Assembly: GCA_034231615.1 (NCBI GenBank)
Contig: CM067314.1
Span: forward strand, 5,458,501 to 5,522,500
From: Meghimatium bilineatum
Taxonomy: Eukaryota; Mollusca; Gastropoda; Stylommatophora; Philomycidae
Direction of reading: 5' to 3'
DNA length: 64,000 nucleotides
How positions within the stretch are numbered: position 1 is the stretch's first letter; every line of letters begins with the position of its first letter. This document shows, piece after piece, positions 1 through 64,000 of the stretch. The notes beneath the pieces were generated by a model. It was not told where the DNA came from. It did not search any database and saw only the letters and a list, made by a program, of their open reading frames with translations. Made by a program: the position numbers and the translations under genes.

Positions 1-251
1 CGGAAAGGGACAGTTAACAAGTTTCAAATTCTCCCAAATTGGTGGGAGTTCACTATAAATCACTCATTTCAGTGAGAGCAGCAATTTAGTTGTACTGGTC
101 AGCTAACACCTGGCATAATCTGCACTGCTATTAGGTGTTGCCCATTATTTCTGCCTGCCTCATTGGATACATGGAAATAGGTGAAACATGGAAAAACTGA
201 TTTTAATAATGTATAGTACATAGGCAAAACAAGCAATCAGTAATACTCAGA

Positions 252-345
252 CTGGGTACATGGAATGCTGCAAGAACCATATGCCTTAGACTTAACACCT
301 CTGACATGACAAATGAACCATCCATTCATAAACTCATAACCTGTC
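252..345 (+). pseudogene. LINE endonuclease start, remnant
   Basis: A short frame beginning at 252 reads LGTWNAARTICL, which resembles the first beta strand of the LINE-encoded AP-like endonuclease (typical form GTWNVRTL). Nothing recognisable continues downstream. It is a non-functional fragment; assignment rests on one motif. Confidence 0.45.
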
Positions 346-394
346 ATGGTCATTGCATACTACATTAGATGTACCTCCCTTGTAGTATTTCGTT

Positions 395-850
395 AGGCGT
401 ATGGTATAATTGGTCATAACACTTTTCTATCTTGCAGAGCATACTTTGAGAGTCCGATAGAATCACTGAGTCTGTTGGTGATTGCGTCGCCAGCCAAGTG
501 AGAACTGTTGTCACACCTCTATTTCCATTCTTGCACTTGATGTTATAGTTGAGTATGCAGCTTACTTCTCAACTAATTTCTTGCCATTTTGGTAGGCCAC
601 AAAACCCCCAACAACACTTGTTTGTTTCTTGTGTTACTGAGCCGTCTGTGTAAATTATATCATGTTGCTTTGAGTGCTGCAGGATGAGTTCTTGGATCAT
701 TCCCTCTGTTTTGTTGACAGCCCAGTCTCAACGCTCTCTTCCCAGCTGTATCACAGCTGTTGTCAATAATCTATCTTTGCTAAATGTCACCCATTCACAG
801 CTTCTTCCCAATTCCTCGAGCTCACAAATTTTGAGCCTGTGATGGCCAAA
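395..850 (-). pseudogene. LINE RNase H domain remnant
   Basis: Read on the minus strand, this stretch gives IIYTDGSVTQ, then after a stop and about 50 residues SVILSDSQSML. These are the two signature blocks of the RNase H domain carried by I/Jockey/CR1-type LINEs: the first catalytic Asp in YTDGS and a later Asp in LSDSQS. The frame has at least one internal stop, so it is a dead copy. Upstream minus-strand sequence around 800 reads like the linker before RNase H. Bases 850-1025 between this and the next array show nothing recognisable. Confidence 0.7.
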
Positions 851-1024
851 ATACTTGGTTCAAATCTCGCCGCAGACAATTGTATATCCTTACCTTTGAG
901 AGAATGATGACAAACTACTGAAAGTATTTATATTGCCTAGAAAATCAATAAAGTCAAAAAATGCTGGGTTGATGGCTATGTCCTGAATAGAATACGCAAC
1001 AAAAACAAAAATATTGATGAAGAA

Positions 1025-1495
1025 GCACTCTGAGAAACTAGACAAGAGTCTTGGTACCATCAAGGAGAAACTAGAAAAGTCTTGGTACCATTGAGGAGAA
1101 ACTAGAAAAGAGTCCTAATACCATCAAGGAGAAACTAGAAAAGTCTTGGTACCATCGAGGAGAAACTAGACAAGAGTTTTGGTACCATCGAGGAGAAACT
1201 AGAAAAGAGTCTTGGCACCATCAAGGAGAAACTAGAAAAGAGTCCTAATACCATCAAGGAGAAACTAGAAAAGTCTTGGTACCATCGAGGAGAAACTAGA
1301 AAAGAGTCCTAATACCATCAAGGAGAAACTAGAAAAGAGTCTTGGTACCATCGAGGAGAAACTAGAAAAGAGTCTTGGTACCATCAAGGAGAAACTAGAA
1401 AAGAGTCTTAGTACCATCAAGGAGAAACTAGAAAAGAGTCTTGGTACCATCAAGGAGAAACTAGAAAAGAGTCTTGGTACCATCAAGGAGAAACA
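1025..1495. repeat. minisatellite, 33-base period
   Basis: About 14 tandem copies of a 33-base unit containing GAGAAACTAG and TTGGTACCATC. Some units are shortened by two or three bases. An open frame on the minus strand (11-residue repeat MVPRLFSSFSL) is a by-product of the period being a multiple of three. Confidence 0.97.
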
Positions 1496-1611
1496 CTACA
1501 CTTCATGGATATTTTATGTGAAGAACAATCAAAAATGGAATTGATGTCACCATAAGAATAACAGATGCATGAACTACATAAACATTCACAATGATATAGT
1601 GTTTCGAGGAA

Positions 1612-1826
1612 AGAAAGGTTAGTGTGTGAGGAAAGAAAAGTTAGTGTGTGAGGAAAGAAAAATTAGTGTGTGAGGAAAGAAAAATTAGTGTGTGAGGAAA
1701 GAAAAGTTAGTGTGTGAGGAAAGAAAAATTAGTGTGTGAGGAAAGAAAAGTTAGTGTGTGAGGAAAGAAAAATTAGTGTGTGAGGAAAGAAAAATTAGTG
1801 TGTGAGGAAAGAAAAGTTAGTGTGCA
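1612..1826. repeat. minisatellite, 22-base period
   Basis: About ten copies of a 22-base unit with core GAGGAAAGAAAAGTTAGTG; one position alternates G/A between units. Confidence 0.97.
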
Positions 1827-1894
1827 AACCTAAATAAATTCTGAACAAAAAAAAATACAAAATGTTTGTTTTATATTTATACACTATGTAGGTC

Positions 1895-2045
1895 TTTTAT
1901 TTCATTCGCTGTTAAACTCCCATGGATCTCTCTTATAGCAGTACAGTGATTCTACAAGATTTCCAGCAGGATGTAGTTCACACAACAGAAATGTGTTGTG
2001 TCACTGTTTTATTTGCACCAATAGCCTGACACCTTTGGCTTTGGT
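1895..2045 (-). mobile_element. dispersed short element, subfamily B fragment
   Basis: Minus-strand copy of the 3' half of an element also seen at 6245-6415 (-), 50690-50850 (+), 60900-61065 (+) and at the right edge of the window. Shared landmarks, read on this strand, are a block ending GGACTACATCCTG followed by an A/T-rich stretch with a variant of AGGACC. No coding capacity. Probably a SINE or a 5'-truncated LINE tail. Confidence 0.7.
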
Positions 2046-2189
2046 AACTAATACAATGTTTTCACTACATCCGCTGAAGTGGACATCTGTAATCATATCG
2101 ATAGTATGATCATATCGACAGTGTAATTGACTCGCCATACAAGAGAATCCTGTGGATATAATTTAATCCTTCATGTCATAATTAGATGT

Positions 2190-2640
2190 AGGATATTGTA
2201 GAAATGACTAATGTCTGCATCACAACATGGTAATCCAAACTATACTATGGATCTGAAACATGGACAACCTACACAAAACATGAGAGGAGACTAAACACTT
2301 TTCAGCTGTCTCCGTAAAATCTTACATTAAATGACACAAATAAAATCACCAATATAGAATTGTTACGCCACACTCAGCTATCTGCCGTGGAAACACTTAA
2401 TAAAAATAGATTGCGAGGGCTGGACCATGTCCGCAGAATGCCAAACTGTCATATTCCACAATAAGTACTATTCAGAGAACCATCTGAAGGCCTGCGGCAG
2501 TCCGATGCTGAGGTACAAAGACATTTGTAAGTCCTCAATGAAAGATGATGTCTCCAAAAACTGGCAAACATGGCAGAAACTTGAGCTGTCTGGATGCACA
2601 AACTGTGTGCGGGGGCGACATTGTTTACGAACAATATAAT
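2190..2640 (+). pseudogene. LINE C-terminal region, remnant
   Basis: Several short frames broken by stops give the typical order of the region after reverse transcriptase: a degraded LRKILH block, then LRGLDHVRRMPN (family form LRWxGHVxRMP), a block ending LRYKDICKSSMKDDV, and WQTWQ. This is the tail of a LINE polyprotein in which a basic patch is followed by a YKD block. The short open frames here are pieces of this dead element. Bases 2640-2936 show nothing recognisable. Confidence 0.75.
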
Positions 2641-2936
2641 AAAAGATATGGAAGATGAAAACTAAATCTTCTATTGCTATGACATGATCGCTTATATAGT
2701 CTCCCATTCCTGAGAGAAAAGGCTAATTGGCTTGTTTTTGTTTATTTTCTTAATGATCATCTGCAAGATGCAAAAAGCTATTCAGTCCATTCAAAATATG
2801 ACAGAAAGTTAGGCTATGTTGTTATAAGGAAAATTAGCTGCTCATGTTACAGTGATTCAATGATGGAGCAAAAACTAATAATTCTACAATCTGCCACGTA
2901 TTTTATCAGAGGCAGCTAAGAAGGTGTAGGGTTTAT

Positions 2937-3213
2937 TATAGTGGAATCCCATTATAACAACTTGGTCCAGACCAACAAAATATGTAGGTAATAGTGGAAT
3001 CCCATTATAACAACTTGGTTCAGACCAACAAAATATGTATGTAATAGTGGAATCCCATTATAACAACTTGGTCTAGACCAACAAAACATGTATGTAATAA
3101 CAGAAATTTACCATGTACAGTACAAAGAATAAATATAATTGGAGATTTTTAAATGTGTTGCTATATAGGGAAATTTGTTATAAGAGGATTCTCTATAGAG
3201 GGATTCCACTATA
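2937..3213. mobile_element. pogo/Tigger-like MITE with tandem 5' end
   Basis: The left end ATAGTGGAATCCC is the exact inverse complement of the right end GGGATTCCACTAT, and both ends abut TA. A second copy at 60204-60391 has ends closer to CAGTGGAAT, the form usual in pogo/Tigger elements with TA target sites. There is no transposase frame, so it is non-autonomous. In this copy the first 53 bases, terminal repeat included, are present three times in tandem (units starting near 2938, 2991 and 3044). Confidence 0.75.
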
Positions 3214-3384
3214 CCAATCCTCATGATTTTTTTCTGCAATGACTTCTGGGAGGGAATCATGCCTGGACTTCTTGCGAGATTGAATCAACCCTTACTAACA
3301 GTTTGTCTAAAAAATGCAGTAAAGTCACAGCAAAGACCTCTCTGGAGTAAAGGACTTCCCAAATCTTGGCATTGCAACCAAGTT

Positions 3385-3895
3385 ACATTTAACCAGTCAT
3401 CTTGGATGTGCCCCCCTACAGTTACATTTAACCAGTCATCTTGGATGTACCCCCCTACAGTTACATTTAACCAGTCTTCTTGGACTTTCTCCCTACAGTT
3501 ACATTTAACCAGTCATCTTGGACTTTCTCCCTACAGTTACATTTAACCAGTCATCTTGGATGTGCCCCCCTACAATTACATTTAACCAGTCATCTTGGAT
3601 GTACCCCCTACAGTTACATTTAACCAGTCATCTTGGACTTTCTCCCTACAGTTACATTTAACCAGTCATCTTGGATGTGCCCCCTACAGTTACATTTAAC
3701 CAGTCATCTTGGATGTGCCCCCTACAGTTACATTTAACCAGTCATCTTGGATGTGCCCCCTACAGTTACATTTAACCAGTCATCTTGGATGTGCCCCCTA
3801 CAGTTACATTTAACTAGTCTTCTTGGACTTTCTCCCTACAGTTACATTTAACCAGTCATCTGGGGCGTTCTCCTTACAGTTACATTTAATTAGTA
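3385..3895. repeat. minisatellite, 37-38-base period
   Basis: About 14 units containing AGTTACATTTAACCAGTC. Two unit types alternate irregularly: one continues TTGGATGTGCCCCC, the other TTGGACTTTCTCCC. The open frame running into it from 3223 is not supported as a gene. Confidence 0.97.
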
Positions 3896-3984
3896 ATGTG
3901 GGAGTTTGCTAAAGCTATGAAAAAAACTATTGTCTTTCTCCAGGTAAATTATGGTTAATAGTATTCACATCTGCCGTTCTTCTT

Positions 3985-4105
3985 TCTTTCTAACCCCAGG
4001 AATAGCAAGCAATTATTTTCTGATCGTTGTTTCATACCCAGGAGACTTCAGCCTTTGGCTTAATGCAATGCCTTTTGAAGGAGCTTTCTACTCGCAGGGG
4101 GTATT
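3985..4105. repeat. dispersed repeat, copy 1
   Basis: Shares an ordered set of words with 49345-49500: ACCCCAGGAAT, TTTCATACC.AGGAGAC, TTGAAGGAGC and TTCTACTC. The identity of the element is unknown. Bases 4105-4570 hold no recognised feature. Confidence 0.65.
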
Positions 4106-4570
4106 GTCGATCGAGGCAAGATGTGTCACCTTGGTTTGTTCAAGGTTATCATGATCTTTTCTATCCACTTTGCCATAGGAAACCCGGGACCTGAAGGGAC
4201 TGAGAATCGAGTTCTAACCACACAGACATACGATTCACCGGCTCCACTCATATAAACAAAAACCACATAATTATCAAAATATAAATGTGATTATTTGGAG
4301 ATGTCTTTCTTACTCATAACATGAAAAAGTTGAACTAGGGACACGTGATGTGGCCACATCTCCCCATAAAGTACCATGATATTTTAAATAGGTTTTTCTC
4401 CAAAATCCCATAAATTATTATTGATTCATGATATCAATAGCGACAATAACTGTTTATTTCATACACAGTGTTGTCTGAACCGCTTTGTTCGTTTTCTTCT
4501 CTTTCCGTGAAGTTTTTATCCTTCAATATATTCACATCTCAAAGGCATTAATGTTGTCTTCTAGTTGTTT

Positions 4571-4745
4571 GTTCATTACCTCTGTTTCTGAGCCATACAT
4601 TAATGCTACTGTAGCATACTACAAATGTACAATATTACCTCTGTTTCTGAACCATACATTAATACTACTGTACCATACTACAAATGTACAATATTACCTC
4701 TGTTTCTGAACCATACATTAATACTACTGTACCATACTGCAAATG
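4571..4745. repeat. tandem repeat, about 59-base period, 3 copies
   Basis: Three near-identical copies of a 59-base unit containing CTCTGTTTCTGA and CATACTACAAATG. Open frames on the plus strand here are repeat artefacts. Confidence 0.95.
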
Positions 4746-4879
4746 CGAGATCAATATTTAAACAAAATGGTCAAGTGGCATCCAGTAATAATGTACCATA
4801 TTGTGAAACATGAATTTTTTTTTTATAGTTTTCACATTTTGCTAGCAAGGAGAGCAAAATCACGGCTGAATAAAATATG

Positions 4880-5260
4880 ATGTTGGTTAACAGCAAAGAC
4901 ACAGCAGCAGAGATCAACATCGTGAGAAATGGGCATAAATTTGAGAACGTGAATACTTTCAAATACCTCGGATCCTGCATATGCAGCGATTAAAACGCAA
5001 AACAGACTTAAAGATAGGCCCCTAAGGCTGGAGATGGATTTAGCTGATATGTCAAGGCTAAATTTAATTTTGAAACGCAAAATCAGTATTAGTGTGAAAA
5101 TTCAACTTTAAAACTCACTTATGTTGTCTATTGTGTTGTGTTGGTGTGAAAGTTGAATACTCGCTGCAGTCATGGAAAGAGGATACATACCTTCGAATAC
5201 AAATGTTACAGGCGAATTCTGCGCATCCTCGAGAGAGCATGAGACAAATGTGTACGTTAG
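4880..5260 (+). pseudogene. LINE reverse-transcriptase tail, remnant
   Basis: Broken frames show MLVNSKDTAAEINI, then TFKYLGSCICSD (the widespread FxYLGS block just after the RT palm), a stop, DLADMSRLNLI, KRKISISVKIQL and a degenerate copy of the block that normally reads YGCESW. The order and spacing match the post-palm region of LINE RTs. Stops and frameshifts make it non-functional. Bases 5260-5490 show nothing further. Confidence 0.8.
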
Positions 5261-5489
5261 AAATAAAATAGATTCATACAGGTCTACAAGAATTATTACT
5301 GTCAACAGTAAAGCGACAAATATACATACTTTTCATGGTTTATAGGTCTGTTGAGTAAGGGGTGGATGTTCAACTCTTCGCCTTCCCACCCGTAGAAAAT
5401 CATAACATGTTTTCATTGCTAGGAATTTAGAAAAAAGGTGGATGAAACCCCTCCCTTAACGATTATTCACACAAAGGTCATCACCTCTC

Positions 5490-5795
5490 TCATTAAAAAG
5501 TAATCACCTTTCTCATCAAAAAGTAATCTCCTTTCTCATCAAAAAGTAATCTCCTTTCTCATCAAAAAGTAATCATCTTTCTCATCAAAAAGTAATCTCC
5601 TTTCTCATCAAAAAGTAATCTCCTTTCTCATCAAAAAGTAATCTCCTTTCTCATCAAAAAGTAATCATCTTTCTCATCAAAAAGTAATCATCTTTCTCAT
5701 CAAAAAGTAATCTCCTTTCTCATCAAAAAGTAATCATCTTTCTCATCAAAAAGTCATCTTTCTCATCAAAAAGTAATCATCTTTCTCATCAAACA
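5490..5795. repeat. minisatellite, 23-base period
   Basis: About 13 units of AAAAAGTAATC followed by TCCTTTCTCATC or ATCTTTCTCATC. The C/A alternation defines two unit types. Confidence 0.97.
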
Positions 5796-5874
5796 GCTCA
5801 TCAGGTTTGTCATAAAAAAGAGGGAATTACATACAAAAACGAGCGAATGCCTTTTTTCACATTATTTTTTAGGT

Positions 5875-6140
5875 GAACCCCCTACCTTGATGAAAACTTG
5901 TCTATGACCCTGATGGTTTGGACGTGTGCTGATATGATGCCATGTCATAAACTTTACTACAGGGAACAGTCGAAGTTGAAAGAAGCAGACGAAGACAAAG
6001 AAAATCATGGACAGACGACATCCAGGGCTGGGCAGGTTATACGATATTTTCCCACGCATCTGCCTCGACTAAAACAGAATTCGCTGGAGAACACTGGGTA
6101 TTGCTTCCTCTAATGTGGTACTCCTGCGATCCTGACAGGT
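5875..6140 (+). pseudogene. LINE 3' end, remnant
   Basis: The plus strand gives SWTDDIQGWAGL, then RIRWRTLGIASSNVV and the untranslated word CCTGCGATCCTGACAGG. The same tail is at 21640-21835 (+), 54840-54925 (+), 11110-11275 (-) and 22885-23015 (-), so it marks the 3' end of one LINE family whose terminal sequence reads roughly CCCCTACGACCCTGAAGG. Confidence 0.75.
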
Positions 6141-6244
6141 TAAAGAAGTGTTTCCCAACCTTTTTAAAAAAAAACCTTACCCCGCCTCAGTCTTTCTAAA
6201 ATTATGACCCCCCCCCTGTAACATATACGTTTTTATAGGTCTAT

Positions 6245-6415
6245 TCTTCTTCTTCTTCGGCGTTCATTCTCAAACTCCTGTTGGATCTCTCTTATAGCAG
6301 GACAATAAAAATCCTACTAGATTTCCAGTAAAATGTAGTCCAGAGAATGGAAATGCGTTGTCACCGTTTTATGTGTACCAATGGCCCAACACATGCGTCT
6401 TCAGCGGAATAGGCA
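6245..6415 (-). mobile_element. dispersed short element, subfamily B
   Basis: Minus-strand copy beginning (at its 3' end) with a CTTCTTCTTCTTC tail, i.e. (GAA)n on the element strand. It contains the shared ACTACATTTTACTGG and GTGACAACGC blocks. Similar to 1895-2045 (-) and 50690-50850 (+). Bases 6420-6800 hold only a short two-copy duplication around GGGACATTTACTGTATCGGG. Confidence 0.75.
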
Positions 6416-6799
6416 TATTCAACAATTGACTTATTCATAAATGAAACCTAATTACAACTTGTTCAGGACACAAGACTTATGTTTTAGGAAGAAAATACTA
6501 GGAAATTATTCAGAAGGAAAATGACAGTAGGTAGCCTAAATTTTCAAAACGTATAATAGACAACTAAAACTCAAGTACAAAATAACTTTTTTATAATTGT
6601 CCTCCTGAACAATGAAATACCCAATGTGGGATGATGGCCTCATGTTGGGAAACACCGGGTTATAGGCTTACAGTATGGTATGATATATCAGGTAGTGACA
6701 TTTTTGGGACATTTACTGTATCGGGAAATGAACACCACAGTTCATGGTGTAATTGGGACATTTACTGTATCGGGATCGGCCATAACACAATAAATTTGC

Positions 6800-7195
6800 T
6801 GGTAACGTCAGTCGTTGGTAATTAGAGTTAGACGGAGACCGTAAGTCAGTCGTTGGTAACTAGAGTTAGGCGGAGACCGTAAGTCAGTCGTTGGTAACTA
6901 GAGTTAGGCGGAGACCGTAAGTCAGTCGTTGGTAACTAGAGTTAGGCGGAGACCGTAAGTCAGTCGTTGGTAACTAGAGTTAGGCGGAGACCGTAAGTCA
7001 GTCGTTGGTAACTAGAGTTAGGCGGAGACCGTAAGTCAGTCGTTGGTAACTAGAGTTAGGCGGAGACCGTAAGTCAGTCGTTGGTAACTAGAGTTAGGCG
7101 GAGACCGTAAGTCAGTCGTTGGTAACTAGAGTTAGGCGGAGACCGTAAGTCAGTCGTTGGTAACTAGAGTTAGGCGGAGACAGTCGGACCGGAGT
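6800..7195. repeat. minisatellite, 38-base period
   Basis: About ten almost identical units containing GTCAGTCGTTGGTAAC and AGGCGGAGACCGTAA. Homogeneity is high, which suggests recent expansion. Confidence 0.98.
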
Positions 7196-7261
7196 CCGGT
7201 CATGGTTAGACAAAGTCACAGATATCATGTTATATAACTGAGCAATTTTGTGTTCATATCA

Positions 7262-7833
7262 AGAGAACCTGCCAACTTAGAACACATGATTATTTCAGTT
7301 ATACATCGTATGGAATAACAAAATCTTGTCCTCAATACAAAAAAGATAAAAATAATGCATATCAACACAAAAACAAATCACACCTACAGTAGTCATTGAT
7401 ATATAACACATAGAAAATTCCCACAACTTTGAATATCTCGGGTCAACTATCGACACCACAGAAGATTGCTTAGCAGAGATCACAAAGAGATTATCAATGG
7501 GCTACAACAAACATCACAGATCGAAAACAAATGATTGCAACGAGAACACAGAAAAAAAAAAAAATTACAAATATTAAAAAGCTATAGGATTGCAGCGGGC
7601 AGATATAAAAACAAAATACAACTATTAAAAAGCAATATTTTTCCAGCGTCGACATGTGTTACGAGACATGATAATGGGATCCGCAATGGAAAGAACAATA
7701 TCCACATTCGAAATAAAATGTTAAACAAAAGTCCAAAGAATATCTTGGTCAGAAGGTCAAACCAACGCTGACGTTTGAAACACAAGAAGACTGGTTACGT
7801 GAAACTATCTACACACACATGCACACACGCACG

Positions 7834-7876
<43 letters not shown>

Positions 7877-8135
7877 CAATTCCGCAATCTAACATATTTT
7901 GAATATGTAAATAGACACAATGGTTTATAAATAATAATCGTGGAGAGAATAGTCACAGTAAAGAAAATAAGAGGTAGAACAAGACTATGATGGTGGACAT
8001 AGGATATTGAAGACATTCTCAACATGACTGCAGATAACTGTACATCTTCAAATAACCGAGTGGCGTGCAGAATGTCAGTGAGGTCAACGCTCTGTAGAGG
8101 ACACTCACACGCGTAGAAGATGTGTAGTTTATTGT
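7262..8135 (+). pseudogene. LINE RT tail and C-terminus, remnant with (CA)n insert
   Basis: The left part reads NFEYLGSTIDTTEDCLAEITKR and MGYNKHHRSK, the post-palm LINE block. After a degraded middle and a (CA)n tract at 7808-7873, the C-terminal part is recognisable: YFEYVNRHNG, RGRTRLWWT followed by DIEDILNM, and NRVACRMSVRS, equivalents of the GRPRxRW and NRxAWR motifs. Many stops are present. The upstream 200 bases match 63415-63600, showing both come from one family. Bases 8135-8765 have no recognised feature. Confidence 0.8.
7808..7873. repeat. (CA)n/(ACGC)n microsatellite
   Basis: Short ACGC stretch followed by about 18 CA dinucleotides, lying inside the LINE remnant. Confidence 0.98.
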
Positions 8136-8765
8136 ATAAAATACGAAAAATATCTTTCAACTTATTTCTACCAGAAGCAGCGCAGTGAGTGTTCGTTCAA
8201 CCAGGCATTGGCACCTTTACACCAAGCACATATACATACCCATACAAACATCACATATCTAAACATACAAAAGAAAGAATAATTTATATGAAATAATACA
8301 GCTCACAAAATCATGCTTACAGATGTAAAACACACATCAGACAGGATACTTGAATTCTGATATTCAAAATGGCTGTTCTTATAATATTTTTTTTAGGAAA
8401 TAGAAAAAAAAATAATTACCGAGAACAGATTGGGAACAGGGAACATGAGTTGATCCGGTAATGAGATTCTGTGTAGTTAGACTGATCATCAATATATTTA
8501 GAATAAAGAGAGAAATGCCTGGGCACGAGACTGGTTTTGTAAATAGATTATCTAATCTTTGTAATGCGCTCTAGATTCATGAAGGGCTTGTCACATATAG
8601 GACAGTTTATCCTTTACTTTTATGTAGTTTTATCATCTTTATCAAGTGCCGCGTCGATTGGTGAAGGCAAACGTGGATGTTACTAAGAAGATTTTTATAA
8701 ATTGGTGTCAACAATATTTCGCGAGTTTTTTTACTCTTCCGTCCTTTCCATATTGCCAAAAACTG

Positions 8766-9215
8766 TCAAGAATTCAAGAAGCCACGATGTAATTATCTCA
8801 AGAATTCCAGAGGTCACGTAATTATGTCAAGAAGCCACGATGTAATTATGCCAGGAATTAAAGAATACAGGCTATAAATATGTCAAGAATTCAAGAAGCT
8901 ACGATTTAATTATGTCAAGAATACAAGAAACCACGATGTAATTAGGTCAAGAATACAAGAAGCCACGCTGTAATTATGTCAAGAATACAAGAAGCCACGC
9001 TATAATTATGTCAAGAATACAAGAAGCCACGATGTAATTATGTCAAGAGGCCACGATGTTATAAGGTCAAAAAGCCTGGCTATACTTTTGTCAAGAATTC
9101 ATGAAGCCACGTTGTAATTATGGCAAGAAACCACGTTGTAATTATGTCAAGAAGCCACGATGTAATTATGTCAAGAAGCCACGCTGTAATTATGTCAGCC
9201 ACACTTTAGTTTTGC
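8766..9215. repeat. degenerate minisatellite, 24/32-base units
   Basis: About 15 divergent units built from ATGTCAAGAA, an optional eight-base TACAAGAA insert, and GCCACGATGTAATT. The mix of 24- and 32-base units and the many substitutions point to an old array. Confidence 0.95.
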
Positions 9216-9555
9216 CACCCCATCCTCTTGAAAAAAAAAAACAACACATTCAGCCCAAAAATGTGGAAAGAACTACTTGACTTCTGAAAATTAATTGCCT
9301 GAAAAGTGTTTCAATTTTATACATAAAGCTCAAACTATGAAATGTATTGCAAAGTGAACACACGAAATAATACTTAACGTTACACTAAGATACATGATGT
9401 AAGAACGCAAACAAGATTGAAGTCGAGGTAGACGTGGGGTATTCATGTGACCTCCAAAAATTAATTTGACAGTATATAGGCTTAGTGTAATCAATTCTTC
9501 TTCTTTTTCTTTCTGTCCTCATGTACCTTTCGGTGTTGAGGGGAGAGTGAGTGTA

Positions 9556-9740
9556 CGGTACATGACATAGTGTTTGACCTTCTGCCACGGTGTTATCACC
9601 ACCAGTATGGTCCTTCTGTCAAGGTGTTATCACCACCAGTATGGTCCTTCTGCCAAGGTGTTATCACCACCAGTATGGTCCTTCTGAGAAAGTGTTATCA
9701 CCACCAGTATGGTTCTTCTGAGAAAGTGTTATCACCTTGA
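9556..9740. repeat. minisatellite, 34-base period, 5 copies
   Basis: Five units containing GTGTTATCACCACCAGTATGG; the first half of the unit varies (TGCCAAG/TGAGAAA). The 340 bases before it hold no recognised feature. Confidence 0.96.
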
Positions 9741-10004
9741 CAATTCGCTGAAAATTAGTGTTTTTTTTTGCGACAAATGACAAAATGTATATGCATTGGA
9801 TATTCATTTCTTTCTCTTATTCTTTCTTTTTGCTTTATACCCCTTTATGTCTTGCAACATCAGCGGCGGAATAGTTCTCTGGAGATGGCTATTTTGTATG
9901 CTTTATATATGTTTGTTTTCGTTGACTCTTTTATTTATGTAATCCATCGTTTGCAAGGTCTACCCATGGATTTGTATCCATCGTGTCTGTATAATAATGC
10001 TTTC

Positions 10005-10275
10005 TTAGAGGCACTGCCTGATGGTAGTCTGGAAGCATGCGATAACCATCTGTTGTCTTCTGATGTAATTCATGTTTGGTATTGTGTTTATTAATCTTCT
10101 GATGTTTTCGTTCCTGATTCTGTCTTTTATTGTTACTTCAAGGATTCTACGTAGACACGTTATTTCTGTTGTAACAAGTTTTCTTTTGGTTTCTGTTGTT
10201 AATGTCCAAGTTTGACATTGGTAATATAGTGATGGTATGATGATAATTTCATATAGTGCGGTTACGGTGTTCGCG
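10005..10275 (-). pseudogene. LINE RT tail, remnant
   Basis: The minus strand has an open 90-residue frame reading YEIIIIPSLYYQCQTWTL, KRKLVTTEITCLRRILEVT and RIRNENIRRLI. These match the post-palm LINE blocks (Y..xxLYGCExWTL; E..CLRRIL.VT..DRIRN..IR). It lacks the RT palm, so it is only a fragment. Confidence 0.85.
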
Positions 10276-10415
10276 GAAGACAAAGAGAGAAATTGTTGGA
10301 TGGGTTGTCACTGTGGCACACAAATAAGCCATCAAGTGAACTTATTAACAACACAAGAGACATATAGTTGTGGAGAGGCTTGATCGCCTACGCCACTCGT
10401 CATGAAACTTGATTG
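10265..10415 (+). pseudogene. LINE C-terminal tail, remnant
   Basis: The plus strand reads CGRQREKLLDGLSLW, ELINNTRD and LWRGLIAYATRHET. It aligns block by block with the C-terminus of the LINE at 13668-14180 ([28 protein letters not shown]). It meets the minus-strand fragment head-on near 10270. Confidence 0.85.
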
Positions 10416-10479
10416 ATTGATCTATCTTTCTAAACGGGAATAGATCTATGGTATCTATCATTCTAAACTAGTATATGTT

Positions 10480-10675
10480 ATGTTATGTTCCTCCAGGGTC
10501 ATAGGCGGCGCATAGGGTAGAAACCATAGCTTTCCATTTCTGTCTTTGTTTTGCTAGGTCTTTCAATTCTTGCGTGTTGTTTAGGTTCATTGACATGCCT
10601 TCTCTATTAATGGTTCTTCGTAGAGTTTCTCTAGGTCCCCCTCTTCTTCTTACTCCTGGTGGCACCCAATATAGT
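10480..10675 (-). pseudogene. LINE C-terminal tail, remnant
   Basis: Minus-strand frame with GGPRETLRRTI, KDLAKQRQKWKAMVSTLCA. This is the usual LINE C-terminus in which GRPRxTWRRT is followed by LAxxRxxWRxxVxALC. Bases 10676-11105 hold no recognised feature. Confidence 0.85.
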
Positions 10676-11109
10676 GACTGATGGGAAAACTAGTATAGGC
10701 CTATAGCTGAGATATTTCATTTCCTGTGGGATTTTTTCAAAATTGAGACTGACAGTATATATTTCGTTTCGTTGCGTGATAACAGAACACAAACTAAGAA
10801 TGTATTCTGTTCTAGACGTGTCTCTCTTCTTATATTCAATTATAGGAAAGAACGTTATCATCTGTATTTATTTTTATTTCAACTTTTATTGTAAATCAGG
10901 TTAAGAACAATAGATAGGAAAATATTTTTTATCTATAGGAACAAAACGAATCGTGTACGAATCGAGAATTAAAAGATTATATTTAAAAAGGTTACACGAA
11001 AGAAACTTGAAAATGGTCAATGTCCCTGATAAATTATCATTGTGAATACAGTGAAGGAAATGGACGATACAACTTTGATTCAAAGGGGCATCACATTCAA
11101 GTGAGTAAA

Positions 11110-11275
11110 TAAAATCAATCAATAAACCCATAACCCTTCAGGGTCGTAGGGGTACCGCATTGGATGCTTCAGCACACAGAATCCTCCAGCGAATTCTATC
11201 CTCAGCGATGCGGGTGAGTGTGGAAATATCTTGCCCTGTCCATTCCATGATGTTGTCTGTCCATGTCTTTTAAAT
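11110..11275 (-). pseudogene. LINE 3' end, remnant
   Basis: Reverse-strand copy of the LINE tail described at 5875-6140 and 21640-21835: it includes GGGTTATGGGTTTATTGATT near the end and, upstream, the frame corresponding to RIRWRIL. Here the terminal ATTGATT tail is preserved. Confidence 0.75.
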
Positions 11276-11305
11276 TTCTAAATAAAATAAGCGAGGCCGG
11301 AAAGT

Positions 11306-11427
11306 GACATATAAAAGTGACATATAAAAGTGACATATAAAAGTGACATATAAAAGTGACATATAAAAGTGACATATAAAAGTGACATATAAAAGTGACA
11401 TATAAAAGTGACATATAAAAGTGACTA
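11306..11427. repeat. minisatellite, 13-base period
   Basis: Nine perfect copies of GTGACATATAAAA. The overlapping minus-strand open frames (repeated FYMSLLYVTFICH) exist because the array has no stop in those frames. Confidence 0.98.
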
Positions 11428-11657
11428 TAGTTGGGGCAAGACAAGTAAAGAAGGATGCGTAAATTATTGCATTTTTCAAGCCATTGAGGCGTATAGGAGA
11501 ATTCGGTGTTAGGCTTGTATGTTTCACTTACCAACTGTATATCAGAGGATGATGTGGTCAGCAATAAATAGTCGTTATAATTGCACTACGCACACTGGAC
11601 ACAAGCAATAAAAAGCAATGGAAGGGTAAATTCAATCGATCTCCGTGACATAACTCA

Positions 11658-11810
11658 CAACGATAGACAGACCAACTCGTTCACATAGCAAACAGTGATA
11701 GACAGACCAACTCGTTCACATAGCAAACAACGATACACAGACCAACTCGTTCACATAGCAAACAACGATAGACAGACCAACTCGTGCAAACAGCCATATA
11801 TAGACCAACC
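11658..11810. repeat. tandem repeat, 35-base period, 4 copies
   Basis: Units contain ACAGACCAACTCGTTCACAT. The last unit is degenerate. Neighbouring bases 11430-11655 and 11810-12060 show nothing recognisable. Confidence 0.95.
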
Positions 11811-12062
11811 CGCTCAAACATTTGCTCAAAAAGTGGAAATGTTTTCTATTTGCTCCAACATAGACAATGTTTGTATTTGCATGTTTGTTTTATAGAATGT
11901 ATATATATTTTTTTCAATCTAGAATTCTTAATGAAAGTATGTACACAAGTAATCTACAGAGCTGGCATTTCTGTAATTGTATTTCGTTGTAACGGTCGCT
12001 ATAATATCCCAGGAGACTACGAGACTGTTACAAAGGTCTGATGTTAAGTTACTGAGAAATAT

Positions 12063-12265
12063 TCATGTCTCTGTTATCGTTCTGGAGAGTTTTTATTTTA
12101 TTTCATGTCTCAGTTGTCGTTCTGGAGAACTTTTGCTTTATTTCATGTCTCAGTTATTGTTCTGGAGAATGTTTGCTTTATTTCATGTCTCAGTTATCGT
12201 TCTGGAGAATGTTTGCTTTATTTCATGCCTCAGTTGTAGTTCTGGATAGTTTTTGCTTTATTTTG
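12063..12265. repeat. minisatellite, 41-base period, 5 copies
   Basis: Units contain TCATGTCTCAGTTATCGTTC and GAGAATGTTTGC. Overlapping plus-strand frames are artefacts. The 390 bases after it have no recognised feature. Confidence 0.96.
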
Positions 12266-12655
12266 AAATTTACTAAGAGAGTTCGATAAATGCTCCATAT
12301 AAAAACCACTGATTTCGACAGCTGTTAATGATAATGTAACCAGAAACTTCTTCCTTATGACGATTGTGGACTATGGTCCGTAGGTAACAACATGGAGACG
12401 ACGGCTCACTGAACAAGTCTGCGGAGTAGACTGGAGGAAGAAAAATGGGAGGAAAAGTCAAAAGATGTTTGACGACCATCTTCAAGAACTTCTTAGAAAT
12501 TAAGACGGTATCTTAATGTATCTGACGTGACTACAAAATCTGCTTGCGTATTACACAACTTTTTTTGTTAAGGAGCTAGCCCTCTTCGACGTTTTTTGAT
12601 CTTAACATTTTTGTGATTTGTCATTTGTTATATATATACACATTCAGTATTTGTC

Positions 12656-12737
12656 TACTCCATCCATCCATCTATCCATCCATCTATTCATTCATCCATC
12701 CATCCATCCATCCATCCATCCATCCACCCATCTATCA
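12656..12737. repeat. (CCAT)n microsatellite
   Basis: CCAT/CTAT tetranucleotide tract directly joined to the following 18-base array. Confidence 0.97.
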
Positions 12738-13045
12738 GTGGAGAATCAGTAGTCATTGGAGAATCAGTAGGCGTTGGAGAATCAGTAGGCGTTGGAGAAC
12801 CAGTAGGCGTTGGCGAATAAGTAGGCGTTAGAGAACCAGTAGGCGTTGGAGAACCAGCAGGCGTTGGGGAACCAGTAGGCGTTGGAGAATCAGTAGGCGT
12901 TGGAGAACCAGCAGGCGTTGGGGAACCAGTAGGCGTTGGAGAATCAGTAGGCGTTGGGGAACTAGTAGGCGTTGGAGAATCAGTAGGCGTTGGAGAACCA
13001 GCAGGCGTTGGGGAACCAGTAGGCGTTGGAGAACCAACAGACGCC
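12738..13045. repeat. minisatellite, 18-base period, open on minus strand
   Basis: About 17 copies of GGCGTTGGAGAACCAGTA with A/C and A/G variants. On the minus strand it reads as a six-residue Pro/Thr/Ser repeat (SPTPTG, SPTPAG, SPTPTD) within a 138-residue open frame running from 13104 to 12688. That frame has a plausible 20-residue unique N-terminus but no signal peptide, no neighbouring exon that I can connect, and its end runs into the CCAT tract as Asp/Gly/Trp/Met. I treat it as non-coding. Confidence 0.9.
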
Positions 13046-13356
13046 GGAGAACGGACGCAGAGAAAGACCTCGTCTGTTTGGTTTATAATATTACTGTAGC
13101 TCAAAGTCAGCAGTTTTCATACCAATTACAGGATGGACATGTTACAGTCTAGCAGAGTCCACCACACAAGGAAGAGACACGGCAGGTTGGAGATCCATTA
13201 CAGTCAAACATCGTTACAGAGACGGCACGTGATGATAATGAACTCTTGACACTTTGTTGATAAGCTAGTTAGTAGACTTGACCAAATCGGACCACTTCAC
13301 TCTCCGGCGCATACACAATAGTTTTGGTCATAGGAAATTACGTTTGGATCATGATT

Positions 13357-13605
13357 AACCTACGCGCCTACGTGATGTCGCAGCTTTATAAATCTGAACT
13401 ACGCGCCTACGTGATGTCGCAGCTTTATAAATCTGAACTACGCGCCTACGTGATGTCGCAGCTTTATAAATCTGAACTACGCGCCTACGTGATGTCGCAG
13501 CTTTATAAATCTGAACTACGCGCCAACGTGATGTCGTAGCTTTATAAATCTGAACTACGCGCAACGTGATGTCGCAACTTTATAAATCTGAACATATAGA
13601 TGAGC
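13357..13605. repeat. minisatellite, 39-base period, 6 copies
   Basis: Units contain CTACGCGCCTACGTGATGTC and CTTTATAAATCTGAA. The period is a multiple of three, so it stays open on both strands as 13-residue repeats. No gene call. Confidence 0.97.
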
Positions 13606-13667
13606 TCGTTGACATTATGGTATCACTTTTTGTTAATGTAAACATCTGAACAGCAATAAGAAATAAG

Positions 13668-14180
13668 ATGCAGAATAGGACAGGCAAAAACATCATTCAG
13701 AAAAATATACTGTGTAATATGACCTTGCCATTAGAGGTGAGAAAGAGAGTTCTGCAGTGCTATATAACCCCTATACTAACATATGGGTGCGAGTCTTTGA
13801 TAATAAACAAACTGGAAAGTGGGGAATTAGAGGCAACAGAGATGTGGTTCTACAGTAAAATGCAGAGAATACGATGGGCTGCAAGAAAAACTAATGTAGA
13901 GGTGCTGAAAGAGTTAAATGCGAAACGGACCTTAATAAACAATATAAGAAAAAGGCAATCTTCTTTTCTTGGCCACTTCATGAGACAGGCAGGTTTAGAG
14001 AACATAGTCACAACAGGCAAAATTGAAGGCAACAGAGACAGAGGGCGACAACGTGAGAAAATATTAGACAGTTTGACAACCTGGCTCGGCAAGGAAACAA
14101 CAACGACCTTGATACAGAATACTGTGGACAGAGAGCTGTGGAGAGTTATGACCGCCTACGTCAGCCGGCATGGCACCTGA
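13668..14180 (+). pseudogene. LINE RT tail and C-terminus, long open fragment
   Basis: A 170-residue frame holds the whole post-palm part of a LINE polyprotein: KRVLQCYITPILTYGCESL (residues about 25-43), ATEMWFYSKMQRIRW (55-69), [49 protein letters not shown] and ELWRVMTAYVSRHGT at the end. It lacks the endonuclease and RT palm, so it cannot act alone; the lack of stops suggests a fairly young insertion. Pieces of the same family lie at 24190-24370 (-), 40765-41220 (+) and 45950-46310 (+). Confidence 0.9.
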
Positions 14181-15085
14181 TGATGAATCACCTGAACAGT
14201 AATTTCTGATGACGCAATTCCTGTCATTTTAAAGAATATTAATGTTGTATTCCTGATACTTGAACGCATTTTCGATAGTTTCTACCGTTTCTAACAATCA
14301 CTCAGACTGTCCAGTAATAGACTATTACTGCCTTCAGTAATTTGTCCATGATTGGCGTTTGTTAGTAGAATAAATGAACTACCATGATTATAGTCATGTC
14401 TGACCTTTTTGTGGATGATGTCTAGACTAATCCGCTTAATCCTATAGATCCTTCAGACGATAATATTTGATATACGTCAGATTCGGCAGATAATTATTAA
14501 GAAATGCCATCGAGTACGTGATTTCAGTATCGAATATAATATTAACATGAGTTTCCGAGTGCAATATCGCCCGATAAGATTTATTTTCTGAAGGAGAGAC
14601 TGAATAATTCGGGACATTCGTGGTCAAGGCATATGCCTTGTGTTTAAGAGGGTACCAGTTTGATAGTGGATTGTTAATGTTTTATTTACATGTGCAGTTT
14701 TCCATCGGGAGTATATCTACGTAGTTACTATTAACACCAGCCATTTATTAATGAGATGAAGCGTACGTGTGTCAAAAGTAGATGAAAAAAATAAGCTGGA
14801 CGGAGCCCACCAACATCAGAGCACGAACACCGTCTTATATAGCAGGCTAAATCATGTCGAAATGAAACTGAATGTTTCTCAGTTTTTGGTTACATGCGTG
14901 GAGCCATAGAGAAGTTCGGTATAATCAGTAGGAAATTGGTGGCGTGAAATGAGCACAGTGAACCCTATCTTGACTGCCTCGGAGCCGTGCACAGTTAGAA
15001 ACCTTCCTTCATGATGGTGTGATAGTTATTTTCAGGCTCTGAAACGAAATGGATAGAAAATCCTGACTTCCCAGCACTATGATGC
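14181..15085. other. unassigned intergenic stretch
   Basis: No repeat, convincing coding frame or element recognised here. Confidence 0.6.
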
Positions 15086-15195
15086 CATTACAAACACCTT
15101 ATATAGAACAAACTTGCCATTACACAGACCTTATATGGAACAAACATGCCATTACACAGACCTTATATGGAACAAACAAACATACCATTACACAC
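15086..15195. repeat. tandem repeat, about 32-base period, 3 copies
   Basis: Three imperfect units containing GCCATTACACAGACCTTATA. Confidence 0.93.
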
Positions 15196-15254
15196 ACCTT
15201 ATATTTTCACATTAACGAAAATTCATCCGAAGGGAACATGTTTTCCCGCTGACA

Positions 15255-15618
15255 CTATGAGCATGGAATGTACGCACACTCCTCGACAATGGTTCTATGA
15301 GCATGGAATGTACGCACACTCCTCGACAATGGTTCTAGGAGCATGGAATGTACGCACACTCCTCGACATTGGTTCTAGGAGCATGGAATGTACGCACACT
15401 CCTCGACAATGGTTCTAGGAGCATGGAATGTACGCACACTCCTCGACAATGGTTCTAGGAGCATGGAATGTACGCACACTCCTCGACAATGGTTCTAGGA
15501 GCATGGAATGTACGCACACTCCTCGACATTGATTCTAGGAGCATGGAATGTACGCACACTCCTCGACAATGGTTCTAGGAGCATGGAATGTACGCACACT
15601 CCTCGACAATGGCTCTAA
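15255..15618. repeat. minisatellite made from a LINE endonuclease motif, 40-base period
   Basis: About nine near-identical 40-base units containing GGAGCATGGAATGTACGCAC. In one frame each unit reads GAWNVRTLLDNGS, which is the start motif of the LINE AP-like endonuclease (common form GTWNVRTL). Because 40 is not a multiple of three, successive units change frame, so the array cannot encode a repeated protein. Confidence 0.9.
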
Positions 15619-16436
15619 CACAAACACTATATCCTGATGCAGACACATATTCATTGGGCAGATCATTAGGTACGTGGTGACCTATGCCATGCCATTGTCT
15701 GCCAAAGATACTCCTCTGTTGTGATCTGGAGAAGGGTACACAATTTCTAGGTGGTCAAAAGAAGCGCTACAAGGACTCGTTAAAGATCTCACTGACAGCC
15801 TTTGAAATAGACCAAGATACATGGGAAGAACTTGCACAAAATAGATCATAATGACACGCTACAGTCAAAGACGGCGCATCATCTTGTGGAAAGATGAGAA
15901 ATTCAGCAGTTCAATAGCGGAGAGTAACTAGAAAGTTATGGAAAGATCAAAATACCCCTGCAGTGGTCTTGTCATGCCCAACCAGAGCAAGGACATTTAC
16001 AGCTCGAATAAGGCTTATTAGCCATCTAGGAACTATTAGGCAGGGACATAATTCTAACTGAATTTTCAAAAGCGGATGTAACAAATGGTCATCATCACTT
16101 GTGATGGACGAACACACAATTATGAAAAAAACAACAACTCATAAACACATGAATATATCACATAATGTCATTGTGTCAAAGAGCACATACGGACTACTGG
16201 ATCGGCAACCAACCAACAACTAACCAATCAACCAGCTGTGATGAAAGACTGGTGCAGCTGACATTGCACTGAGACAGAAAGATCACAACTCTGACATTGA
16301 CATACCTTTAACAGTCAATGCAGTGTTAAACAGTAGACCATCACAAAATTACATAAACACAAGATGTGACACAGCCATGGAGAATGTTCTGGAAGCATAA
16401 TCTATAAAATACATTCTCCATATAGTGTGCACCTAT
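15619..16436 (+). pseudogene. degraded LINE, zinc-finger-like remnant
   Basis: Most of this stretch is unreadable. At about 15968-16045 the plus strand reads CPTRARTFTARIRLISHLGT, similar to the C-terminal zinc-finger block in some LINE proteins (form C..CGR.FRARIGLISHLRTH). Together with the endonuclease motif just upstream this suggests one badly decayed LINE. The zinc-binding residues are incomplete. Confidence 0.5.
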
Positions 16437-16870
16437 AGCTAGAAGGGCTAATGCACGCAGTACACTGTGTCTGTCTTACCTAGCTCAAATCTTGTCTGTC
16501 TTACCTAGCTCAAATCTTGTCTGTCTTACCTAGCTCAAATCTTGTCTGTCTCACCTAGCTCAAATCTTGTCTGTCTTACCTAGCTCAAATCTTGTCTGTC
16601 TCACCTAGCTCAAATCCTGTCTGTCTCACCTAGCTCAAATCTTGTCTGTCTCACCTAGCTCAAATCTTGTCTGTCTTACCTAGCTCAAATCTTGTCTGTC
16701 TCACCTAGCTCAAATCTTGTCTGTCTTACCTAGCTCAAATCTTGTCTGTCTCACCTAGCTCAAATCTTGTCACTGACCCATTCCCTGGGTAGCTAGAAGG
16801 GCTAATGCACGCAGTACACTGTGTCTGTCTTACCTAGATAAAATCCTGTCACTGACCCATTCCCTTCAGC
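16437..16870. repeat. 25-base minisatellite inside a larger duplication
   Basis: About 12 copies of a unit containing CTTGTCTGTCTTACCTAGC lie between two copies of a longer segment that starts AGCTAGAAGGGCTAATGCAC (16437 and 16790) and ends CACTGACCCATTCCCT (about 16770 and 16850). The right-hand long copy carries a single internal unit, the left-hand one a dozen. Confidence 0.95.
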
Positions 16871-16924
16871 ATGGATTCTGCGCCTCATGGAAGAATCAAC
16901 TCAGATTAGTCGACAGGGGCAGAA

Positions 16925-17455
16925 AACAAAGAAAGGGTTACGATAGATTTCCACGCAATTTACAGGTTCATGGTAGAGTTTTGTACATAACGGTTTTTGA
17001 ATAAATTTGCTGCAAATAAAAGTTTTTTGAATAGATTTGCCCGTAAATAAAGATTTTGAATAGACTTGCACGCAAAGAAAGGTTCTTGCGCAAAGATAGA
17101 TTTTTGAATAGATTTGCACGCACAATCGATTTTTGGGTACATTTGCACACACATTAGATTTTTGAGTACATTTACACACAAATTAGATTTTTGGGTACAT
17201 TTGCACACACATTAGATTTTTGAGTACATTTACACACAAATTAGATTTTGGGTACATTTGCACACAAATTAGATTTTTTTTGTGGATAGATTTACACGCA
17301 CAGAAAAGTTCTTGGATAGATTTACACGCACAGAAAAGTTCTTGGATAGATTTACACGCACAGAAAGTTTCTTGGATAGATTTACACGCACAGAAAGGTT
17401 CTTGTATAGATTTACACGCACAGAAAGTTTCTTGGATAGATCTGCCTGATGACCA
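16925..17455. repeat. two related minisatellites, 27-30-base period
   Basis: The left half has variable units around TTTGCACACACATTAGATTT; the right half (about 17280-17450) has six regular 30-base units around GATTTACACGCACAGAAAG. Open frames on both strands are artefacts. Bases 17455-18035 hold no recognised feature. Confidence 0.95.
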
Positions 17456-18035
17456 GAAAATAACTCATACGAAACATGTCGCACTCACCTAAAACATTGG
17501 GGGGGGGGTGGTGTGTGTGTTAATGGTAGTAATTGGTGTCTGGTGAATGTATATGCAACGTATGACGCCGATGTTCACATTTAGCAGCAATTTACGAGGG
17601 CAGGGGAGAGAGCAATACACCCAAGAACATGAACTATGATATTTAAGCCACACACACGAGAGTTATAGAGTATATGCTAGAGACATGTGGAGTGGGAGAT
17701 AATAAGATAGACGCCGGAAAGAATAAAGTTACAAAACATATCTACAATGTGTAAACGTGTGTTGGTGTCATAAACACATTTCCATCATGCAATGTTTTAG
17801 CGTGGATGCGATATTGTTATCACGAATATGGAACAGCGAGTCTATGAAAGGATTATCGCTTTTTCTGAAATTTTAAACAAAACCTGGAAACTAATGTTTT
17901 AGTCGCTATAGCAACGGCTACATTTATGCAAAGTTCATTGGAAAGTGGTAGGTATGCAAGACTTCATTAAGAGATTGCTATTGTCATGTGTTGTCTTCAT
18001 ACTTGTCACAAAGGCTAAAAAATAAGAATAATTGT

Positions 18036-18862
18036 AGTTTTTGTTTTGATGTAGGACTGTTGTATTTGTCTTGTTGTCTGAGTATTGTGTTTGAAATGAT
18101 GTCAGATTGTCGTGTTTATCTTGACGTAAGAATCTTGTGTTTGTCTTGAAGCAATATTGTTTGGTTTATATTGATATAAGATTGTAGGGTTTGTCTTTAT
18201 GTTAGATTATTGTGTTTGAATTGATGTAACATTGTTGTGTTTGCATTGATGTAACATTGTCGAGTTTGTATTCATGTAACATTGCCGAGTTTGTATTGAT
18301 GTAACATTGTCGAGTTTGCATTGATGTAACATTTGTCGAGTTTGTATTGATGTAACATTGCCGAGTTTGTATTGATGTGTGATTGTTATTTTTGTTGTGA
18401 TATAAGATTACAAAGTTGTTTCTTATGCAAGACTCGTGTGTTTGTCTTGATGTCATGTAAGATTGGTGTTGTCTTCATGCCATGTACGGTTGTTGTGTCT
18501 GTAGTGATGTGATGTGTTTTGTGTTTATATTGATGATATGCAATATTGTTGTGTTTGTAGTGATGTGATGTAAGATTGTTGTGTTTGTAGTGATGTGATG
18601 TAAGATTGTTGTGTTTGTAGTGATGTGATATTGATTTAAGATTTGTGTGTGTGTATTGATGTCAGATTGTTGTTTTTGTATTGATGTTAAATTGTTGTGT
18701 TTGTATTGATGTTAAATTGTTGTGTTTGTATTGATGTTAAATTGTTGTGTTTGTATTGATGTTAAATTGTTGTGTTTGTATTGATGTCAGATTGATGTTA
18801 ATCTTGATGTCAGATTGTTTTGTTATTTGTCGTGATATCAGATTGTTGTGATTGACATGCGG
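18036..18862. repeat. degenerate TG-rich minisatellite, about 25-base period
   Basis: Old, strongly diverged array of units resembling TTGTGTTTGTATTGATGT; only the block near 18690-18790 is homogeneous, pointing to local re-amplification. Confidence 0.92.
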
Positions 18863-18944
18863 CTAACTGACTGTTCTCTCAACCACAGAAACTTACACAA
18901 CAGAATTACCAGCATACAACACATTTTTCACATTCGACATATTT

Positions 18945-19115
18945 CAATTGCAGATAGCCGCCATATTTAACTACAGATAGCCGCCATATTTCAACTACAG
19001 ATAACCGCCATATTTCAACTACAGATAACCGCCATATTTCAACTACAGATAGCCGCCATATTTCAACTACAGATAGCCGCCATATTTCAACTACAGATAG
19101 CCGCTTACAGGTCTT
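18945..19115. repeat. minisatellite, 24-base period
   Basis: About seven units containing CCGCCATATTTCAACTACAG. Confidence 0.97.
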
Positions 19116-19159
19116 CGATACTACAATCATGTAGAACACTTCCATACATACTTTCTGTA

Positions 19160-19450
19160 TTACATAGTAGAGAATCAATTCTCCTTCATCTCAGTATTTA
19201 AGGTGCAGAATCAATTCTCCTATACCTTAGTGAAACAGCGCAGAATCAATTCTCATACACATCAGTGTAACAGAGCGGAATCAATTCTCCTACACTTCGG
19301 TATTACAAGGTGCAGAATCAATTCTCCTACACTTCGGTATTACAAGGTGCATGATCAATTTCCATGCACTTTAGTATAACATAGCAAAGAATCAATTCGC
19401 CTACAATTTGGTATAACATACCACAGAATCAATTCGCCTACACCTTTTAA
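19160..19450. repeat. degenerate tandem repeat, about 36-base period
   Basis: About eight diverged units around GCAGAATCAATTCTCCTACA. Bases 19450-20190 show nothing recognisable apart from single ancestral-looking copies of the next array near 19930 and 20200. Confidence 0.9.
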
Positions 19451-20194
19451 TTGTAAAACACACACCCGGTATAAAATCTTATTTCAGTTTCCTGTCCACC
19501 GATATCGCGCCCTCGTGAGAACTTACAAACGGGATCTCAGTATCAGTTGGTGTGGATGTTAAGTCATTCATTGAAGATTCAACTATAGTTGATACAAGAT
19601 TTGTATTTCCTTCGTAGTTCACTGAATCCAGTTTGTAGTTGTGCTGTCTATGGAGTTCAGTACGCGGGTGAGGGTACGAGAAACATTTATTGCTAAGAAT
19701 TTAGGACTAAGTATTTTAGATTCCTGTGCCGTCTAGGAGTCAATTACAAAGTATTCTAATTTCGTTTGTAATCTTACAAATATCCTATGATACAAGTTGT
19801 GTATCACTATAGATAGATGGACTATTTGGACAACCGCTTCTGTCAGCTGAGTCCCAATAGATTCGTTATTTAGGCACAGAGGTCTGTCAACTAAGTTGCG
19901 ATAGAACTGTTATTATGATAGATCTGTTTACACAAGCTTCTGTGATGTGTATCCCGGGTATAGATCAGCCGGGACCATTGACTGTACCATCAGACCTAAA
20001 TGCAAACAGTAAACAGGCCTACATTCGGTACGTTTTTGATTATTGTCTGGCTATTCGTCGGACACTATTTATATAATTAAAGTCGCCAGCCAAAATAACC
20101 TAGGCCGACCAATGAAATCCACGGCAATAATCACAATCTGCCTATTAGGTTACCAGTCCACAGTTCGTGACTTGAGCCCAGTCATGTATCAGCT

Positions 20195-21345
20195 ATTTTT
20201 TCACAAGCTTCTATGATGTGACTCCCGGGGATAAATCTGCTATTTGTACACAAATTTTATGATGTGACTCCCGGGGATAAATCTGCTATTTGTACACAAA
20301 TTTTATGATGTGACTCCCGGGGATAAATCTGCTATTTGTACATAAATTTTATGATGTGAATCCCGGGGATAAATCTGCTATTTGTACACAAATTTTATGA
20401 TGTGAATCCCGGGGATAAATCTGCTATTTGTACATAAATTTTATGATGTGACTCCCCGGGATAAATCTGCTATTTGTACACAAATTTTATGATGTGAATC
20501 CCGGGGATAAATCTGCTATTTGTACATAAATTTTATGATGTGACTCCCCGGGATAAATCTGCTATTTGTACACAAATTTTATGATGTGAATCCCGGGGAT
20601 AAATCTGCCATTTGTACACAAATTTTATGATGTGACTCCCGGGGATAAATCTGCTATTTGTACATAAATTTTATGATGTGAATCCCGGGGATAAATCTGC
20701 TATTTGTACACAAATTTTATGATGTGAATCCCGGGGATAAATCTGCTATTTGTACATAAATTTTATGATGTGACTCCCCGGGATAAATCTACTATTTGTA
20801 CACAAATTTTATGATGTGAATCCCGGGGATAAATCTGCTATTTGTACATAAATTTTATGATGTGACTCCCGGGGATAAATCTGCTATTTGTACACAAATT
20901 TTATGATGTGACTCCCCGGGATAAATCTGCTATTTGTACACAAATTTTATGATGTAAATCCCGGGGATAAATCTGCTATTTGTACATAAATTTTATGATG
21001 TGACTCCCCGGGATAAATCTGCTATTTGTACACAAATTTTATGATGTGACTCCCCGGGATAAATCTGCTATTTGTACACAAATTTTATGATGTGACTCCC
21101 CGGGATAAATCTGCTATTTGTACACAAATTTTATGATGTGACTCCCCGGGATAAATCTGCTATTTGTACACAAATTTTATGATGTGACTCCCCGGGATAA
21201 ATCTGCTATTTGTACACAAATTTTATGATGTGAATCCCGGGGATAAATCTGCTATTTGTACACAAATTTTATGATGTGACTCCCCGGGATAAATCTGCTA
21301 TTTGTACATAAATTTTATGATGTGAATCCCGGGGTTAGATAGATC
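20195..21345. repeat. large minisatellite, 46-base period
   Basis: About 25 copies of a 46-base unit containing ACAAATTTTATGATGTGA and GGATAAATCTGCTATTTGTA. Units differ mainly at three sites: ACTCCCCGGG, ACTCCCGGGG or AATCCCGGGG, and TACACA or TACATA. Variants occur in runs and alternations rather than at random. Confidence 0.98.
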
Positions 21346-21639
21346 TGCTATCAGTATACACAATTCTTAATCCATTGTTTCATGTCACAATTAAAATGTA
21401 TGCTAATATTATGTTTTCTGTACTACGAAATATTTTGAGAACTAGAAATGAGTAGACTAAGGGTTTCAGACATAAACAAAAGTGAGGAATATATTTGTCG
21501 AAGATAATATAAGCAATGTTGCAGGTAAGTAGAAAGTGCTGGTGACATTGTTGGAAAAAGCGTAACTAGTGAGGTCTGAGAATTTGGCAAAATACTATTT
21601 AAATATTAACATGAAGATAACTGTTGTTAAATGTAAATT

Positions 21640-21835
21640 ATGAACCTAACCAATCTTGAAACATAGGCCGACATCTATGGACAGACAACATAAAGGAATG
21701 GACAGGGCTAGATATTTCCACACTCATCCGCATCTCTGAGGATAGAATTCGCTGGAGGACTCTGTGTGCTGAAGCTTCCAATGTGGTACCCCTACGACCC
21801 TGAAGGGTTATGGGTTTTATTGATATTGATTGATC
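21640..21835 (+). pseudogene. LINE 3' end, remnant
   Basis: Reads TSMDRQHKGMDRARYFHTHP, then the family's RIRWRTL equivalent in another frame, then CCCCTACGACCCTGAAGGG and a TTTATTGATATTGATTGA tail. Same family as 5875-6140. Bases 21346-21640 hold nothing recognised. Confidence 0.8.
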
Positions 21836-22059
21836 CCAGTGGATCTTCATACCAACATTATCTTATAAATGTCAGACATGGACATTAGCTATGATGATGA
21901 AGATGATGATGATGATGATGTTAATTCTTCGCAAGCGAAAATGATCATAAAATCGAGAATGATTAATTCTAATAAAGGAACAAGAGAGAAAACTTACTAC
22001 GTGTGAAACGGGATGTCTAAATAAGCAGCAAGCAGAACAAGAAGAGATCATGTCAGGAA

Positions 22060-22220
22060 TGAAGAGATTACAACAACTGTTGAAACAACATCTGTGGTCA
22101 AATATATTGAAAAAAAACGGAGACTGAACTTGTTCGGCCACTTAATTAGAATGAATCTATGTTGACCAACAGTAAGAGCATACAATATGAGAATGGAAAC
22201 ACTCAAAAGATAGGGTAAGA
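22060..22220 (+). pseudogene. LINE fragment
   Basis: One frame reads VVKYIEKKRRLNLFGHLIRM, the LINE block in which a basic run precedes LxxFGHxxRM. Nothing else of the element is clear. A GAT trinucleotide run lies just upstream at about 21892-21920. Confidence 0.7.
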
Positions 22221-22309
22221 TGATGAGGACGATGATGTCCCTCCTTCTAGAGCTGAAATGAGTATATCGTTGAACAAACCAGGCTTGATGTTTGTGAGTT
22301 CACAGGTGG

Positions 22310-22500
22310 ATGATAATGTCGAGCTGGTTGGTCAAGATCTGATAATGTCGACCTGGTTGGTCAAGATCTGATAATGTCGAACTGGTTGGTCAAGATCTGA
22401 TAATGTCGACCTGGTTGGTCAAGATCTGATAATGTCGAACTGGTTGGTCAAGATCTACCATGTCAAGCTGGTCGGTCAGAATCTGACCATGTCATTCTGA
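22310..22500. repeat. minisatellite, 29-base period
   Basis: Six units containing TGGTTGGTCAAGATCTGATA; alternate units have GTCGACC or GTCGAAC. The next 380 bases hold no recognised feature. Confidence 0.96.
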
Positions 22501-22884
22501 TAGATCACGAGCTGTGCTTTCCGGAGAGTGCATAGATTCCGGAAGCTGTTTGCGATGTATCCAATACGACATTTCTACCGCCATATCTTAAGAATTTATT
22601 ATTTTTATTATATATAACGACTGTAGACGCGGTGTAGACCACATCCCCCCGTTTCGAATAATAATCACTACAGTCATAGCATTAGTTTTCACGTGTGAAT
22701 CAAATAATTTTAATTTCAGTTTATTTTTTTAATCTGACGAACAGGAGGATTAAATTTGTTTCTAGCTTCCACACAAAGACTTTAGAAGAGAGGTGCATGA
22801 CGGGATCGTAGGTGTTTATTTTTTACACAGCTGCGCACCATCAATTCAAAAAGAGCCTGATGGGTTGTGATGATGATATATCTA

Positions 22885-23015
22885 CCTATATATAAACCCG
22901 CAACCAGCCAGGGACGTAGGCGATCCGTAGTGGTACTAGATTGTATTCATAAATACAGAGTCATCCAGCGATTTCTATCTTCAACGATACGGACGAGTGA
23001 GGAAAAAATCCATTA
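22885..23015 (-). pseudogene. LINE 3' end, remnant
   Basis: Reverse-strand copy of the LINE tail (GGCTGGTTGCGGGTTTATA at its end and the RIRWIT-like block upstream), about 110 bases before ACE exon 1. More diverged than the copies at 11110 and 21640. Confidence 0.65.
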
Positions 23016-23128
23016 CAGTATTTCAGTGGGCGTAACGCTTATCTGTTGGCGCCCATCTCCTCTGCTGTTCATTAATGATGATCATTACTCACAAAAACTT
23101 TGTATTTTTTCTTGTAGGTTACCTAAAC

Positions 23129-23258
23129 ATGTTGAACTTGATGTTATCCAGTTGCTTCATCCTGACACTGACCACAACCTGCTTCGCTTTTCAAGAAAAT
23201 ATCCGTCGATTGTTCAGAGGACAAGATGTAGTTTTGGATCTTGACTCATTTTTCTTGT
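23129..23258 (+). CDS. ACE: ACE exon 1: signal peptide
   Basis: Starts at ATG 23129, just after an acceptor-like TTTTTTCTTGTAG ending at 23117, so a 5' untranslated exon upstream is likely. Residues 2-20 are hydrophobic ([20 protein letters not shown]), followed by a polar FQENIRR. Ends at donor GTAAGT (23259) with one base left over; this phase fits exon 2. An in-frame ATG at 23075 would be the start only if there is no intron there. No homology supports this exon; it is chosen by position, phase and signal character. Confidence 0.72.
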
Positions 23259-26200
23259 GTAAGTTATTTCCTTGTTCTTTGTTAAATATGTTTACACAAT
23301 TAACATGAATGAAATGGAAGTAAAAATTTATTTGAACATAAACTAGTATCAAGGACACCGGCAAACAAGGGACAGATGCTGGATATATGAGACATACCAC
23401 ATACCCCCTCCCTCCTGTTTGCCATGATATTTTATGAAATGTACACCTATAGAGACCTCTGACAGAGTAGCTGTAGTACCCAGTTTGCGTGTGAGTATAG
23501 CCCCATTAAGCCGAAGAAAGCTACTTTCAAGCTAAAGAATCCAGTTCGTTCAACCACCTAACAACTATCTGAATCCAGTGCGTTCAACCACATAACAACT
23601 ATCTGAATCCAGTTCGTTCAACCACCTAACAACTATCTGAATCCAGTTCGTTCAACCACCTAACAACTATCTGAATCCAGTTCGTTCAACCACCTAACAA
23701 CTATCTGAATCCAGTGCTTTCAACCACCTAAAAACTATCTGAATCCAGTGCGTTCTACCACCTTACAACTATCTGAATCCAGTGCGTTCAACCACCTAAC
23801 AACTATCGGTATTTCCCGCCATCCAAGGGGAGGCTCCAATTATGCAGGTGCTAACATGTTTGCCTGATTCTGGGCTCTCTCATAGAATTGTCAAGTCCTG
23901 CACAGATTCTGGGCTCTCTCATAGAATTGTCAAGTCCTGCACAGATTCTGGGCTCTCTCATAGAATTGTCAAGTCCTTCACAGATTCTGGGCTCTCTCAT
24001 AGAATTGTCAAGTTCTGCACAGATTTTTTTCACCACATCCCCATATTTCACCTGTTCATAGATAAGACATCGTATGCGCGTTGGCAGCTAGGACCACGGT
24101 CAAGAATGAAGGTCATCTGATTTCCAGATGTTCTACAAACCCCCGTGTCTCATAAAGTAGCCAAAAAATGAAGATTGTCTTTTTCTTATATTATTTATTG
24201 AACTCCGTCTCGCATTTGACTCTTTCAACACCTCCACATTAGTTTTCCTGGCAGTCCATGGTATTCTCAGCATTCTTCTACAGAACCACATCTCTGCTGC
24301 CTCTAAATTCCCTTTGTTCTGTTTGTTTATTGTCCATGACTCGCATCCTTATGTTAGTATGACAATGTCATAAAAACACCGTTATATTTTCATTTATACT
24401 GACATTATGTATTATCGTTAATATACAGTAATTCATTTCTGAACATTTTCCAATATGGAATATTTTGGGGATCTGCAACAGAAAAATAAATGTAACAGGT
24501 AGGTTAATGAGTTTGCCTCTCTTTTGGAGTCCATTGTCTGTTGTTTGCTTGATTTGTATCTCTTTTGGAGATGCGTGCTCCTTTCAACCAGCGGACAACA
24601 AAGTCCAATTAGGCTATATCAGGACACACTACCATAAAATATTAGAGGTAACAAAGACCCCAAAGTTATCTTATCTAATCTTGTAACGGTGTCAGCGACA
24701 ACGAAACGTTTAAGAACCTTTGGTATAGATATGTTGGTGTTGTTGTTTTTGATATCCAACTGCTGATGAGTAATGCTGCTCTTGTCGATACAATGCCATA
24801 CTTTAAAAAGTGCAGGTCTTCTGAAATTGACTTATTGATTCGCACAATAAGTTAGTGACTGTTAAGGGTGAATGTAGAAGTTTTTTCCTGGCAGTTGGAA
24901 AGTAAGGGCAGTCAATAAGAAGGTGTTGCACTGTTTCATTGTGATGAGAACAGTGTCTATAACTACTATAAGGTATAGATATCAATATATTTTTACTTTC
25001 CTTTATTATTTCATGTCTCTAGCTATTGTCTGTTGTTTGCTTGATTTGTATCGAGACGAACATGAGGAATTCATAAATAAAGATTCATACATACAGGAAG
25101 ATTCATACATACAGGAAGATTCATACATACAGGAAGATTTATACATACAGGAAGATTCATACATACAGGAAGATTCATACATACATTCATACATACAGGA
25201 AGATTCATGCATACATTCATAAATACAGGAAGATTCATTCATACAGGAAGATTCATACATACATTCATACATACAGGAAGATTTATACATACAGGAAGAT
25301 GCATACATACAGGAAGATTCATACATACAGGAAGATTCATACATACATGAAGATTCATACATACAGGAAGATTTATACATACAGGAAGATTCATACGTAC
25401 AGGAAGATTCATACATACAGGAAGATTCAATTAATAATTTATGTCATCCCAAGCTGATGACTCTGTTAGATCTGTTCACGATGCGTACTCGAGCGAGTCA
25501 CACGCCAGGGCCTTTCTACATGATCTCAACAATGAACTGCGCCAGTGGAAACATGGCTTAGCTTTGACGGAGTGGAACTACAAGACCAACATTAGCGACC
25601 ACAACAGGGACCAGGTTGGTTGTTTTAGTTTTTATTGGGGTGGGGAAGGTTTAGTGTGAGGTGAAAGTAGGGTTTAAGAAACCGATACAAGGGTGTGTGT
25701 TGTGGCTGGGAGTGTGGGGGTTTTAATTGCTGCACACTCACGTGGAGTACTATACACTGACTACCCTGACACAACACTGACTACCACGCTTTAAACATCG
25801 GTGGATTCCTAATCCCGGAACTACGCTACGCAGACGACACAGTACTTCTTTCAAACGATATAAAGGGATTGGAACAACTAATCAAGAACACAAAGAAATA
25901 TAGCGAAGCACAAAATTTGTATTTAAACACGCAGAAAACAAAAATAATGTCACCAGATATAACAACACAACAACCAAAAATCAGAATAGACAATACCGAG
26001 ATAGAATGTGTGGATAAATTTGAATACTTAGGAGCAAACATCAACGGTACAGGAGACTGCATGGCAGAAATAAGGAAGAGATTGGCAATGGCATATTGCA
26101 AAATAACACGGCTGAAAAACATATGGAAAAACAACAAAATAGAAACGAAAGTGCTAATGTTACGAACTTTTATTTTTCCGGTTGCAACATACGGCTGTGA

Positions 26201-29200
26201 AACATGGACTCTAATTAAAACAGCGGCAAAGAGGATCAACGCATTCGAGCTGAAATGCTACAGGAAGATACTTAGAATATCATGGAAGGATAAAATCAGA
26301 AACTCAGATATTATAAACACACTGAATATTCCAGAGTGTTGGTTACTAAACACAATAACAAAAAGAAAACTACGTCTGTTTGGTCATATAAAGAGACATA
26401 ACTGTTTAGAAAGACAAATAATGGAGGGAAGAGTACCTGGGAAGAGGAGAAGGGGCAGACCAAGAAGACGATGGACTGACGAATTAAAGATAACATGAAT
26501 ACATCGCTAGAAAATGCAAGCCACATCGCCCAAGACAGAGAGAGGTTCAGAGAGTTCATTGGGAAGACAACGTTCTGGAAGGAAAACGTCACATGACACA
26601 CTCACGTGGAATGTGAACGTTGTGATCAGATTGTGAGATCAGATTGTGGGAATCTAGGTTGTGTCTAAGTCAGTTGGGGGGGGGGGACAACCTTCCTGGG
26701 TCGGCGTGCCAGAATGAGCATTCTCAGAGTGGGAGGACCAAGAAACTTTTTTTTTAAATAGTCATTCCAAGTACCAAGTAGTATCGTCTGAATTATGGGC
26801 ATGTTTCTCGGTACTTATAGTACTCAATAGTTTTCTGAGCTGGTGGGCCGGTTTATCGGTACTTATAGTACTCAATAGTTTTCTGAGCTGGTGGGCCTGT
26901 TTCTCGGTACTTATAGTACTCAATAGTATTCTGAGCTGGTGGGCCTGTTTCTCGGTATCATAGTACTCAATAGTTTTCTTAGCTGGTGGGCCTGTTTCTC
27001 GGTACTTATAGTACTCAATAGTTTTCTGAGCTGGTGGGCCTGTTTCTCGGTATCATAGTACTCAATAGTTTTCTGAGCTGGTGGGCTTGTTTCTCGGTAC
27101 TTATAGTACTCAATAGTTTTCTGAGCTGGTGGGCCGGTTTATCGGTATCATAGTACTCAATAATCTTCTTTATGCTGTCATAGCGTTTGATATGGTGAAA
27201 ATACCGGTGTAATTTTCTGCTGTTTAGCCAGTTTCATTTTACATTCATTTCTCTCAGGATAGCTATATTGGTGATATTTTGGTCCATGGTATTCTGATAA
27301 TTTTTCTGTAACATTTTATTTGAAATGTTGCTATTTTATTTTCCACTATTTTCTTTTCTTTTACCATGACAGTGACAAGATTGATGTTTCTAACAGACAA
27401 ATAAGTGCATATGAAGTCGGGACAAGAAATGATGTTTCTAACAGACAAATAAGTGTATATGTTGTCGGGATAAAAATAGCACGAAGTAAAGACGGAAAAT
27501 GCTTGAGAAAATAAAGAAACAATAAACGATATAAAGTAAAATATATGTATATCTATATATTCTCAGTTTACAGACATCAGCAGTCGTTTTGAAGAATGGT
27601 CTATTAGAAAACGTCAAGATGCAAAACGGTTCCAACTGAATGTTCTACCAGACGACCTGAGAAGACAGATTTCATTGATAACCCTGTCTGCCACATCCAG
27701 GGATAGCAACACTAACAAGTGAGTTGAAAGTTGTTGGAATCTGTTTAGTTAACTCTCGTGTACATATGTAATATGTGTTATTTGAGTGATGTTGTGTGTA
27801 CGTTTGAGCTGGATTCTTGCCTGTGTGATGGTGGGACCTAAAAAGATATCACGGAATAGAGGCACTATGACCTGACATGCATGTTGAAAGAGGCCAGTAA
27901 TTATATTTTGAGAGATTGAGTTGTGTGCCTCATGCCATATAAACTTAAGGTATCCCAGAACCATGCTGAAATCGAATGTGCCTTGCCGAAATGCGCAGAT
28001 ATCGTAGCTAAAATGTAAACCATGACACAATTAACTTCACTCTCTGGACTACATCCTGCTAATCTGTGGGAGTTTGGAAACAAACGGAATAAAAGAAGAG
28101 GCTGGATTTTTTTGATTTTTTTTTTCGTTTCAGCGATAGTGTTTAGAATTTGTTATTTTATTAGTTTTCTCGCGCAAGCTTCAGATCGTAATTGACATAT
28201 TTCTTGTATCTCTCAGCTTAAATTTATTGTGGTTCCCTGTTTGTCATCAATGATGCTTACCGCTAATTGTTAGATTTTCCCTGTGCTTGCTTGGACATTC
28301 ACAGCTCGGTATGTCCTGATGACCATGAGCGAGAGGAGTCCAGCTTTTATTATGACAACAAGTAGAATGACTTACGAATTGACTACAAATTATTACGGCA
28401 GTGACCATGACTTTTGAACATAACTGGGACACATAAGGCAGACCGTGTCTACATTCTCGGTGACTAGAGGAGCATGGCCAGTAAAATACAACTGGAGTAT
28501 GTTCGTGAACAGTGATTTCAGTATGTCTATAAACTTAAACTACGTCAACAATTTGGGCTGGGGGTGGGTGTTTGAAAAAAGCTTACATTTGTTGACAAGG
28601 GGAGAACGGATTTGGCAAAAAGCTGACGTTAACAATACTGATTTTTATACACTAATTAAATTGTTAAAATTTTCCCCCATCGAGGCGAGCCTCTTGAAGT
28701 TGAGATGAAGCGTAGTCCATCCAACAGAGGTTGGTGTGCTCTGCTACAGTATCCAGCGGAAGAGTGATTAGGTTGATGTATTGAACTCTGACCAAAAATA
28801 TCTCATACAAACACACTTAATGAGAATCGTGATTCCTTTCCCATGTTCGGAATAAATTAACTGGTGCCAGTGTGTTGCCGAGACTTAGGGGGAGACGGTA
28901 CAACTGTGGATGTCTCCTGTGTTCAATGATCATGATCCGACGGTTAACCTTAGTCCCCTCTTACGATATTTATATCATTCCACAGGTTTGATCATCTTTA
29001 CTCCCCTATCAGACCCGGTAATATTCTATCACATCTACCTCACTTCTTCCTCCCCCCTCACTGTGACATGCTTATATTCTCTTTTCTATTTCTCAATACT
29101 CATTATTACAACCACCTGTCCTCTCACTCTTTCCCTCAATTTATCTACTGATCTCTCTTTCTCGCATCTTATCTCCTAACCCTAATCCTAACCCTCCTTC

Positions 29201-32200
29201 CATAGCGCTCTAATCCAGCGTAAACCTCTCTTCTCCATTGCTCTTCCTCCATATCTTTCCACAGATAACATTTCTAATATTCCTCATATCTTGATATTAT
29301 TTCGAATCAGGCGGATATTAGATCTTCAAGGGATCATGGTCGATATCTTCAGCACCGGCCATGCTTGTTTACAAAATGGCTCATGTTTTACTCTGGATCC
29401 AGATTTAATAAACTTGATGTCACAATCACGCGACACTGAGCTCCTAAAGAACATCTGGCTTAAATGGAGAGATAATGTAGCTCCTGTCATGAAACCTCAT
29501 TACGTCAAGTTTATTGAATCGCTCAACGCTGGGGCCCAGGAGAACGGTAACGTCTGCATCGTCTCTGTTCTGGTTAATACTATTCATTTCATATGGTTCT
29601 ACGTTTTTTTTTCTTTTACTGTGAGAACACTTGTGTGATTATTCTACTTTCAGTTTTACTTGAAAACTAACCTGCACAATAATCATAAATTCCAAAATAA
29701 CCCCAAATAATACAATCAATAAATTTAAAACAAATTTACACAATAATCATAACTTACACAATAATCATAACTTACACAATAATCATAACTTACACAATAA
29801 TCATAACTTACATAATAATCATAACTTACATAATAATCATAACTTACACAATAATAGTAGATTACACAATAATAGTAGATTACACAATAATAGTAGATTA
29901 TACAATAATAGTAGATTACACAATAATAGTAGATTACACAATAATCATAACTTACACAATAATCATAACTTACATAATAATCATAACTTACACAATAATA
30001 GTAGATTACACAATAATAGTAGATTACACAATAATAGTAGATTACACAATAATAGTAGATTACACAATAATAGTAGATTACACAATAATCATAACTTACA
30101 CAATAATCATAACTTACACAATAATCATAAATTACATAATAATAGTAGATTACACAATATCCTAATTTCAACAATAAATCCTAATTTACACATAAATCAT
30201 AACATACACAATAATCATAACTTACACAATAATCATAACTTACACAATAATCATAACTTACACAATAATCATAACATACACAATAATCATAACTTACACA
30301 ATAATCATAACTTACACAGTAATCATAACTTACCAGAAACAACTGGTTTCTTCCATAAGAAACTAATCATAATTTTTCTAATTATAACTAATCATAATAA
30401 ATGGTGTACCGACCAACTGAATTATCCAGCGTACCGACCAGTTGGATTATCCAACGTACCGACCATCCCGTCTTTTCTTACTTTAGTGGCATGTAACTAT
30501 GTGAAAGTAAATTAATAACTGTGTCGTGACGAAACTAAACATATATATGAGAGTTTATTTTTGTTCTATTGCAAATGTTAGAAGTCAATATTTTATTAAT
30601 ATTAATATTTGCAAAATTTCATCAAAACTGAGATTTCATCTGATGCTAAAATACTCGGACGAGAACGTCAAAATTCTGCCTCAGTCTAGCTGGTTAACGA
30701 ATGTGCATTAATTTTCGTTACTATTTTAGCACGGGCTCGCACGGGCGATCTGTTCCACATATGTAACAGTATATTCTTTTGAAGGAAGTGTTACAGTATA
30801 CTACTTTTGAAGGATGTGTTACAGTATACTACTTTTGAAGGAAGTGTTACAGTATACTACTTTTGAAGGATGTGTTACAGTATACTACTTTTGAAGGATG
30901 TGTTACAGTATACTACTTTTGAAGGATGTGTTACAGTATACTACTTTTGAAGGATGTGTTACAGTATACTACTTTTGAAGGATGTGTTACAGTATACTAC
31001 TTTTGAAGGAAGTGTTACAGTATACTACTTTTGAAGGAAGTGTTACAGTATACTACTTTTGAAGGATGTGTTACAGTATACTACTTTTGAAGGAAGTGTT
31101 ACAGTATACTACTTTTGAAGGAAGTGTTACAGTATACTACTTTTGAAGGATGTGTTACAGTATACTACTTTTGAAGGAAGTGTTACAGTATACTACTTTT
31201 GAAGGATGTGTTACAGTATACTACTTTTGAAGGAAGTGTTACAGTATACTACTTTTGAAGGATGTGTTACAGTATACTACTTTTGAAGGAAGTGTTACAG
31301 TATACTACTTTTGAAGGATGTGTTACAGTATACTACTTTTGAAGGAAGTGTTACAGTATACTACTTTTGAAGGAAGTGTTACAGTATACTACTTTTGAAG
31401 GATGTGTTACAGTATACTACTTTTGAAGGAAGTGTTACAGTATACTACTTTTGAAGGATGTGTTACAGTATACTACTTTTGAAGGAAGTGTTACAGTATA
31501 CTACTTTTGAAGGATGTGTTACAGTATACTACTTTTGAAGGAAGTGTTACAGTATACTACTTTTGAAGGATGTGTTACAGTATACTACTTTTGAAGGAAG
31601 TGTTACAGTATACTACTTTTGAAGGAAGTGTTACAGTATACTACTTTTGAAGGATGTGTTACAGTATACTACTTTTGAAGGATGTGTTACAGTATACTAC
31701 TTTTGAAGGATGTGTTACAGTATACTACTTTTGAAGGAAGTGTTACAGTATACTACTTTTGAAGGATGTGTTACAGTATACTACTTTTGAAGGAAGTGTT
31801 ACAGTATACTACTTTTGAAGGATGTGTTACAGTATACTACTTTTGAAGGAAGTGTTACAGTATACTACTTTTGAAGGATGTGTTACAGTATACTACTTTT
31901 GAAGGAAGTGTTACAGTATACTACTTTTGAAGGATGTGTTACAGTATACTACTTTTGAAGGATGTGTTACAGTATACTACTTTTGAAGGATGTGTTACAG
32001 TATACTACTTTTGAAGGAAGTGTTACAGTATACTACTTTTGAAGGATGTGTTACAGTATACTTCTTTTGAAGGATGTGTTACAGTATACTACTTTTGAAG
32101 GAAGTGTTACAGTATACTACTTTTGAAGGAAGTGTTACAGTATACTACTTTTGAAGGATGTGTTACAGTATACTACTTTTGAAGGAAGTGTTACAGTATA

Positions 32201-35200
32201 CTACTTTTGAAGGAAGTGTTACAGTATACTACTTTTGAAGGATGTGTTACAGTATACTACTTTTGAAGGAAGTGTTACAGTATACTACTTTTGAAGGATG
32301 TGTTACAGTATACTACTTTTGAAGGATGTGTTACAGTATACTACTTTTGAAGGATGTGTTACAGTATACTACTTTTGAAGGATGTGTTACAGTATACTAC
32401 TTTTGAAGGATGTGTTACAGTATACTACTTTTGAAGGATGTGTTACAGTATACTACTTTTGAAGGAAGTGTTACAGTATACTACTTTTGAAGGATGTGTT
32501 ACAGTATACTACTTTTGAAGGATGTGTTACAGTATACTACTTTTGAAGGATGTGTTACAGTATACTACTTTTGAAGGAAGTGTTACAGTATACTACTTTT
32601 GAAGGAAGTGTTACAGTATACTACTTTTGAAGGAAGTGTTACAGTATACTACTTTTGAAGGATGTGTTACAGTATACTACTTTTGAAGGATGTGTTACAG
32701 TATACTACTTTTGAAGGATGTGTTACAGTATACTACTTTTGAAGGATGTGTTACAGTATACTACTTTTGAAGGAAGTGTTACAGTATACTACTTTTGAAG
32801 GAAGTGTTACAGTATACTACTTTTGAAGGATGTGTTACAGTATACTACTTTTGAAGGAAGTGTTACAGTATACTACTTTTGAAGGAAGTGTTACAGTATA
32901 TTCTTTTGAAGGAAGTGTTACAGTATATTCTTTTGAAGGAAGTGTTACAGTATATTCTTTTGAAGGAAGTGTTACAGTATATTCTTTTGAAGGAAGTGTT
33001 ACAGTATATTCTTTTGAAGGAAGTGTTACAGTATATTCTTTTGAAGGAAGTGTTACAGTATATTCTTTTGAAGGAAGTGTTACAGTATATTCTTTTGAAG
33101 GATGTGTTACAGTATACTACTTTTGAAGGAAGTGTTACAGTATACTACTTTTGAAGGAAGTGTTACAGTATACTACTTTTGAAGGAAGTGTTACAGTATA
33201 CTACTTTTGAAGGATGTGTTACAGTATACTACTTTTGAAGGATGTGTTACAGTATACTACTTTTGAAGGATGTGTTACAGTATACTACTTTTGAAGGAAG
33301 TGTTACAGTATACTACTTTTGAAGGAAGTGTTACAGTATACTACTTTTGAAGGATGTGTTACAGTATACTACTTTTGAAGGATGTGTTACAGTATACTAC
33401 TTTTGAAGGATGTGTTACAGTATACTACTTTTGAAGGAAGTGTTACAGTATACTACTTTTGAAGGATGTGTTACAGTATACTACTTTTGAAGGATGTGTT
33501 ACAGTATACTACTTTTGCGTTCCGAACCCTGGGTTCTATGTTTGATCAACAATGACTGCTAACGTAGATCTCTTCTTGGTTTTAATAAGTGCTTATCAAT
33601 GAACACAGAGGCACTTCTTATTACAGAATAAAAATGTCGTTTAATATAAACATCAAGCCAATGGTACAAATCAATATTAAATTCCGGAGTATTTAATATC
33701 TCCGTGACGTATAATACATCACCAATACAAAATGCCACGATTTCACAAACTACTCTAGCACATCCATGAATTTGGCGCACGTTATAATATAAGCTTAATG
33801 AGATTATAGACTATCTCATTATTCTACTATTAATCTCACTTTTGCTCGACTATCTTTATTCCTATTTCAAGTCGGACCGACCTTCTACCAAGACTGCAGC
33901 TCTCTGCCTGTCTGTTGCCAAACTAAAACTAGGACTTGTCTCTCCGGGGAGACAAGTACTCTGTCGACTGTCTCCGGGGACTCTGTGTGACACTCTTCCT
34001 CAGGAGTGAAAATGCGACCGCCCTGCTCGGCAGTCGATAATCCAATCCTTCTTCCTCCTCCACTCCTAAGTTTCTCGAAACTTCCAGAAACTTCCAACCA
34101 ATCAAAAGCTTTCATTTCCCCAGAGGAAAAGCTCTGGCCAATCAGAAATTGATCCTTCTGGTTACAATAAACCCACGTTGCCTCAGACCAACCAGGAAGC
34201 TTCTACCTGGTATGATTCCCGTCTGTCTATTATCTTACATGTTCTTAGGTAAACAAACGTTGCACTTGATCATAGCTTGACACGTTCCTATAAAAACACA
34301 CGTTTGTGTTTTATCGTCGCTTGACACGTTCTTAGATAAACACACCTTTGCATGGTGTGCAACTAGCATCCATAGTGACAACATTTACACAAGAGCAAAA
34401 CATTCAATGTGTTGCATTTCCCCAGTCCATCTCTTGCTATCTGTGAAGGGTTCTCACTTCTTACTGTGAAACCCCCTGCCTGTGAAGGGTTCTGCAACCA
34501 GATAATATCACACATAGACATCAAACTGAAAAACTGCTAAATTATATTGACAATCCAACATTTTAAGTTCTCACAAGATCCAATAGTTACAGACAATAAT
34601 TTCATACTTTTAAAACCGCAACCATGCCTCATTTATGAAGCAGATGGAAAGTATAGTTGTTTATGACATTTGCTTAATGTTAGATTATCTAATAAGTATA
34701 CACAGAACTAGTTAATAAATAAATGTTCTAATATCTACTTTACTTAAGCAGCGCTCCTGATACGGCCCGTTAATTCGTTGCTAGTGGCAATGAAAGCTCT
34801 TGTGACTCATATAGAAACTATTTGCTATGGAAAAATACGTCTGTTGTTTATATAATATATTTTGTATTTGTACGTTTTTGTATCCCATTTAAGCATGTTG
34901 ACTCGGTGAGTCCTTCTATTTCAATAGCTAAACACCACTGATATACATGTGTGTTTTATGTCTGTTTCAATAGCTACACACCATTGATATACATGTATAT
35001 TTTATGTTTGTTTCAATAGCTACACACCATTGATATACATGTATATTTTATGTTTGTTTCAATAGCTACACACCATTGATATGCATGTATATTTTATGTT
35101 TGTTTCAATAGCTACACACCATTGATATACATGTATATTTTATGTTTGTTTCAATAGCTACACACCATTGATATACATGTATATTTTATGTTTGTTTCAA

Positions 35201-36441
35201 TAGCTACACACCATTGATATACATGTATATTTTATGTTTGTTTCAATAGCTACACACCATTGATATGCATGTATATTTTATGTTTGTTTCAATAGCTACA
35301 CACCATTGATATACATGTATATTTTATGTTTGTTTCAATAGCTACACACCATTGATATACATGTATATTTTATGTTTGTTTCAATAGCTACACACCATTG
35401 ATATACATGTATATTTTATGTTTGTTTCAATAGCTACACACCATTGATATACATGCATGTTTTATGTCTGTTTCAATAGCTACACACCATTGATATACAT
35501 GTATATTTTATGTTTGTTTCAATAGCTACACACCACTAATATACATGCATGTTTTATGTCTGTTTCAATAGCTACACAACACTGATATACATGTATATTT
35601 TATGTTTGTTTCAATAGCTACACACCATTGATATACATGTATATTTTATGTTTGTTTCTATAGCTACACACCATTGATATACATGTATATTTTATGTTTG
35701 TTTCAATAGTTAAACACCACTGATATACATGTGTGTTTTATGTCTGTTTATTGCAGGGTTTTCTGATTACAGTCAATTCTGGAAGAAAGACTTATTTCCA
35801 GACACTCCAGAACTTGATGAGATGGTGCAGAATCTGTGGATAAAAGTCCGACCACTCTACTTACAGCTGCATGCCTACGTTCGAAGGAAACTTCGAGAGA
35901 AATACGGCCTATCTGTTGTTGGGTCTGATGGAACAATACCTGCACATCTTTTGGGTATGTTTAACGCGATAATGATTGATTAGATGTTAGAGAACTGTGT
36001 CTCATTGTGCACTTATCTCTTCATGTTAACAAGGTAAGTCGCACTCTCCAGTCCACCTTGGTTTATATTATATTCCTGGATTGAAAATGCAATTAAGTAA
36101 CTTAACGGAGCTAAGGCGAATATGATCAAAGTCGGTATGGTCAGTCTATGTTCTGTGCTGGGCGGTATTGTGCATCGATTGGTTAATTCTAATTGGAGAA
36201 ATCTCTTCTTTATTAACATTTAACCTTTTTTTTTATTGTTTTTGTAATCGGACAGGAAAGCAAGTTCTTTCATGTTGTATAAATTGTTATTGTTTAGGTA
36301 GTCGTCTTGAAGATCGATTCTGGGAAGTTGGAATTTAGAACAGTCAAGCGTGACCAATATAAAATATAAGACATGCGGGTTCATTGGGGAAATAGCCTTT
36401 TAAAATTACTCATTTGACTTTTAACGTTATTTTCATTGACG

Positions 36442-36490
<49 letters not shown>

Positions 36491-38744
36491 ATAGATAGAC
36501 AGACAGACAAACAGACAGATAGGTAGATAGATGGATGGATGAATGGGTGGAGGAAGAGGTGGGTGGGTGTGTGGGTGTGTAGGCAGGTATGTAGGTAGAT
36601 GCATGGATGGATAGATAGATAAACAGATTAGATAGATAGATTAAATAGATAGATAGATGGATGGATGGATAGTTGGGTGGGTGGGTTTGAGTGGGTAGGT
36701 AGGTAGGTAGATGGATGGATGGGTGGGTTTGGATGGGTAGGTAGGTGGGTAGGTAGGTAGATGGATGGATGGATGGATGGATGGATATATGGATGGATGG
36801 ATGGATAGATAAATAGATAGTTAGATATACAGACAGATAGATAATAGATAGAAATATACAATGTACATCACATGCTAGAACTTGTAGAGCGCACATTGCT
36901 CGTGTAAAAACCGCACTAGAGCTTGTAGAACGCACATTGCTCGTGTAAAAACCGCACTAGAGATTGTAGAACGCACATTGCTCGTGTAAAAACCGCACTA
37001 GAGCTTGTAGAACGCACATTTCTTGTGTAAAAACCGCACTAGAGCTTGTAGAGCGCACATTGCTCGTGTAAAAACCGCACTAGAGCTTGTAGAACGCACA
37101 TTGCTCGTGTAAAAACCGCACTAGAGCTTGTAGAACGCACATTGCTCGTGTAAAAACCGCACTAGAGCTTGTAGAACGCACATTTCTTGTGTAAAAACCG
37201 CACTGCAATAAATGAACGTAACAGTATCTGAGTTTTAAGTGAATATTTTCTCAGGTAATATGTGGGTACAGAATTGGTCAAATATTGAATGTTTTCTCAA
37301 GTAATATGTGGGTACAGAATTGGTCAAATATTGAATATTTTCTCAGGTAATATGTGGGCACAGCATTGGTCAAATATCATTGACATCATCAGTCCTTATC
37401 CTGAAGTAAACACAGAAGCCAAGATTGAAGCTAGACTCAAGGCCCATTTCACCGCTGCTGGAATGTTCGAGATGGCTGAACAATTCTATACCTCTGTTGG
37501 ACTCTATCAAATGACACCCGCTTTCTGGAAGAATTCCATGCTGACCAAGCCGCACGGACGCAATGTAGTGTGCCACCCTTCGGCGTTTGATATGTTCTAC
37601 CCTGGAGACTACAGGTAACATTGTTTTATCCAGCAGATTACATGTAGTATAATTTTATCCTGCAGACTACATGTAGTATAATTTTATCCTGCAGACTACA
37701 TGTAGTATAATTTTATCCTGCAGACTACATGTAGTATAATTTTATCCCGCAGATTACATGTAATATAATTTTATCCCGCAGACTACATGTAGTATAATTT
37801 TATCCTGCAGACTACATGTAGTGACTACATGTAATATAATTTTATCCTTCAGACTACATGTAATATAATTTTATCCTGCAAACTACATGTAGTATAATTT
37901 TATCCTGCAGACTACATGTAGTATAATTTTATCCCGCAGACTACATGTAGTATAATTTTATCCTGCAGACTACATGTAGTATAATTTTATCCCGCAGACT
38001 ACATGTAGTATAATTTTATCCTGCAGACTACATGTAACATAATTTTATCCTGCAGACTACATGTAATATATTTTATCCTTCAGACTACATGTAATATAAT
38101 TTTATCCTGCAGACTGCATTTAATATTGTTTAATCTTGGAGACTACATGTAATGTAATTTTGATCTGCATACTAAATGTTAATGACATCTGTTTCAATCA
38201 TAACTGTTGTGTAACATGTAATGACATCTGTTTCAATCAGAACTGTTGTGTAACATGTAATGACATCTGTTTCAATCAGAACTGTTGTGTAACATGTAAT
38301 GACATCTGTTTCAATCAGAACTGTTGTGTAACATGTAATGACATCTGTTTCAATCAGAACTGTTGTGTAACATGTTAATGACATCTGTTTCAATCAGAAT
38401 AAAAATGTGCTCAGACGTGAACTACCCCAACTTCAGAACCATTCACCATGAAATGGGTCACATAGAATATTATATGGCTTATGCAGACCAGCCGACATTA
38501 TTCCGAGAAGGGGCGAATGCAGCATTTCACGAGGCCCTAGGTGACACAATCGGTCTCTCCGCTACATCCAGCACACATTTGAAAACTTTGAAATTACTGC
38601 ACGATGAGAAAAACATCAGGTCGGAACATCTTATGAATGTCTCAGAGGAACAGAATCAGCAAATCGAACATCACAGTAAGTTATCGATATACTTGTGTGT
38701 ACACGTCATCGATATAATTGTGTGTACACGATCGTCGGTGTACG

Positions 38745-38781
<37 letters not shown>

Positions 38782-41700
38782 ATTGATATACTTGTGTGTG
38801 CACAAGCGTCGATGTACAACTGTGTGGCTGAGTTTCATCACCTACCTGTATGTTGGGAATATTTATTAGGAATATGTATAGGAATAAATACACAGGAATA
38901 TGTATTTTGGGAGCCGCGTAGCGAAGCAGTTAGCGCACTGGATTCGCATATGAGTGGTCCTGGGTTCATTCCCCAGTTGAGGCGGAAATGTTTTTCAGAT
39001 TGCAACGGCTCCCAGGTCGACCCAGACTTAAATGGGTACCAGATTAATCCGGGAAGTAAAAACTGCGAGTTAATGGAGATGGCTACCGTCTTCATTTGCA
39101 GAGCCTCTGAAATGTGAGATCGCTAACATCTCACACCCCTACGGCATTAATAAATGCTATGGATTACTTTACTTTACTTTACTTTACTTTACTTTACTTT
39201 ACTTTACTTTACTTTACTTTACTTTACTTTACTTTACTTTACTTTACTTTACTTATATCTTAGGAAAGTTTCATAGCAATATAATGCATATTGCAGTGAT
39301 CTTCGTCATAACAGACCTGACTGCGTAAGGTCTATTCGACTATTGTTCCGCTTTTCATTGACTGACGAAACAAAGTATAAATAAATGACCAATGCAAACC
39401 ATGGAAATAGTCAGAATTGAATGACACAGTGATGCAGCACAGAGGTCAGTATAACGAAGGTCACAGTATCACATGATACCATTTAGTATTAACATGAAGA
39501 TATAGGCGATGATAGCTGCTCTCACTTAGCTAATATCGCAACCACCAACATACCCATTGATTCTATCAGGCTCTTTGAGCATGTTGGGCAAGATAAACCA
39601 GTAGGTGATAAGGTAGGAGTGCATCACTCTGCATAACAGTGTCTAAAGAATGACATGGACCTACTTTCAAGCCCATACAGGATTTAGAAGCAACGAAAGA
39701 GAGGATTCATTTTGTGTAGAGGGGCGGGGGGAGATACTTACACAGTGGATGGAACCGTGATGCGAAAAGTAAGGGCTGGAACAGTGAGAAGAAGAGAAAG
39801 GGCTGGAACAGTGAGAAAAAGAGAAAGGGCTGGAACAGTGAGAAGAAGAGAAAGGGCTGGAACAGTGAGAAGAAGAGAAAGGGCTGGAACAGTGAGAAGA
39901 AGAGAAAGGGCTGGAACAGTGAGAAGAAGAGAAAGGGCTGGAACAGTGATGAGAAGAGAAAGGGCTGGAACAGTGAGAAGAAGAGAAAGGGCTGGAACAG
40001 TGAGAAGAAGATAAAGGGCTGGAACAGTGAGAAGAAGAGAACGGGCTGGAACAGTTATGCAAAGAGATTCTTTATTCTTGATTAGAAACTAGCATCGTAT
40101 GACACGGGACATTCTGTTAAGTGCTCCGCTCTCCGTTTCAGCAGCCATTCGAGTTTATACACTCAAAATTCCCAGTCAAGTGTACATGATCTTCGGTACT
40201 TTCCAAAAAAAGAGTACGTTTTCTCCCCTCACATCTAAGCTCTTACATTTATGTCAATCTTTGTATGTGTACGTTTTCAGTCGCATTGTCAACATCTCCA
40301 TTTTTTTGCAATTAATTTATGACTGCTTTAATTATAAGAATAAGATAGAGCTTGAACACTTGTGTACACCTGCGTACATGGGAACACTTGTGTACACCTG
40401 CGTACATGGGAACACTTGTGTACACCTGCGTACATGGGAACACTTGTGTACACCTGCGTACATGGGAACACTTGTGTACACCTGGGTACATGGGAACACT
40501 TGTGTACACCTGCGTACATGGGAACACTTGTGTACACCTGCGTACATGGGAACACTTGTGTACACCTGCGTACATGGGAACACTTGTGTACACCTGCGTA
40601 CATGGGAACACTTGTGTACACCTGCGTACATGGGAACACTTGTGTACACCTGCGTACATGGGAACACTTGTGTACACCTGCGTACATGCATGTGTACTCT
40701 GTCAATAGAGGTGAAGTATACGTGTAACATGTACATTTCAATAGAAGTGAGGGAGATAGTTAAGAGATGAGCTCTGCAGGAGCTACGTAACACCAATAAT
40801 CACATATGGATGCGAATCATAGACAGTACATAGACATAACTGTAGAAAATGTGAGAGGCTGTGATGAGGTTATATAAAAGAATGCTGAGAGGAACATGGG
40901 AATCTAGAAAATATAATGAGGATGTGCTGAACGAGGCAAATGTGAGACTCGGGGTTACTTAATAATAAAATGAAAATACAATCTGTCTTATATGATTTTT
41001 TTTGGACACATTATGAGGAAGGGAGGTTTGGAGAGCATAGTTACAGCTGGCACGATTAATGGCAAGGAAGATCGAGGACGACAACGTGAGAAAATATTAG
41101 ATAGTCTGACATCGTGGAATAGCACAGCGTCAACAACAATCCTAATAATAAAATATTGGAAATGAAGAGTTGTGAAGATCCATGATCGCCCATGTCAGTC
41201 GGTACGGCACCTGATGATAGTTTAGCCTATACTTCTGTAACCCAATGAAACTTGTACATTTAATGTTATTTATGAGTAAACCAATTTCTGATTGAATCAG
41301 AAGCGACCATTAACAGCCTGTTACATATGGCATTGGAGAAGGTGGCTTTCCTTCCGTTTGGTTTGTTAGTGGACACTTGGCGGTGGGGTGTCATGCAAGG
41401 AACAATAACTCCAGACATGTATAACAGGAAGTGGTGGGATATGACGTAAGTCGGGATCTAAATTCATCACACCTATATTTAATTAATATTTAATTATTAT
41501 TTAATCAATATTTAATTAATATTTAATCATTATTTAATCTTTATTTAATTAATATTTAATCATCATTTAATCAGTATTTAATTAATATTTAATCATCATT
41601 TAATCAATATTTAATTAATATTTAATCATTATTTAATCATTATTTAATCAATATTTAATTAATATTTAATCATTATTTAATCAATATGTGATTAATATTT

Positions 41701-43204
41701 AATTAATATTTAATCATTATTAATCAATATTTAATTAATATTTAATCAATATTTGATTAATATTTAATTAATATTTAATCATTATTAATCAATATTTAAT
41801 TAATATTTAATCATTATTTAATCAATAATTAATTAATATTTAATCATTATTAATCAATATTTAATTAATATTTAATCATTATTTAATCAATATTTAATTA
41901 ATATTTAATCACTGTTTAATCAATATTTAAATAATATTTAATCATTGTTTAATCAATATTTAATTAATAGTTATTCAATATTTAATTAATATTTAATAGT
42001 TGTTTGATTAATATTTAATTAATATTTAATGAAGATTTAATTAATATTTAATTAATATTGAATCAATATTTACTTAGTATTTAATTCATATTTAATCAAT
42101 GTTTAATCACTTATCGCAGTGTATTATGTAGGTTATAATGAGATTTACTCGGTAAAATAATTATGTTGATTACGTCGACTGTCTAATTTGATTTCATGAC
42201 GTACAAATTGCACACACGGCGCGTTTTTTGTGGTCGAGCTGCCTGGCTGCAGTGAAGAATGAAAATAATGTTTAGCCAGAAACCATCAGCATCACTTCAC
42301 CGTGTGCTGGGGAGAATAAAAACTTATGGATTTGACCAAAGTGTTGTTCCTCCATCACAAGTCATGATAACTATATGTTACGTCACTTTATGAAATTTAA
42401 ATAATGTCCTTTGTAAAATAGTGAAATTTAGATAGTGGCGATTGCACCCCTTCCCATAGCATAAGCCGTAGTACTCTATTCCGTAGTTGCTGGGTGAACT
42501 ACAAGAGTAAACCACGTGAACCATTAATGTGAACCATGAATAACGAGTGGACTAGAGACCAGGTTTCCTGCTCAGCTGGTGAATGACTTAACATTACACT
42601 ATTCCAGCTCCCATTTAATGTACATTTTCACAAATGCAATATTGGTAGATTTACACAAAATCGAGGACGCCTAACATATGAATTAAGCGACTATCAAAGG
42701 GATCACGATCACCTGGTTATTTTGTGCTCTATTATGCTTGTATCAGCCTTACCCTTGTGATTCTGGCATGTAAAATAGACATTGCCATTTGGAAATTCTG
42801 TAGTATCACTTACGTCGATCGCCCGTGTGTCGCCGGGCCCAAAAGGGGAGCAAAGAATAGCAACACTGTTTACCTTCCACGCATGTCGTAAAAGGCGACT
42901 AAGGAGGTTATGGGCTGGAGTTGGCTGTCCCATCCCATATAGGGTCAGAGACCCAAAGCCATGCTGAAGTCGGATGTATCAGGCCGAAATGCGCAGATAT
43001 CGCAGCAATGCTGTAAACCATGACACAACGCATTCCGTTCTCCGGACTACATCCTGCTAATCTGCAGGAGTTTAAGAACGAACGCAGAAGAAGAAGAAGA
43101 CTAGTAATTCCTGGGGTTATCAAACAAGCAAACAAACTTTGCCCACCAAATTCTGGGTTGATCGCTACGTCATGATTAGGATATTCCACCAACTGTGCTA
43201 CACG

Positions 43205-43235
<31 letters not shown>

Positions 43236-46200
43236 GCACGAAGCAAAACGAAGCATTACCCGACAAGACTTTGAACATCTATAGCTAATCGATTTTCATG
43301 AAATAAAAACGTAAAGTCTGTAATAATAACGCCTGTTTGCCTTCTTTGCAAACCCACAGGACTATGAGTAAATTAATTTCATAAAGACTTCAAGCCGAAG
43401 TGGCAAATTCAGTTGTGCGATGAAAGAAACTACTCAAATCTAGAACTCAGATTTAGCTAATCGTTTCAAGAAACCTCGGATATTACTGTCAGCAGAATCG
43501 ATTACGATATAGAATATACAATTATCGTTAATTGTTGTTTTATTTAAATATAATCGGTGATTTCCAAAAGCTTTTATCGTCAGAAGCAATATTGCCTTTA
43601 AAAATTGAGCAATTACAAACATCGATTCACAATGGCTAAACTCGTGACAATCACTTCACACGTTGTTAGTTGAACATTAAGGGGAACATAATAGTGTTGT
43701 TTAAATAGTTACATTAATGAACTTGTTGAAACTATCAAACAGCTGCTCGGTTTCTTTCCGTAAAGCTAGCTACCTATTGTCATTTCCCCTTGTGGAGTTC
43801 AGCGTTATGGAGGGGGGGGGGAAGCGCCAATGAAGGGGGGGGGGGAGAGAAGAGAGAGAGAGAAAGTTGACACTAGTTTGTATATCGTTAGTTTAATTTA
43901 CTTTCCTAAGCACAAGAGTCGCAATTTTGATTGCGTTCATTACGGCACTCAGTGTCCACATTACATATCCACATTTCAACTTTTTAATTTTTTGTGTAAT
44001 TTTCTACATCTTCTGTGACTCGGAGGTTGAAAAGAAGACTTTCTGCTGCCATGAATCCATCTGCTCGCAACGCACTGACCCCCTCCTGGGTCATCCAGCC
44101 GGAAAGGGGGCTCTCAGTGCATTGCGCGCAGAACGATGAATGCGAGGTTTATGCACCTTTAACAAAATTTCGTTTTGTTAAATAATATATGTTTTGTTCC
44201 GTGTTAAAATGTGGCCAATCGTAATGAATCCAATTTTTGTATTCCAGATTAGAGCTTCAAGGGATTCGAGCGCCGGTTCCAAGATCTGAAAACGACTTTG
44301 ATCCTGGCTCAAAGTATCACATCGCAGGAAATAGTGCTTATATTTGGTAGGTCAAAACGTTACTAAACAAACTGTCAATAATTTTTGTGTTAAGTAGTGT
44401 GTCATCGCGTATTTTAGTGTATAGTATTATAGCATCATATATTTTAGTGCCAAGTAGTTCAGCATCGAGTATTTTAGTGTCAAGTTGTGTAGAAGCAATT
44501 ATTTTAGTGTCAAGTTGTGTAGAAGCAATTATTTTAGTGTCAAGTTGTGTAGAAGCAATTATTTTAGCTTCATTTGTTATTTTCTGTATTTTTTTCACTT
44601 TTAATCTCCTAGTTAATTCATCAGTTACACCCAACATATCCAAGTTAACGTTCTGTCTTCTCTTTTACTTCATCAGTTACACCTCAACAGTTTCATGTTT
44701 AACGTAGTCTCCACATTTACTTTATCAGTTATAGTTAGTTACAGCCAACAGTTACATGTTAACGTTCTGTCTTCTCTTTTACTTCATCAGTTACACCTCA
44801 ACAGTTTCATGTTTAACGTAGTCTCCACATTTACTTTATCAGTTATAGTCAGTTACAGCCAACAGTTACATGTTAACGTTCTTTCTCCTCAGTTACTTCA
44901 TTAGTTACAGCCAACAGTTACATGTTAACGTTCTTTCTCCTCAGTTACTTCCTCAGTTACAGCCAACAGTTACATATTAACGTTCTTTCTCCTCAGTTAC
45001 TTCATCAGTTACATTCAACAGTTTCAAATGTATAAAAGTTTATGTCAGGCTAGTATGTTTGATGGATCCTTACATGAATGCGATTTCTACGGATCAAAAA
45101 CAGCAGGTAGAAAACTGAGGTAAGTAAGTGTGTCTTGATGAGTGAAGACGAACGTTCACGTGATTGTCGTATATCAAACTCTTTCAGGAAATGTGAAACT
45201 CGATGTGAATTAATAATAGTAGTAGAGTGTTGAAGTGAAAGCGTGCTGGGTCCATTACCGAGAGGTCCGTGGATCGAGACCACGCTCTGCTAACATTATT
45301 TCGGGATCTCTCTGGCGTAGTGATTAAGCCGTTTGTTTCGTGCTCAAGAGGTCGAAGTTCGGATCGTCTTGTTTTTAAAGTAGACTTTTTTTTCGAGATA
45401 ACTGGGGATTATCGCTTGAAGATATGGTGTACGTGCTGTGAGCGGTACTTTCGGCAGGTGGCGTTATTTTTCAAATATAGGGACTGAATAAATATGGGGT
45501 AACTCGAATACAATGAAGTCAATCTTCTGCGCCCCGTGATCACTTTGAGAGTGCGTTACTTTATAGATAATCTGAATAATGATAAACAGAGATATCTGTC
45601 AGAAGACTGAAGACTTTACATAGGAATTCAAATATTTGATGAATAATCTCGTAGAGATATTGTCTCAGAGTCTCTCCATTCCTCCAGCACGGAACATGGT
45701 GCATAGAGCATAATCCAGAGCTCTGCAGTTCTAGCGATGTGGTGCTATTGTGTGTATTATTGTATGTTGCTGAGATTTATAGTCATACCCTCGTTCATGG
45801 TTCTTCTACGAAGATTTTTTTTCTTGATCTTGATCTTTTTCTTTTGTCATTTGGTACCAATTTTGATACTTGTAGTGGAAGTGTGTTTTCACTCATTCAA
45901 AGTACATGTCCGATATAAGTCCTGAGTATGTTTATGTTTACGTGGGGAAATAGAGGGAATATACATGTGGTTCTACAGAAGAATGCTGAGAATACCATGG
46001 ACTGCCAGAAAAACCAATGTGGAGGTGTTGAAAAAGTCAAATGTGAAACGGACCTTAATCAATAATATAAGGAAAAGACAATCTTCATTTTTTGGCCACT
46101 TCATGAGACAGAGAGGTTTGGAGAATATAGCCACAACAGGCAAGATTGAAGACAACAGAGACAGAGGGTGACAACGTGAGGAAAAAAAATAGACAGTTTG

Positions 46201-48420
46201 ACAACCTGGCACGGTAGTGAAACAATAATGATCTTGATATTTAATGCTGGAGATAGAGAGTTGTAAAGAGCCATGATCGCCTACGCCAGCCGGTATGATG
46301 TTTATGTTTCTGTAACACTGGTTTTTTACGATAACATCCTGTTAGAGTGTTGGTCAGAGTAAACACTAATAAATAGCGAAAGTGAACAAAGCAGTTTTAG
46401 CATATACTATCTTGATCAGACAAGAACACAATCTATATGAGGTGTCATTTACACAACGTTGTCCTCACTGCCAGTTTGTAAGCCTCTCGGTTCTGTGTAA
46501 ACTGTCCAGCCTCTTCCAGTGTGATGTTCAGACAATTTTCATTATTCTGTTTCCATCGTAGTCTTAGTCTGCCTCTTGTTCTATTTTCTGGAACATTTTC
46601 CTTCATGAATATTCTTTCTAAACCATTTTGTCTCTTTATGTATCCGAAATATTCCAGCGTGTGTTTTTTTGTTGATAATTTGAGGAGACAATCTTCTTAT
46701 ATGTTCATGTCTTTGGGGACGTCTCCGTTGATTCGTGTTTCTGTTCATGATATTCTAAGGACCTTTCCGTGATATTTTATATTAGATGTAGACCATTTCC
46801 TGCGTCTTACAACCATATGTAGCGACTGGATAATTATCTTCTAATCGTTGTCATTAAAAAAGCGAACTCAAGAAATACACGGAATAATAATTACGATAGA
46901 AACCCGAGACAGTTTGAACCTGTCACTTTTTTTCTATGTTATAAGTTCTGTGATGGAGAGATACAGAGTGCGTGTCGGTTGGCCAAAGTACCTTGTTCAA
47001 GCCCCATTACAGGAAATTGTGCAATCGGAAAGTTCAGAAAGCAAAAAGCATATCTATGCGACGAAAGCTTCTCCGGCTGCATACTTTTCAGATATAATAT
47101 CTACAAGGCAATAGTAGATAAACCAGATTTATTCGAGTAACTATGCATCCTCATATCTGCGTGATTTTTTTCTCCATTTTCGATATCAGTACGCATTCCG
47201 ATACATTGATATCTTTGTAGTAGTTCAATCTTGTTTCCACTTGTTTGCCTTTCTTTTGATTAAGACCTTCGTATCGAAACGTGGATTCTGTGTATTATCT
47301 TATTCGTGAAGCTGAAATAGTTTTTTTTTCTCTTAAAAAAATATCATTTAGCACAACGTAGACATCAGGTTTTCTTTCACCCATATTGCTCATAGCAAAC
47401 AGGAGTATCATTGCTCCTAGCAAACAAGAGCTTCGTTATTCATAGCAAACAGGAGTATCATTGCTCCTAGCAAACAAGAGCTTCGTTATTCATAGCAAAC
47501 AGGAGTATCATTGCTCCTAGCAAACAAGAGCTTCGTTATTCATAGCAAACAGGAGTATCATTGCTCCTAGCAAACAAGAGCTTCGTTATTCATAGCAAAC
47601 AGGAGTATCATTGCTCCTAGCAAACAAGAGCTTCATTATTCATAGCAAACAGGAGTATCATTGCTCCTAGCAAACAAGAGCTTCGTTATTCATAGCAAAC
47701 AGGAGTATCATTGCTCCTAGCAAACAAGAGCTTCGTTATTCATAGCAAACACGATCTACTATGTTCAAATCAAACAAGAACTTCATTACTCATAGCAAAC
47801 AAGAACTTCAGTGCTCCAAAATCACTGAGATTTAACGCCCGTGTGTTGCCGGGGCCCGAAAGGGGAGCAAAGAATAGCAACACTGTTTACATGCTTCAAC
47901 GCATGTCGTAAAAGGCGACTAAGGAGGTTATGGGATGGAGTTGGCTGTCTCATCCCATATAGGGCCAGTGACCCAAAGCCGTGCTGAAGTCGGATGTGTC
48001 TGGCCGAACGGCGCAGATATCGCAGAAATGCTGTAAACCATGACACAACGCATTCCATTCTCCGGACTACATCCTGCTAGTCTGCAGGAGTTTGAGAACG
48101 AACGCAGAAGAAGAAGAAGGCAGAGATGTAACAATCACCAAACACGTTATAAACGGCATTATCAAATTGAACATGCAACACAATTATTAATAGGAATGTC
48201 TCATGAATTTCTATCTCTGGTTCTCAGGTACACATTAAGTAAAGGCAGAAGTACCTCCTGGCAGTCACAGCTACAATACCTGACAGGTAATCCACAGGTA
48301 ACAACAGAAGCGATCCTGGAATATTTTCAACCTCTACACGAATGGCTTATTCAGGATAATTCCATTCATGGGGAAAAGATTGGATGGGATGGCGCACGTA
48401 TCAACTGGAGTGACTTGTAA
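23129..48420 (+). CDS. ACE: angiotensin-converting enzyme (peptidase M2), secreted, 11 exons
   Basis: A zinc dipeptidyl carboxypeptidase that removes C-terminal dipeptides from extracellular peptides. Exons (listed separately) total 1983 bases, 660 residues plus stop, close to the length of single-domain invertebrate ACEs; all ten introns agree in phase and begin GT and end AG. Human testis ACE numbering: zinc site HEMGH (H383, E384, H387) and E411 in HEALGD are present, as are H353, Q281, K511, H513, Y520 and Y523, which hold substrate. Disulfide cysteines C152/C158, C352/C370 and C538/C550 are kept. Chloride ligands R489, Y224 and R522 are replaced by Thr, Pro and Cys, and A354 by Pro. The protein starts with a hydrophobic signal and ends NWSDL with no stalk or membrane anchor, so it should be secreted. 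N-glycosylation sequons include NIS, NGS, NVS and NWS. Introns are filled with minisatellites and transposon remnants. Confidence 0.96.
23545..23812. repeat. minisatellite in ACE intron 1, 34-base period
   Basis: About eight units containing TGAATCCAGTTCGTTCAACC and ACAACTATC; G/T variation in CAGTGCG versus CAGTTCG. Confidence 0.97.
23864..24030. repeat. minisatellite in ACE intron 1, 39-base period
   Basis: Four copies of a unit containing GGGCTCTCTCATAGAATTGT and CTGCACAGATT. Open in frame on both strands as 13-residue repeats; not a gene. Confidence 0.97.
24190..24370 (-). pseudogene. LINE RT tail, remnant in intron 1
   Basis: The minus strand gives equivalents of [24 protein letters not shown] and [11 protein letters not shown], matching the 13668-14180 LINE family. 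Bases 24370-24790 hold no recognised feature. Confidence 0.85.
24790..24990 (-). pseudogene. LINE C-terminal His/Cys block, remnant
   Basis: Minus-strand frame with [18 protein letters not shown] and ARKKL. This is the C..C/H..ETxxHLLxxCPxFxxxR block found after RNase H in Jockey/CR1/I-type LINEs. It may belong to the same class as the RNase H remnant at 395-850. Confidence 0.85.
25060..25437. repeat. minisatellite before ACE exon 2, 18-base period
   Basis: About 20 copies of ATACAGGAAGATTCATAC with a few shorter insertions of ATACATTC. It ends 16 bases before the exon 2 acceptor and supplies its upstream sequence. Open frames on both strands are artefacts. Confidence 0.97.
25454..25614 (+). 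CDS. ACE: ACE exon 2: N-terminal helix region
   Basis: Encodes [19 protein letters not shown] and [17 protein letters not shown], matching the ACE helix that ends in the conserved W.Y.TNIT block. The acceptor AAG at 25453 is the one that fits the phase left by exon 1; it has a weak pyrimidine tract because an 18-base array ends 16 bases upstream. The donor GTTGGT is non-consensus beyond GT. Ends in phase 0. Confidence 0.9.
25800..26600 (+). pseudogene. LINE reverse transcriptase fragment in intron 2
   Basis: The best preserved LINE piece here. One frame from about 25800 to 26498 holds [12 protein letters not shown] (YADD catalytic motif at 25827-25838), [59 protein letters not shown], and [13 protein letters not shown]. 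It ends at a TGA, after which the next frame continues [16 protein letters not shown] and TFWKENVT, so a frameshift near 26490 broke it. The endonuclease and N-terminal RT are missing. Bases 26600-26775 are unassigned. Confidence 0.92.
26776..27165. repeat. minisatellite in intron 2, 48-base period
   Basis: Eight units containing TATAGTACTCAATAGTTTTC and GAGCTGGTGGGCC; some units lack two or three bases around TACTTATAG. Confidence 0.97.
27262..27335 (-). pseudogene. small LINE fragment
   Basis: The minus strand reads [20 protein letters not shown], the LINE block [10 protein letters not shown]. Too short for family assignment. Confidence 0.7.
27567..27718 (+). CDS. ACE: ACE exon 3
   Basis: Preceded by TATATATTCTCAG. 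Encodes [20 protein letters not shown], equivalent to the ACE segment with KF.......D.LKRQ. Ends before donor GTGAGT, leaving two bases that join exon 4 to make Lys. Confidence 0.93.
27935..28090 (+). mobile_element. dispersed short element, subfamily A, 3' fragment
   Basis: Corresponds to the right half of the full copies at 42813-43105 and 47830-48120: shared blocks include GAAATGCGCAGATATCG, TGTAAACCATGACACAA, GGACTACATCCTGCTAATCT and an AAGAAGAGG tail. Confidence 0.85.
28091..29310. other. ACE intron 3, unassigned part
   Basis: No recognised element except a pyrimidine-rich tract at about 29030-29240. Within it CTAACCCTAATCCTAACCCT (about 29176-29195) resembles two or three telomere-type repeats; too short to interpret. 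Confidence 0.6.
29311..29546 (+). CDS. ACE: ACE exon 4
   Basis: Encodes the disulfide loop CLQNGSC (C152-C158 of human testis ACE), [14 protein letters not shown], and [10 protein letters not shown] in which the Arg matches chloride-1 ligand R186. Ends AQENG before donor GTAACG, one base left over. The NGS sequon lies within the loop, as in human ACE. Confidence 0.97.
29735..30334. repeat. 18-base minisatellite with two unit types, intron 4
   Basis: About 33 units, of two kinds: ACAATAATCATAACTTAC and ACAATAATAGTAGATTAC. They occur in homogeneous blocks (OOO-GGGGG-OOO-GGGGGG-OOO pattern) rather than mixed. The 149-residue Tyr/Cys/Val frame on the minus strand is a by-product. Confidence 0.97.
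30763..33517. repeat. very large 28-base minisatellite, intron 4
   Basis: About 98 head-to-tail copies of a 28-base unit containing TGTTACAGTATACTACTTTT and GAAGGA; the unit continues with A or T (GGAAGTG or GGATGTG), giving two types in a long irregular series. At about 32890-33110 eight units are 27 bases (TATATTC replaces TATACTAC) and all of one type. It fills nearly half of intron 4. Bases 30335-30762 before it are unassigned. Confidence 0.98.
33518..34900. other. unique part of ACE intron 4
   Basis: Non-repetitive within the window and more mixed in composition than its surroundings. CTGTGAAGGGTTCT occurs twice (34440 and 34480). Inverse TG...CA-like ends and clear direct repeats are not certain, so a solitary LTR is only a possibility. 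No convincing coding frame; the 76-residue minus-strand frame at 33885-34115 has no recognised motif. Confidence 0.5.
34905..35750. repeat. 46-base minisatellite abutting ACE exon 5
   Basis: About 18 units containing TTTCAATAGCTACACACCAT and ATACATGTATATTTTATG. The last unit runs into the exon 5 acceptor: its TATGTCTGTTT is followed by ATTGCAG instead of the usual CAATAG. First and last units share the same variant bases (TAAACACCACTG, GTGTGTTTTATGTC). Confidence 0.97.
35757..35954 (+). CDS. ACE: ACE exon 5
   Basis: Encodes [20 protein letters not shown], then [18 protein letters not shown] and GPIPAHLLG-like GTIPAHLLG. The residue aligned with Y224 (a chloride-2 ligand) is Pro in LFPDTPEL. 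Acceptor TTTATTGCAG follows directly on a 46-base array; donor GTATGT. Confidence 0.97.
36440..36855. repeat. (GATA)n/(GGAT)n/(GGGT)n compound microsatellite, intron 5
   Basis: Long tetranucleotide tract drifting between GATA, GGAT, GGTA and GGGT. Open frames (up to 184 residues on the minus strand) are artefacts. Bases 35955-36435 hold no recognised feature. Confidence 0.97.
36868..37207. repeat. minisatellite in intron 5, 41-base period
   Basis: Eight units containing AGAGCTTGTAGAACGCACAT and CGTGTAAAAACCG. Confidence 0.97.
37240..37392 (+). repeat. tandem copies of the exon 6 start, 46-base period
   Basis: The bases TTTTCTCAGGTAATATGTGG and onward (acceptor plus the first codons of exon 6) occur three times, with exon-start positions 37255, 37301 and 37347. 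The third is the real exon. The first decoy keeps AG and would encode [12 protein letters not shown], then reach TAA 16 codons in; the second has AG changed to AA. Confidence 0.92.
37347..37614 (+). CDS. ACE: ACE exon 6
   Basis: Encodes [19 protein letters not shown] (Q281 kept), the segment [24 protein letters not shown], and VVCHPSAFD holding H353 with A354 replaced by Pro. Ends GDY plus two bases before donor GTAACA. Both ends of this exon are copied in tandem in the flanking introns. Confidence 0.97.
37603..38160 (+). repeat. minisatellite derived from the exon 6 donor, 29-base period
   Basis: About 19 units with core GCAGACTACATGTAGTATAA. The first unit is the exon-intron junction itself: GGAGACTACAG|GTAACATTG, 23 of 29 bases matching the typical unit and in register with it. 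So the array begins inside the coding sequence (GDYR). In the other units the last exon base G is T, weakening the donor. Confidence 0.92.
38175..38397 (+). repeat. minisatellite containing the exon 7 acceptor, 39-base period
   Basis: Six units of AATGACATCTGTTTCAATCAG followed by AACTGTTGTG. The last is the real exon 7 acceptor (AG at 38396-38397). Four earlier units keep the same 20 bases and AG (ending 38240, 38279, 38318, 38357); the first has CAT instead of CAG. Confidence 0.93.
38398..38675 (+). CDS. ACE: ACE exon 7: zinc-binding active site
   Basis: Encodes IKMC (C370), [13 protein letters not shown] with the zinc ligands and catalytic Glu, [14 protein letters not shown] with the third zinc ligand E411, and HLKTLKLL. 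The spacing from H387 to E411 is exactly that of human ACE. Acceptor TTTCAATCAG is the last of a row of identical sites. Donor GTAAGT, one base left over, which with exon 8 makes Lys. Confidence 0.98.
38745..38778. repeat. (GT)n microsatellite
   Basis: About 15 GT dinucleotides in intron 7, about 70 bases after the exon 7 donor, within a short degenerate repeat of TTGTGTGTACACG. Confidence 0.97.
38909..39254 (+). mobile_element. tRNA-derived SINE with (CTTTA)n tail
   Basis: The head GGGAGCCGCGTAGCGAAGCA with TTAGCGC resembles a Pol III A box, and GGGTTCATTCCCC a B box about 40 bases later, the arrangement of a tRNA-derived SINE. A body of about 180 bases follows, then a tail of about 17 ACTTT repeats. 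The body has no coding capacity. It sits in the sense direction in ACE intron 7. Bases 39255-39765 after it are unassigned. Confidence 0.85.
39766..40065. repeat. minisatellite in intron 7, 27-base period
   Basis: About 11 units containing GGGCTGGAACAGTGAGAAGA. Open in the same frame throughout on both strands; not a gene. Confidence 0.97.
40352..40690. repeat. minisatellite in intron 7, 28-base period, stop-free in most frames
   Basis: Twelve almost identical units containing CACTTGTGTACACCTGCGTA and CATGGGAA. The unit has no stop in several frames on both strands and its length is 28 (one more than a multiple of nine codons), so long overlapping frames appear in three plus-strand and three minus-strand registers. 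Confidence 0.97.
40765..41220 (+). pseudogene. LINE C-terminal region, remnant in intron 7
   Basis: Broken frames match the 13668-14180 family: equivalents of [56 protein letters not shown] and [10 protein letters not shown]. Several stops and frameshifts. It ends about 80 bases before exon 8. Confidence 0.88.
41301..41445 (+). CDS. ACE: ACE exon 8
   Basis: Encodes [20 protein letters not shown] and [16 protein letters not shown]. Trp485/Trp486 are kept, but the position of chloride-1 ligand R489 is Thr, formed across the junction with exon 9. Acceptor GATTGAATCAG, donor GTAAGT. Confidence 0.97.
41468..42110. repeat. AT-only tandem repeat after ACE exon 8
   Basis: Dense repeats of ATTTAATTAATATTTAATCA with CATT/CAAT variants, starting 23 bases after the exon 8 donor. 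Almost free of C and G. Bases 42110-42810 hold no recognised feature. Confidence 0.96.
42813..43105 (+). mobile_element. dispersed short element, subfamily A, full-length-looking
   Basis: Starts near GATCGCCCGTGTGTCG, contains GGGGAGCAAAGAATAGCAAC, AAAAGGCGACTAAGGAGG, GATATCGCAG and GGACTACATCCTGCTAATCT, and ends with an (AGA)n tail. Collinear copies: 47830-48120 (+) and 54990-55275 (-). Around 290 bases with a simple A/G tail suggests a SINE; I see no clear tRNA boxes. Confidence 0.88.
43198..43240. repeat. (CA)n(CG)n microsatellite
   Basis: About ten CA followed by about ten CG dinucleotides, 90 bases after the subfamily A element. Alternating purine-pyrimidine throughout, so it could adopt Z-DNA. 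Bases 43250-44247 hold no recognised feature beyond a poly-G run near 43810-43845. Confidence 0.95.
44248..44346 (+). CDS. ACE: ACE exon 9
   Basis: Encodes [20 protein letters not shown] and [11 protein letters not shown], carrying K511, H513 and Y520. Acceptor TTTGTATTCCAG, donor GTAGGT. Its last two bases (TG) combine with the T of exon 10 to make Cys where vertebrate and fly ACE have Arg (R522). Confidence 0.97.
44385..44580. repeat. minisatellite in intron 9, 30-base period
   Basis: About six units around ATTTTAGTGTCAAGTTGTGT; the first units are diverged and the last three nearly identical (AGAAGCAATT). Confidence 0.95.
44585..45030 (+). repeat. tandem array copying the exon 10 acceptor and start
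   Basis: About eight copies of a roughly 52-base segment that includes TTCTTTCTCCTCAG and the first exon 10 bases TTACTTCATCAGTTAC. The last copy is the real exon. The two copies before it keep an intact AG (ending 44892 and 44944, spacing exactly 52). Older copies further left have lost the AG (TCTCTTTTACTTCATC) but keep the exon-like part, one even matching CAACAGTTTCA. Confidence 0.92.
44997..45119 (+). CDS. ACE: ACE exon 10
   Basis: Encodes [19 protein letters not shown] and [19 protein letters not shown]; the two Cys match C538 and C550. Acceptor TTTCTCCTCAG is the last of three identical sites 52 bases apart. Donor GTAAGT. Confidence 0.97.
45235..45500 (+). mobile_element. tRNA-like SINE remnants in intron 10
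   Basis: Two Pol III-like segments in a row. The first has a B-box-like GGATCGAGACC near 45272. The second begins GGGATCTCTCTGGCGTAGTG (A-box-like) and has GAAGTTCGGATC about 40 bases later. Neither folds by eye into a full tRNA, so I call SINE heads. Bases 45500-45950 hold no recognised feature. Confidence 0.55.
45950..46310 (+). pseudogene. LINE C-terminal region, remnant in intron 10
   Basis: Reads [60 protein letters not shown], then a TGA breaks the frame; the tail MIAYASRY is still visible. Same family as 13668-14180. Confidence 0.9.
46440..46820 (-). pseudogene. LINE C-terminal region, remnant in intron 10
   Basis: Minus strand shows [37 protein letters not shown] and AVRTTLCK, equivalents of GRPRLRW and the terminal WR.VR block of the LINE class at 25800-26600. 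Bases 46820-47385 hold no recognised feature. Confidence 0.85.
47388..47815. repeat. minisatellite in intron 10, 50-base period
   Basis: About seven near-perfect units containing CATAGCAAACAGGAGTATCA and GCAAACAAGAGCTTCG, then two degenerate ones. Each unit is itself an imperfect dimer of a 25-base half. Confidence 0.97.
47830..48120 (+). mobile_element. dispersed short element, subfamily A, full-length-looking
   Basis: Collinear with 42813-43105 and closely similar to it. The A/G tail (AGAAGAAGAAGAAGG) ends about 110 bases before exon 11. Confidence 0.9.
48228..48420 (+). CDS. ACE: ACE exon 11: C-terminus and stop
   Basis: Encodes [28 protein letters not shown], and [17 protein letters not shown] then TAA at 48418-48420. 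It aligns to the end of the ACE catalytic domain; nothing corresponds to the juxtamembrane stalk or transmembrane helix of vertebrate ACE. Acceptor CTGGTTCTCAG lies about 110 bases after a short interspersed element. Confidence 0.97.
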
Positions 48421-49344
48421 TTCTGCACAACTACAAACATCAGTAAAACCTAACATCCCACGACGATGTTTGAGTAAATCTCAGTCAAATCAGTTTTCGA
48501 GATACATTTGTGCGCACAATTCAAATATAAAGAAATGTAACTGTTAGTGTACAAGTATCGATGTGTGAAAATATTGTGATTGTTCCGATTTAAGCTTTTT
48601 GTCTTCATTTGTTGTTTGTATCTGTAAGAGATTAGGATCGATACAAACCGGACATTTCGATTATTTAAGATCGAATCTGAGTTGTGTATCAAGGAAAAAA
48701 TTATTGAAACACGACGTTGGATACATTTACGATGTTGGAATATTCATACATTTCGACCCAAAGGCCTTTATCATGTAAAGTTTAAAAGTCGCATTAGAAG
48801 TTAAAAGAGTGACATTCGTTCGAACAGCAGTACACAGAGAACACGACAATAAAAACACAAGGACGTAGCAAATCATTGAAAACACACACACACATTGACG
48901 CTTCAATCAAAAAGTCCTTTATCAAGACACAACATACCATGTCTTGTCCTATCTTGTCTTATTCATGTGTGCCACTAGACGTCATGGGGAGCTGAAGTCT
49001 TTTTTTTCACATAGAATCTATATAATTAGCTCCAAGTTTGGAATTTAATTGCAGCGTTTCACACGTTCAGGATTTCAAAGCCTCTCGAAGGAGTTTACTT
49101 GGGATACGCTGTTTGAACTTTCGCTTTCGCAATCGTCATTTTGGCCATCTTTAAAAAAAAAAATAAGGACAGCAAACAATTGCATCCCAATGCTAAAAAT
49201 AAATAATTGCTTATGTATATTTTTGTGTGACTTTAATGTCACAAGCCACAGTGATATTTATCAATCAAGTATTGTGCTGAGTGGCATAGGCGACCCAACA
49301 CGCCCATGTCTCTTATATTGTTGTTTGTTTGTTTGTTTTATTTG
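48421..49344 (+). other. ACE 3' untranslated region and downstream
   Basis: No repeat or coding feature recognised. A candidate polyadenylation signal AATAAA is at 48848-48853, 428 bases after the stop; the region before it would be the 3' untranslated part of the last exon. Confidence 0.5.
48848..48853 (+). promoter_or_regulatory. candidate ACE polyadenylation signal
   Basis: AATAAA followed by AACACAAGG. It is the first exact match I see after the stop; AT-rich sequence makes chance matches common. Confidence 0.4.
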
Positions 49345-49500
49345 AAAACCCCAGGAATTGCGAGTGATTAGCTCTTACTTTCTATGTTCAGATGTGTGGT
49401 TTTACTGAGCTTTCTTTCATACCTAGGAGACATCAGCATTCGGCTTAGTACAATGTCTATTGAAGGAGCATTCTACTCAGAGAATAGGGGAGGTTTCTGG
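49345..49500. repeat. dispersed repeat, copy 2
   Basis: Second copy of the unknown repeat at 3985-4105, with a longer middle section. Bases 49510-50690 hold no recognised feature apart from poly-C runs near 50040-50075. Confidence 0.65.
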
Positions 49501-50689
49501 GTAGCTTGTCAGAGAATCTGACAGCAGTGGACTATCTTATATTGTTAATAAGTGAAATTCATCCACCCCATCGCGACAAGTTACCCAGAAACATCCCCTA
49601 TTCTCTTCCTCTATCTCGCCTCTCCTTAATATTTTCGCGGTGGTTACAAAACGTCCACATTTTGCTTTTCCCTTTTGCATGCCCTATGACTATTAAATAC
49701 CTTTAGTATCTGCTATAATTTACTTCTTTATTCCAGCATCTCTTCTTCTACAAATTCCAGAGAAATTGTACACATCGATGAGACATGTAGAATCCCCACC
49801 CCTAATTATCAACAACATGTCAATATTTCAGGGACCACTACCCTTCTTAATTATATAACCCCTCCCCTCTCCCGCCGCATGAAATTTGTTTTAACTAACA
49901 AATTTCAAAATACATCATTCTTTTGCAGGATTTTAGAACAAATTGTCATGCTCACATAATTTTAATTGTTGTATAAATAATATACATATAATTACAACTC
50001 CCGTGTAAACACTGCCAAACTTTTGTAGGACCCCTAACCCCCCCCCCAACCTTTCGAAAATCCCCCCCCCCCCAAATATATATAAAACACTTATTGACGT
50101 AATTTATGGACAACCCCAAAACCCGACCGATTGTCATGACAACAGACAAAGCAAAAATTTGACTACTTTAAATGTATTTTCAATCATTAGGAGTGAATAA
50201 ACATCTCATGTGATTGTGTAGCAGAAATCAAAAGAAATATTACAATAGAAACATCAAAATTAACACTACTGACAGATCTTGAGCACGGCATCGGCAGCAA
50301 ATCTAAAATTTCCATGCGTAGAGAAAACATATTTCCAGTGGAAAATGAAGGCTGCTAAACATGTGCACTAAAAACTCTAGCACAGACATTTTTGGTCTCA
50401 GTTCTGCCATACTTTTTCCCTTGTTGCAACATATTCTTTGTAAGTAAAATTTGTGGAACATTTCACGATGCTCCTGCATGTGTACTAGGTCACACGCAAG
50501 AAAAATGAATATTCTATTAGAGAATATAAGAACACTAGTATTGCACGTTAGCATATTTAATTATGATTAAATTTGCAAGACATCAACAAACCAGTTAGGT
50601 AATATGATGTTAGTTAAAAGAGGTCTAATTTGACAAATATCAACTTCACCTTTGTGCATGGACACGCCATTGTCCGAGGAAATTAGCAA

Positions 50690-50850
50690 GCAGACTTCAC
50701 GGAAGTCCGACGTGTCGGGCCATTGGCGCAAATAAAACGGCGATGCAATGCATTTCTATTCTCTCGACTACATCCTGCTGGAAATCTAATAGGACCATGG
50801 TCACAAGAGAGATCCAGTGGGAGTTTGATAAGGAACGAAGAAGACGAATA
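50690..50850 (+). mobile_element. dispersed short element, subfamily B
   Basis: Reads GTCGGGCCATTGGCGCAAAT, CTACATCCTGCTGG, AATAGGACCATGGTC and ends with GAACGAAGAAGACGAA. It resembles subfamily A downstream of CTACATCCTGCT but has an extra block of about 40 bases (AGGACC...). Bases 50850-51255 include a segment near 51140-51180 distantly like 55450-55490; otherwise unassigned. Confidence 0.8.
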
Positions 50851-51259
50851 CGCAGACAGCCTTGCTGATAGGACGATCATGGGAACCGGCCACGCAGTGG
50901 GCTGAACTTACGTTTTGAATGCTCTTAGTTAGGTAGGATGAGCAACCGATTCAACTTATATTCTGTCAGATTAGCTTGTGGATTGCGACCCTGAGCAGAC
51001 TAGAGGAACACCATACCAAGATGGGATTCAATGAACGAGAATATTATACGGGTAACCAGAAGAGGCTTGTAAAACAAACAAAGAACAGGTGTCGACATCC
51101 GCTACACTCTGGCGGATATCATGTGGAGGAAATACAACCACTTATGGACTGGTGGTTCGATGTGCAGTAAGGATGATTTTCTAGAATCTTTGTGTAAACA
51201 AATGTAATACTTAAGTGAGGAAAAAACTTCTAACCAACACATGAAAAACTTAAACATAT

Positions 51260-51455
51260 TCCTCAGTGCTCTAATACAGGTCAGAATAACAATAATCTAT
51301 TTGTGAACATTAGAAATCACAGGTTAGAATAACAATAATCTATTTGTGAACATTAGAAATCACAGGTTAGAATAACAATAATCTATTTGTGAAAATTAGA
51401 AATCACAGGTCAGAATAACAATAATATATTTGTGAACATTAGAAATCAAGGTATC
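51260..51455. repeat. tandem repeat, about 44-base period, 4 copies
   Basis: Units contain AGAATAACAATAATCTATTT and GAACATTAGAAATCA. A two-copy 50-base duplication around TCTGAGGATTCCA follows at 51490-51580. Confidence 0.96.
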
Positions 51456-51589
51456 TACTTCTCGTATATTGATTGCATCTGGAATCACTTGAATCTCTGA
51501 GGATTCCACGTACATCGGTTCTATAGTGAACAATCTCTGAGGATTCCAAGTACATCGGTTCTATAGTGAACAATTTTTCTTTAGGAGCT

Positions 51590-51680
51590 CATCTATATGG
51601 TCACCCATGTTGCCTGGGCCCGAGAGGGGAGTAAAGAATAACAACACTATTTATCGTCCATGCATGTCTTCAAAACAAAT
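51590..51680 (+). mobile_element. dispersed short element, subfamily A, 5' fragment
   Basis: Matches only the first third of the full copies: GGGCCCGAGAGGGGAG, AAAGAATAACAACACT and CATGCATGTC. Truncated on the right by unrelated sequence. Confidence 0.8.
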
Positions 51681-51698
51681 TGGCACGCAGGTCAACAC

Positions 51699-51699
<1 letters not shown>

Positions 51700-51742
<43 letters not shown>

Positions 51743-51805
51743 CAGACAGGCAGGGAGGCAGGCAGACAGATAGGCAGGCAGACAGATAGATAGATAGATA
51801 GAAGT
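51700..51805. repeat. (GATA)n/(GGCA)n microsatellite
   Basis: GATA repeats with a central GGCA/GACA section. Confidence 0.97.
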
Positions 51806-51819
51806 ACGCTCTGAACGTT

Positions 51820-52065
51820 GTTTATGGCTTTGTTATGTGACGTATTCTCTCCAGAACATTGTCTTCCTAATGAACTCCCTGAAACCTTCTCTGTCTTGGG
51901 CGATGCGGCTTACATTTTCCAACAACATATTCATGTTATTTTTTATGTCGTCAGTTCATAATCTTCTTGGTCTGCCCTTTCTCCTCCAGCGAGGTGTTCT
52001 GCCCTCTATTATTTGTCTTTCTCTACAGTTGTCCATTGGAAATTTCTAGAGACATTATTCCTGTG
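51820..52065 (-). pseudogene. LINE C-terminal tail, remnant
   Basis: The minus strand carries equivalents of GRRAEH...RRKGQTKK, MLLENVSRIAQDREGF and NTMFWREYVT; compare the plus-strand tail at 26490-26595 ([21 protein letters not shown]). Confidence 0.85.
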
Positions 52066-52224
52066 AGTTGCCATTACTTTCGGGAAGAACTAGCCGCTAA
52101 TCGGACACCGTAGAGAGAACACATCCATTCTCGTCGGTCATGTTGGCGAAAGGTCATTACGTCTTTAAAAAAAGAAATTGGAAGTATAGCATATCTATTC
52201 AAGACACAGCCAGAACATAGCATT

Positions 52225-52515
52225 TTTTGGCTATATTAACAAGAACAGCAGCAAAAAAATAACAACAAGAATAACAGGAAAATAATATAGAGAAGAACAA
52301 CACCACCAACAGCAAAAATAATAATATCAGCGGCAATAAAAATAACAACCACAGAAAAAAAACAGAACAGTAGCAGCAACAGCAATGAGGTCAGCAGCAA
52401 TAACAAAACCATCAACAACAATAACAACGTCAGCAACAATAACACCGTCAACAACAATAACACCGTCAACAACAATAACAAAAACAGCAGCAGCGACAAC
52501 AACATCAACACGAAT
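52225..52515. repeat. degenerate AAC/ATAACA-rich tract
   Basis: Imperfect AAC, CAG and ATAACA triplets with a more regular 18-base section ATAACACCGTCAACAACA near 52440-52480. Frames rich in Leu, Val or Thr are artefacts. The 400 bases after it are unassigned. Confidence 0.92.
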
Positions 52516-52929
52516 AATTGTCCCTGCCATAGATTTATCATCTTCTCCGGCTTTTTTGTGTGATCTGTCCTGCCTCGGGGAGCCGCCGTCAGACCCCCCC
52601 CCCCCAAAGTACTATTTGTAATCATCATAAGATTCGTGGCATTGAATACGTCACAGTATTTTGCTATTGCTTTTCGCTTTTTGAGTCAGTTCTGGTCGTT
52701 TATCAATTACCGTCCTTGATGAGCTGGCAGCCCAATACGGAAGTGGGCTCTCCAACTCCCGCCTTCAAAGCAGTTGTCGATAATAGGATCTTCGCTTCCA
52801 GCAGCAATTGTGTGTACAGTACGGGAGGACATCCAAATGCACGTACTTCAGCCGACTAACCAGAGTAGCTGCCCGGTGAAGTGAAGTGTTGGCACTATTG
52901 TACACAAGTAGACACGTGTGCAACATCAA

Positions 52930-52940
52930 TAATAATAGTA

Positions 52941-52982
<42 letters not shown>

Positions 52983-53290
52983 CATAATCATAAGACCCAC
53001 AACCCGTCAGTGTAGTAATGGTGTCACACAACCCGTCAGTGTAGTAATGGTGTCACACAACCCGTCAGTGTAGTAATGGTGTCACGCAACCCGTCAGTGT
53101 AGTAAGGGTGTCACACAACCCGTCAGTGTAGTAATGGTGTCACACAACCCGTCAGTCTAGTAATGGTGTCACACAACCCGTCAGTGTAGTAATGGTGTCA
53201 CACAACCCGTCAGTGTAGTAATGGTGTCACACAACCCGTCAGTGTAGTAATGGTCTCACACAACCCGTCAGTGTAGTAAGGGTGTCACAC
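52930..53290. repeat. (AAT)n joined to a 29-base minisatellite
   Basis: About 18 AAT repeats (to 52985), then about ten units containing ACACAACCCGTCAGTGTAGT and AATGGTGTC. Bases 53290-53737 hold no recognised feature. Confidence 0.97.
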
Positions 53291-53737
53291 TGGACGAATC
53301 AATTCACAAAGATCTCCAAACAAATATATCCTCACGCATTTGGAGGAGTGTAGAAAAATCACGCCCAGATCATACGTTGATGTTATCATTCCAGAATGTT
53401 TACTCAGCACTTTTTTCCTTCAACCCTCAACTGTTCCTTGCAAAACAATTTTAGAAAAATGAGTCGTGTCTTGTTACATGTCCTAAACAAACACGTTTAT
53501 GCCGTTTCACCACTGCCAAAAGTGGTTCGTGATAACCTGCAAGATTGTTTATTTGCTGCCGGACGAATATATATTGTCTTGTGTTCAATCTATTAACAAA
53601 CGTCTGTAACACTTGTTTTCAAAAACTTGAAACTTTCTTTCCGTATAAAAGTATACTTAGCACTAGCAAACAGAATAGATTGAGTTTTCTGTAATATTGA
53701 TCTTTCCGTCCTAAATCATACTCAACCTTGTCATGGA

Positions 53738-53985
53738 GGTCATCGCCATCTCGAGTATTAGCCTAAACTCATTTCCCGAGTTACCATCTCGAGTATTAGC
53801 CTAAACTCATTTCCCGAGTTACCATCTCGAGTATTAGCCTAAACTCATTTCCCGAGTTACCATCTCCAGTATTAGCCTAAACTCATTTCTCGAGTTACCA
53901 TCTCCAGTATTAGCCTAAACTCATTTCCCGAGTTACCATCTCGAGTATTAGCCTAAACTCATTTCTCGAGTTACCATCGTCACAT
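53738..53985. repeat. minisatellite, 38-base period, 6 copies
   Basis: Units contain TATTAGCCTAAACTCATTTC and CGAGTTACCATCTC; G/C and C/T variants define unit types. A short (TA)n tract lies at about 54150-54166. Confidence 0.97.
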
Positions 53986-54164
53986 ATTTGAGACCATAGA
54001 TATTTCAAGTGGTAACTCCTTCAAGTCTGTGATCGTTTAACCGGATATTCGTATCTTACTTCCTTTCACTAATCACAATTCTCTTGTTATTATTAGTGCA
54101 AATTTCTATAATAAGAGACATTACTACATCTCCAGACATTAATAACTATATATATATATATATA

Positions 54165-54925
54165 TAAATATTTGGGCACAATTATTACTTCAGATGGTAG
54201 ATGTGTCACTGAGATAAAAAAAAAAAAGACGTAACATCACAGGCAAAAGCAGCATTCTAGAAGATAAGGAACATCTTGTGTAATAATTCATTATCAATAG
54301 AAGTAAGAAAGAAGATACTCAAATGTTACATAGAACCCATACTGTTATATGGCAGTGAAGCATGGACAATTGACAATATTGCAAGAAAACATCTGGAGGT
54401 CACGGAGATGTGGTTTTATAGAAGAATGCAGCTAAAAATAGTAATGCTAAAATTCTACAATTGGTCAACTAAGGAAAAGAATCGGTATAAGACCATACAC
54501 AGAATACATCGAGAAAAACAAAACAAAATGGTTTGGACACCTTATGAGAATGAATCATAACCAATTACCAACAAAAACATGTAACATAATAAGATCCGGA
54601 TACAACGACAGAGGAAGACCTAGAAAAAGATGGATAGGTAACATCAAGACAACACTGAACAAATACAGATTCAACGCAGCCAAGGCGATACATCTGGACT
54701 TGGATAGACAACTAAAATTCCCAGTCACCACCGCTACGTTTAACGGCAAGTGTGGATATTCTGACCATCCTCTACCTGGGGATAGAAAAAAAAGGAGTGA
54801 ATTGGGCGTGATTTTCTACATCCATCCGATTGGCTGATGATACAGAGCTGTTTGGAGAGGTTTTTTTGTGCTGATGTATCCAGTGTGGCACCCCTACGCT
54901 CCTGACGGGTTATGAGTTTTTTAAT
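54165..54925 (+). pseudogene. LINE RT tail to 3' end, remnant
   Basis: Frames in order: YLGTIITSDGRCVTEI, KILKCYIEPILLYGSEAWTI, HLEVTEMWFYRRMQ, a frameshift, KNKMVWTPYENES (degraded GH..RM block), YNDRGRPRKRWIGNIKTTLN, AKAIHLDLDRQLKFPVTT and FNGKCGYSDHPLPGDRKK, then the 3' tail CCCCTACGCTCCTGACGGG. This copy shows that the C-terminal block and the 3' tail belong to the same element. Confidence 0.9.
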
Positions 54926-54989
54926 TATTATTCCATGCCATATTATTTCCGACTAACGTGTTTTAACTTTGAGAGGAATTCCTTGAGTT

Positions 54990-55275
54990 TTTCTTCTTCT
55001 TCTGCGTTCGTTCTCAAACTCCTGCAGATTAGCAGGATGTAGTCCGGAGAACAGAATGAGTTGTGTCACGGTTTACAGCATAGCTGCGATATCTGCGCCT
55101 TTCGGCCTGACACATCCGACTTCAGCATATCTTTGGATCACTGACCCTATGTGGGATGGGACAGCCAACTTCATCCCATAACCTCCTTAGTCGCCTTTTA
55201 TGACATCGTGGAAGGTAAACAGTGTTGCTATTCTTTGCTCCACTTTCGGGCCCCGGCAACACACGGGCGAAACCT
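54990..55275 (-). mobile_element. dispersed short element, subfamily A, full-length-looking
   Basis: Inverse copy of 42813-43105 from the CTTCTTCTTCTTC tail to CAACACACGGGCG. It lies about 480 bases beyond the 3' side of the minus-strand open frame. The next 220 bases carry a segment similar to 51140-51180, otherwise unassigned; 55500-55757 shows nothing. Confidence 0.9.
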
Positions 55276-55757
55276 TGAGTTCAGATGCGGGACCAGTAAG
55301 AGAACAATATCATTGGCAGTACATTTGGTTTGTAATGTGGTGTCGCTAGAAAGGAGCGGTTTCGTGGGAAAGAAGGAATGATGGTCAATCAACTGCGTAC
55401 TGGGACCGTCAGTCAACGTGTAATGGCGGATACACTCAAAGAGAGATCTGAGCACCTATGGACTTGTCCGGAGTGCAGTGACGATGATTCAACTAACTAA
55501 CTATTTCAGAACGCAAGTTACAAAGTGGTCTACTGCAAATAGTTATTGATGTCTGAATATCTATTAATGTCTCCAGCATTATATAGTCAAGAGAAATGTT
55601 GAAAAATAAATACAAGACATATAAGAGAACGTTTCTGTTTAATTATGTTGAAGAAACTTTGAGCTGACGACACACGGCATGCTATGCTATATGGTTTCAC
55701 AAAGAGGTTGGTGCGCGTGTTACTAAAAATAGTCAGTTACTGTCTGGGTTTTACCGT

Positions 55758-56960
55758 TCATTGCGTGCATCTTGAACAACAACAGCAAGACGAGTAGGTA
55801 CATTGTCGAAGTGGTCTTATAACATCGTAATATCTGGAAGTATGAAATCCTGAGCATCCTCTGTCAAAAGAGAGTGATGGTTGTGAACACGCAGTGTAAG
55901 AGAAAGGTGCAATCGCAGATTCCCGGCGACCTATTCCCTCGTCTTGGTAGCGACGACAACAGCTGTCTGTAGCTTGATCACATGTTTCTACCTTCTCGCC
56001 CATATCAGTAGTAGAAGACTGGTTGGTAGTGTTGGTTTGATTTTCTGTAGAAGCATCTAACATCTCTGTTTTGACTAGTACCCCTGTGTCTTGCATCCCT
56101 GGCTGTTGTGATGGTTCTGACGTGAAAAATCGTGCAATTTGTGACGGCGTCCGTGACGGCATATCATTGATCAGGCCTGTATTAGACTTTGGATTAAACT
56201 CAGGCGCTATACTTGAAGGATGCTTTGCAACAGAGCCTGTGTCTGACGGTGACATTGGAGCAGCTCCTGGTGACTTAGGTTTATCTACTTTAATAACCGG
56301 AGTAGAATCCCTAGGATTATCTTTGTTAGAAGAAAAAGATCTGTGTGTATTAACCGAATCCTCTGATTTCGGATCAGCGGAGATATTTTGAGATTTGGCT
56401 CCAGCCGAACTTGGCCTTGAGGCTGGAGTTTTAGCTGATATAGATTTCGGCATGGAGTCAGGATGATGCAACAATTCTTGCGGTGAAGGATTTGGTTTTC
56501 GGTCAGGGGGAAATTGAAACGATACGTGCGGTAAAGGATTTGGTAAAGGGGGAATAGAAGATTGTATCAGGTCAGACGATGAAGAAGTTTGCTGAACCGG
56601 TAAAGGTGGTTCATCTAACGGTATATTGCTGTGCGGTAGAATTTGCCTACTAGCATTTCTTAATTTGCGAGCAACCGCAGGTACTTCTGGACGTGAGACA
56701 GGAGTACAGATGTGTTTATACTTGCGTGAGACGTGCGCGCAACACGGTTTCAAATACGAACGACAAAATGATGTTGTGGACACTGCAGAAAGGGACGTTC
56801 GACGATGCGATCTATGAAAGCAAACTGGAGGTGACAATATATTATTTCTGAACACAAATGGTCTGGTGCATTTTGCCTGGCTAATAAGCTCACTTAAGAC
56901 TTGAGTTGAAGGTCTGCATGACGTTAATATCTGTACCTGTAATCTGGATGACGAAGTCAT
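55758..56960 (-). CDS. unrecognised Pro/Ser/Thr-rich protein, 400 residues
   Basis: The longest non-repetitive open frame in the window. I chose the ATG at 56960 (MTSSSRLQV); the frame stays open a little further upstream without another ATG. Residues about 15-90 contain several Cys and basic residues (SQAKCTRPFVFR; CCAHVSRKYKHICTP); about 110-340 are rich in Pro, Ser, Asp, Asn and Lys with short charged patches, typical of disordered sequence; the C-terminus is Cys-rich and ends CTYSSCCCCSRCTQ. No signal peptide, membrane helix or known domain is visible. It may be a single-exon gene or one exon of a longer one; no function is assigned. The start region is tandemly repeated upstream. Confidence 0.6.
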   Translation of the reverse strand: MTSSSRLQVQILTSCRPSTQVLSELISQAKCTRPFVFRNNILSPPVCFHRSHRRTSLSAVSTTSFCRSYLKPCCAHVSRKYKHICTPVSRPEVPAVARKLRNASRQILPHSNIPLDEPPLPVQQTSSSSDLIQSSIPPLPNPLPHVSFQFPPDRKPNPSPQELLHHPDSMPKSISAKTPASRPSSAGAKSQNISADPKSEDSVNTHRSFSSNKDNPRDSTPVIKVDKPKSPGAAPMSPSDTGSVAKHPSSIAPEFNPKSNTGLINDMPSRTPSQIARFFTSEPSQQPGMQDTGVLVKTEMLDASTENQTNTTNQSSTTDMGEKVETCDQATDSCCRRYQDEGIGRRESAIAPFSYTACSQPSLSFDRGCSGFHTSRYYDVIRPLRQCTYSSCCCCSRCTQ

Positions 56961-57070
56961 GTGATTTACTATCAATAATATCGATAGATCTGAATCATGT
57001 GATTTACTATCAATAATATCGATAGATCTGAATCATGTGATTTACTATCAAAAATATCGGTCGATCTGAA
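56956..57070. repeat. 38-base tandem repeat at the start of the minus-strand gene, 3 copies
   Basis: Units contain CATGTGATTTACTATCAATA and ATCGATAGATCTGAAT; the first unit overlaps the chosen start codon (CAT on the plus strand). The third unit is diverged. Bases 57070-57555 hold no recognised feature. Confidence 0.95.
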
Positions 57071-57559
57071 TCAAGACAGTATTGATAGTCAATGTTAGTG
57101 AGTAGACAATTATATTTCTGTAAGAATCTGCAAGAACATCGCATAGATAGGCGATATCTTTCACAAATATCTACTCACATTTAAGTGAATCTGCAGAAAA
57201 CGTCAACTAATTAAATGACTGGAGTTTAGAAACATTACAATATTGACTGAAAACATTGTCCTACAGGATAAACAGGTTGGTATCTTAGCATCTTAATAAT
57301 GCATTGTTTGGGGGAAACAACGATACATTCTCAACGGAAAACAATACGAAACGTTGTTGAATATTCTCCAACCATCAATGCGAAGTCAAATGTTAGGCGC
57401 CAGTGTCAAGTGTGAATCCTCGAGTTTCATAGTATTTCAGATGTGCCACGTAAATAAATCTGGTTGAATTGTTAACTTGCTCTGACCTTTGGCAGTCATA
57501 CGGTAGTAGGTCTACCGCCACAGCACAGATGGCTGAATAGTGCGCTCATTTTACGACAT

Positions 57560-57835
57560 GCAGCGATGGTGCTGTTTGGTGCAGAAAGACTTCGGTGAAA
57601 TGTGATAAGTTATATATCAAGTGACATAATCTTTCCAGAACGTTGTCTTCGTCGTGGATACTCTGAACGCATCTCTGTTCCAGGCAAGCAGGTCTGCATT
57701 GGCCAGAGACATGTCTATACATTCTTCGATGTCGCTGGTCCATCGTCTTCTTGGTCTTCCTCTTTTGGCTGACACTCCGCCCTCTAGAATCAGTCTTTCG
57801 ATACCAACATCTCACTTTGTCTATCTCCAGGTGAA
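57560..57835 (-). pseudogene. LINE C-terminal tail, remnant
   Basis: Minus strand reads RHRRMYRHVSGQCRPACLEQ, a frameshifted form of the usual RRRW..DIEEC......A.....W block, followed by a degraded TTFWKDYVT. A different element from the one directly upstream on the same strand. Confidence 0.75.
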
Positions 57836-58075
57836 TGATGGTTGATAGCATTCACACTTGTCTATCTTCAGGTGAATGATGGTTGATCGCATTCACACTT
57901 GTCTATCCCCAGGTGAATGATGGTTGATCGCATTCACACTTGTTTGTCCCCAGGTGAATGATGGTTGATCGCATTCCCACTTGTCTGTCACCAGGTGAAT
58001 GATGGTTGATCGCATTCCCACTTGTCTGTCCCCAGGTGAATGATGGTTGATCGCATTCACACTTGCCGTTAAGCG
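57836..58075. repeat. minisatellite derived from a LINE C-terminal segment, 41-base period
   Basis: Six units containing CAGGTGAATGATGGTTGATC and CATTCACACTTG. Read on the minus strand the unit encodes SVNAINHHSPGDRQV, which lines up with the block FNGKCGYSDHPLPGDRK at the C-terminus of the related LINE at 54165-54925. Confidence 0.92.
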
Positions 58076-58980
58076 TAGGGGTGAGAGCTTAAGCTGTCGT
58101 TCCAAGGCCAGATGTGTCGCCGATGTTGCATTTAGTCCATGTTTGTCCAAGGCTATCTTTAGTTTTTCTATCCACAGTTTTCTTGGTCTACCTTTGGCTT
58201 TACGCCAGGATATTCTTGTATTATATGCTCTTATTGGTATTTGGTTTGGCTTCATTATCATAAGGTGACTGAACCATTTTCAATATGTTCAATACATGAT
58301 ATTATACCAACTCTTTTCTTAATCTTTTTGATTCTTATTTTATCTAGTTTGGTAACCATTGCAGATTTTCTCAGACACTTTATTTCACATGTAACAATTT
58401 TCCTCTACTGTGAGGCTGTTAAAAACCATGTTTGACATTGGTAGCAGAGTGTTGGTATACAAATTGTAGATATTAGAGCCTACCTGTTTTTTTAAATTTC
58501 CATCTTTATCTTTAGGTGAATAAGTAATGGTGAAAGTTGGTAAGTCACTGTGTTTGCTTTCTGGCAACTTGTTTCTATTTCTCTGTCTAGTCTTGCATCT
58601 TCGGAAAAAATGCTGCCTAGATATTTAAATTCTTTGGCTTGTTTTACTTTGGTGTTATCTATTTTTATATCCATTGGTGTTGCAGACTTGCTAATTTTCA
58701 TAACTTCTGTGTTTTTGTAAGTTAATTTTCATGTTGTACTTCTGACATGCTAACAACAATGAATTGATGTGCTTTTGCAAAGTTTCCTCATCTTTGTTTA
58801 TTAAACTTTGATCATCGGCAAATAATAGTTCATTGATTTCATTATTAAGTTCCTCATCAGGTTTATTTGCCTTTTTTTTGCTCCTTGTTGATGTTAGCTT
58901 CTTTGTATAAACAACAACTAACAAATATTCAAGAGAACTTCTATAAAAAAAACACAGAATAATTTGATTTGGTCACCTCA
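58076..58980 (-). pseudogene. LINE reverse transcriptase fragment
   Basis: In minus-strand order: NEINELLFADDQSLINKDEE (FADD, the RT catalytic motif, near 58830), LLACQKYNMKINLQK, then in another frame DNTKVKQAKEFKYLGSIFSE, a degraded middle with an LINE-like VFNSLTVEE, and KAKGRPRKLWIEKLKIALDK with ATHLALERQLKLSPL. The order palm, YLGS, GRPRKxW is that of an RTE-like LINE. At least two frameshifts. Confidence 0.9.
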
Positions 58981-59235
58981 GGATGGATCCAACATTTTCA
59001 TCTGAGGTATAAAGAGTGGAATGGTTTGATCACATCACAAGGATAGATCCAACATTTTCACACTGCAAGGCAGAAAGATTGCAATCGTTTGATAACTTCA
59101 CGAAGAGTGAAATGGTTCTATCACATCCCAAGGATGGATCCTACATTTTCACTCTACAAGGCAGAAAGATTGCAATGGTTTGATCACCTAGCAAAGACCT
59201 CTACGACCCCCTGACGGGTTTTATAGACAGAAACT
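58981..59235. repeat. degenerate tandem repeat and LINE-like 3' tail
   Basis: Two to three diverged copies of a roughly 65-base unit with GGATGGATCC and ATTGCAATGGTTTGATCAC, ending with CTCTACGACCCCCTGACGGG, the 3' end word of the LINE family described at 54165-54925. Confidence 0.8.
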
Positions 59236-59324
59236 GAGATATAGGAACACAATTGTATTTGCCCTGCCGAGAGTTGTTGAGAATACTATTCCGTTAACCT
59301 GAACATGGAATCAGTAGGAATGCC

Positions 59325-59650
59325 ACATTAAGATGGAACGGCAATATTCATGAAATCACATTAAGATGGAACGGCAATATTTATGAAATCAAATTAAGAT
59401 GGAACAACAACATTCATGCAATTACAACCTTGAGACCACTCTGACCTGCTATCAATTGTCCTCATTGGAGTCACAAAGTTCTCAATCACATTACCAGTGA
59501 CACACAGCACACGAACAGATAGTTCCCTTCACTACAACACACAGCACACGAACAGTTACTCCCTTTCACTACAACACACAGCACACGAACAGATAGTTCC
59601 CTTCACTACAACACACAGCACACGAACAGTTACTCCCTTTCACTACATAG
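59325..59650. repeat. two small tandem repeats
   Basis: Three 33-base units containing ATTAAGATGGAACGGCAATA (59325-59405), then four 37-base units containing CACACAGCACACGAACAG (59500-59650) in which AGATAGTTCC and AGTTACTCCC alternate, giving a 74-base higher-order unit. Confidence 0.94.
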
Positions 59651-59804
59651 TACAATGATTCTAGATATGACCTTGACCTACCAAGCCTCTTATTATATCA
59701 TTCTGCTAAATGATACATTTAGGACACATAAAGGACATAACATTAATATTTTTTACTTTGTAGCTTCTGTGACGTTACATGTCGTCATCCCAATGATACG
59801 CCTG

Positions 59805-60105
59805 TTAGAGCCAGGACCAAGCATACAACCTTTCCATAAGGGAGGGTGAAAGTCAGTGGGCCAAGCATGCAACTTTTCTATGGGGAGTGTTAGGGCCAGG
59901 GTCAAGCACATAACATTTCTATGTGGAGGATTTGAGCCAGTGAGCCAAGCATACAACTTTTATATGTAGAGGGTTCGAGCCAGTGGGTCAAGAATACAAT
60001 TATTCTATGTGGAAGGTTAGAGCCAGAGCAGAGCATAACAATTTTCTATGTGAAGGGTTAGAGCCAATGGATCAAGCATACAGCATTTCTATGGGGAGAT
60101 GTTTC
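59805..60105. repeat. degenerate minisatellite, about 43-base period
   Basis: Six to seven diverged units around GAGCCAGTGGGTCAAGCATA and TTTCTATGTGGAG. A short triplicated ACTATAGACCAAAT follows. Confidence 0.93.
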
Positions 60106-60203
60106 CTATAAGCCATACTATAGACCAAATACTATAGACCAAATACTATAGACCTACAGGTCAAATATTTTTAAATCATACAAGAAAGATTTTAATGTAT
60201 GTA

Positions 60204-60391
60204 ATAGCAGAAAATCTCATTATAACAACTTGGTTCAGACCAATGAAATATGTATGTGGTAGCAGAAATTTGCTATATAATAGTAAAATAAGTAAAGAAT
60301 AAAGAGAATTCAGGATTTTGAAACATGTTGTTAAACAGGAAAATTTGTTATGCTGTTATGAAAGAATATGCTATAGGGAGATTCCACTGTA
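60204..60391. mobile_element. pogo/Tigger-like MITE, second copy
   Basis: Shares TCATTATAACAACTTGGTTC and CAGACCAA near the left end and AGATTCCACTG near the right end with 2937-3213, in the same order. Single left end, no tandem copies. Bases 60391-60895 hold no recognised feature. Confidence 0.75.
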
Positions 60392-60899
60392 ATAAATTAT
60401 TTCAATGCCAGGTATAAAAAGTATTAGTATCAACCTAACAATTACATAAATGGTTGATAAAAGACCTCATGGTTGGAATATTGATTTAGTCTGCATTGTA
60501 AACTGCTATCCATATTTTTTTCGTGTACATTAGTTGGATGTCTGTTTGTGGATGGGGAAGCTCACCCCCTTGTGCTTCGCGTAAGTACCTTATTGGTTAT
60601 ACAGTTTTCCAACATTCTCACTTATTATCAATAAACAACAACTAACAGAATTGAAAATATTTACTAATTTATCTGTACACAAAAGTAACCTCAATGTTCA
60701 GGAAAACACAGAAATATCACTACAAATGTGTACTGATATCAGTAGACTTGTGTTCATTATACCCTGTGCTTCTCCAACAAAAACTTGATATGCACATTAA
60801 AAAATATACTTATTAGAACAATTTGTAAATTAACGCTATTGTTTAAAAAAATTAATTCAGTTTTGGCTTGTAGTGTTGAACACGCACACTCAGGCTGCA

Positions 60900-61065
60900 A
60901 AAATTTGTGTGAACTCTGCCAAAATTGGATGTGTCCTGCCATTTCCACAAAAAAGAAATTACAACATGAATCATTTCCATTCTCTGGACTACATCCTGCC
61001 AGAAATTTAGTAGGACCACTGTCCTGCTATAAGAGAGGTTGGAGTGTGAGAGCAAATGAAAAAAA
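60900..61065 (+). mobile_element. dispersed short element, subfamily B
   Basis: Contains TGCCATTTCCACAAAAAAG, CATTCTCTGGACTACATCCT, GCCAGAAATTTAGTAGGACC and a degraded tail. More diverged than 50690-50850. Confidence 0.75.
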
Positions 61066-61284
61066 AATGTTATTTTCAACCAATGAGAATGACAACATAT
61101 TGTTAAGCTTTTCCAGACAAGTCTGTGTTTAAGTCACAGAATTAAGTTACTGCACTGCAAGTTCACCATGAGTGGTATACATGACAAGATTTTGAGATGA
61201 GTATATGAAAACCACAGCACCTGTTCCACAAGACTTTACCTGAGTTTTAAATAAAAATCAATCTACTCAACCGTCATGATAGAG

Positions 61285-61425
61285 TAGATTTGTGGACATG
61301 TCTCCCAAGGTTTATGAGTCTATCTTATACATAGCATACACAGTTGTCTTCTGATTGAGGGAGCAGACCTGTAGACATGCCACACAGATTGGAAGTCTGT
61401 CATGCATCTAAATACTGCTAGCATC
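61285..61425. repeat. local dispersed repeat, copy 1
   Basis: Related copies lie at about 62080-62135 (partial), 62275-62400 and 63300-63405. Shared words: GAGTCTAT.TTA.ACATAGCAT, TCTGATTGAGGGAGCAGACC and CTGTCATGCATCTAAA. Unknown family, seen only in this last 3 kb. Bases 61430-62080 are unassigned. Confidence 0.8.
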
Positions 61426-62149
61426 CATCTAGCAAAAATAAGTGAAATTTACCATCAGAAACTGGCCAAATCAACAAACAGAAACATTTCAATATGTCAC
61501 CATATAAAAAAATTATCTAAATTGCAAAAGGCACATTATAGGTAACAAGATATACATATTATATGTAATATATATATATACATACAAACAACAAATTGTA
61601 CATAGAAGGAGATATTCATTTAACAATATGTACAATTAGCAAGTTAATCAACATGTAATTTCTGTCTCTGTGCAGAGCTTCATCCTAGTAACAAGATATG
61701 ATAAGTGCACGGCATTTATTAACAATATGAGACATTGTCATTGCACTAGAAATGTGGACGATTCTTAAGTAGAGATATTTGTGCTTTTGTGATGTCCTTC
61801 TGTAGCAGTAACTGTCTTGTGCTATGCTGCAAATAAACTATAATAATAATAATGTACATTACAACACAGATACACGCCAAACACAGATACATGCCACAAT
61901 AATAATGTATACAATAACAATGGTGTATTAAATATTGTCTTTTTTGTCTACTCTGTATTCAAAGAACGCAGACCTCAAAATGTATTTTATGAACAGATCT
62001 TGTTGTCTGTTTGAGAATATCTTTTCTGCCATGATGTTTATCTTCTAGTGTGGTTCTTTGAATCCGGAGTTGACTGCTGTTAGAGGGAGAAGACTTTTAG
62101 ACATGGTCCGAGGTCTGGGAGACCCTATCTAATATATATATACCCCCCC

Positions 62150-62153
62150 CCCC

Positions 62154-62204
<51 letters not shown>

Positions 62205-62205
62205 C
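62150..62205. repeat. (TA)n tract next to poly-C
   Basis: About 24 TA dinucleotides preceded by ATATATATA and a run of 12 C. The flanking TATATAT on both sides of the C run allows hairpin formation, and such tracts are prone to assembly error. Confidence 0.95.
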
Positions 62206-62274
62206 ATTCTGAGATGGTGTAGAGCCTTCCTTTTGATAGAATAGATATTTGCACAAGGCCCCCCCCCCCGTTTG

Positions 62275-62400
62275 GAGGTTTGAGTTTATGAGTCTATGTT
62301 ACACATAGCATAAATAGCTGCCTTCTGATTGAGGGAGCAGACCTGTAGATATGGCACAAGGATTGGACGCCTGTCATGCATCTAAAACTTCCTGATTTAA
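62275..62400. repeat. local dispersed repeat, copy 2
   Basis: Most similar to 61285-61425 and collinear with it from GAGTTTATGAGTCTAT to GTCATGCATCTAAAA. Confidence 0.85.
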
Positions 62401-62404
62401 TCTA

Positions 62405-62660
62405 GTCTCTTAACCTTCACCGAGCCGATATGATATCCAGCCGCCGAAAAACAAAATGGCCGCGCGCGCTGATGGCGGGCCGTCCTGCCCAGCGAGATTA
62501 TCGTGAGATTTACACGTACCACACTCCGTGCACATAGCTGGGGACATGCGCAATCGAAGCCGGTACATCCCCCACTTCCGACATGATCGTTTTTGAGAAT
62601 GGCTGGCTATTCGTAAAAGTTTAAGAGCAATTAATCTGACCACATCTGTACACCGGTACG
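62405..62660. promoter_or_regulatory. CpG-rich promoter-like patch
   Basis: The only clearly CpG-rich stretch in the window, with CGCGCGCGC and many isolated CG. It contains AAAACAAAATGGCCGCG, close to the YY1 site (CAAnATGGCGGC) that commonly marks animal promoters at the transcription start. No TATA box is evident. Direction is unknown; a minus-strand start is favoured by the possible exon at 62520-62584. Confidence 0.45.
62520..62584 (-). CDS. possible first coding exon, minus strand
   Basis: The minus strand has ATG at 62584, MSEVGDVPASIAHVPSYVHGV, and then a donor GTACGT directly after, within the CpG-rich patch. A short acidic start without a signal peptide would fit a cytosolic or nuclear protein. 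There is no homology, and no downstream exon is identified; the minus-strand frame at 55758-56960 is a conceivable partner but nothing proves it. Confidence 0.25.
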
Positions 62661-62699
62661 ATGCCATGATGATGGATCGGTTTTACAGACCTTTATTTC

Positions 62700-63299
62700 A
62701 TCGTATTTCGAATAAAATAACATTGAATCGTGGCTTGAATCATGGATTATTAGGTTCTTTAGTTTCACAGCAGTGAATATACAGAATGCCGTGCTGGTAT
62801 GGGGACTTGTACGTTTGATATCGAATATTTTGAAGTGGCAGAAAAAATAACTCTAGGCCTAAGCTCAAAGAACGATTTTACTGCAAATCTACATGTTTTA
62901 TACAGTTCCCCCGGCTATATTTTGATAATTTCGCAGTGAAAGAACATAAATACAACAGATTTACGTGATTTAGTTGACAGTGTTGCCAAGGAATTCGATA
63001 TGTAAGGTAAGTTATTTTTTTTCCTTATTTTTTCCCTCTTTATTTGTTATAAAATATATGTTTTTTGTGAAAAACGTCTTTACCACTTTCTCATACGTCT
63101 GGTATCACACACACACGTACATAAATTACACCAATATATGCATAATTCAATTCTTTATTTATATGTGCAAATATTATTTAAATATCTCTAACAACCAAAA
63201 AATTATCACATTTTCAAAACAGTCACCATCAATAATGAAAATTTTCAAAAAAGAATCCGGTGGCAGGGAGACGTTTCGTATTTTGTAATCTGGCTTGCT
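62700..63299. other. unassigned stretch
   Basis: AT-rich, no recognised repeat or coding frame. Confidence 0.6.
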
Positions 63300-63405
63300 A
63301 AAGGTTAATAGACTTGATAAGAGCAGATCTGTGGACATGCACCCATGGTCTGGGGGGGTCTATCCTATATAACTTTCATAGCTGCTTTCTATTATCAAGG
63401 AGCCC
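63300..63405. repeat. local dispersed repeat, copy 3
   Basis: Diverged copy with GAGCAGATCTGTGGACATG and CTATCCTATATAACTTTCAT, shared in order with 61285-61425. Confidence 0.7.
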
Positions 63406-63414
63406 CACAAGTTT

Positions 63415-63950
63415 AGAACACATGATTATGTCAATTAAACATCAAAGTGAGGCACAAAATCTTTTCCTCAATGAAAAAAAGAAAACATAATGCATATCAA
63501 CAGAGATGAACTTACAGATACAATAGTCATTGACAAAGAACAACTATAAAATGTCAGCAACTTTGAATATCTGGGGTCAACCACTAACACTGCTCTGTAA
63601 AGATCAGAAATAAATTAGCAATGGCCCCCACAAAAAAAACATCACAGATGAAAATTCTATGGCAATGGGCAAACAGAAAAACAAAGCTACAACTACTAAG
63701 AAGCTATATCTTTCCACTGGTAACATATGGTTGTGAGAAGTGGGCAATGATATCTGCAATGGACAAGAAAATATTGCAATTCAAAATGAAGCGTTGTAGA
63801 AAGGTCCTAAGATTATCATGGACAGAAAGATAAACGACTGCAGATATCCGCAAAGATCTGCACATAGAAGAAGAAGACTCCTCAAAACTATTAAAAAAAA
63901 TGCAAACTAACATATTTAGAACATATAAAGAGAAACAATGATTTAGAAAA
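63415..63950 (+). pseudogene. LINE RT tail, remnant
   Basis: Broken frames read NFEYLGSTTN, KLAMAPTKKTSQMKI, LLRSYIFPLVTYGCEKWAM, QFKMKRCRKVLRLSWTE, TADIRKDLHI and KLTYLEHIKRNN. Same family as 7262-8135, to which the first 200 bases are also similar. It is truncated before the C-terminal GRPRxRW block. Confidence 0.88.
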
Positions 63951-63954
63951 ATTA

Positions 63955-64000
63955 GCCACAGAATACGGATGTGTCTGGCCATTGGCACAAATAAAACGGC
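63955..64000 (+). mobile_element. dispersed short element, subfamily B, cut by window end
   Basis: GAATACGGATGTGTCTGGCC followed by ATTGGCACAAATAAAACGGC, matching the start of 50690-50850. It directly follows the truncated LINE. Confidence 0.7.

Follow-up and report, generated by a model that had tools for sequence, protein, structure and literature searches.

The window analysed herein is a 64-kb stretch of DNA on contig C17 of a genome assembled into 1.61 Gb in 32 contigs, and it holds an ACE (peptidase M2) gene whose eight exons join into a single open frame with a stop codon at its end. The most N-terminal ACE exons were not found in the 64-kb window, and the Pfam family PF01401 was matched in all three exons tested (E-values from 2.7e-18 to 3.7e-30). 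The intron in focus (37615..38397, forward strand, 783 bases) separates an upstream exon at 37347..37614 (+; open frame, PF01401 E 3.7e-30), which ends in ...GDY plus the AG of an R codon, from a 278-base exon at 38398..38675 (+; open frame, PF01401), which encodes HEMGH (38447-38461). Its true acceptor AG at 38396..38397 (+) is supported by the open frame and by the same split R codon standing before the HEMGH exons of both paralogues of the gene. Two tandem arrays, one at the donor and one at the acceptor, make up the whole intron and together take in 783 of its 783 bases. Collapsing these to one 29-bp and one 39-bp unit leaves about 68 bases, which is close to the minimum for animal introns.

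At the acceptor side, Tandem Repeats Finder delimited a 39-bp array of 5.6 copies with 98% matches (38180..38399, +), which carries the true acceptor in its last unit and extends two bases into the HEMGH exon, a thin overlap of the exon–intron boundary. The splice signal AG is kept in identical context in four of the five upstream copies, giving decoy acceptors at 38239..38240, 38278..38279, 38317..38318 and 38356..38357 (all +), and in the sixth, most 5′ copy AT replaces the AG (38200..38201, +) and TTAAT is retained. The 20 bases before the AG are the same at all five acceptors, and AA follows each. The four units that end at a decoy AG share the same 39 bases, and the last unit counts 40 bases, with an extra T; homogenised internal units with a divergent last unit and most 5′ copy are a trait of the so-called mirages discussed below. 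A 30-base piece of the unit, searched across the 1.61-Gb genome with up to three mismatches by a method that may skip very common words, gave five matches, all in the array at 38180-38399 and none reversed. An initial annotation of this DNA had placed the true acceptor in the last unit of a 39-base array, which the repeat analysis and the open frame over eight exons bear out, and had described the decoys as matching it over 20 bases before the AG and the first two exonic bases, which direct comparison confirms; its five exon starts (38241, 38280, 38319, 38358 and 38398) agree with the AG positions. Use of any of the four decoys would yield GDYRTVV-stop upstream of HEMGH, and the translated frames thereby reproduce the R-T-V-V-stop ahead of the zinc motif that was foreseen for each. 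Since the decoy stops precede later exon junctions, nonsense-mediated decay would be expected here and not a truncated protein. Exons defined by the decoys would measure 318–435 bases, against 278 for the true acceptor.

The rest of the intron, which the initial annotation had left unmentioned and so covered only in part, is occupied by a 29-bp array of 19.6 copies (37601..38179, +) that overlaps the donor and begins with the last 14 bases of the upstream ACE exon. CAG sites resembling acceptors and GTA sites resembling donors occur in its units, most of which have an acceptor-like site such as TTTTATCCTGCAG. Acceptor strength was scored for 32 AGs (37640-38397) with an approximate splice-site matrix, so that ranks are approximate too: the true acceptor ranked 20th of 32, behind the four decoys and 15 AGs from the 29-bp array, and each of the 31 other AGs led to a premature stop. 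The four decoys outscored the true acceptor slightly with this approximate matrix, which, together with their identical context, upholds the earlier estimate that they are about as strong by local sequence.

What could set the last acceptor apart is its predicted branch point. TTAAT at 38375..38379 (+), a sequence match to yUnAy with its A 19 nt before the intron end, gives the true unit a match 15–45 nt before the AG, and the four decoys have none (GTAAT instead); TTAAT is also present in the AG-less most 5′ copy, and no upstream copy combines it with an AG. The pairing of TTAAT with an AG in the true unit is a suggestive, predicted cue for the choice of the last AG. It comes close to the finding that the initial annotation had named as speaking against its proposal, a branch point just upstream of 38398, but is predicted rather than mapped. 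All five units, decoys included, also contain UAAC 26–27 nt before the AG, and given this candidate in every unit the decoy acceptors may be competent. Passages of PMC1431707 describe the first AG downstream of the branch point as the one normally used; by this rule acceptor choice among the five should follow branch-point choice, and a decoy would be favoured if the branch point of a decoy unit were chosen. The same passages hold that products of upstream AGs are possibly degraded so well that steady-state RNA misses them (PMC1431707), and the lancelet RT-PCR data are accordingly less conclusive. RNA accessibility gives no clear reason for last-acceptor choice, as local folding does not single that acceptor out: accessibility is slightly higher in its last 10 bases (0.020 vs. 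0.0006–0.007) but not in the bases upstream of these.

Arrays at splice junctions recur along the gene. With units of at least 10 bp, 62 arrays remained after merging, covering 30% of the 64-kb window. Arrays enclose four of the 15 junctions of the eight ACE exons (8 acceptors, 7 donors), namely the donor following 37614 and the acceptors that precede 37347, 38398 and 44997. Two more junctions have an array at most 10 bases away: the acceptor preceding 35757, and the donor that follows 38675, whose neighbouring 25-bp array has under two copies; the donor after 41445 is 30 bases from an array. A 46-bp array of three copies (37240..37377, +) spans the acceptor of the exon at 37347 and its first 31 bases, with one copy scoring equal to the true site and the AG shifted by one base in another. 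An array of units of about 52 bp (44605..45026, +) likewise takes in the acceptor preceding 44997 and runs 30 bases into that exon, and two of the array copies score equal to the true site with the approximate matrix. The 18 copies of another 46-bp array (34919..35749, +) carry TAG acceptor-like sites and end 7 bases before the exon start at 35757; here the array units end in TAG and the true site is CAG, which was the strongest of 40 AGs scored from 34500 with the same approximate matrix. The intron before this exon also contains a 28-bp array of about 99 copies (30762-33517). Elsewhere in the window, a 424-codon open frame on the reverse strand (55758-57032) had no Pfam match up to an E-value of 0.1, and on the 5′ side the units of a 38-bp array (56957-57073) run into the frame, which is possibly another exon edge within an array. 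The stretch at 38910-39255, tRNA-like by eye and followed by a (TTACT)n tail, is possibly a SINE, and ARAGORN found no tRNA gene in it.

Two further ACE loci were found in the genome, on contigs C4 and C1, in which arrays with units of at least 10 bp make up 17% of 40 kb and 3.7% of 70 kb, respectively. Three arrays span a donor or acceptor among the 11 exon matches examined in the C4 paralogue, two more end within about 25 bases of an exon, and one donor copy repeats TTAG|GTAAGTTG exactly; exon edges in C4 are rough, and the junction statistics given below cover the gene in the window. Among the 14 exon matches examined in the C1 paralogue there was no junction-spanning array, and two short arrays lie at most 150 bases from a match. 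The HEMGH exons of both paralogues start in the same split R codon as in the window’s gene, and no array spans or abuts their acceptors; one C4 copy of the exon has a short array about 150 bases upstream, and a broken C1 copy has one about 50 bases upstream. Judged by these comparisons, each gene appears to have its own local arrays, without conservation between the loci. For reference, the array share (units of at least 10 bp) was 4.5% of 98 kb in a small sample of 30 Cpn60/TCP1-family loci, which is exon-centred, not matched for exon content, and drawn as 30 of 51 listed places, some probably intronless. In one of these loci (L035, 1690-1968) a 37-bp array directly follows an exon donor with donor-like GTAAGGAT copies, a possible mirage in an unrelated gene.

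The ACE intron is a splice-junction-spanning minisatellite of a kind already known from lancelets as a mirage: its units are of minisatellite size (39 bp × 5.6 and 29 bp × 19.6), the boundary is spanned and splice signals are kept. In the amphioxus examples set out in parts of PMC3087553 and PMC3902484 (Adh3, the globins BflGb6 and BflGb9, TnC and PGBD5), tandem copies span the boundary and many retain an AG or GT, as here. Acceptor and donor sides are both affected there, as in the ACE intron, and the BflGb6 mirage resembles the 39-bp array in that internal units are homogenised and the edges excluded (PMC3087553, PMC3902484). In contrast to the amphioxus mirages, a single ACE intron consists wholly of two arrays, one per splice site. 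The lancelet genome is about 0.5 Gb, whereas the host genome of the ACE array is 1.6 Gb. The Adh3 and globin data, in the sections of PMC3087553 concerned, suggest that regular splicing is undisturbed by mirages, and sections of PMC3902484 report that the Adh and TnC mirages led to no aberrant mRNAs. Among human genes, IFI6 (6-16) is similar in that a minisatellite at a splice junction gives several competing sites, but these are donors and not acceptors, and two downstream units are used, resulting in three mRNA species (Turri 1995, as summarised in PMC4526556). The sequence of the ACE array would allow alternative site use of this type. Minisatellite expansion at exon boundaries is shared with variable tandem repeats of human segmental duplications, where some cryptic splice sites were activated and new introns are proposed in the portion of PMC2812944 on these repeats, whereas the ACE intron position is common to the paralogues and the repeats are intronic. 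The Rogers model of intron gain by tandem duplication of AG/GT segments, as outlined in part of PMC3087553, similarly involves copies of splice signals in genes, but the ACE gene has no new intron, since the same split R codon opens the HEMGH exons of both paralogues. In the literature searched, ‘mirage’ in the splice-junction sense was found for lancelets only, and junction repeats for human genes as well, so that the ACE array extends mirages beyond lancelets. An intron made only of copies of its own splice sites moreover offers a natural experiment on spliceosomal choice between almost identical acceptors; because the five acceptors differ by one inserted base within the 30 nt upstream, branch-point choice could be separated from exon definition.

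Taken as a whole, we consider it likely that the intron harbours a mirage-type, splice-junction-spanning minisatellite that is tolerated, with the exon-proximal AG used, and that is a by-product and not an evolved switch. A short intron would have been overgrown through duplication at both ends, and the acceptor duplicates would be tolerated because the spliceosome still joins the exon-proximal copy. Exon definition across the 278-base HEMGH exon would help the choice of the last acceptor, with the longer decoy-defined exons presumably disfavoured, as would the predicted branch point, the last unit being the only one in which TTAAT and an AG occur together. Most splicing is expected to go to the last AG. 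Upstream AGs would be used now and then, and the resulting transcripts, with their premature stop, would form a small unproductive share and probably be degraded, so that the arrays probably disturb splicing little. The array would then be a by-product of a minisatellite-rich region, and since similar arrays occur at other junctions of this gene and of one paralogue, nothing marks the acceptor of this intron as a chosen control point.

The initial annotation had instead proposed that array length is a dial, whereby more decoys would send more transcripts into unproductive products targeted for nonsense-mediated decay, and copy number would set ACE output and vary between individuals. The decoys do share the 20 bases before the AG and the two after it with the true acceptor, every upstream AG scored (31, in 37640-38397) leads to a premature stop, each 39-bp unit has its own branch-point candidate, and the identity of the four decoy units fits an array that expanded recently and is likely to vary in length. 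Nonetheless, we consider such a dial for ACE output unlikely and give it only a slim chance, as neither paralogue has an array of this kind at the acceptor of the homologous intron, similar arrays at other junctions make the site not special, and lancelet mirages are reported, in parts of PMC3087553 and PMC3902484, as not disturbing splicing. Similarly little credence is given to the intron as a tunable poison cassette, in which the 39-bp copy number would set the fraction of ACE transcripts spliced to a decoy and destroyed, and the internal units would have stayed weak because they lost a branch-point T that the last unit retains.

The placement of the arrays, as opposed to their sequence, which is far beyond chance, is less clear, and could be explained by targeted seeding at splice junctions, e.g., through breakage linked to transcription or splicing. 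Four of the 17 intronic arrays of the gene span a junction against 0.52 expected for random units in present-length introns (p = 0.0013), and four junctions lie in arrays against 0.8 expected when arrays are kept out of exons (p = 0.004). However, the expectation is 2.26 with introns collapsed to their non-repeated length (p = 0.13; in the collapsed and present-length nulls one array was entered as a 13-bp and not a 52-bp unit, giving a lower expectation), and 4.5 junctions against the four observed when all arrays are shifted freely along the window (p = 0.64). The excess is hence significant under only two of the four nulls, and an array was found within 60 bases of a match edge in only one of the 30 Cpn60/TCP1-family loci; random arrays overgrowing short introns can account for the pattern, targeting is not required, and we regard it as unlikely. 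That the array or its copy number is an assembly artefact, absent from the animal, is highly improbable: near-identical units are where assemblers err, but the 1.6-Gb assembly comes in 32 contigs, the internal units are distinct from both the last unit and the most 5′ copy, and the window is full of similar arrays of many periods.

The paralogues differ from the window’s gene in a feature that may matter more than the array, namely alternative HEMGH exons. The C4 paralogue has two intact copies (G000:C4:5135186-5135310, L010, and 5136476-5136600, L011; 19186-19310 and 20476-20600 of the concatenate), and the C1 paralogue has three intact and two broken ones on the reverse strand (G000:C1, approximately 61280706-61287483, L016 and L017), the intact ones at 24518-24642, 25975-26099 and 31171-31295 of the C1 reverse concatenate. 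Mutually exclusive zinc-site exons in ACE were not reported among the matches listed in the literature. The intact copies are each 125 nt long with frame-fitting splice sites, and since 125 is not a multiple of three, two such exons in one transcript would break the frame; they look like putative mutually exclusive exons for the catalytic zinc site. Over 41 codons, and with dS near saturation, dN and dS were 0.17 and 3.2 for C4a vs. C4b, 0.17 and 1.4 for C1a vs. C1d, 0.33 and 1.2 for C1a vs. C1e, and 0.37 and 2.3 for C1d vs. C1e, and the alternative exons are apparently under purifying selection; in every pair dN is far lower than dS, which would be expected if the exons were mutually exclusive. 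The exons at 37347-37614 and 38398-38675 of the window’s gene are single and correspond to two each in both paralogues (with splits near human-query positions 273 and 372), reflecting either two introns lost in the window’s gene or two gained in the paralogues. Finally, the codon across the 44346/44997 junction of the window’s gene encodes Cys (YICYF) at a place where human ACE reads YIRYF, the Arg of which serves as a chloride ligand in the mammalian enzyme; this Arg seems to be retained in the C4 and C1 paralogues, and the chloride response of the window’s gene may differ with Cys in its place.
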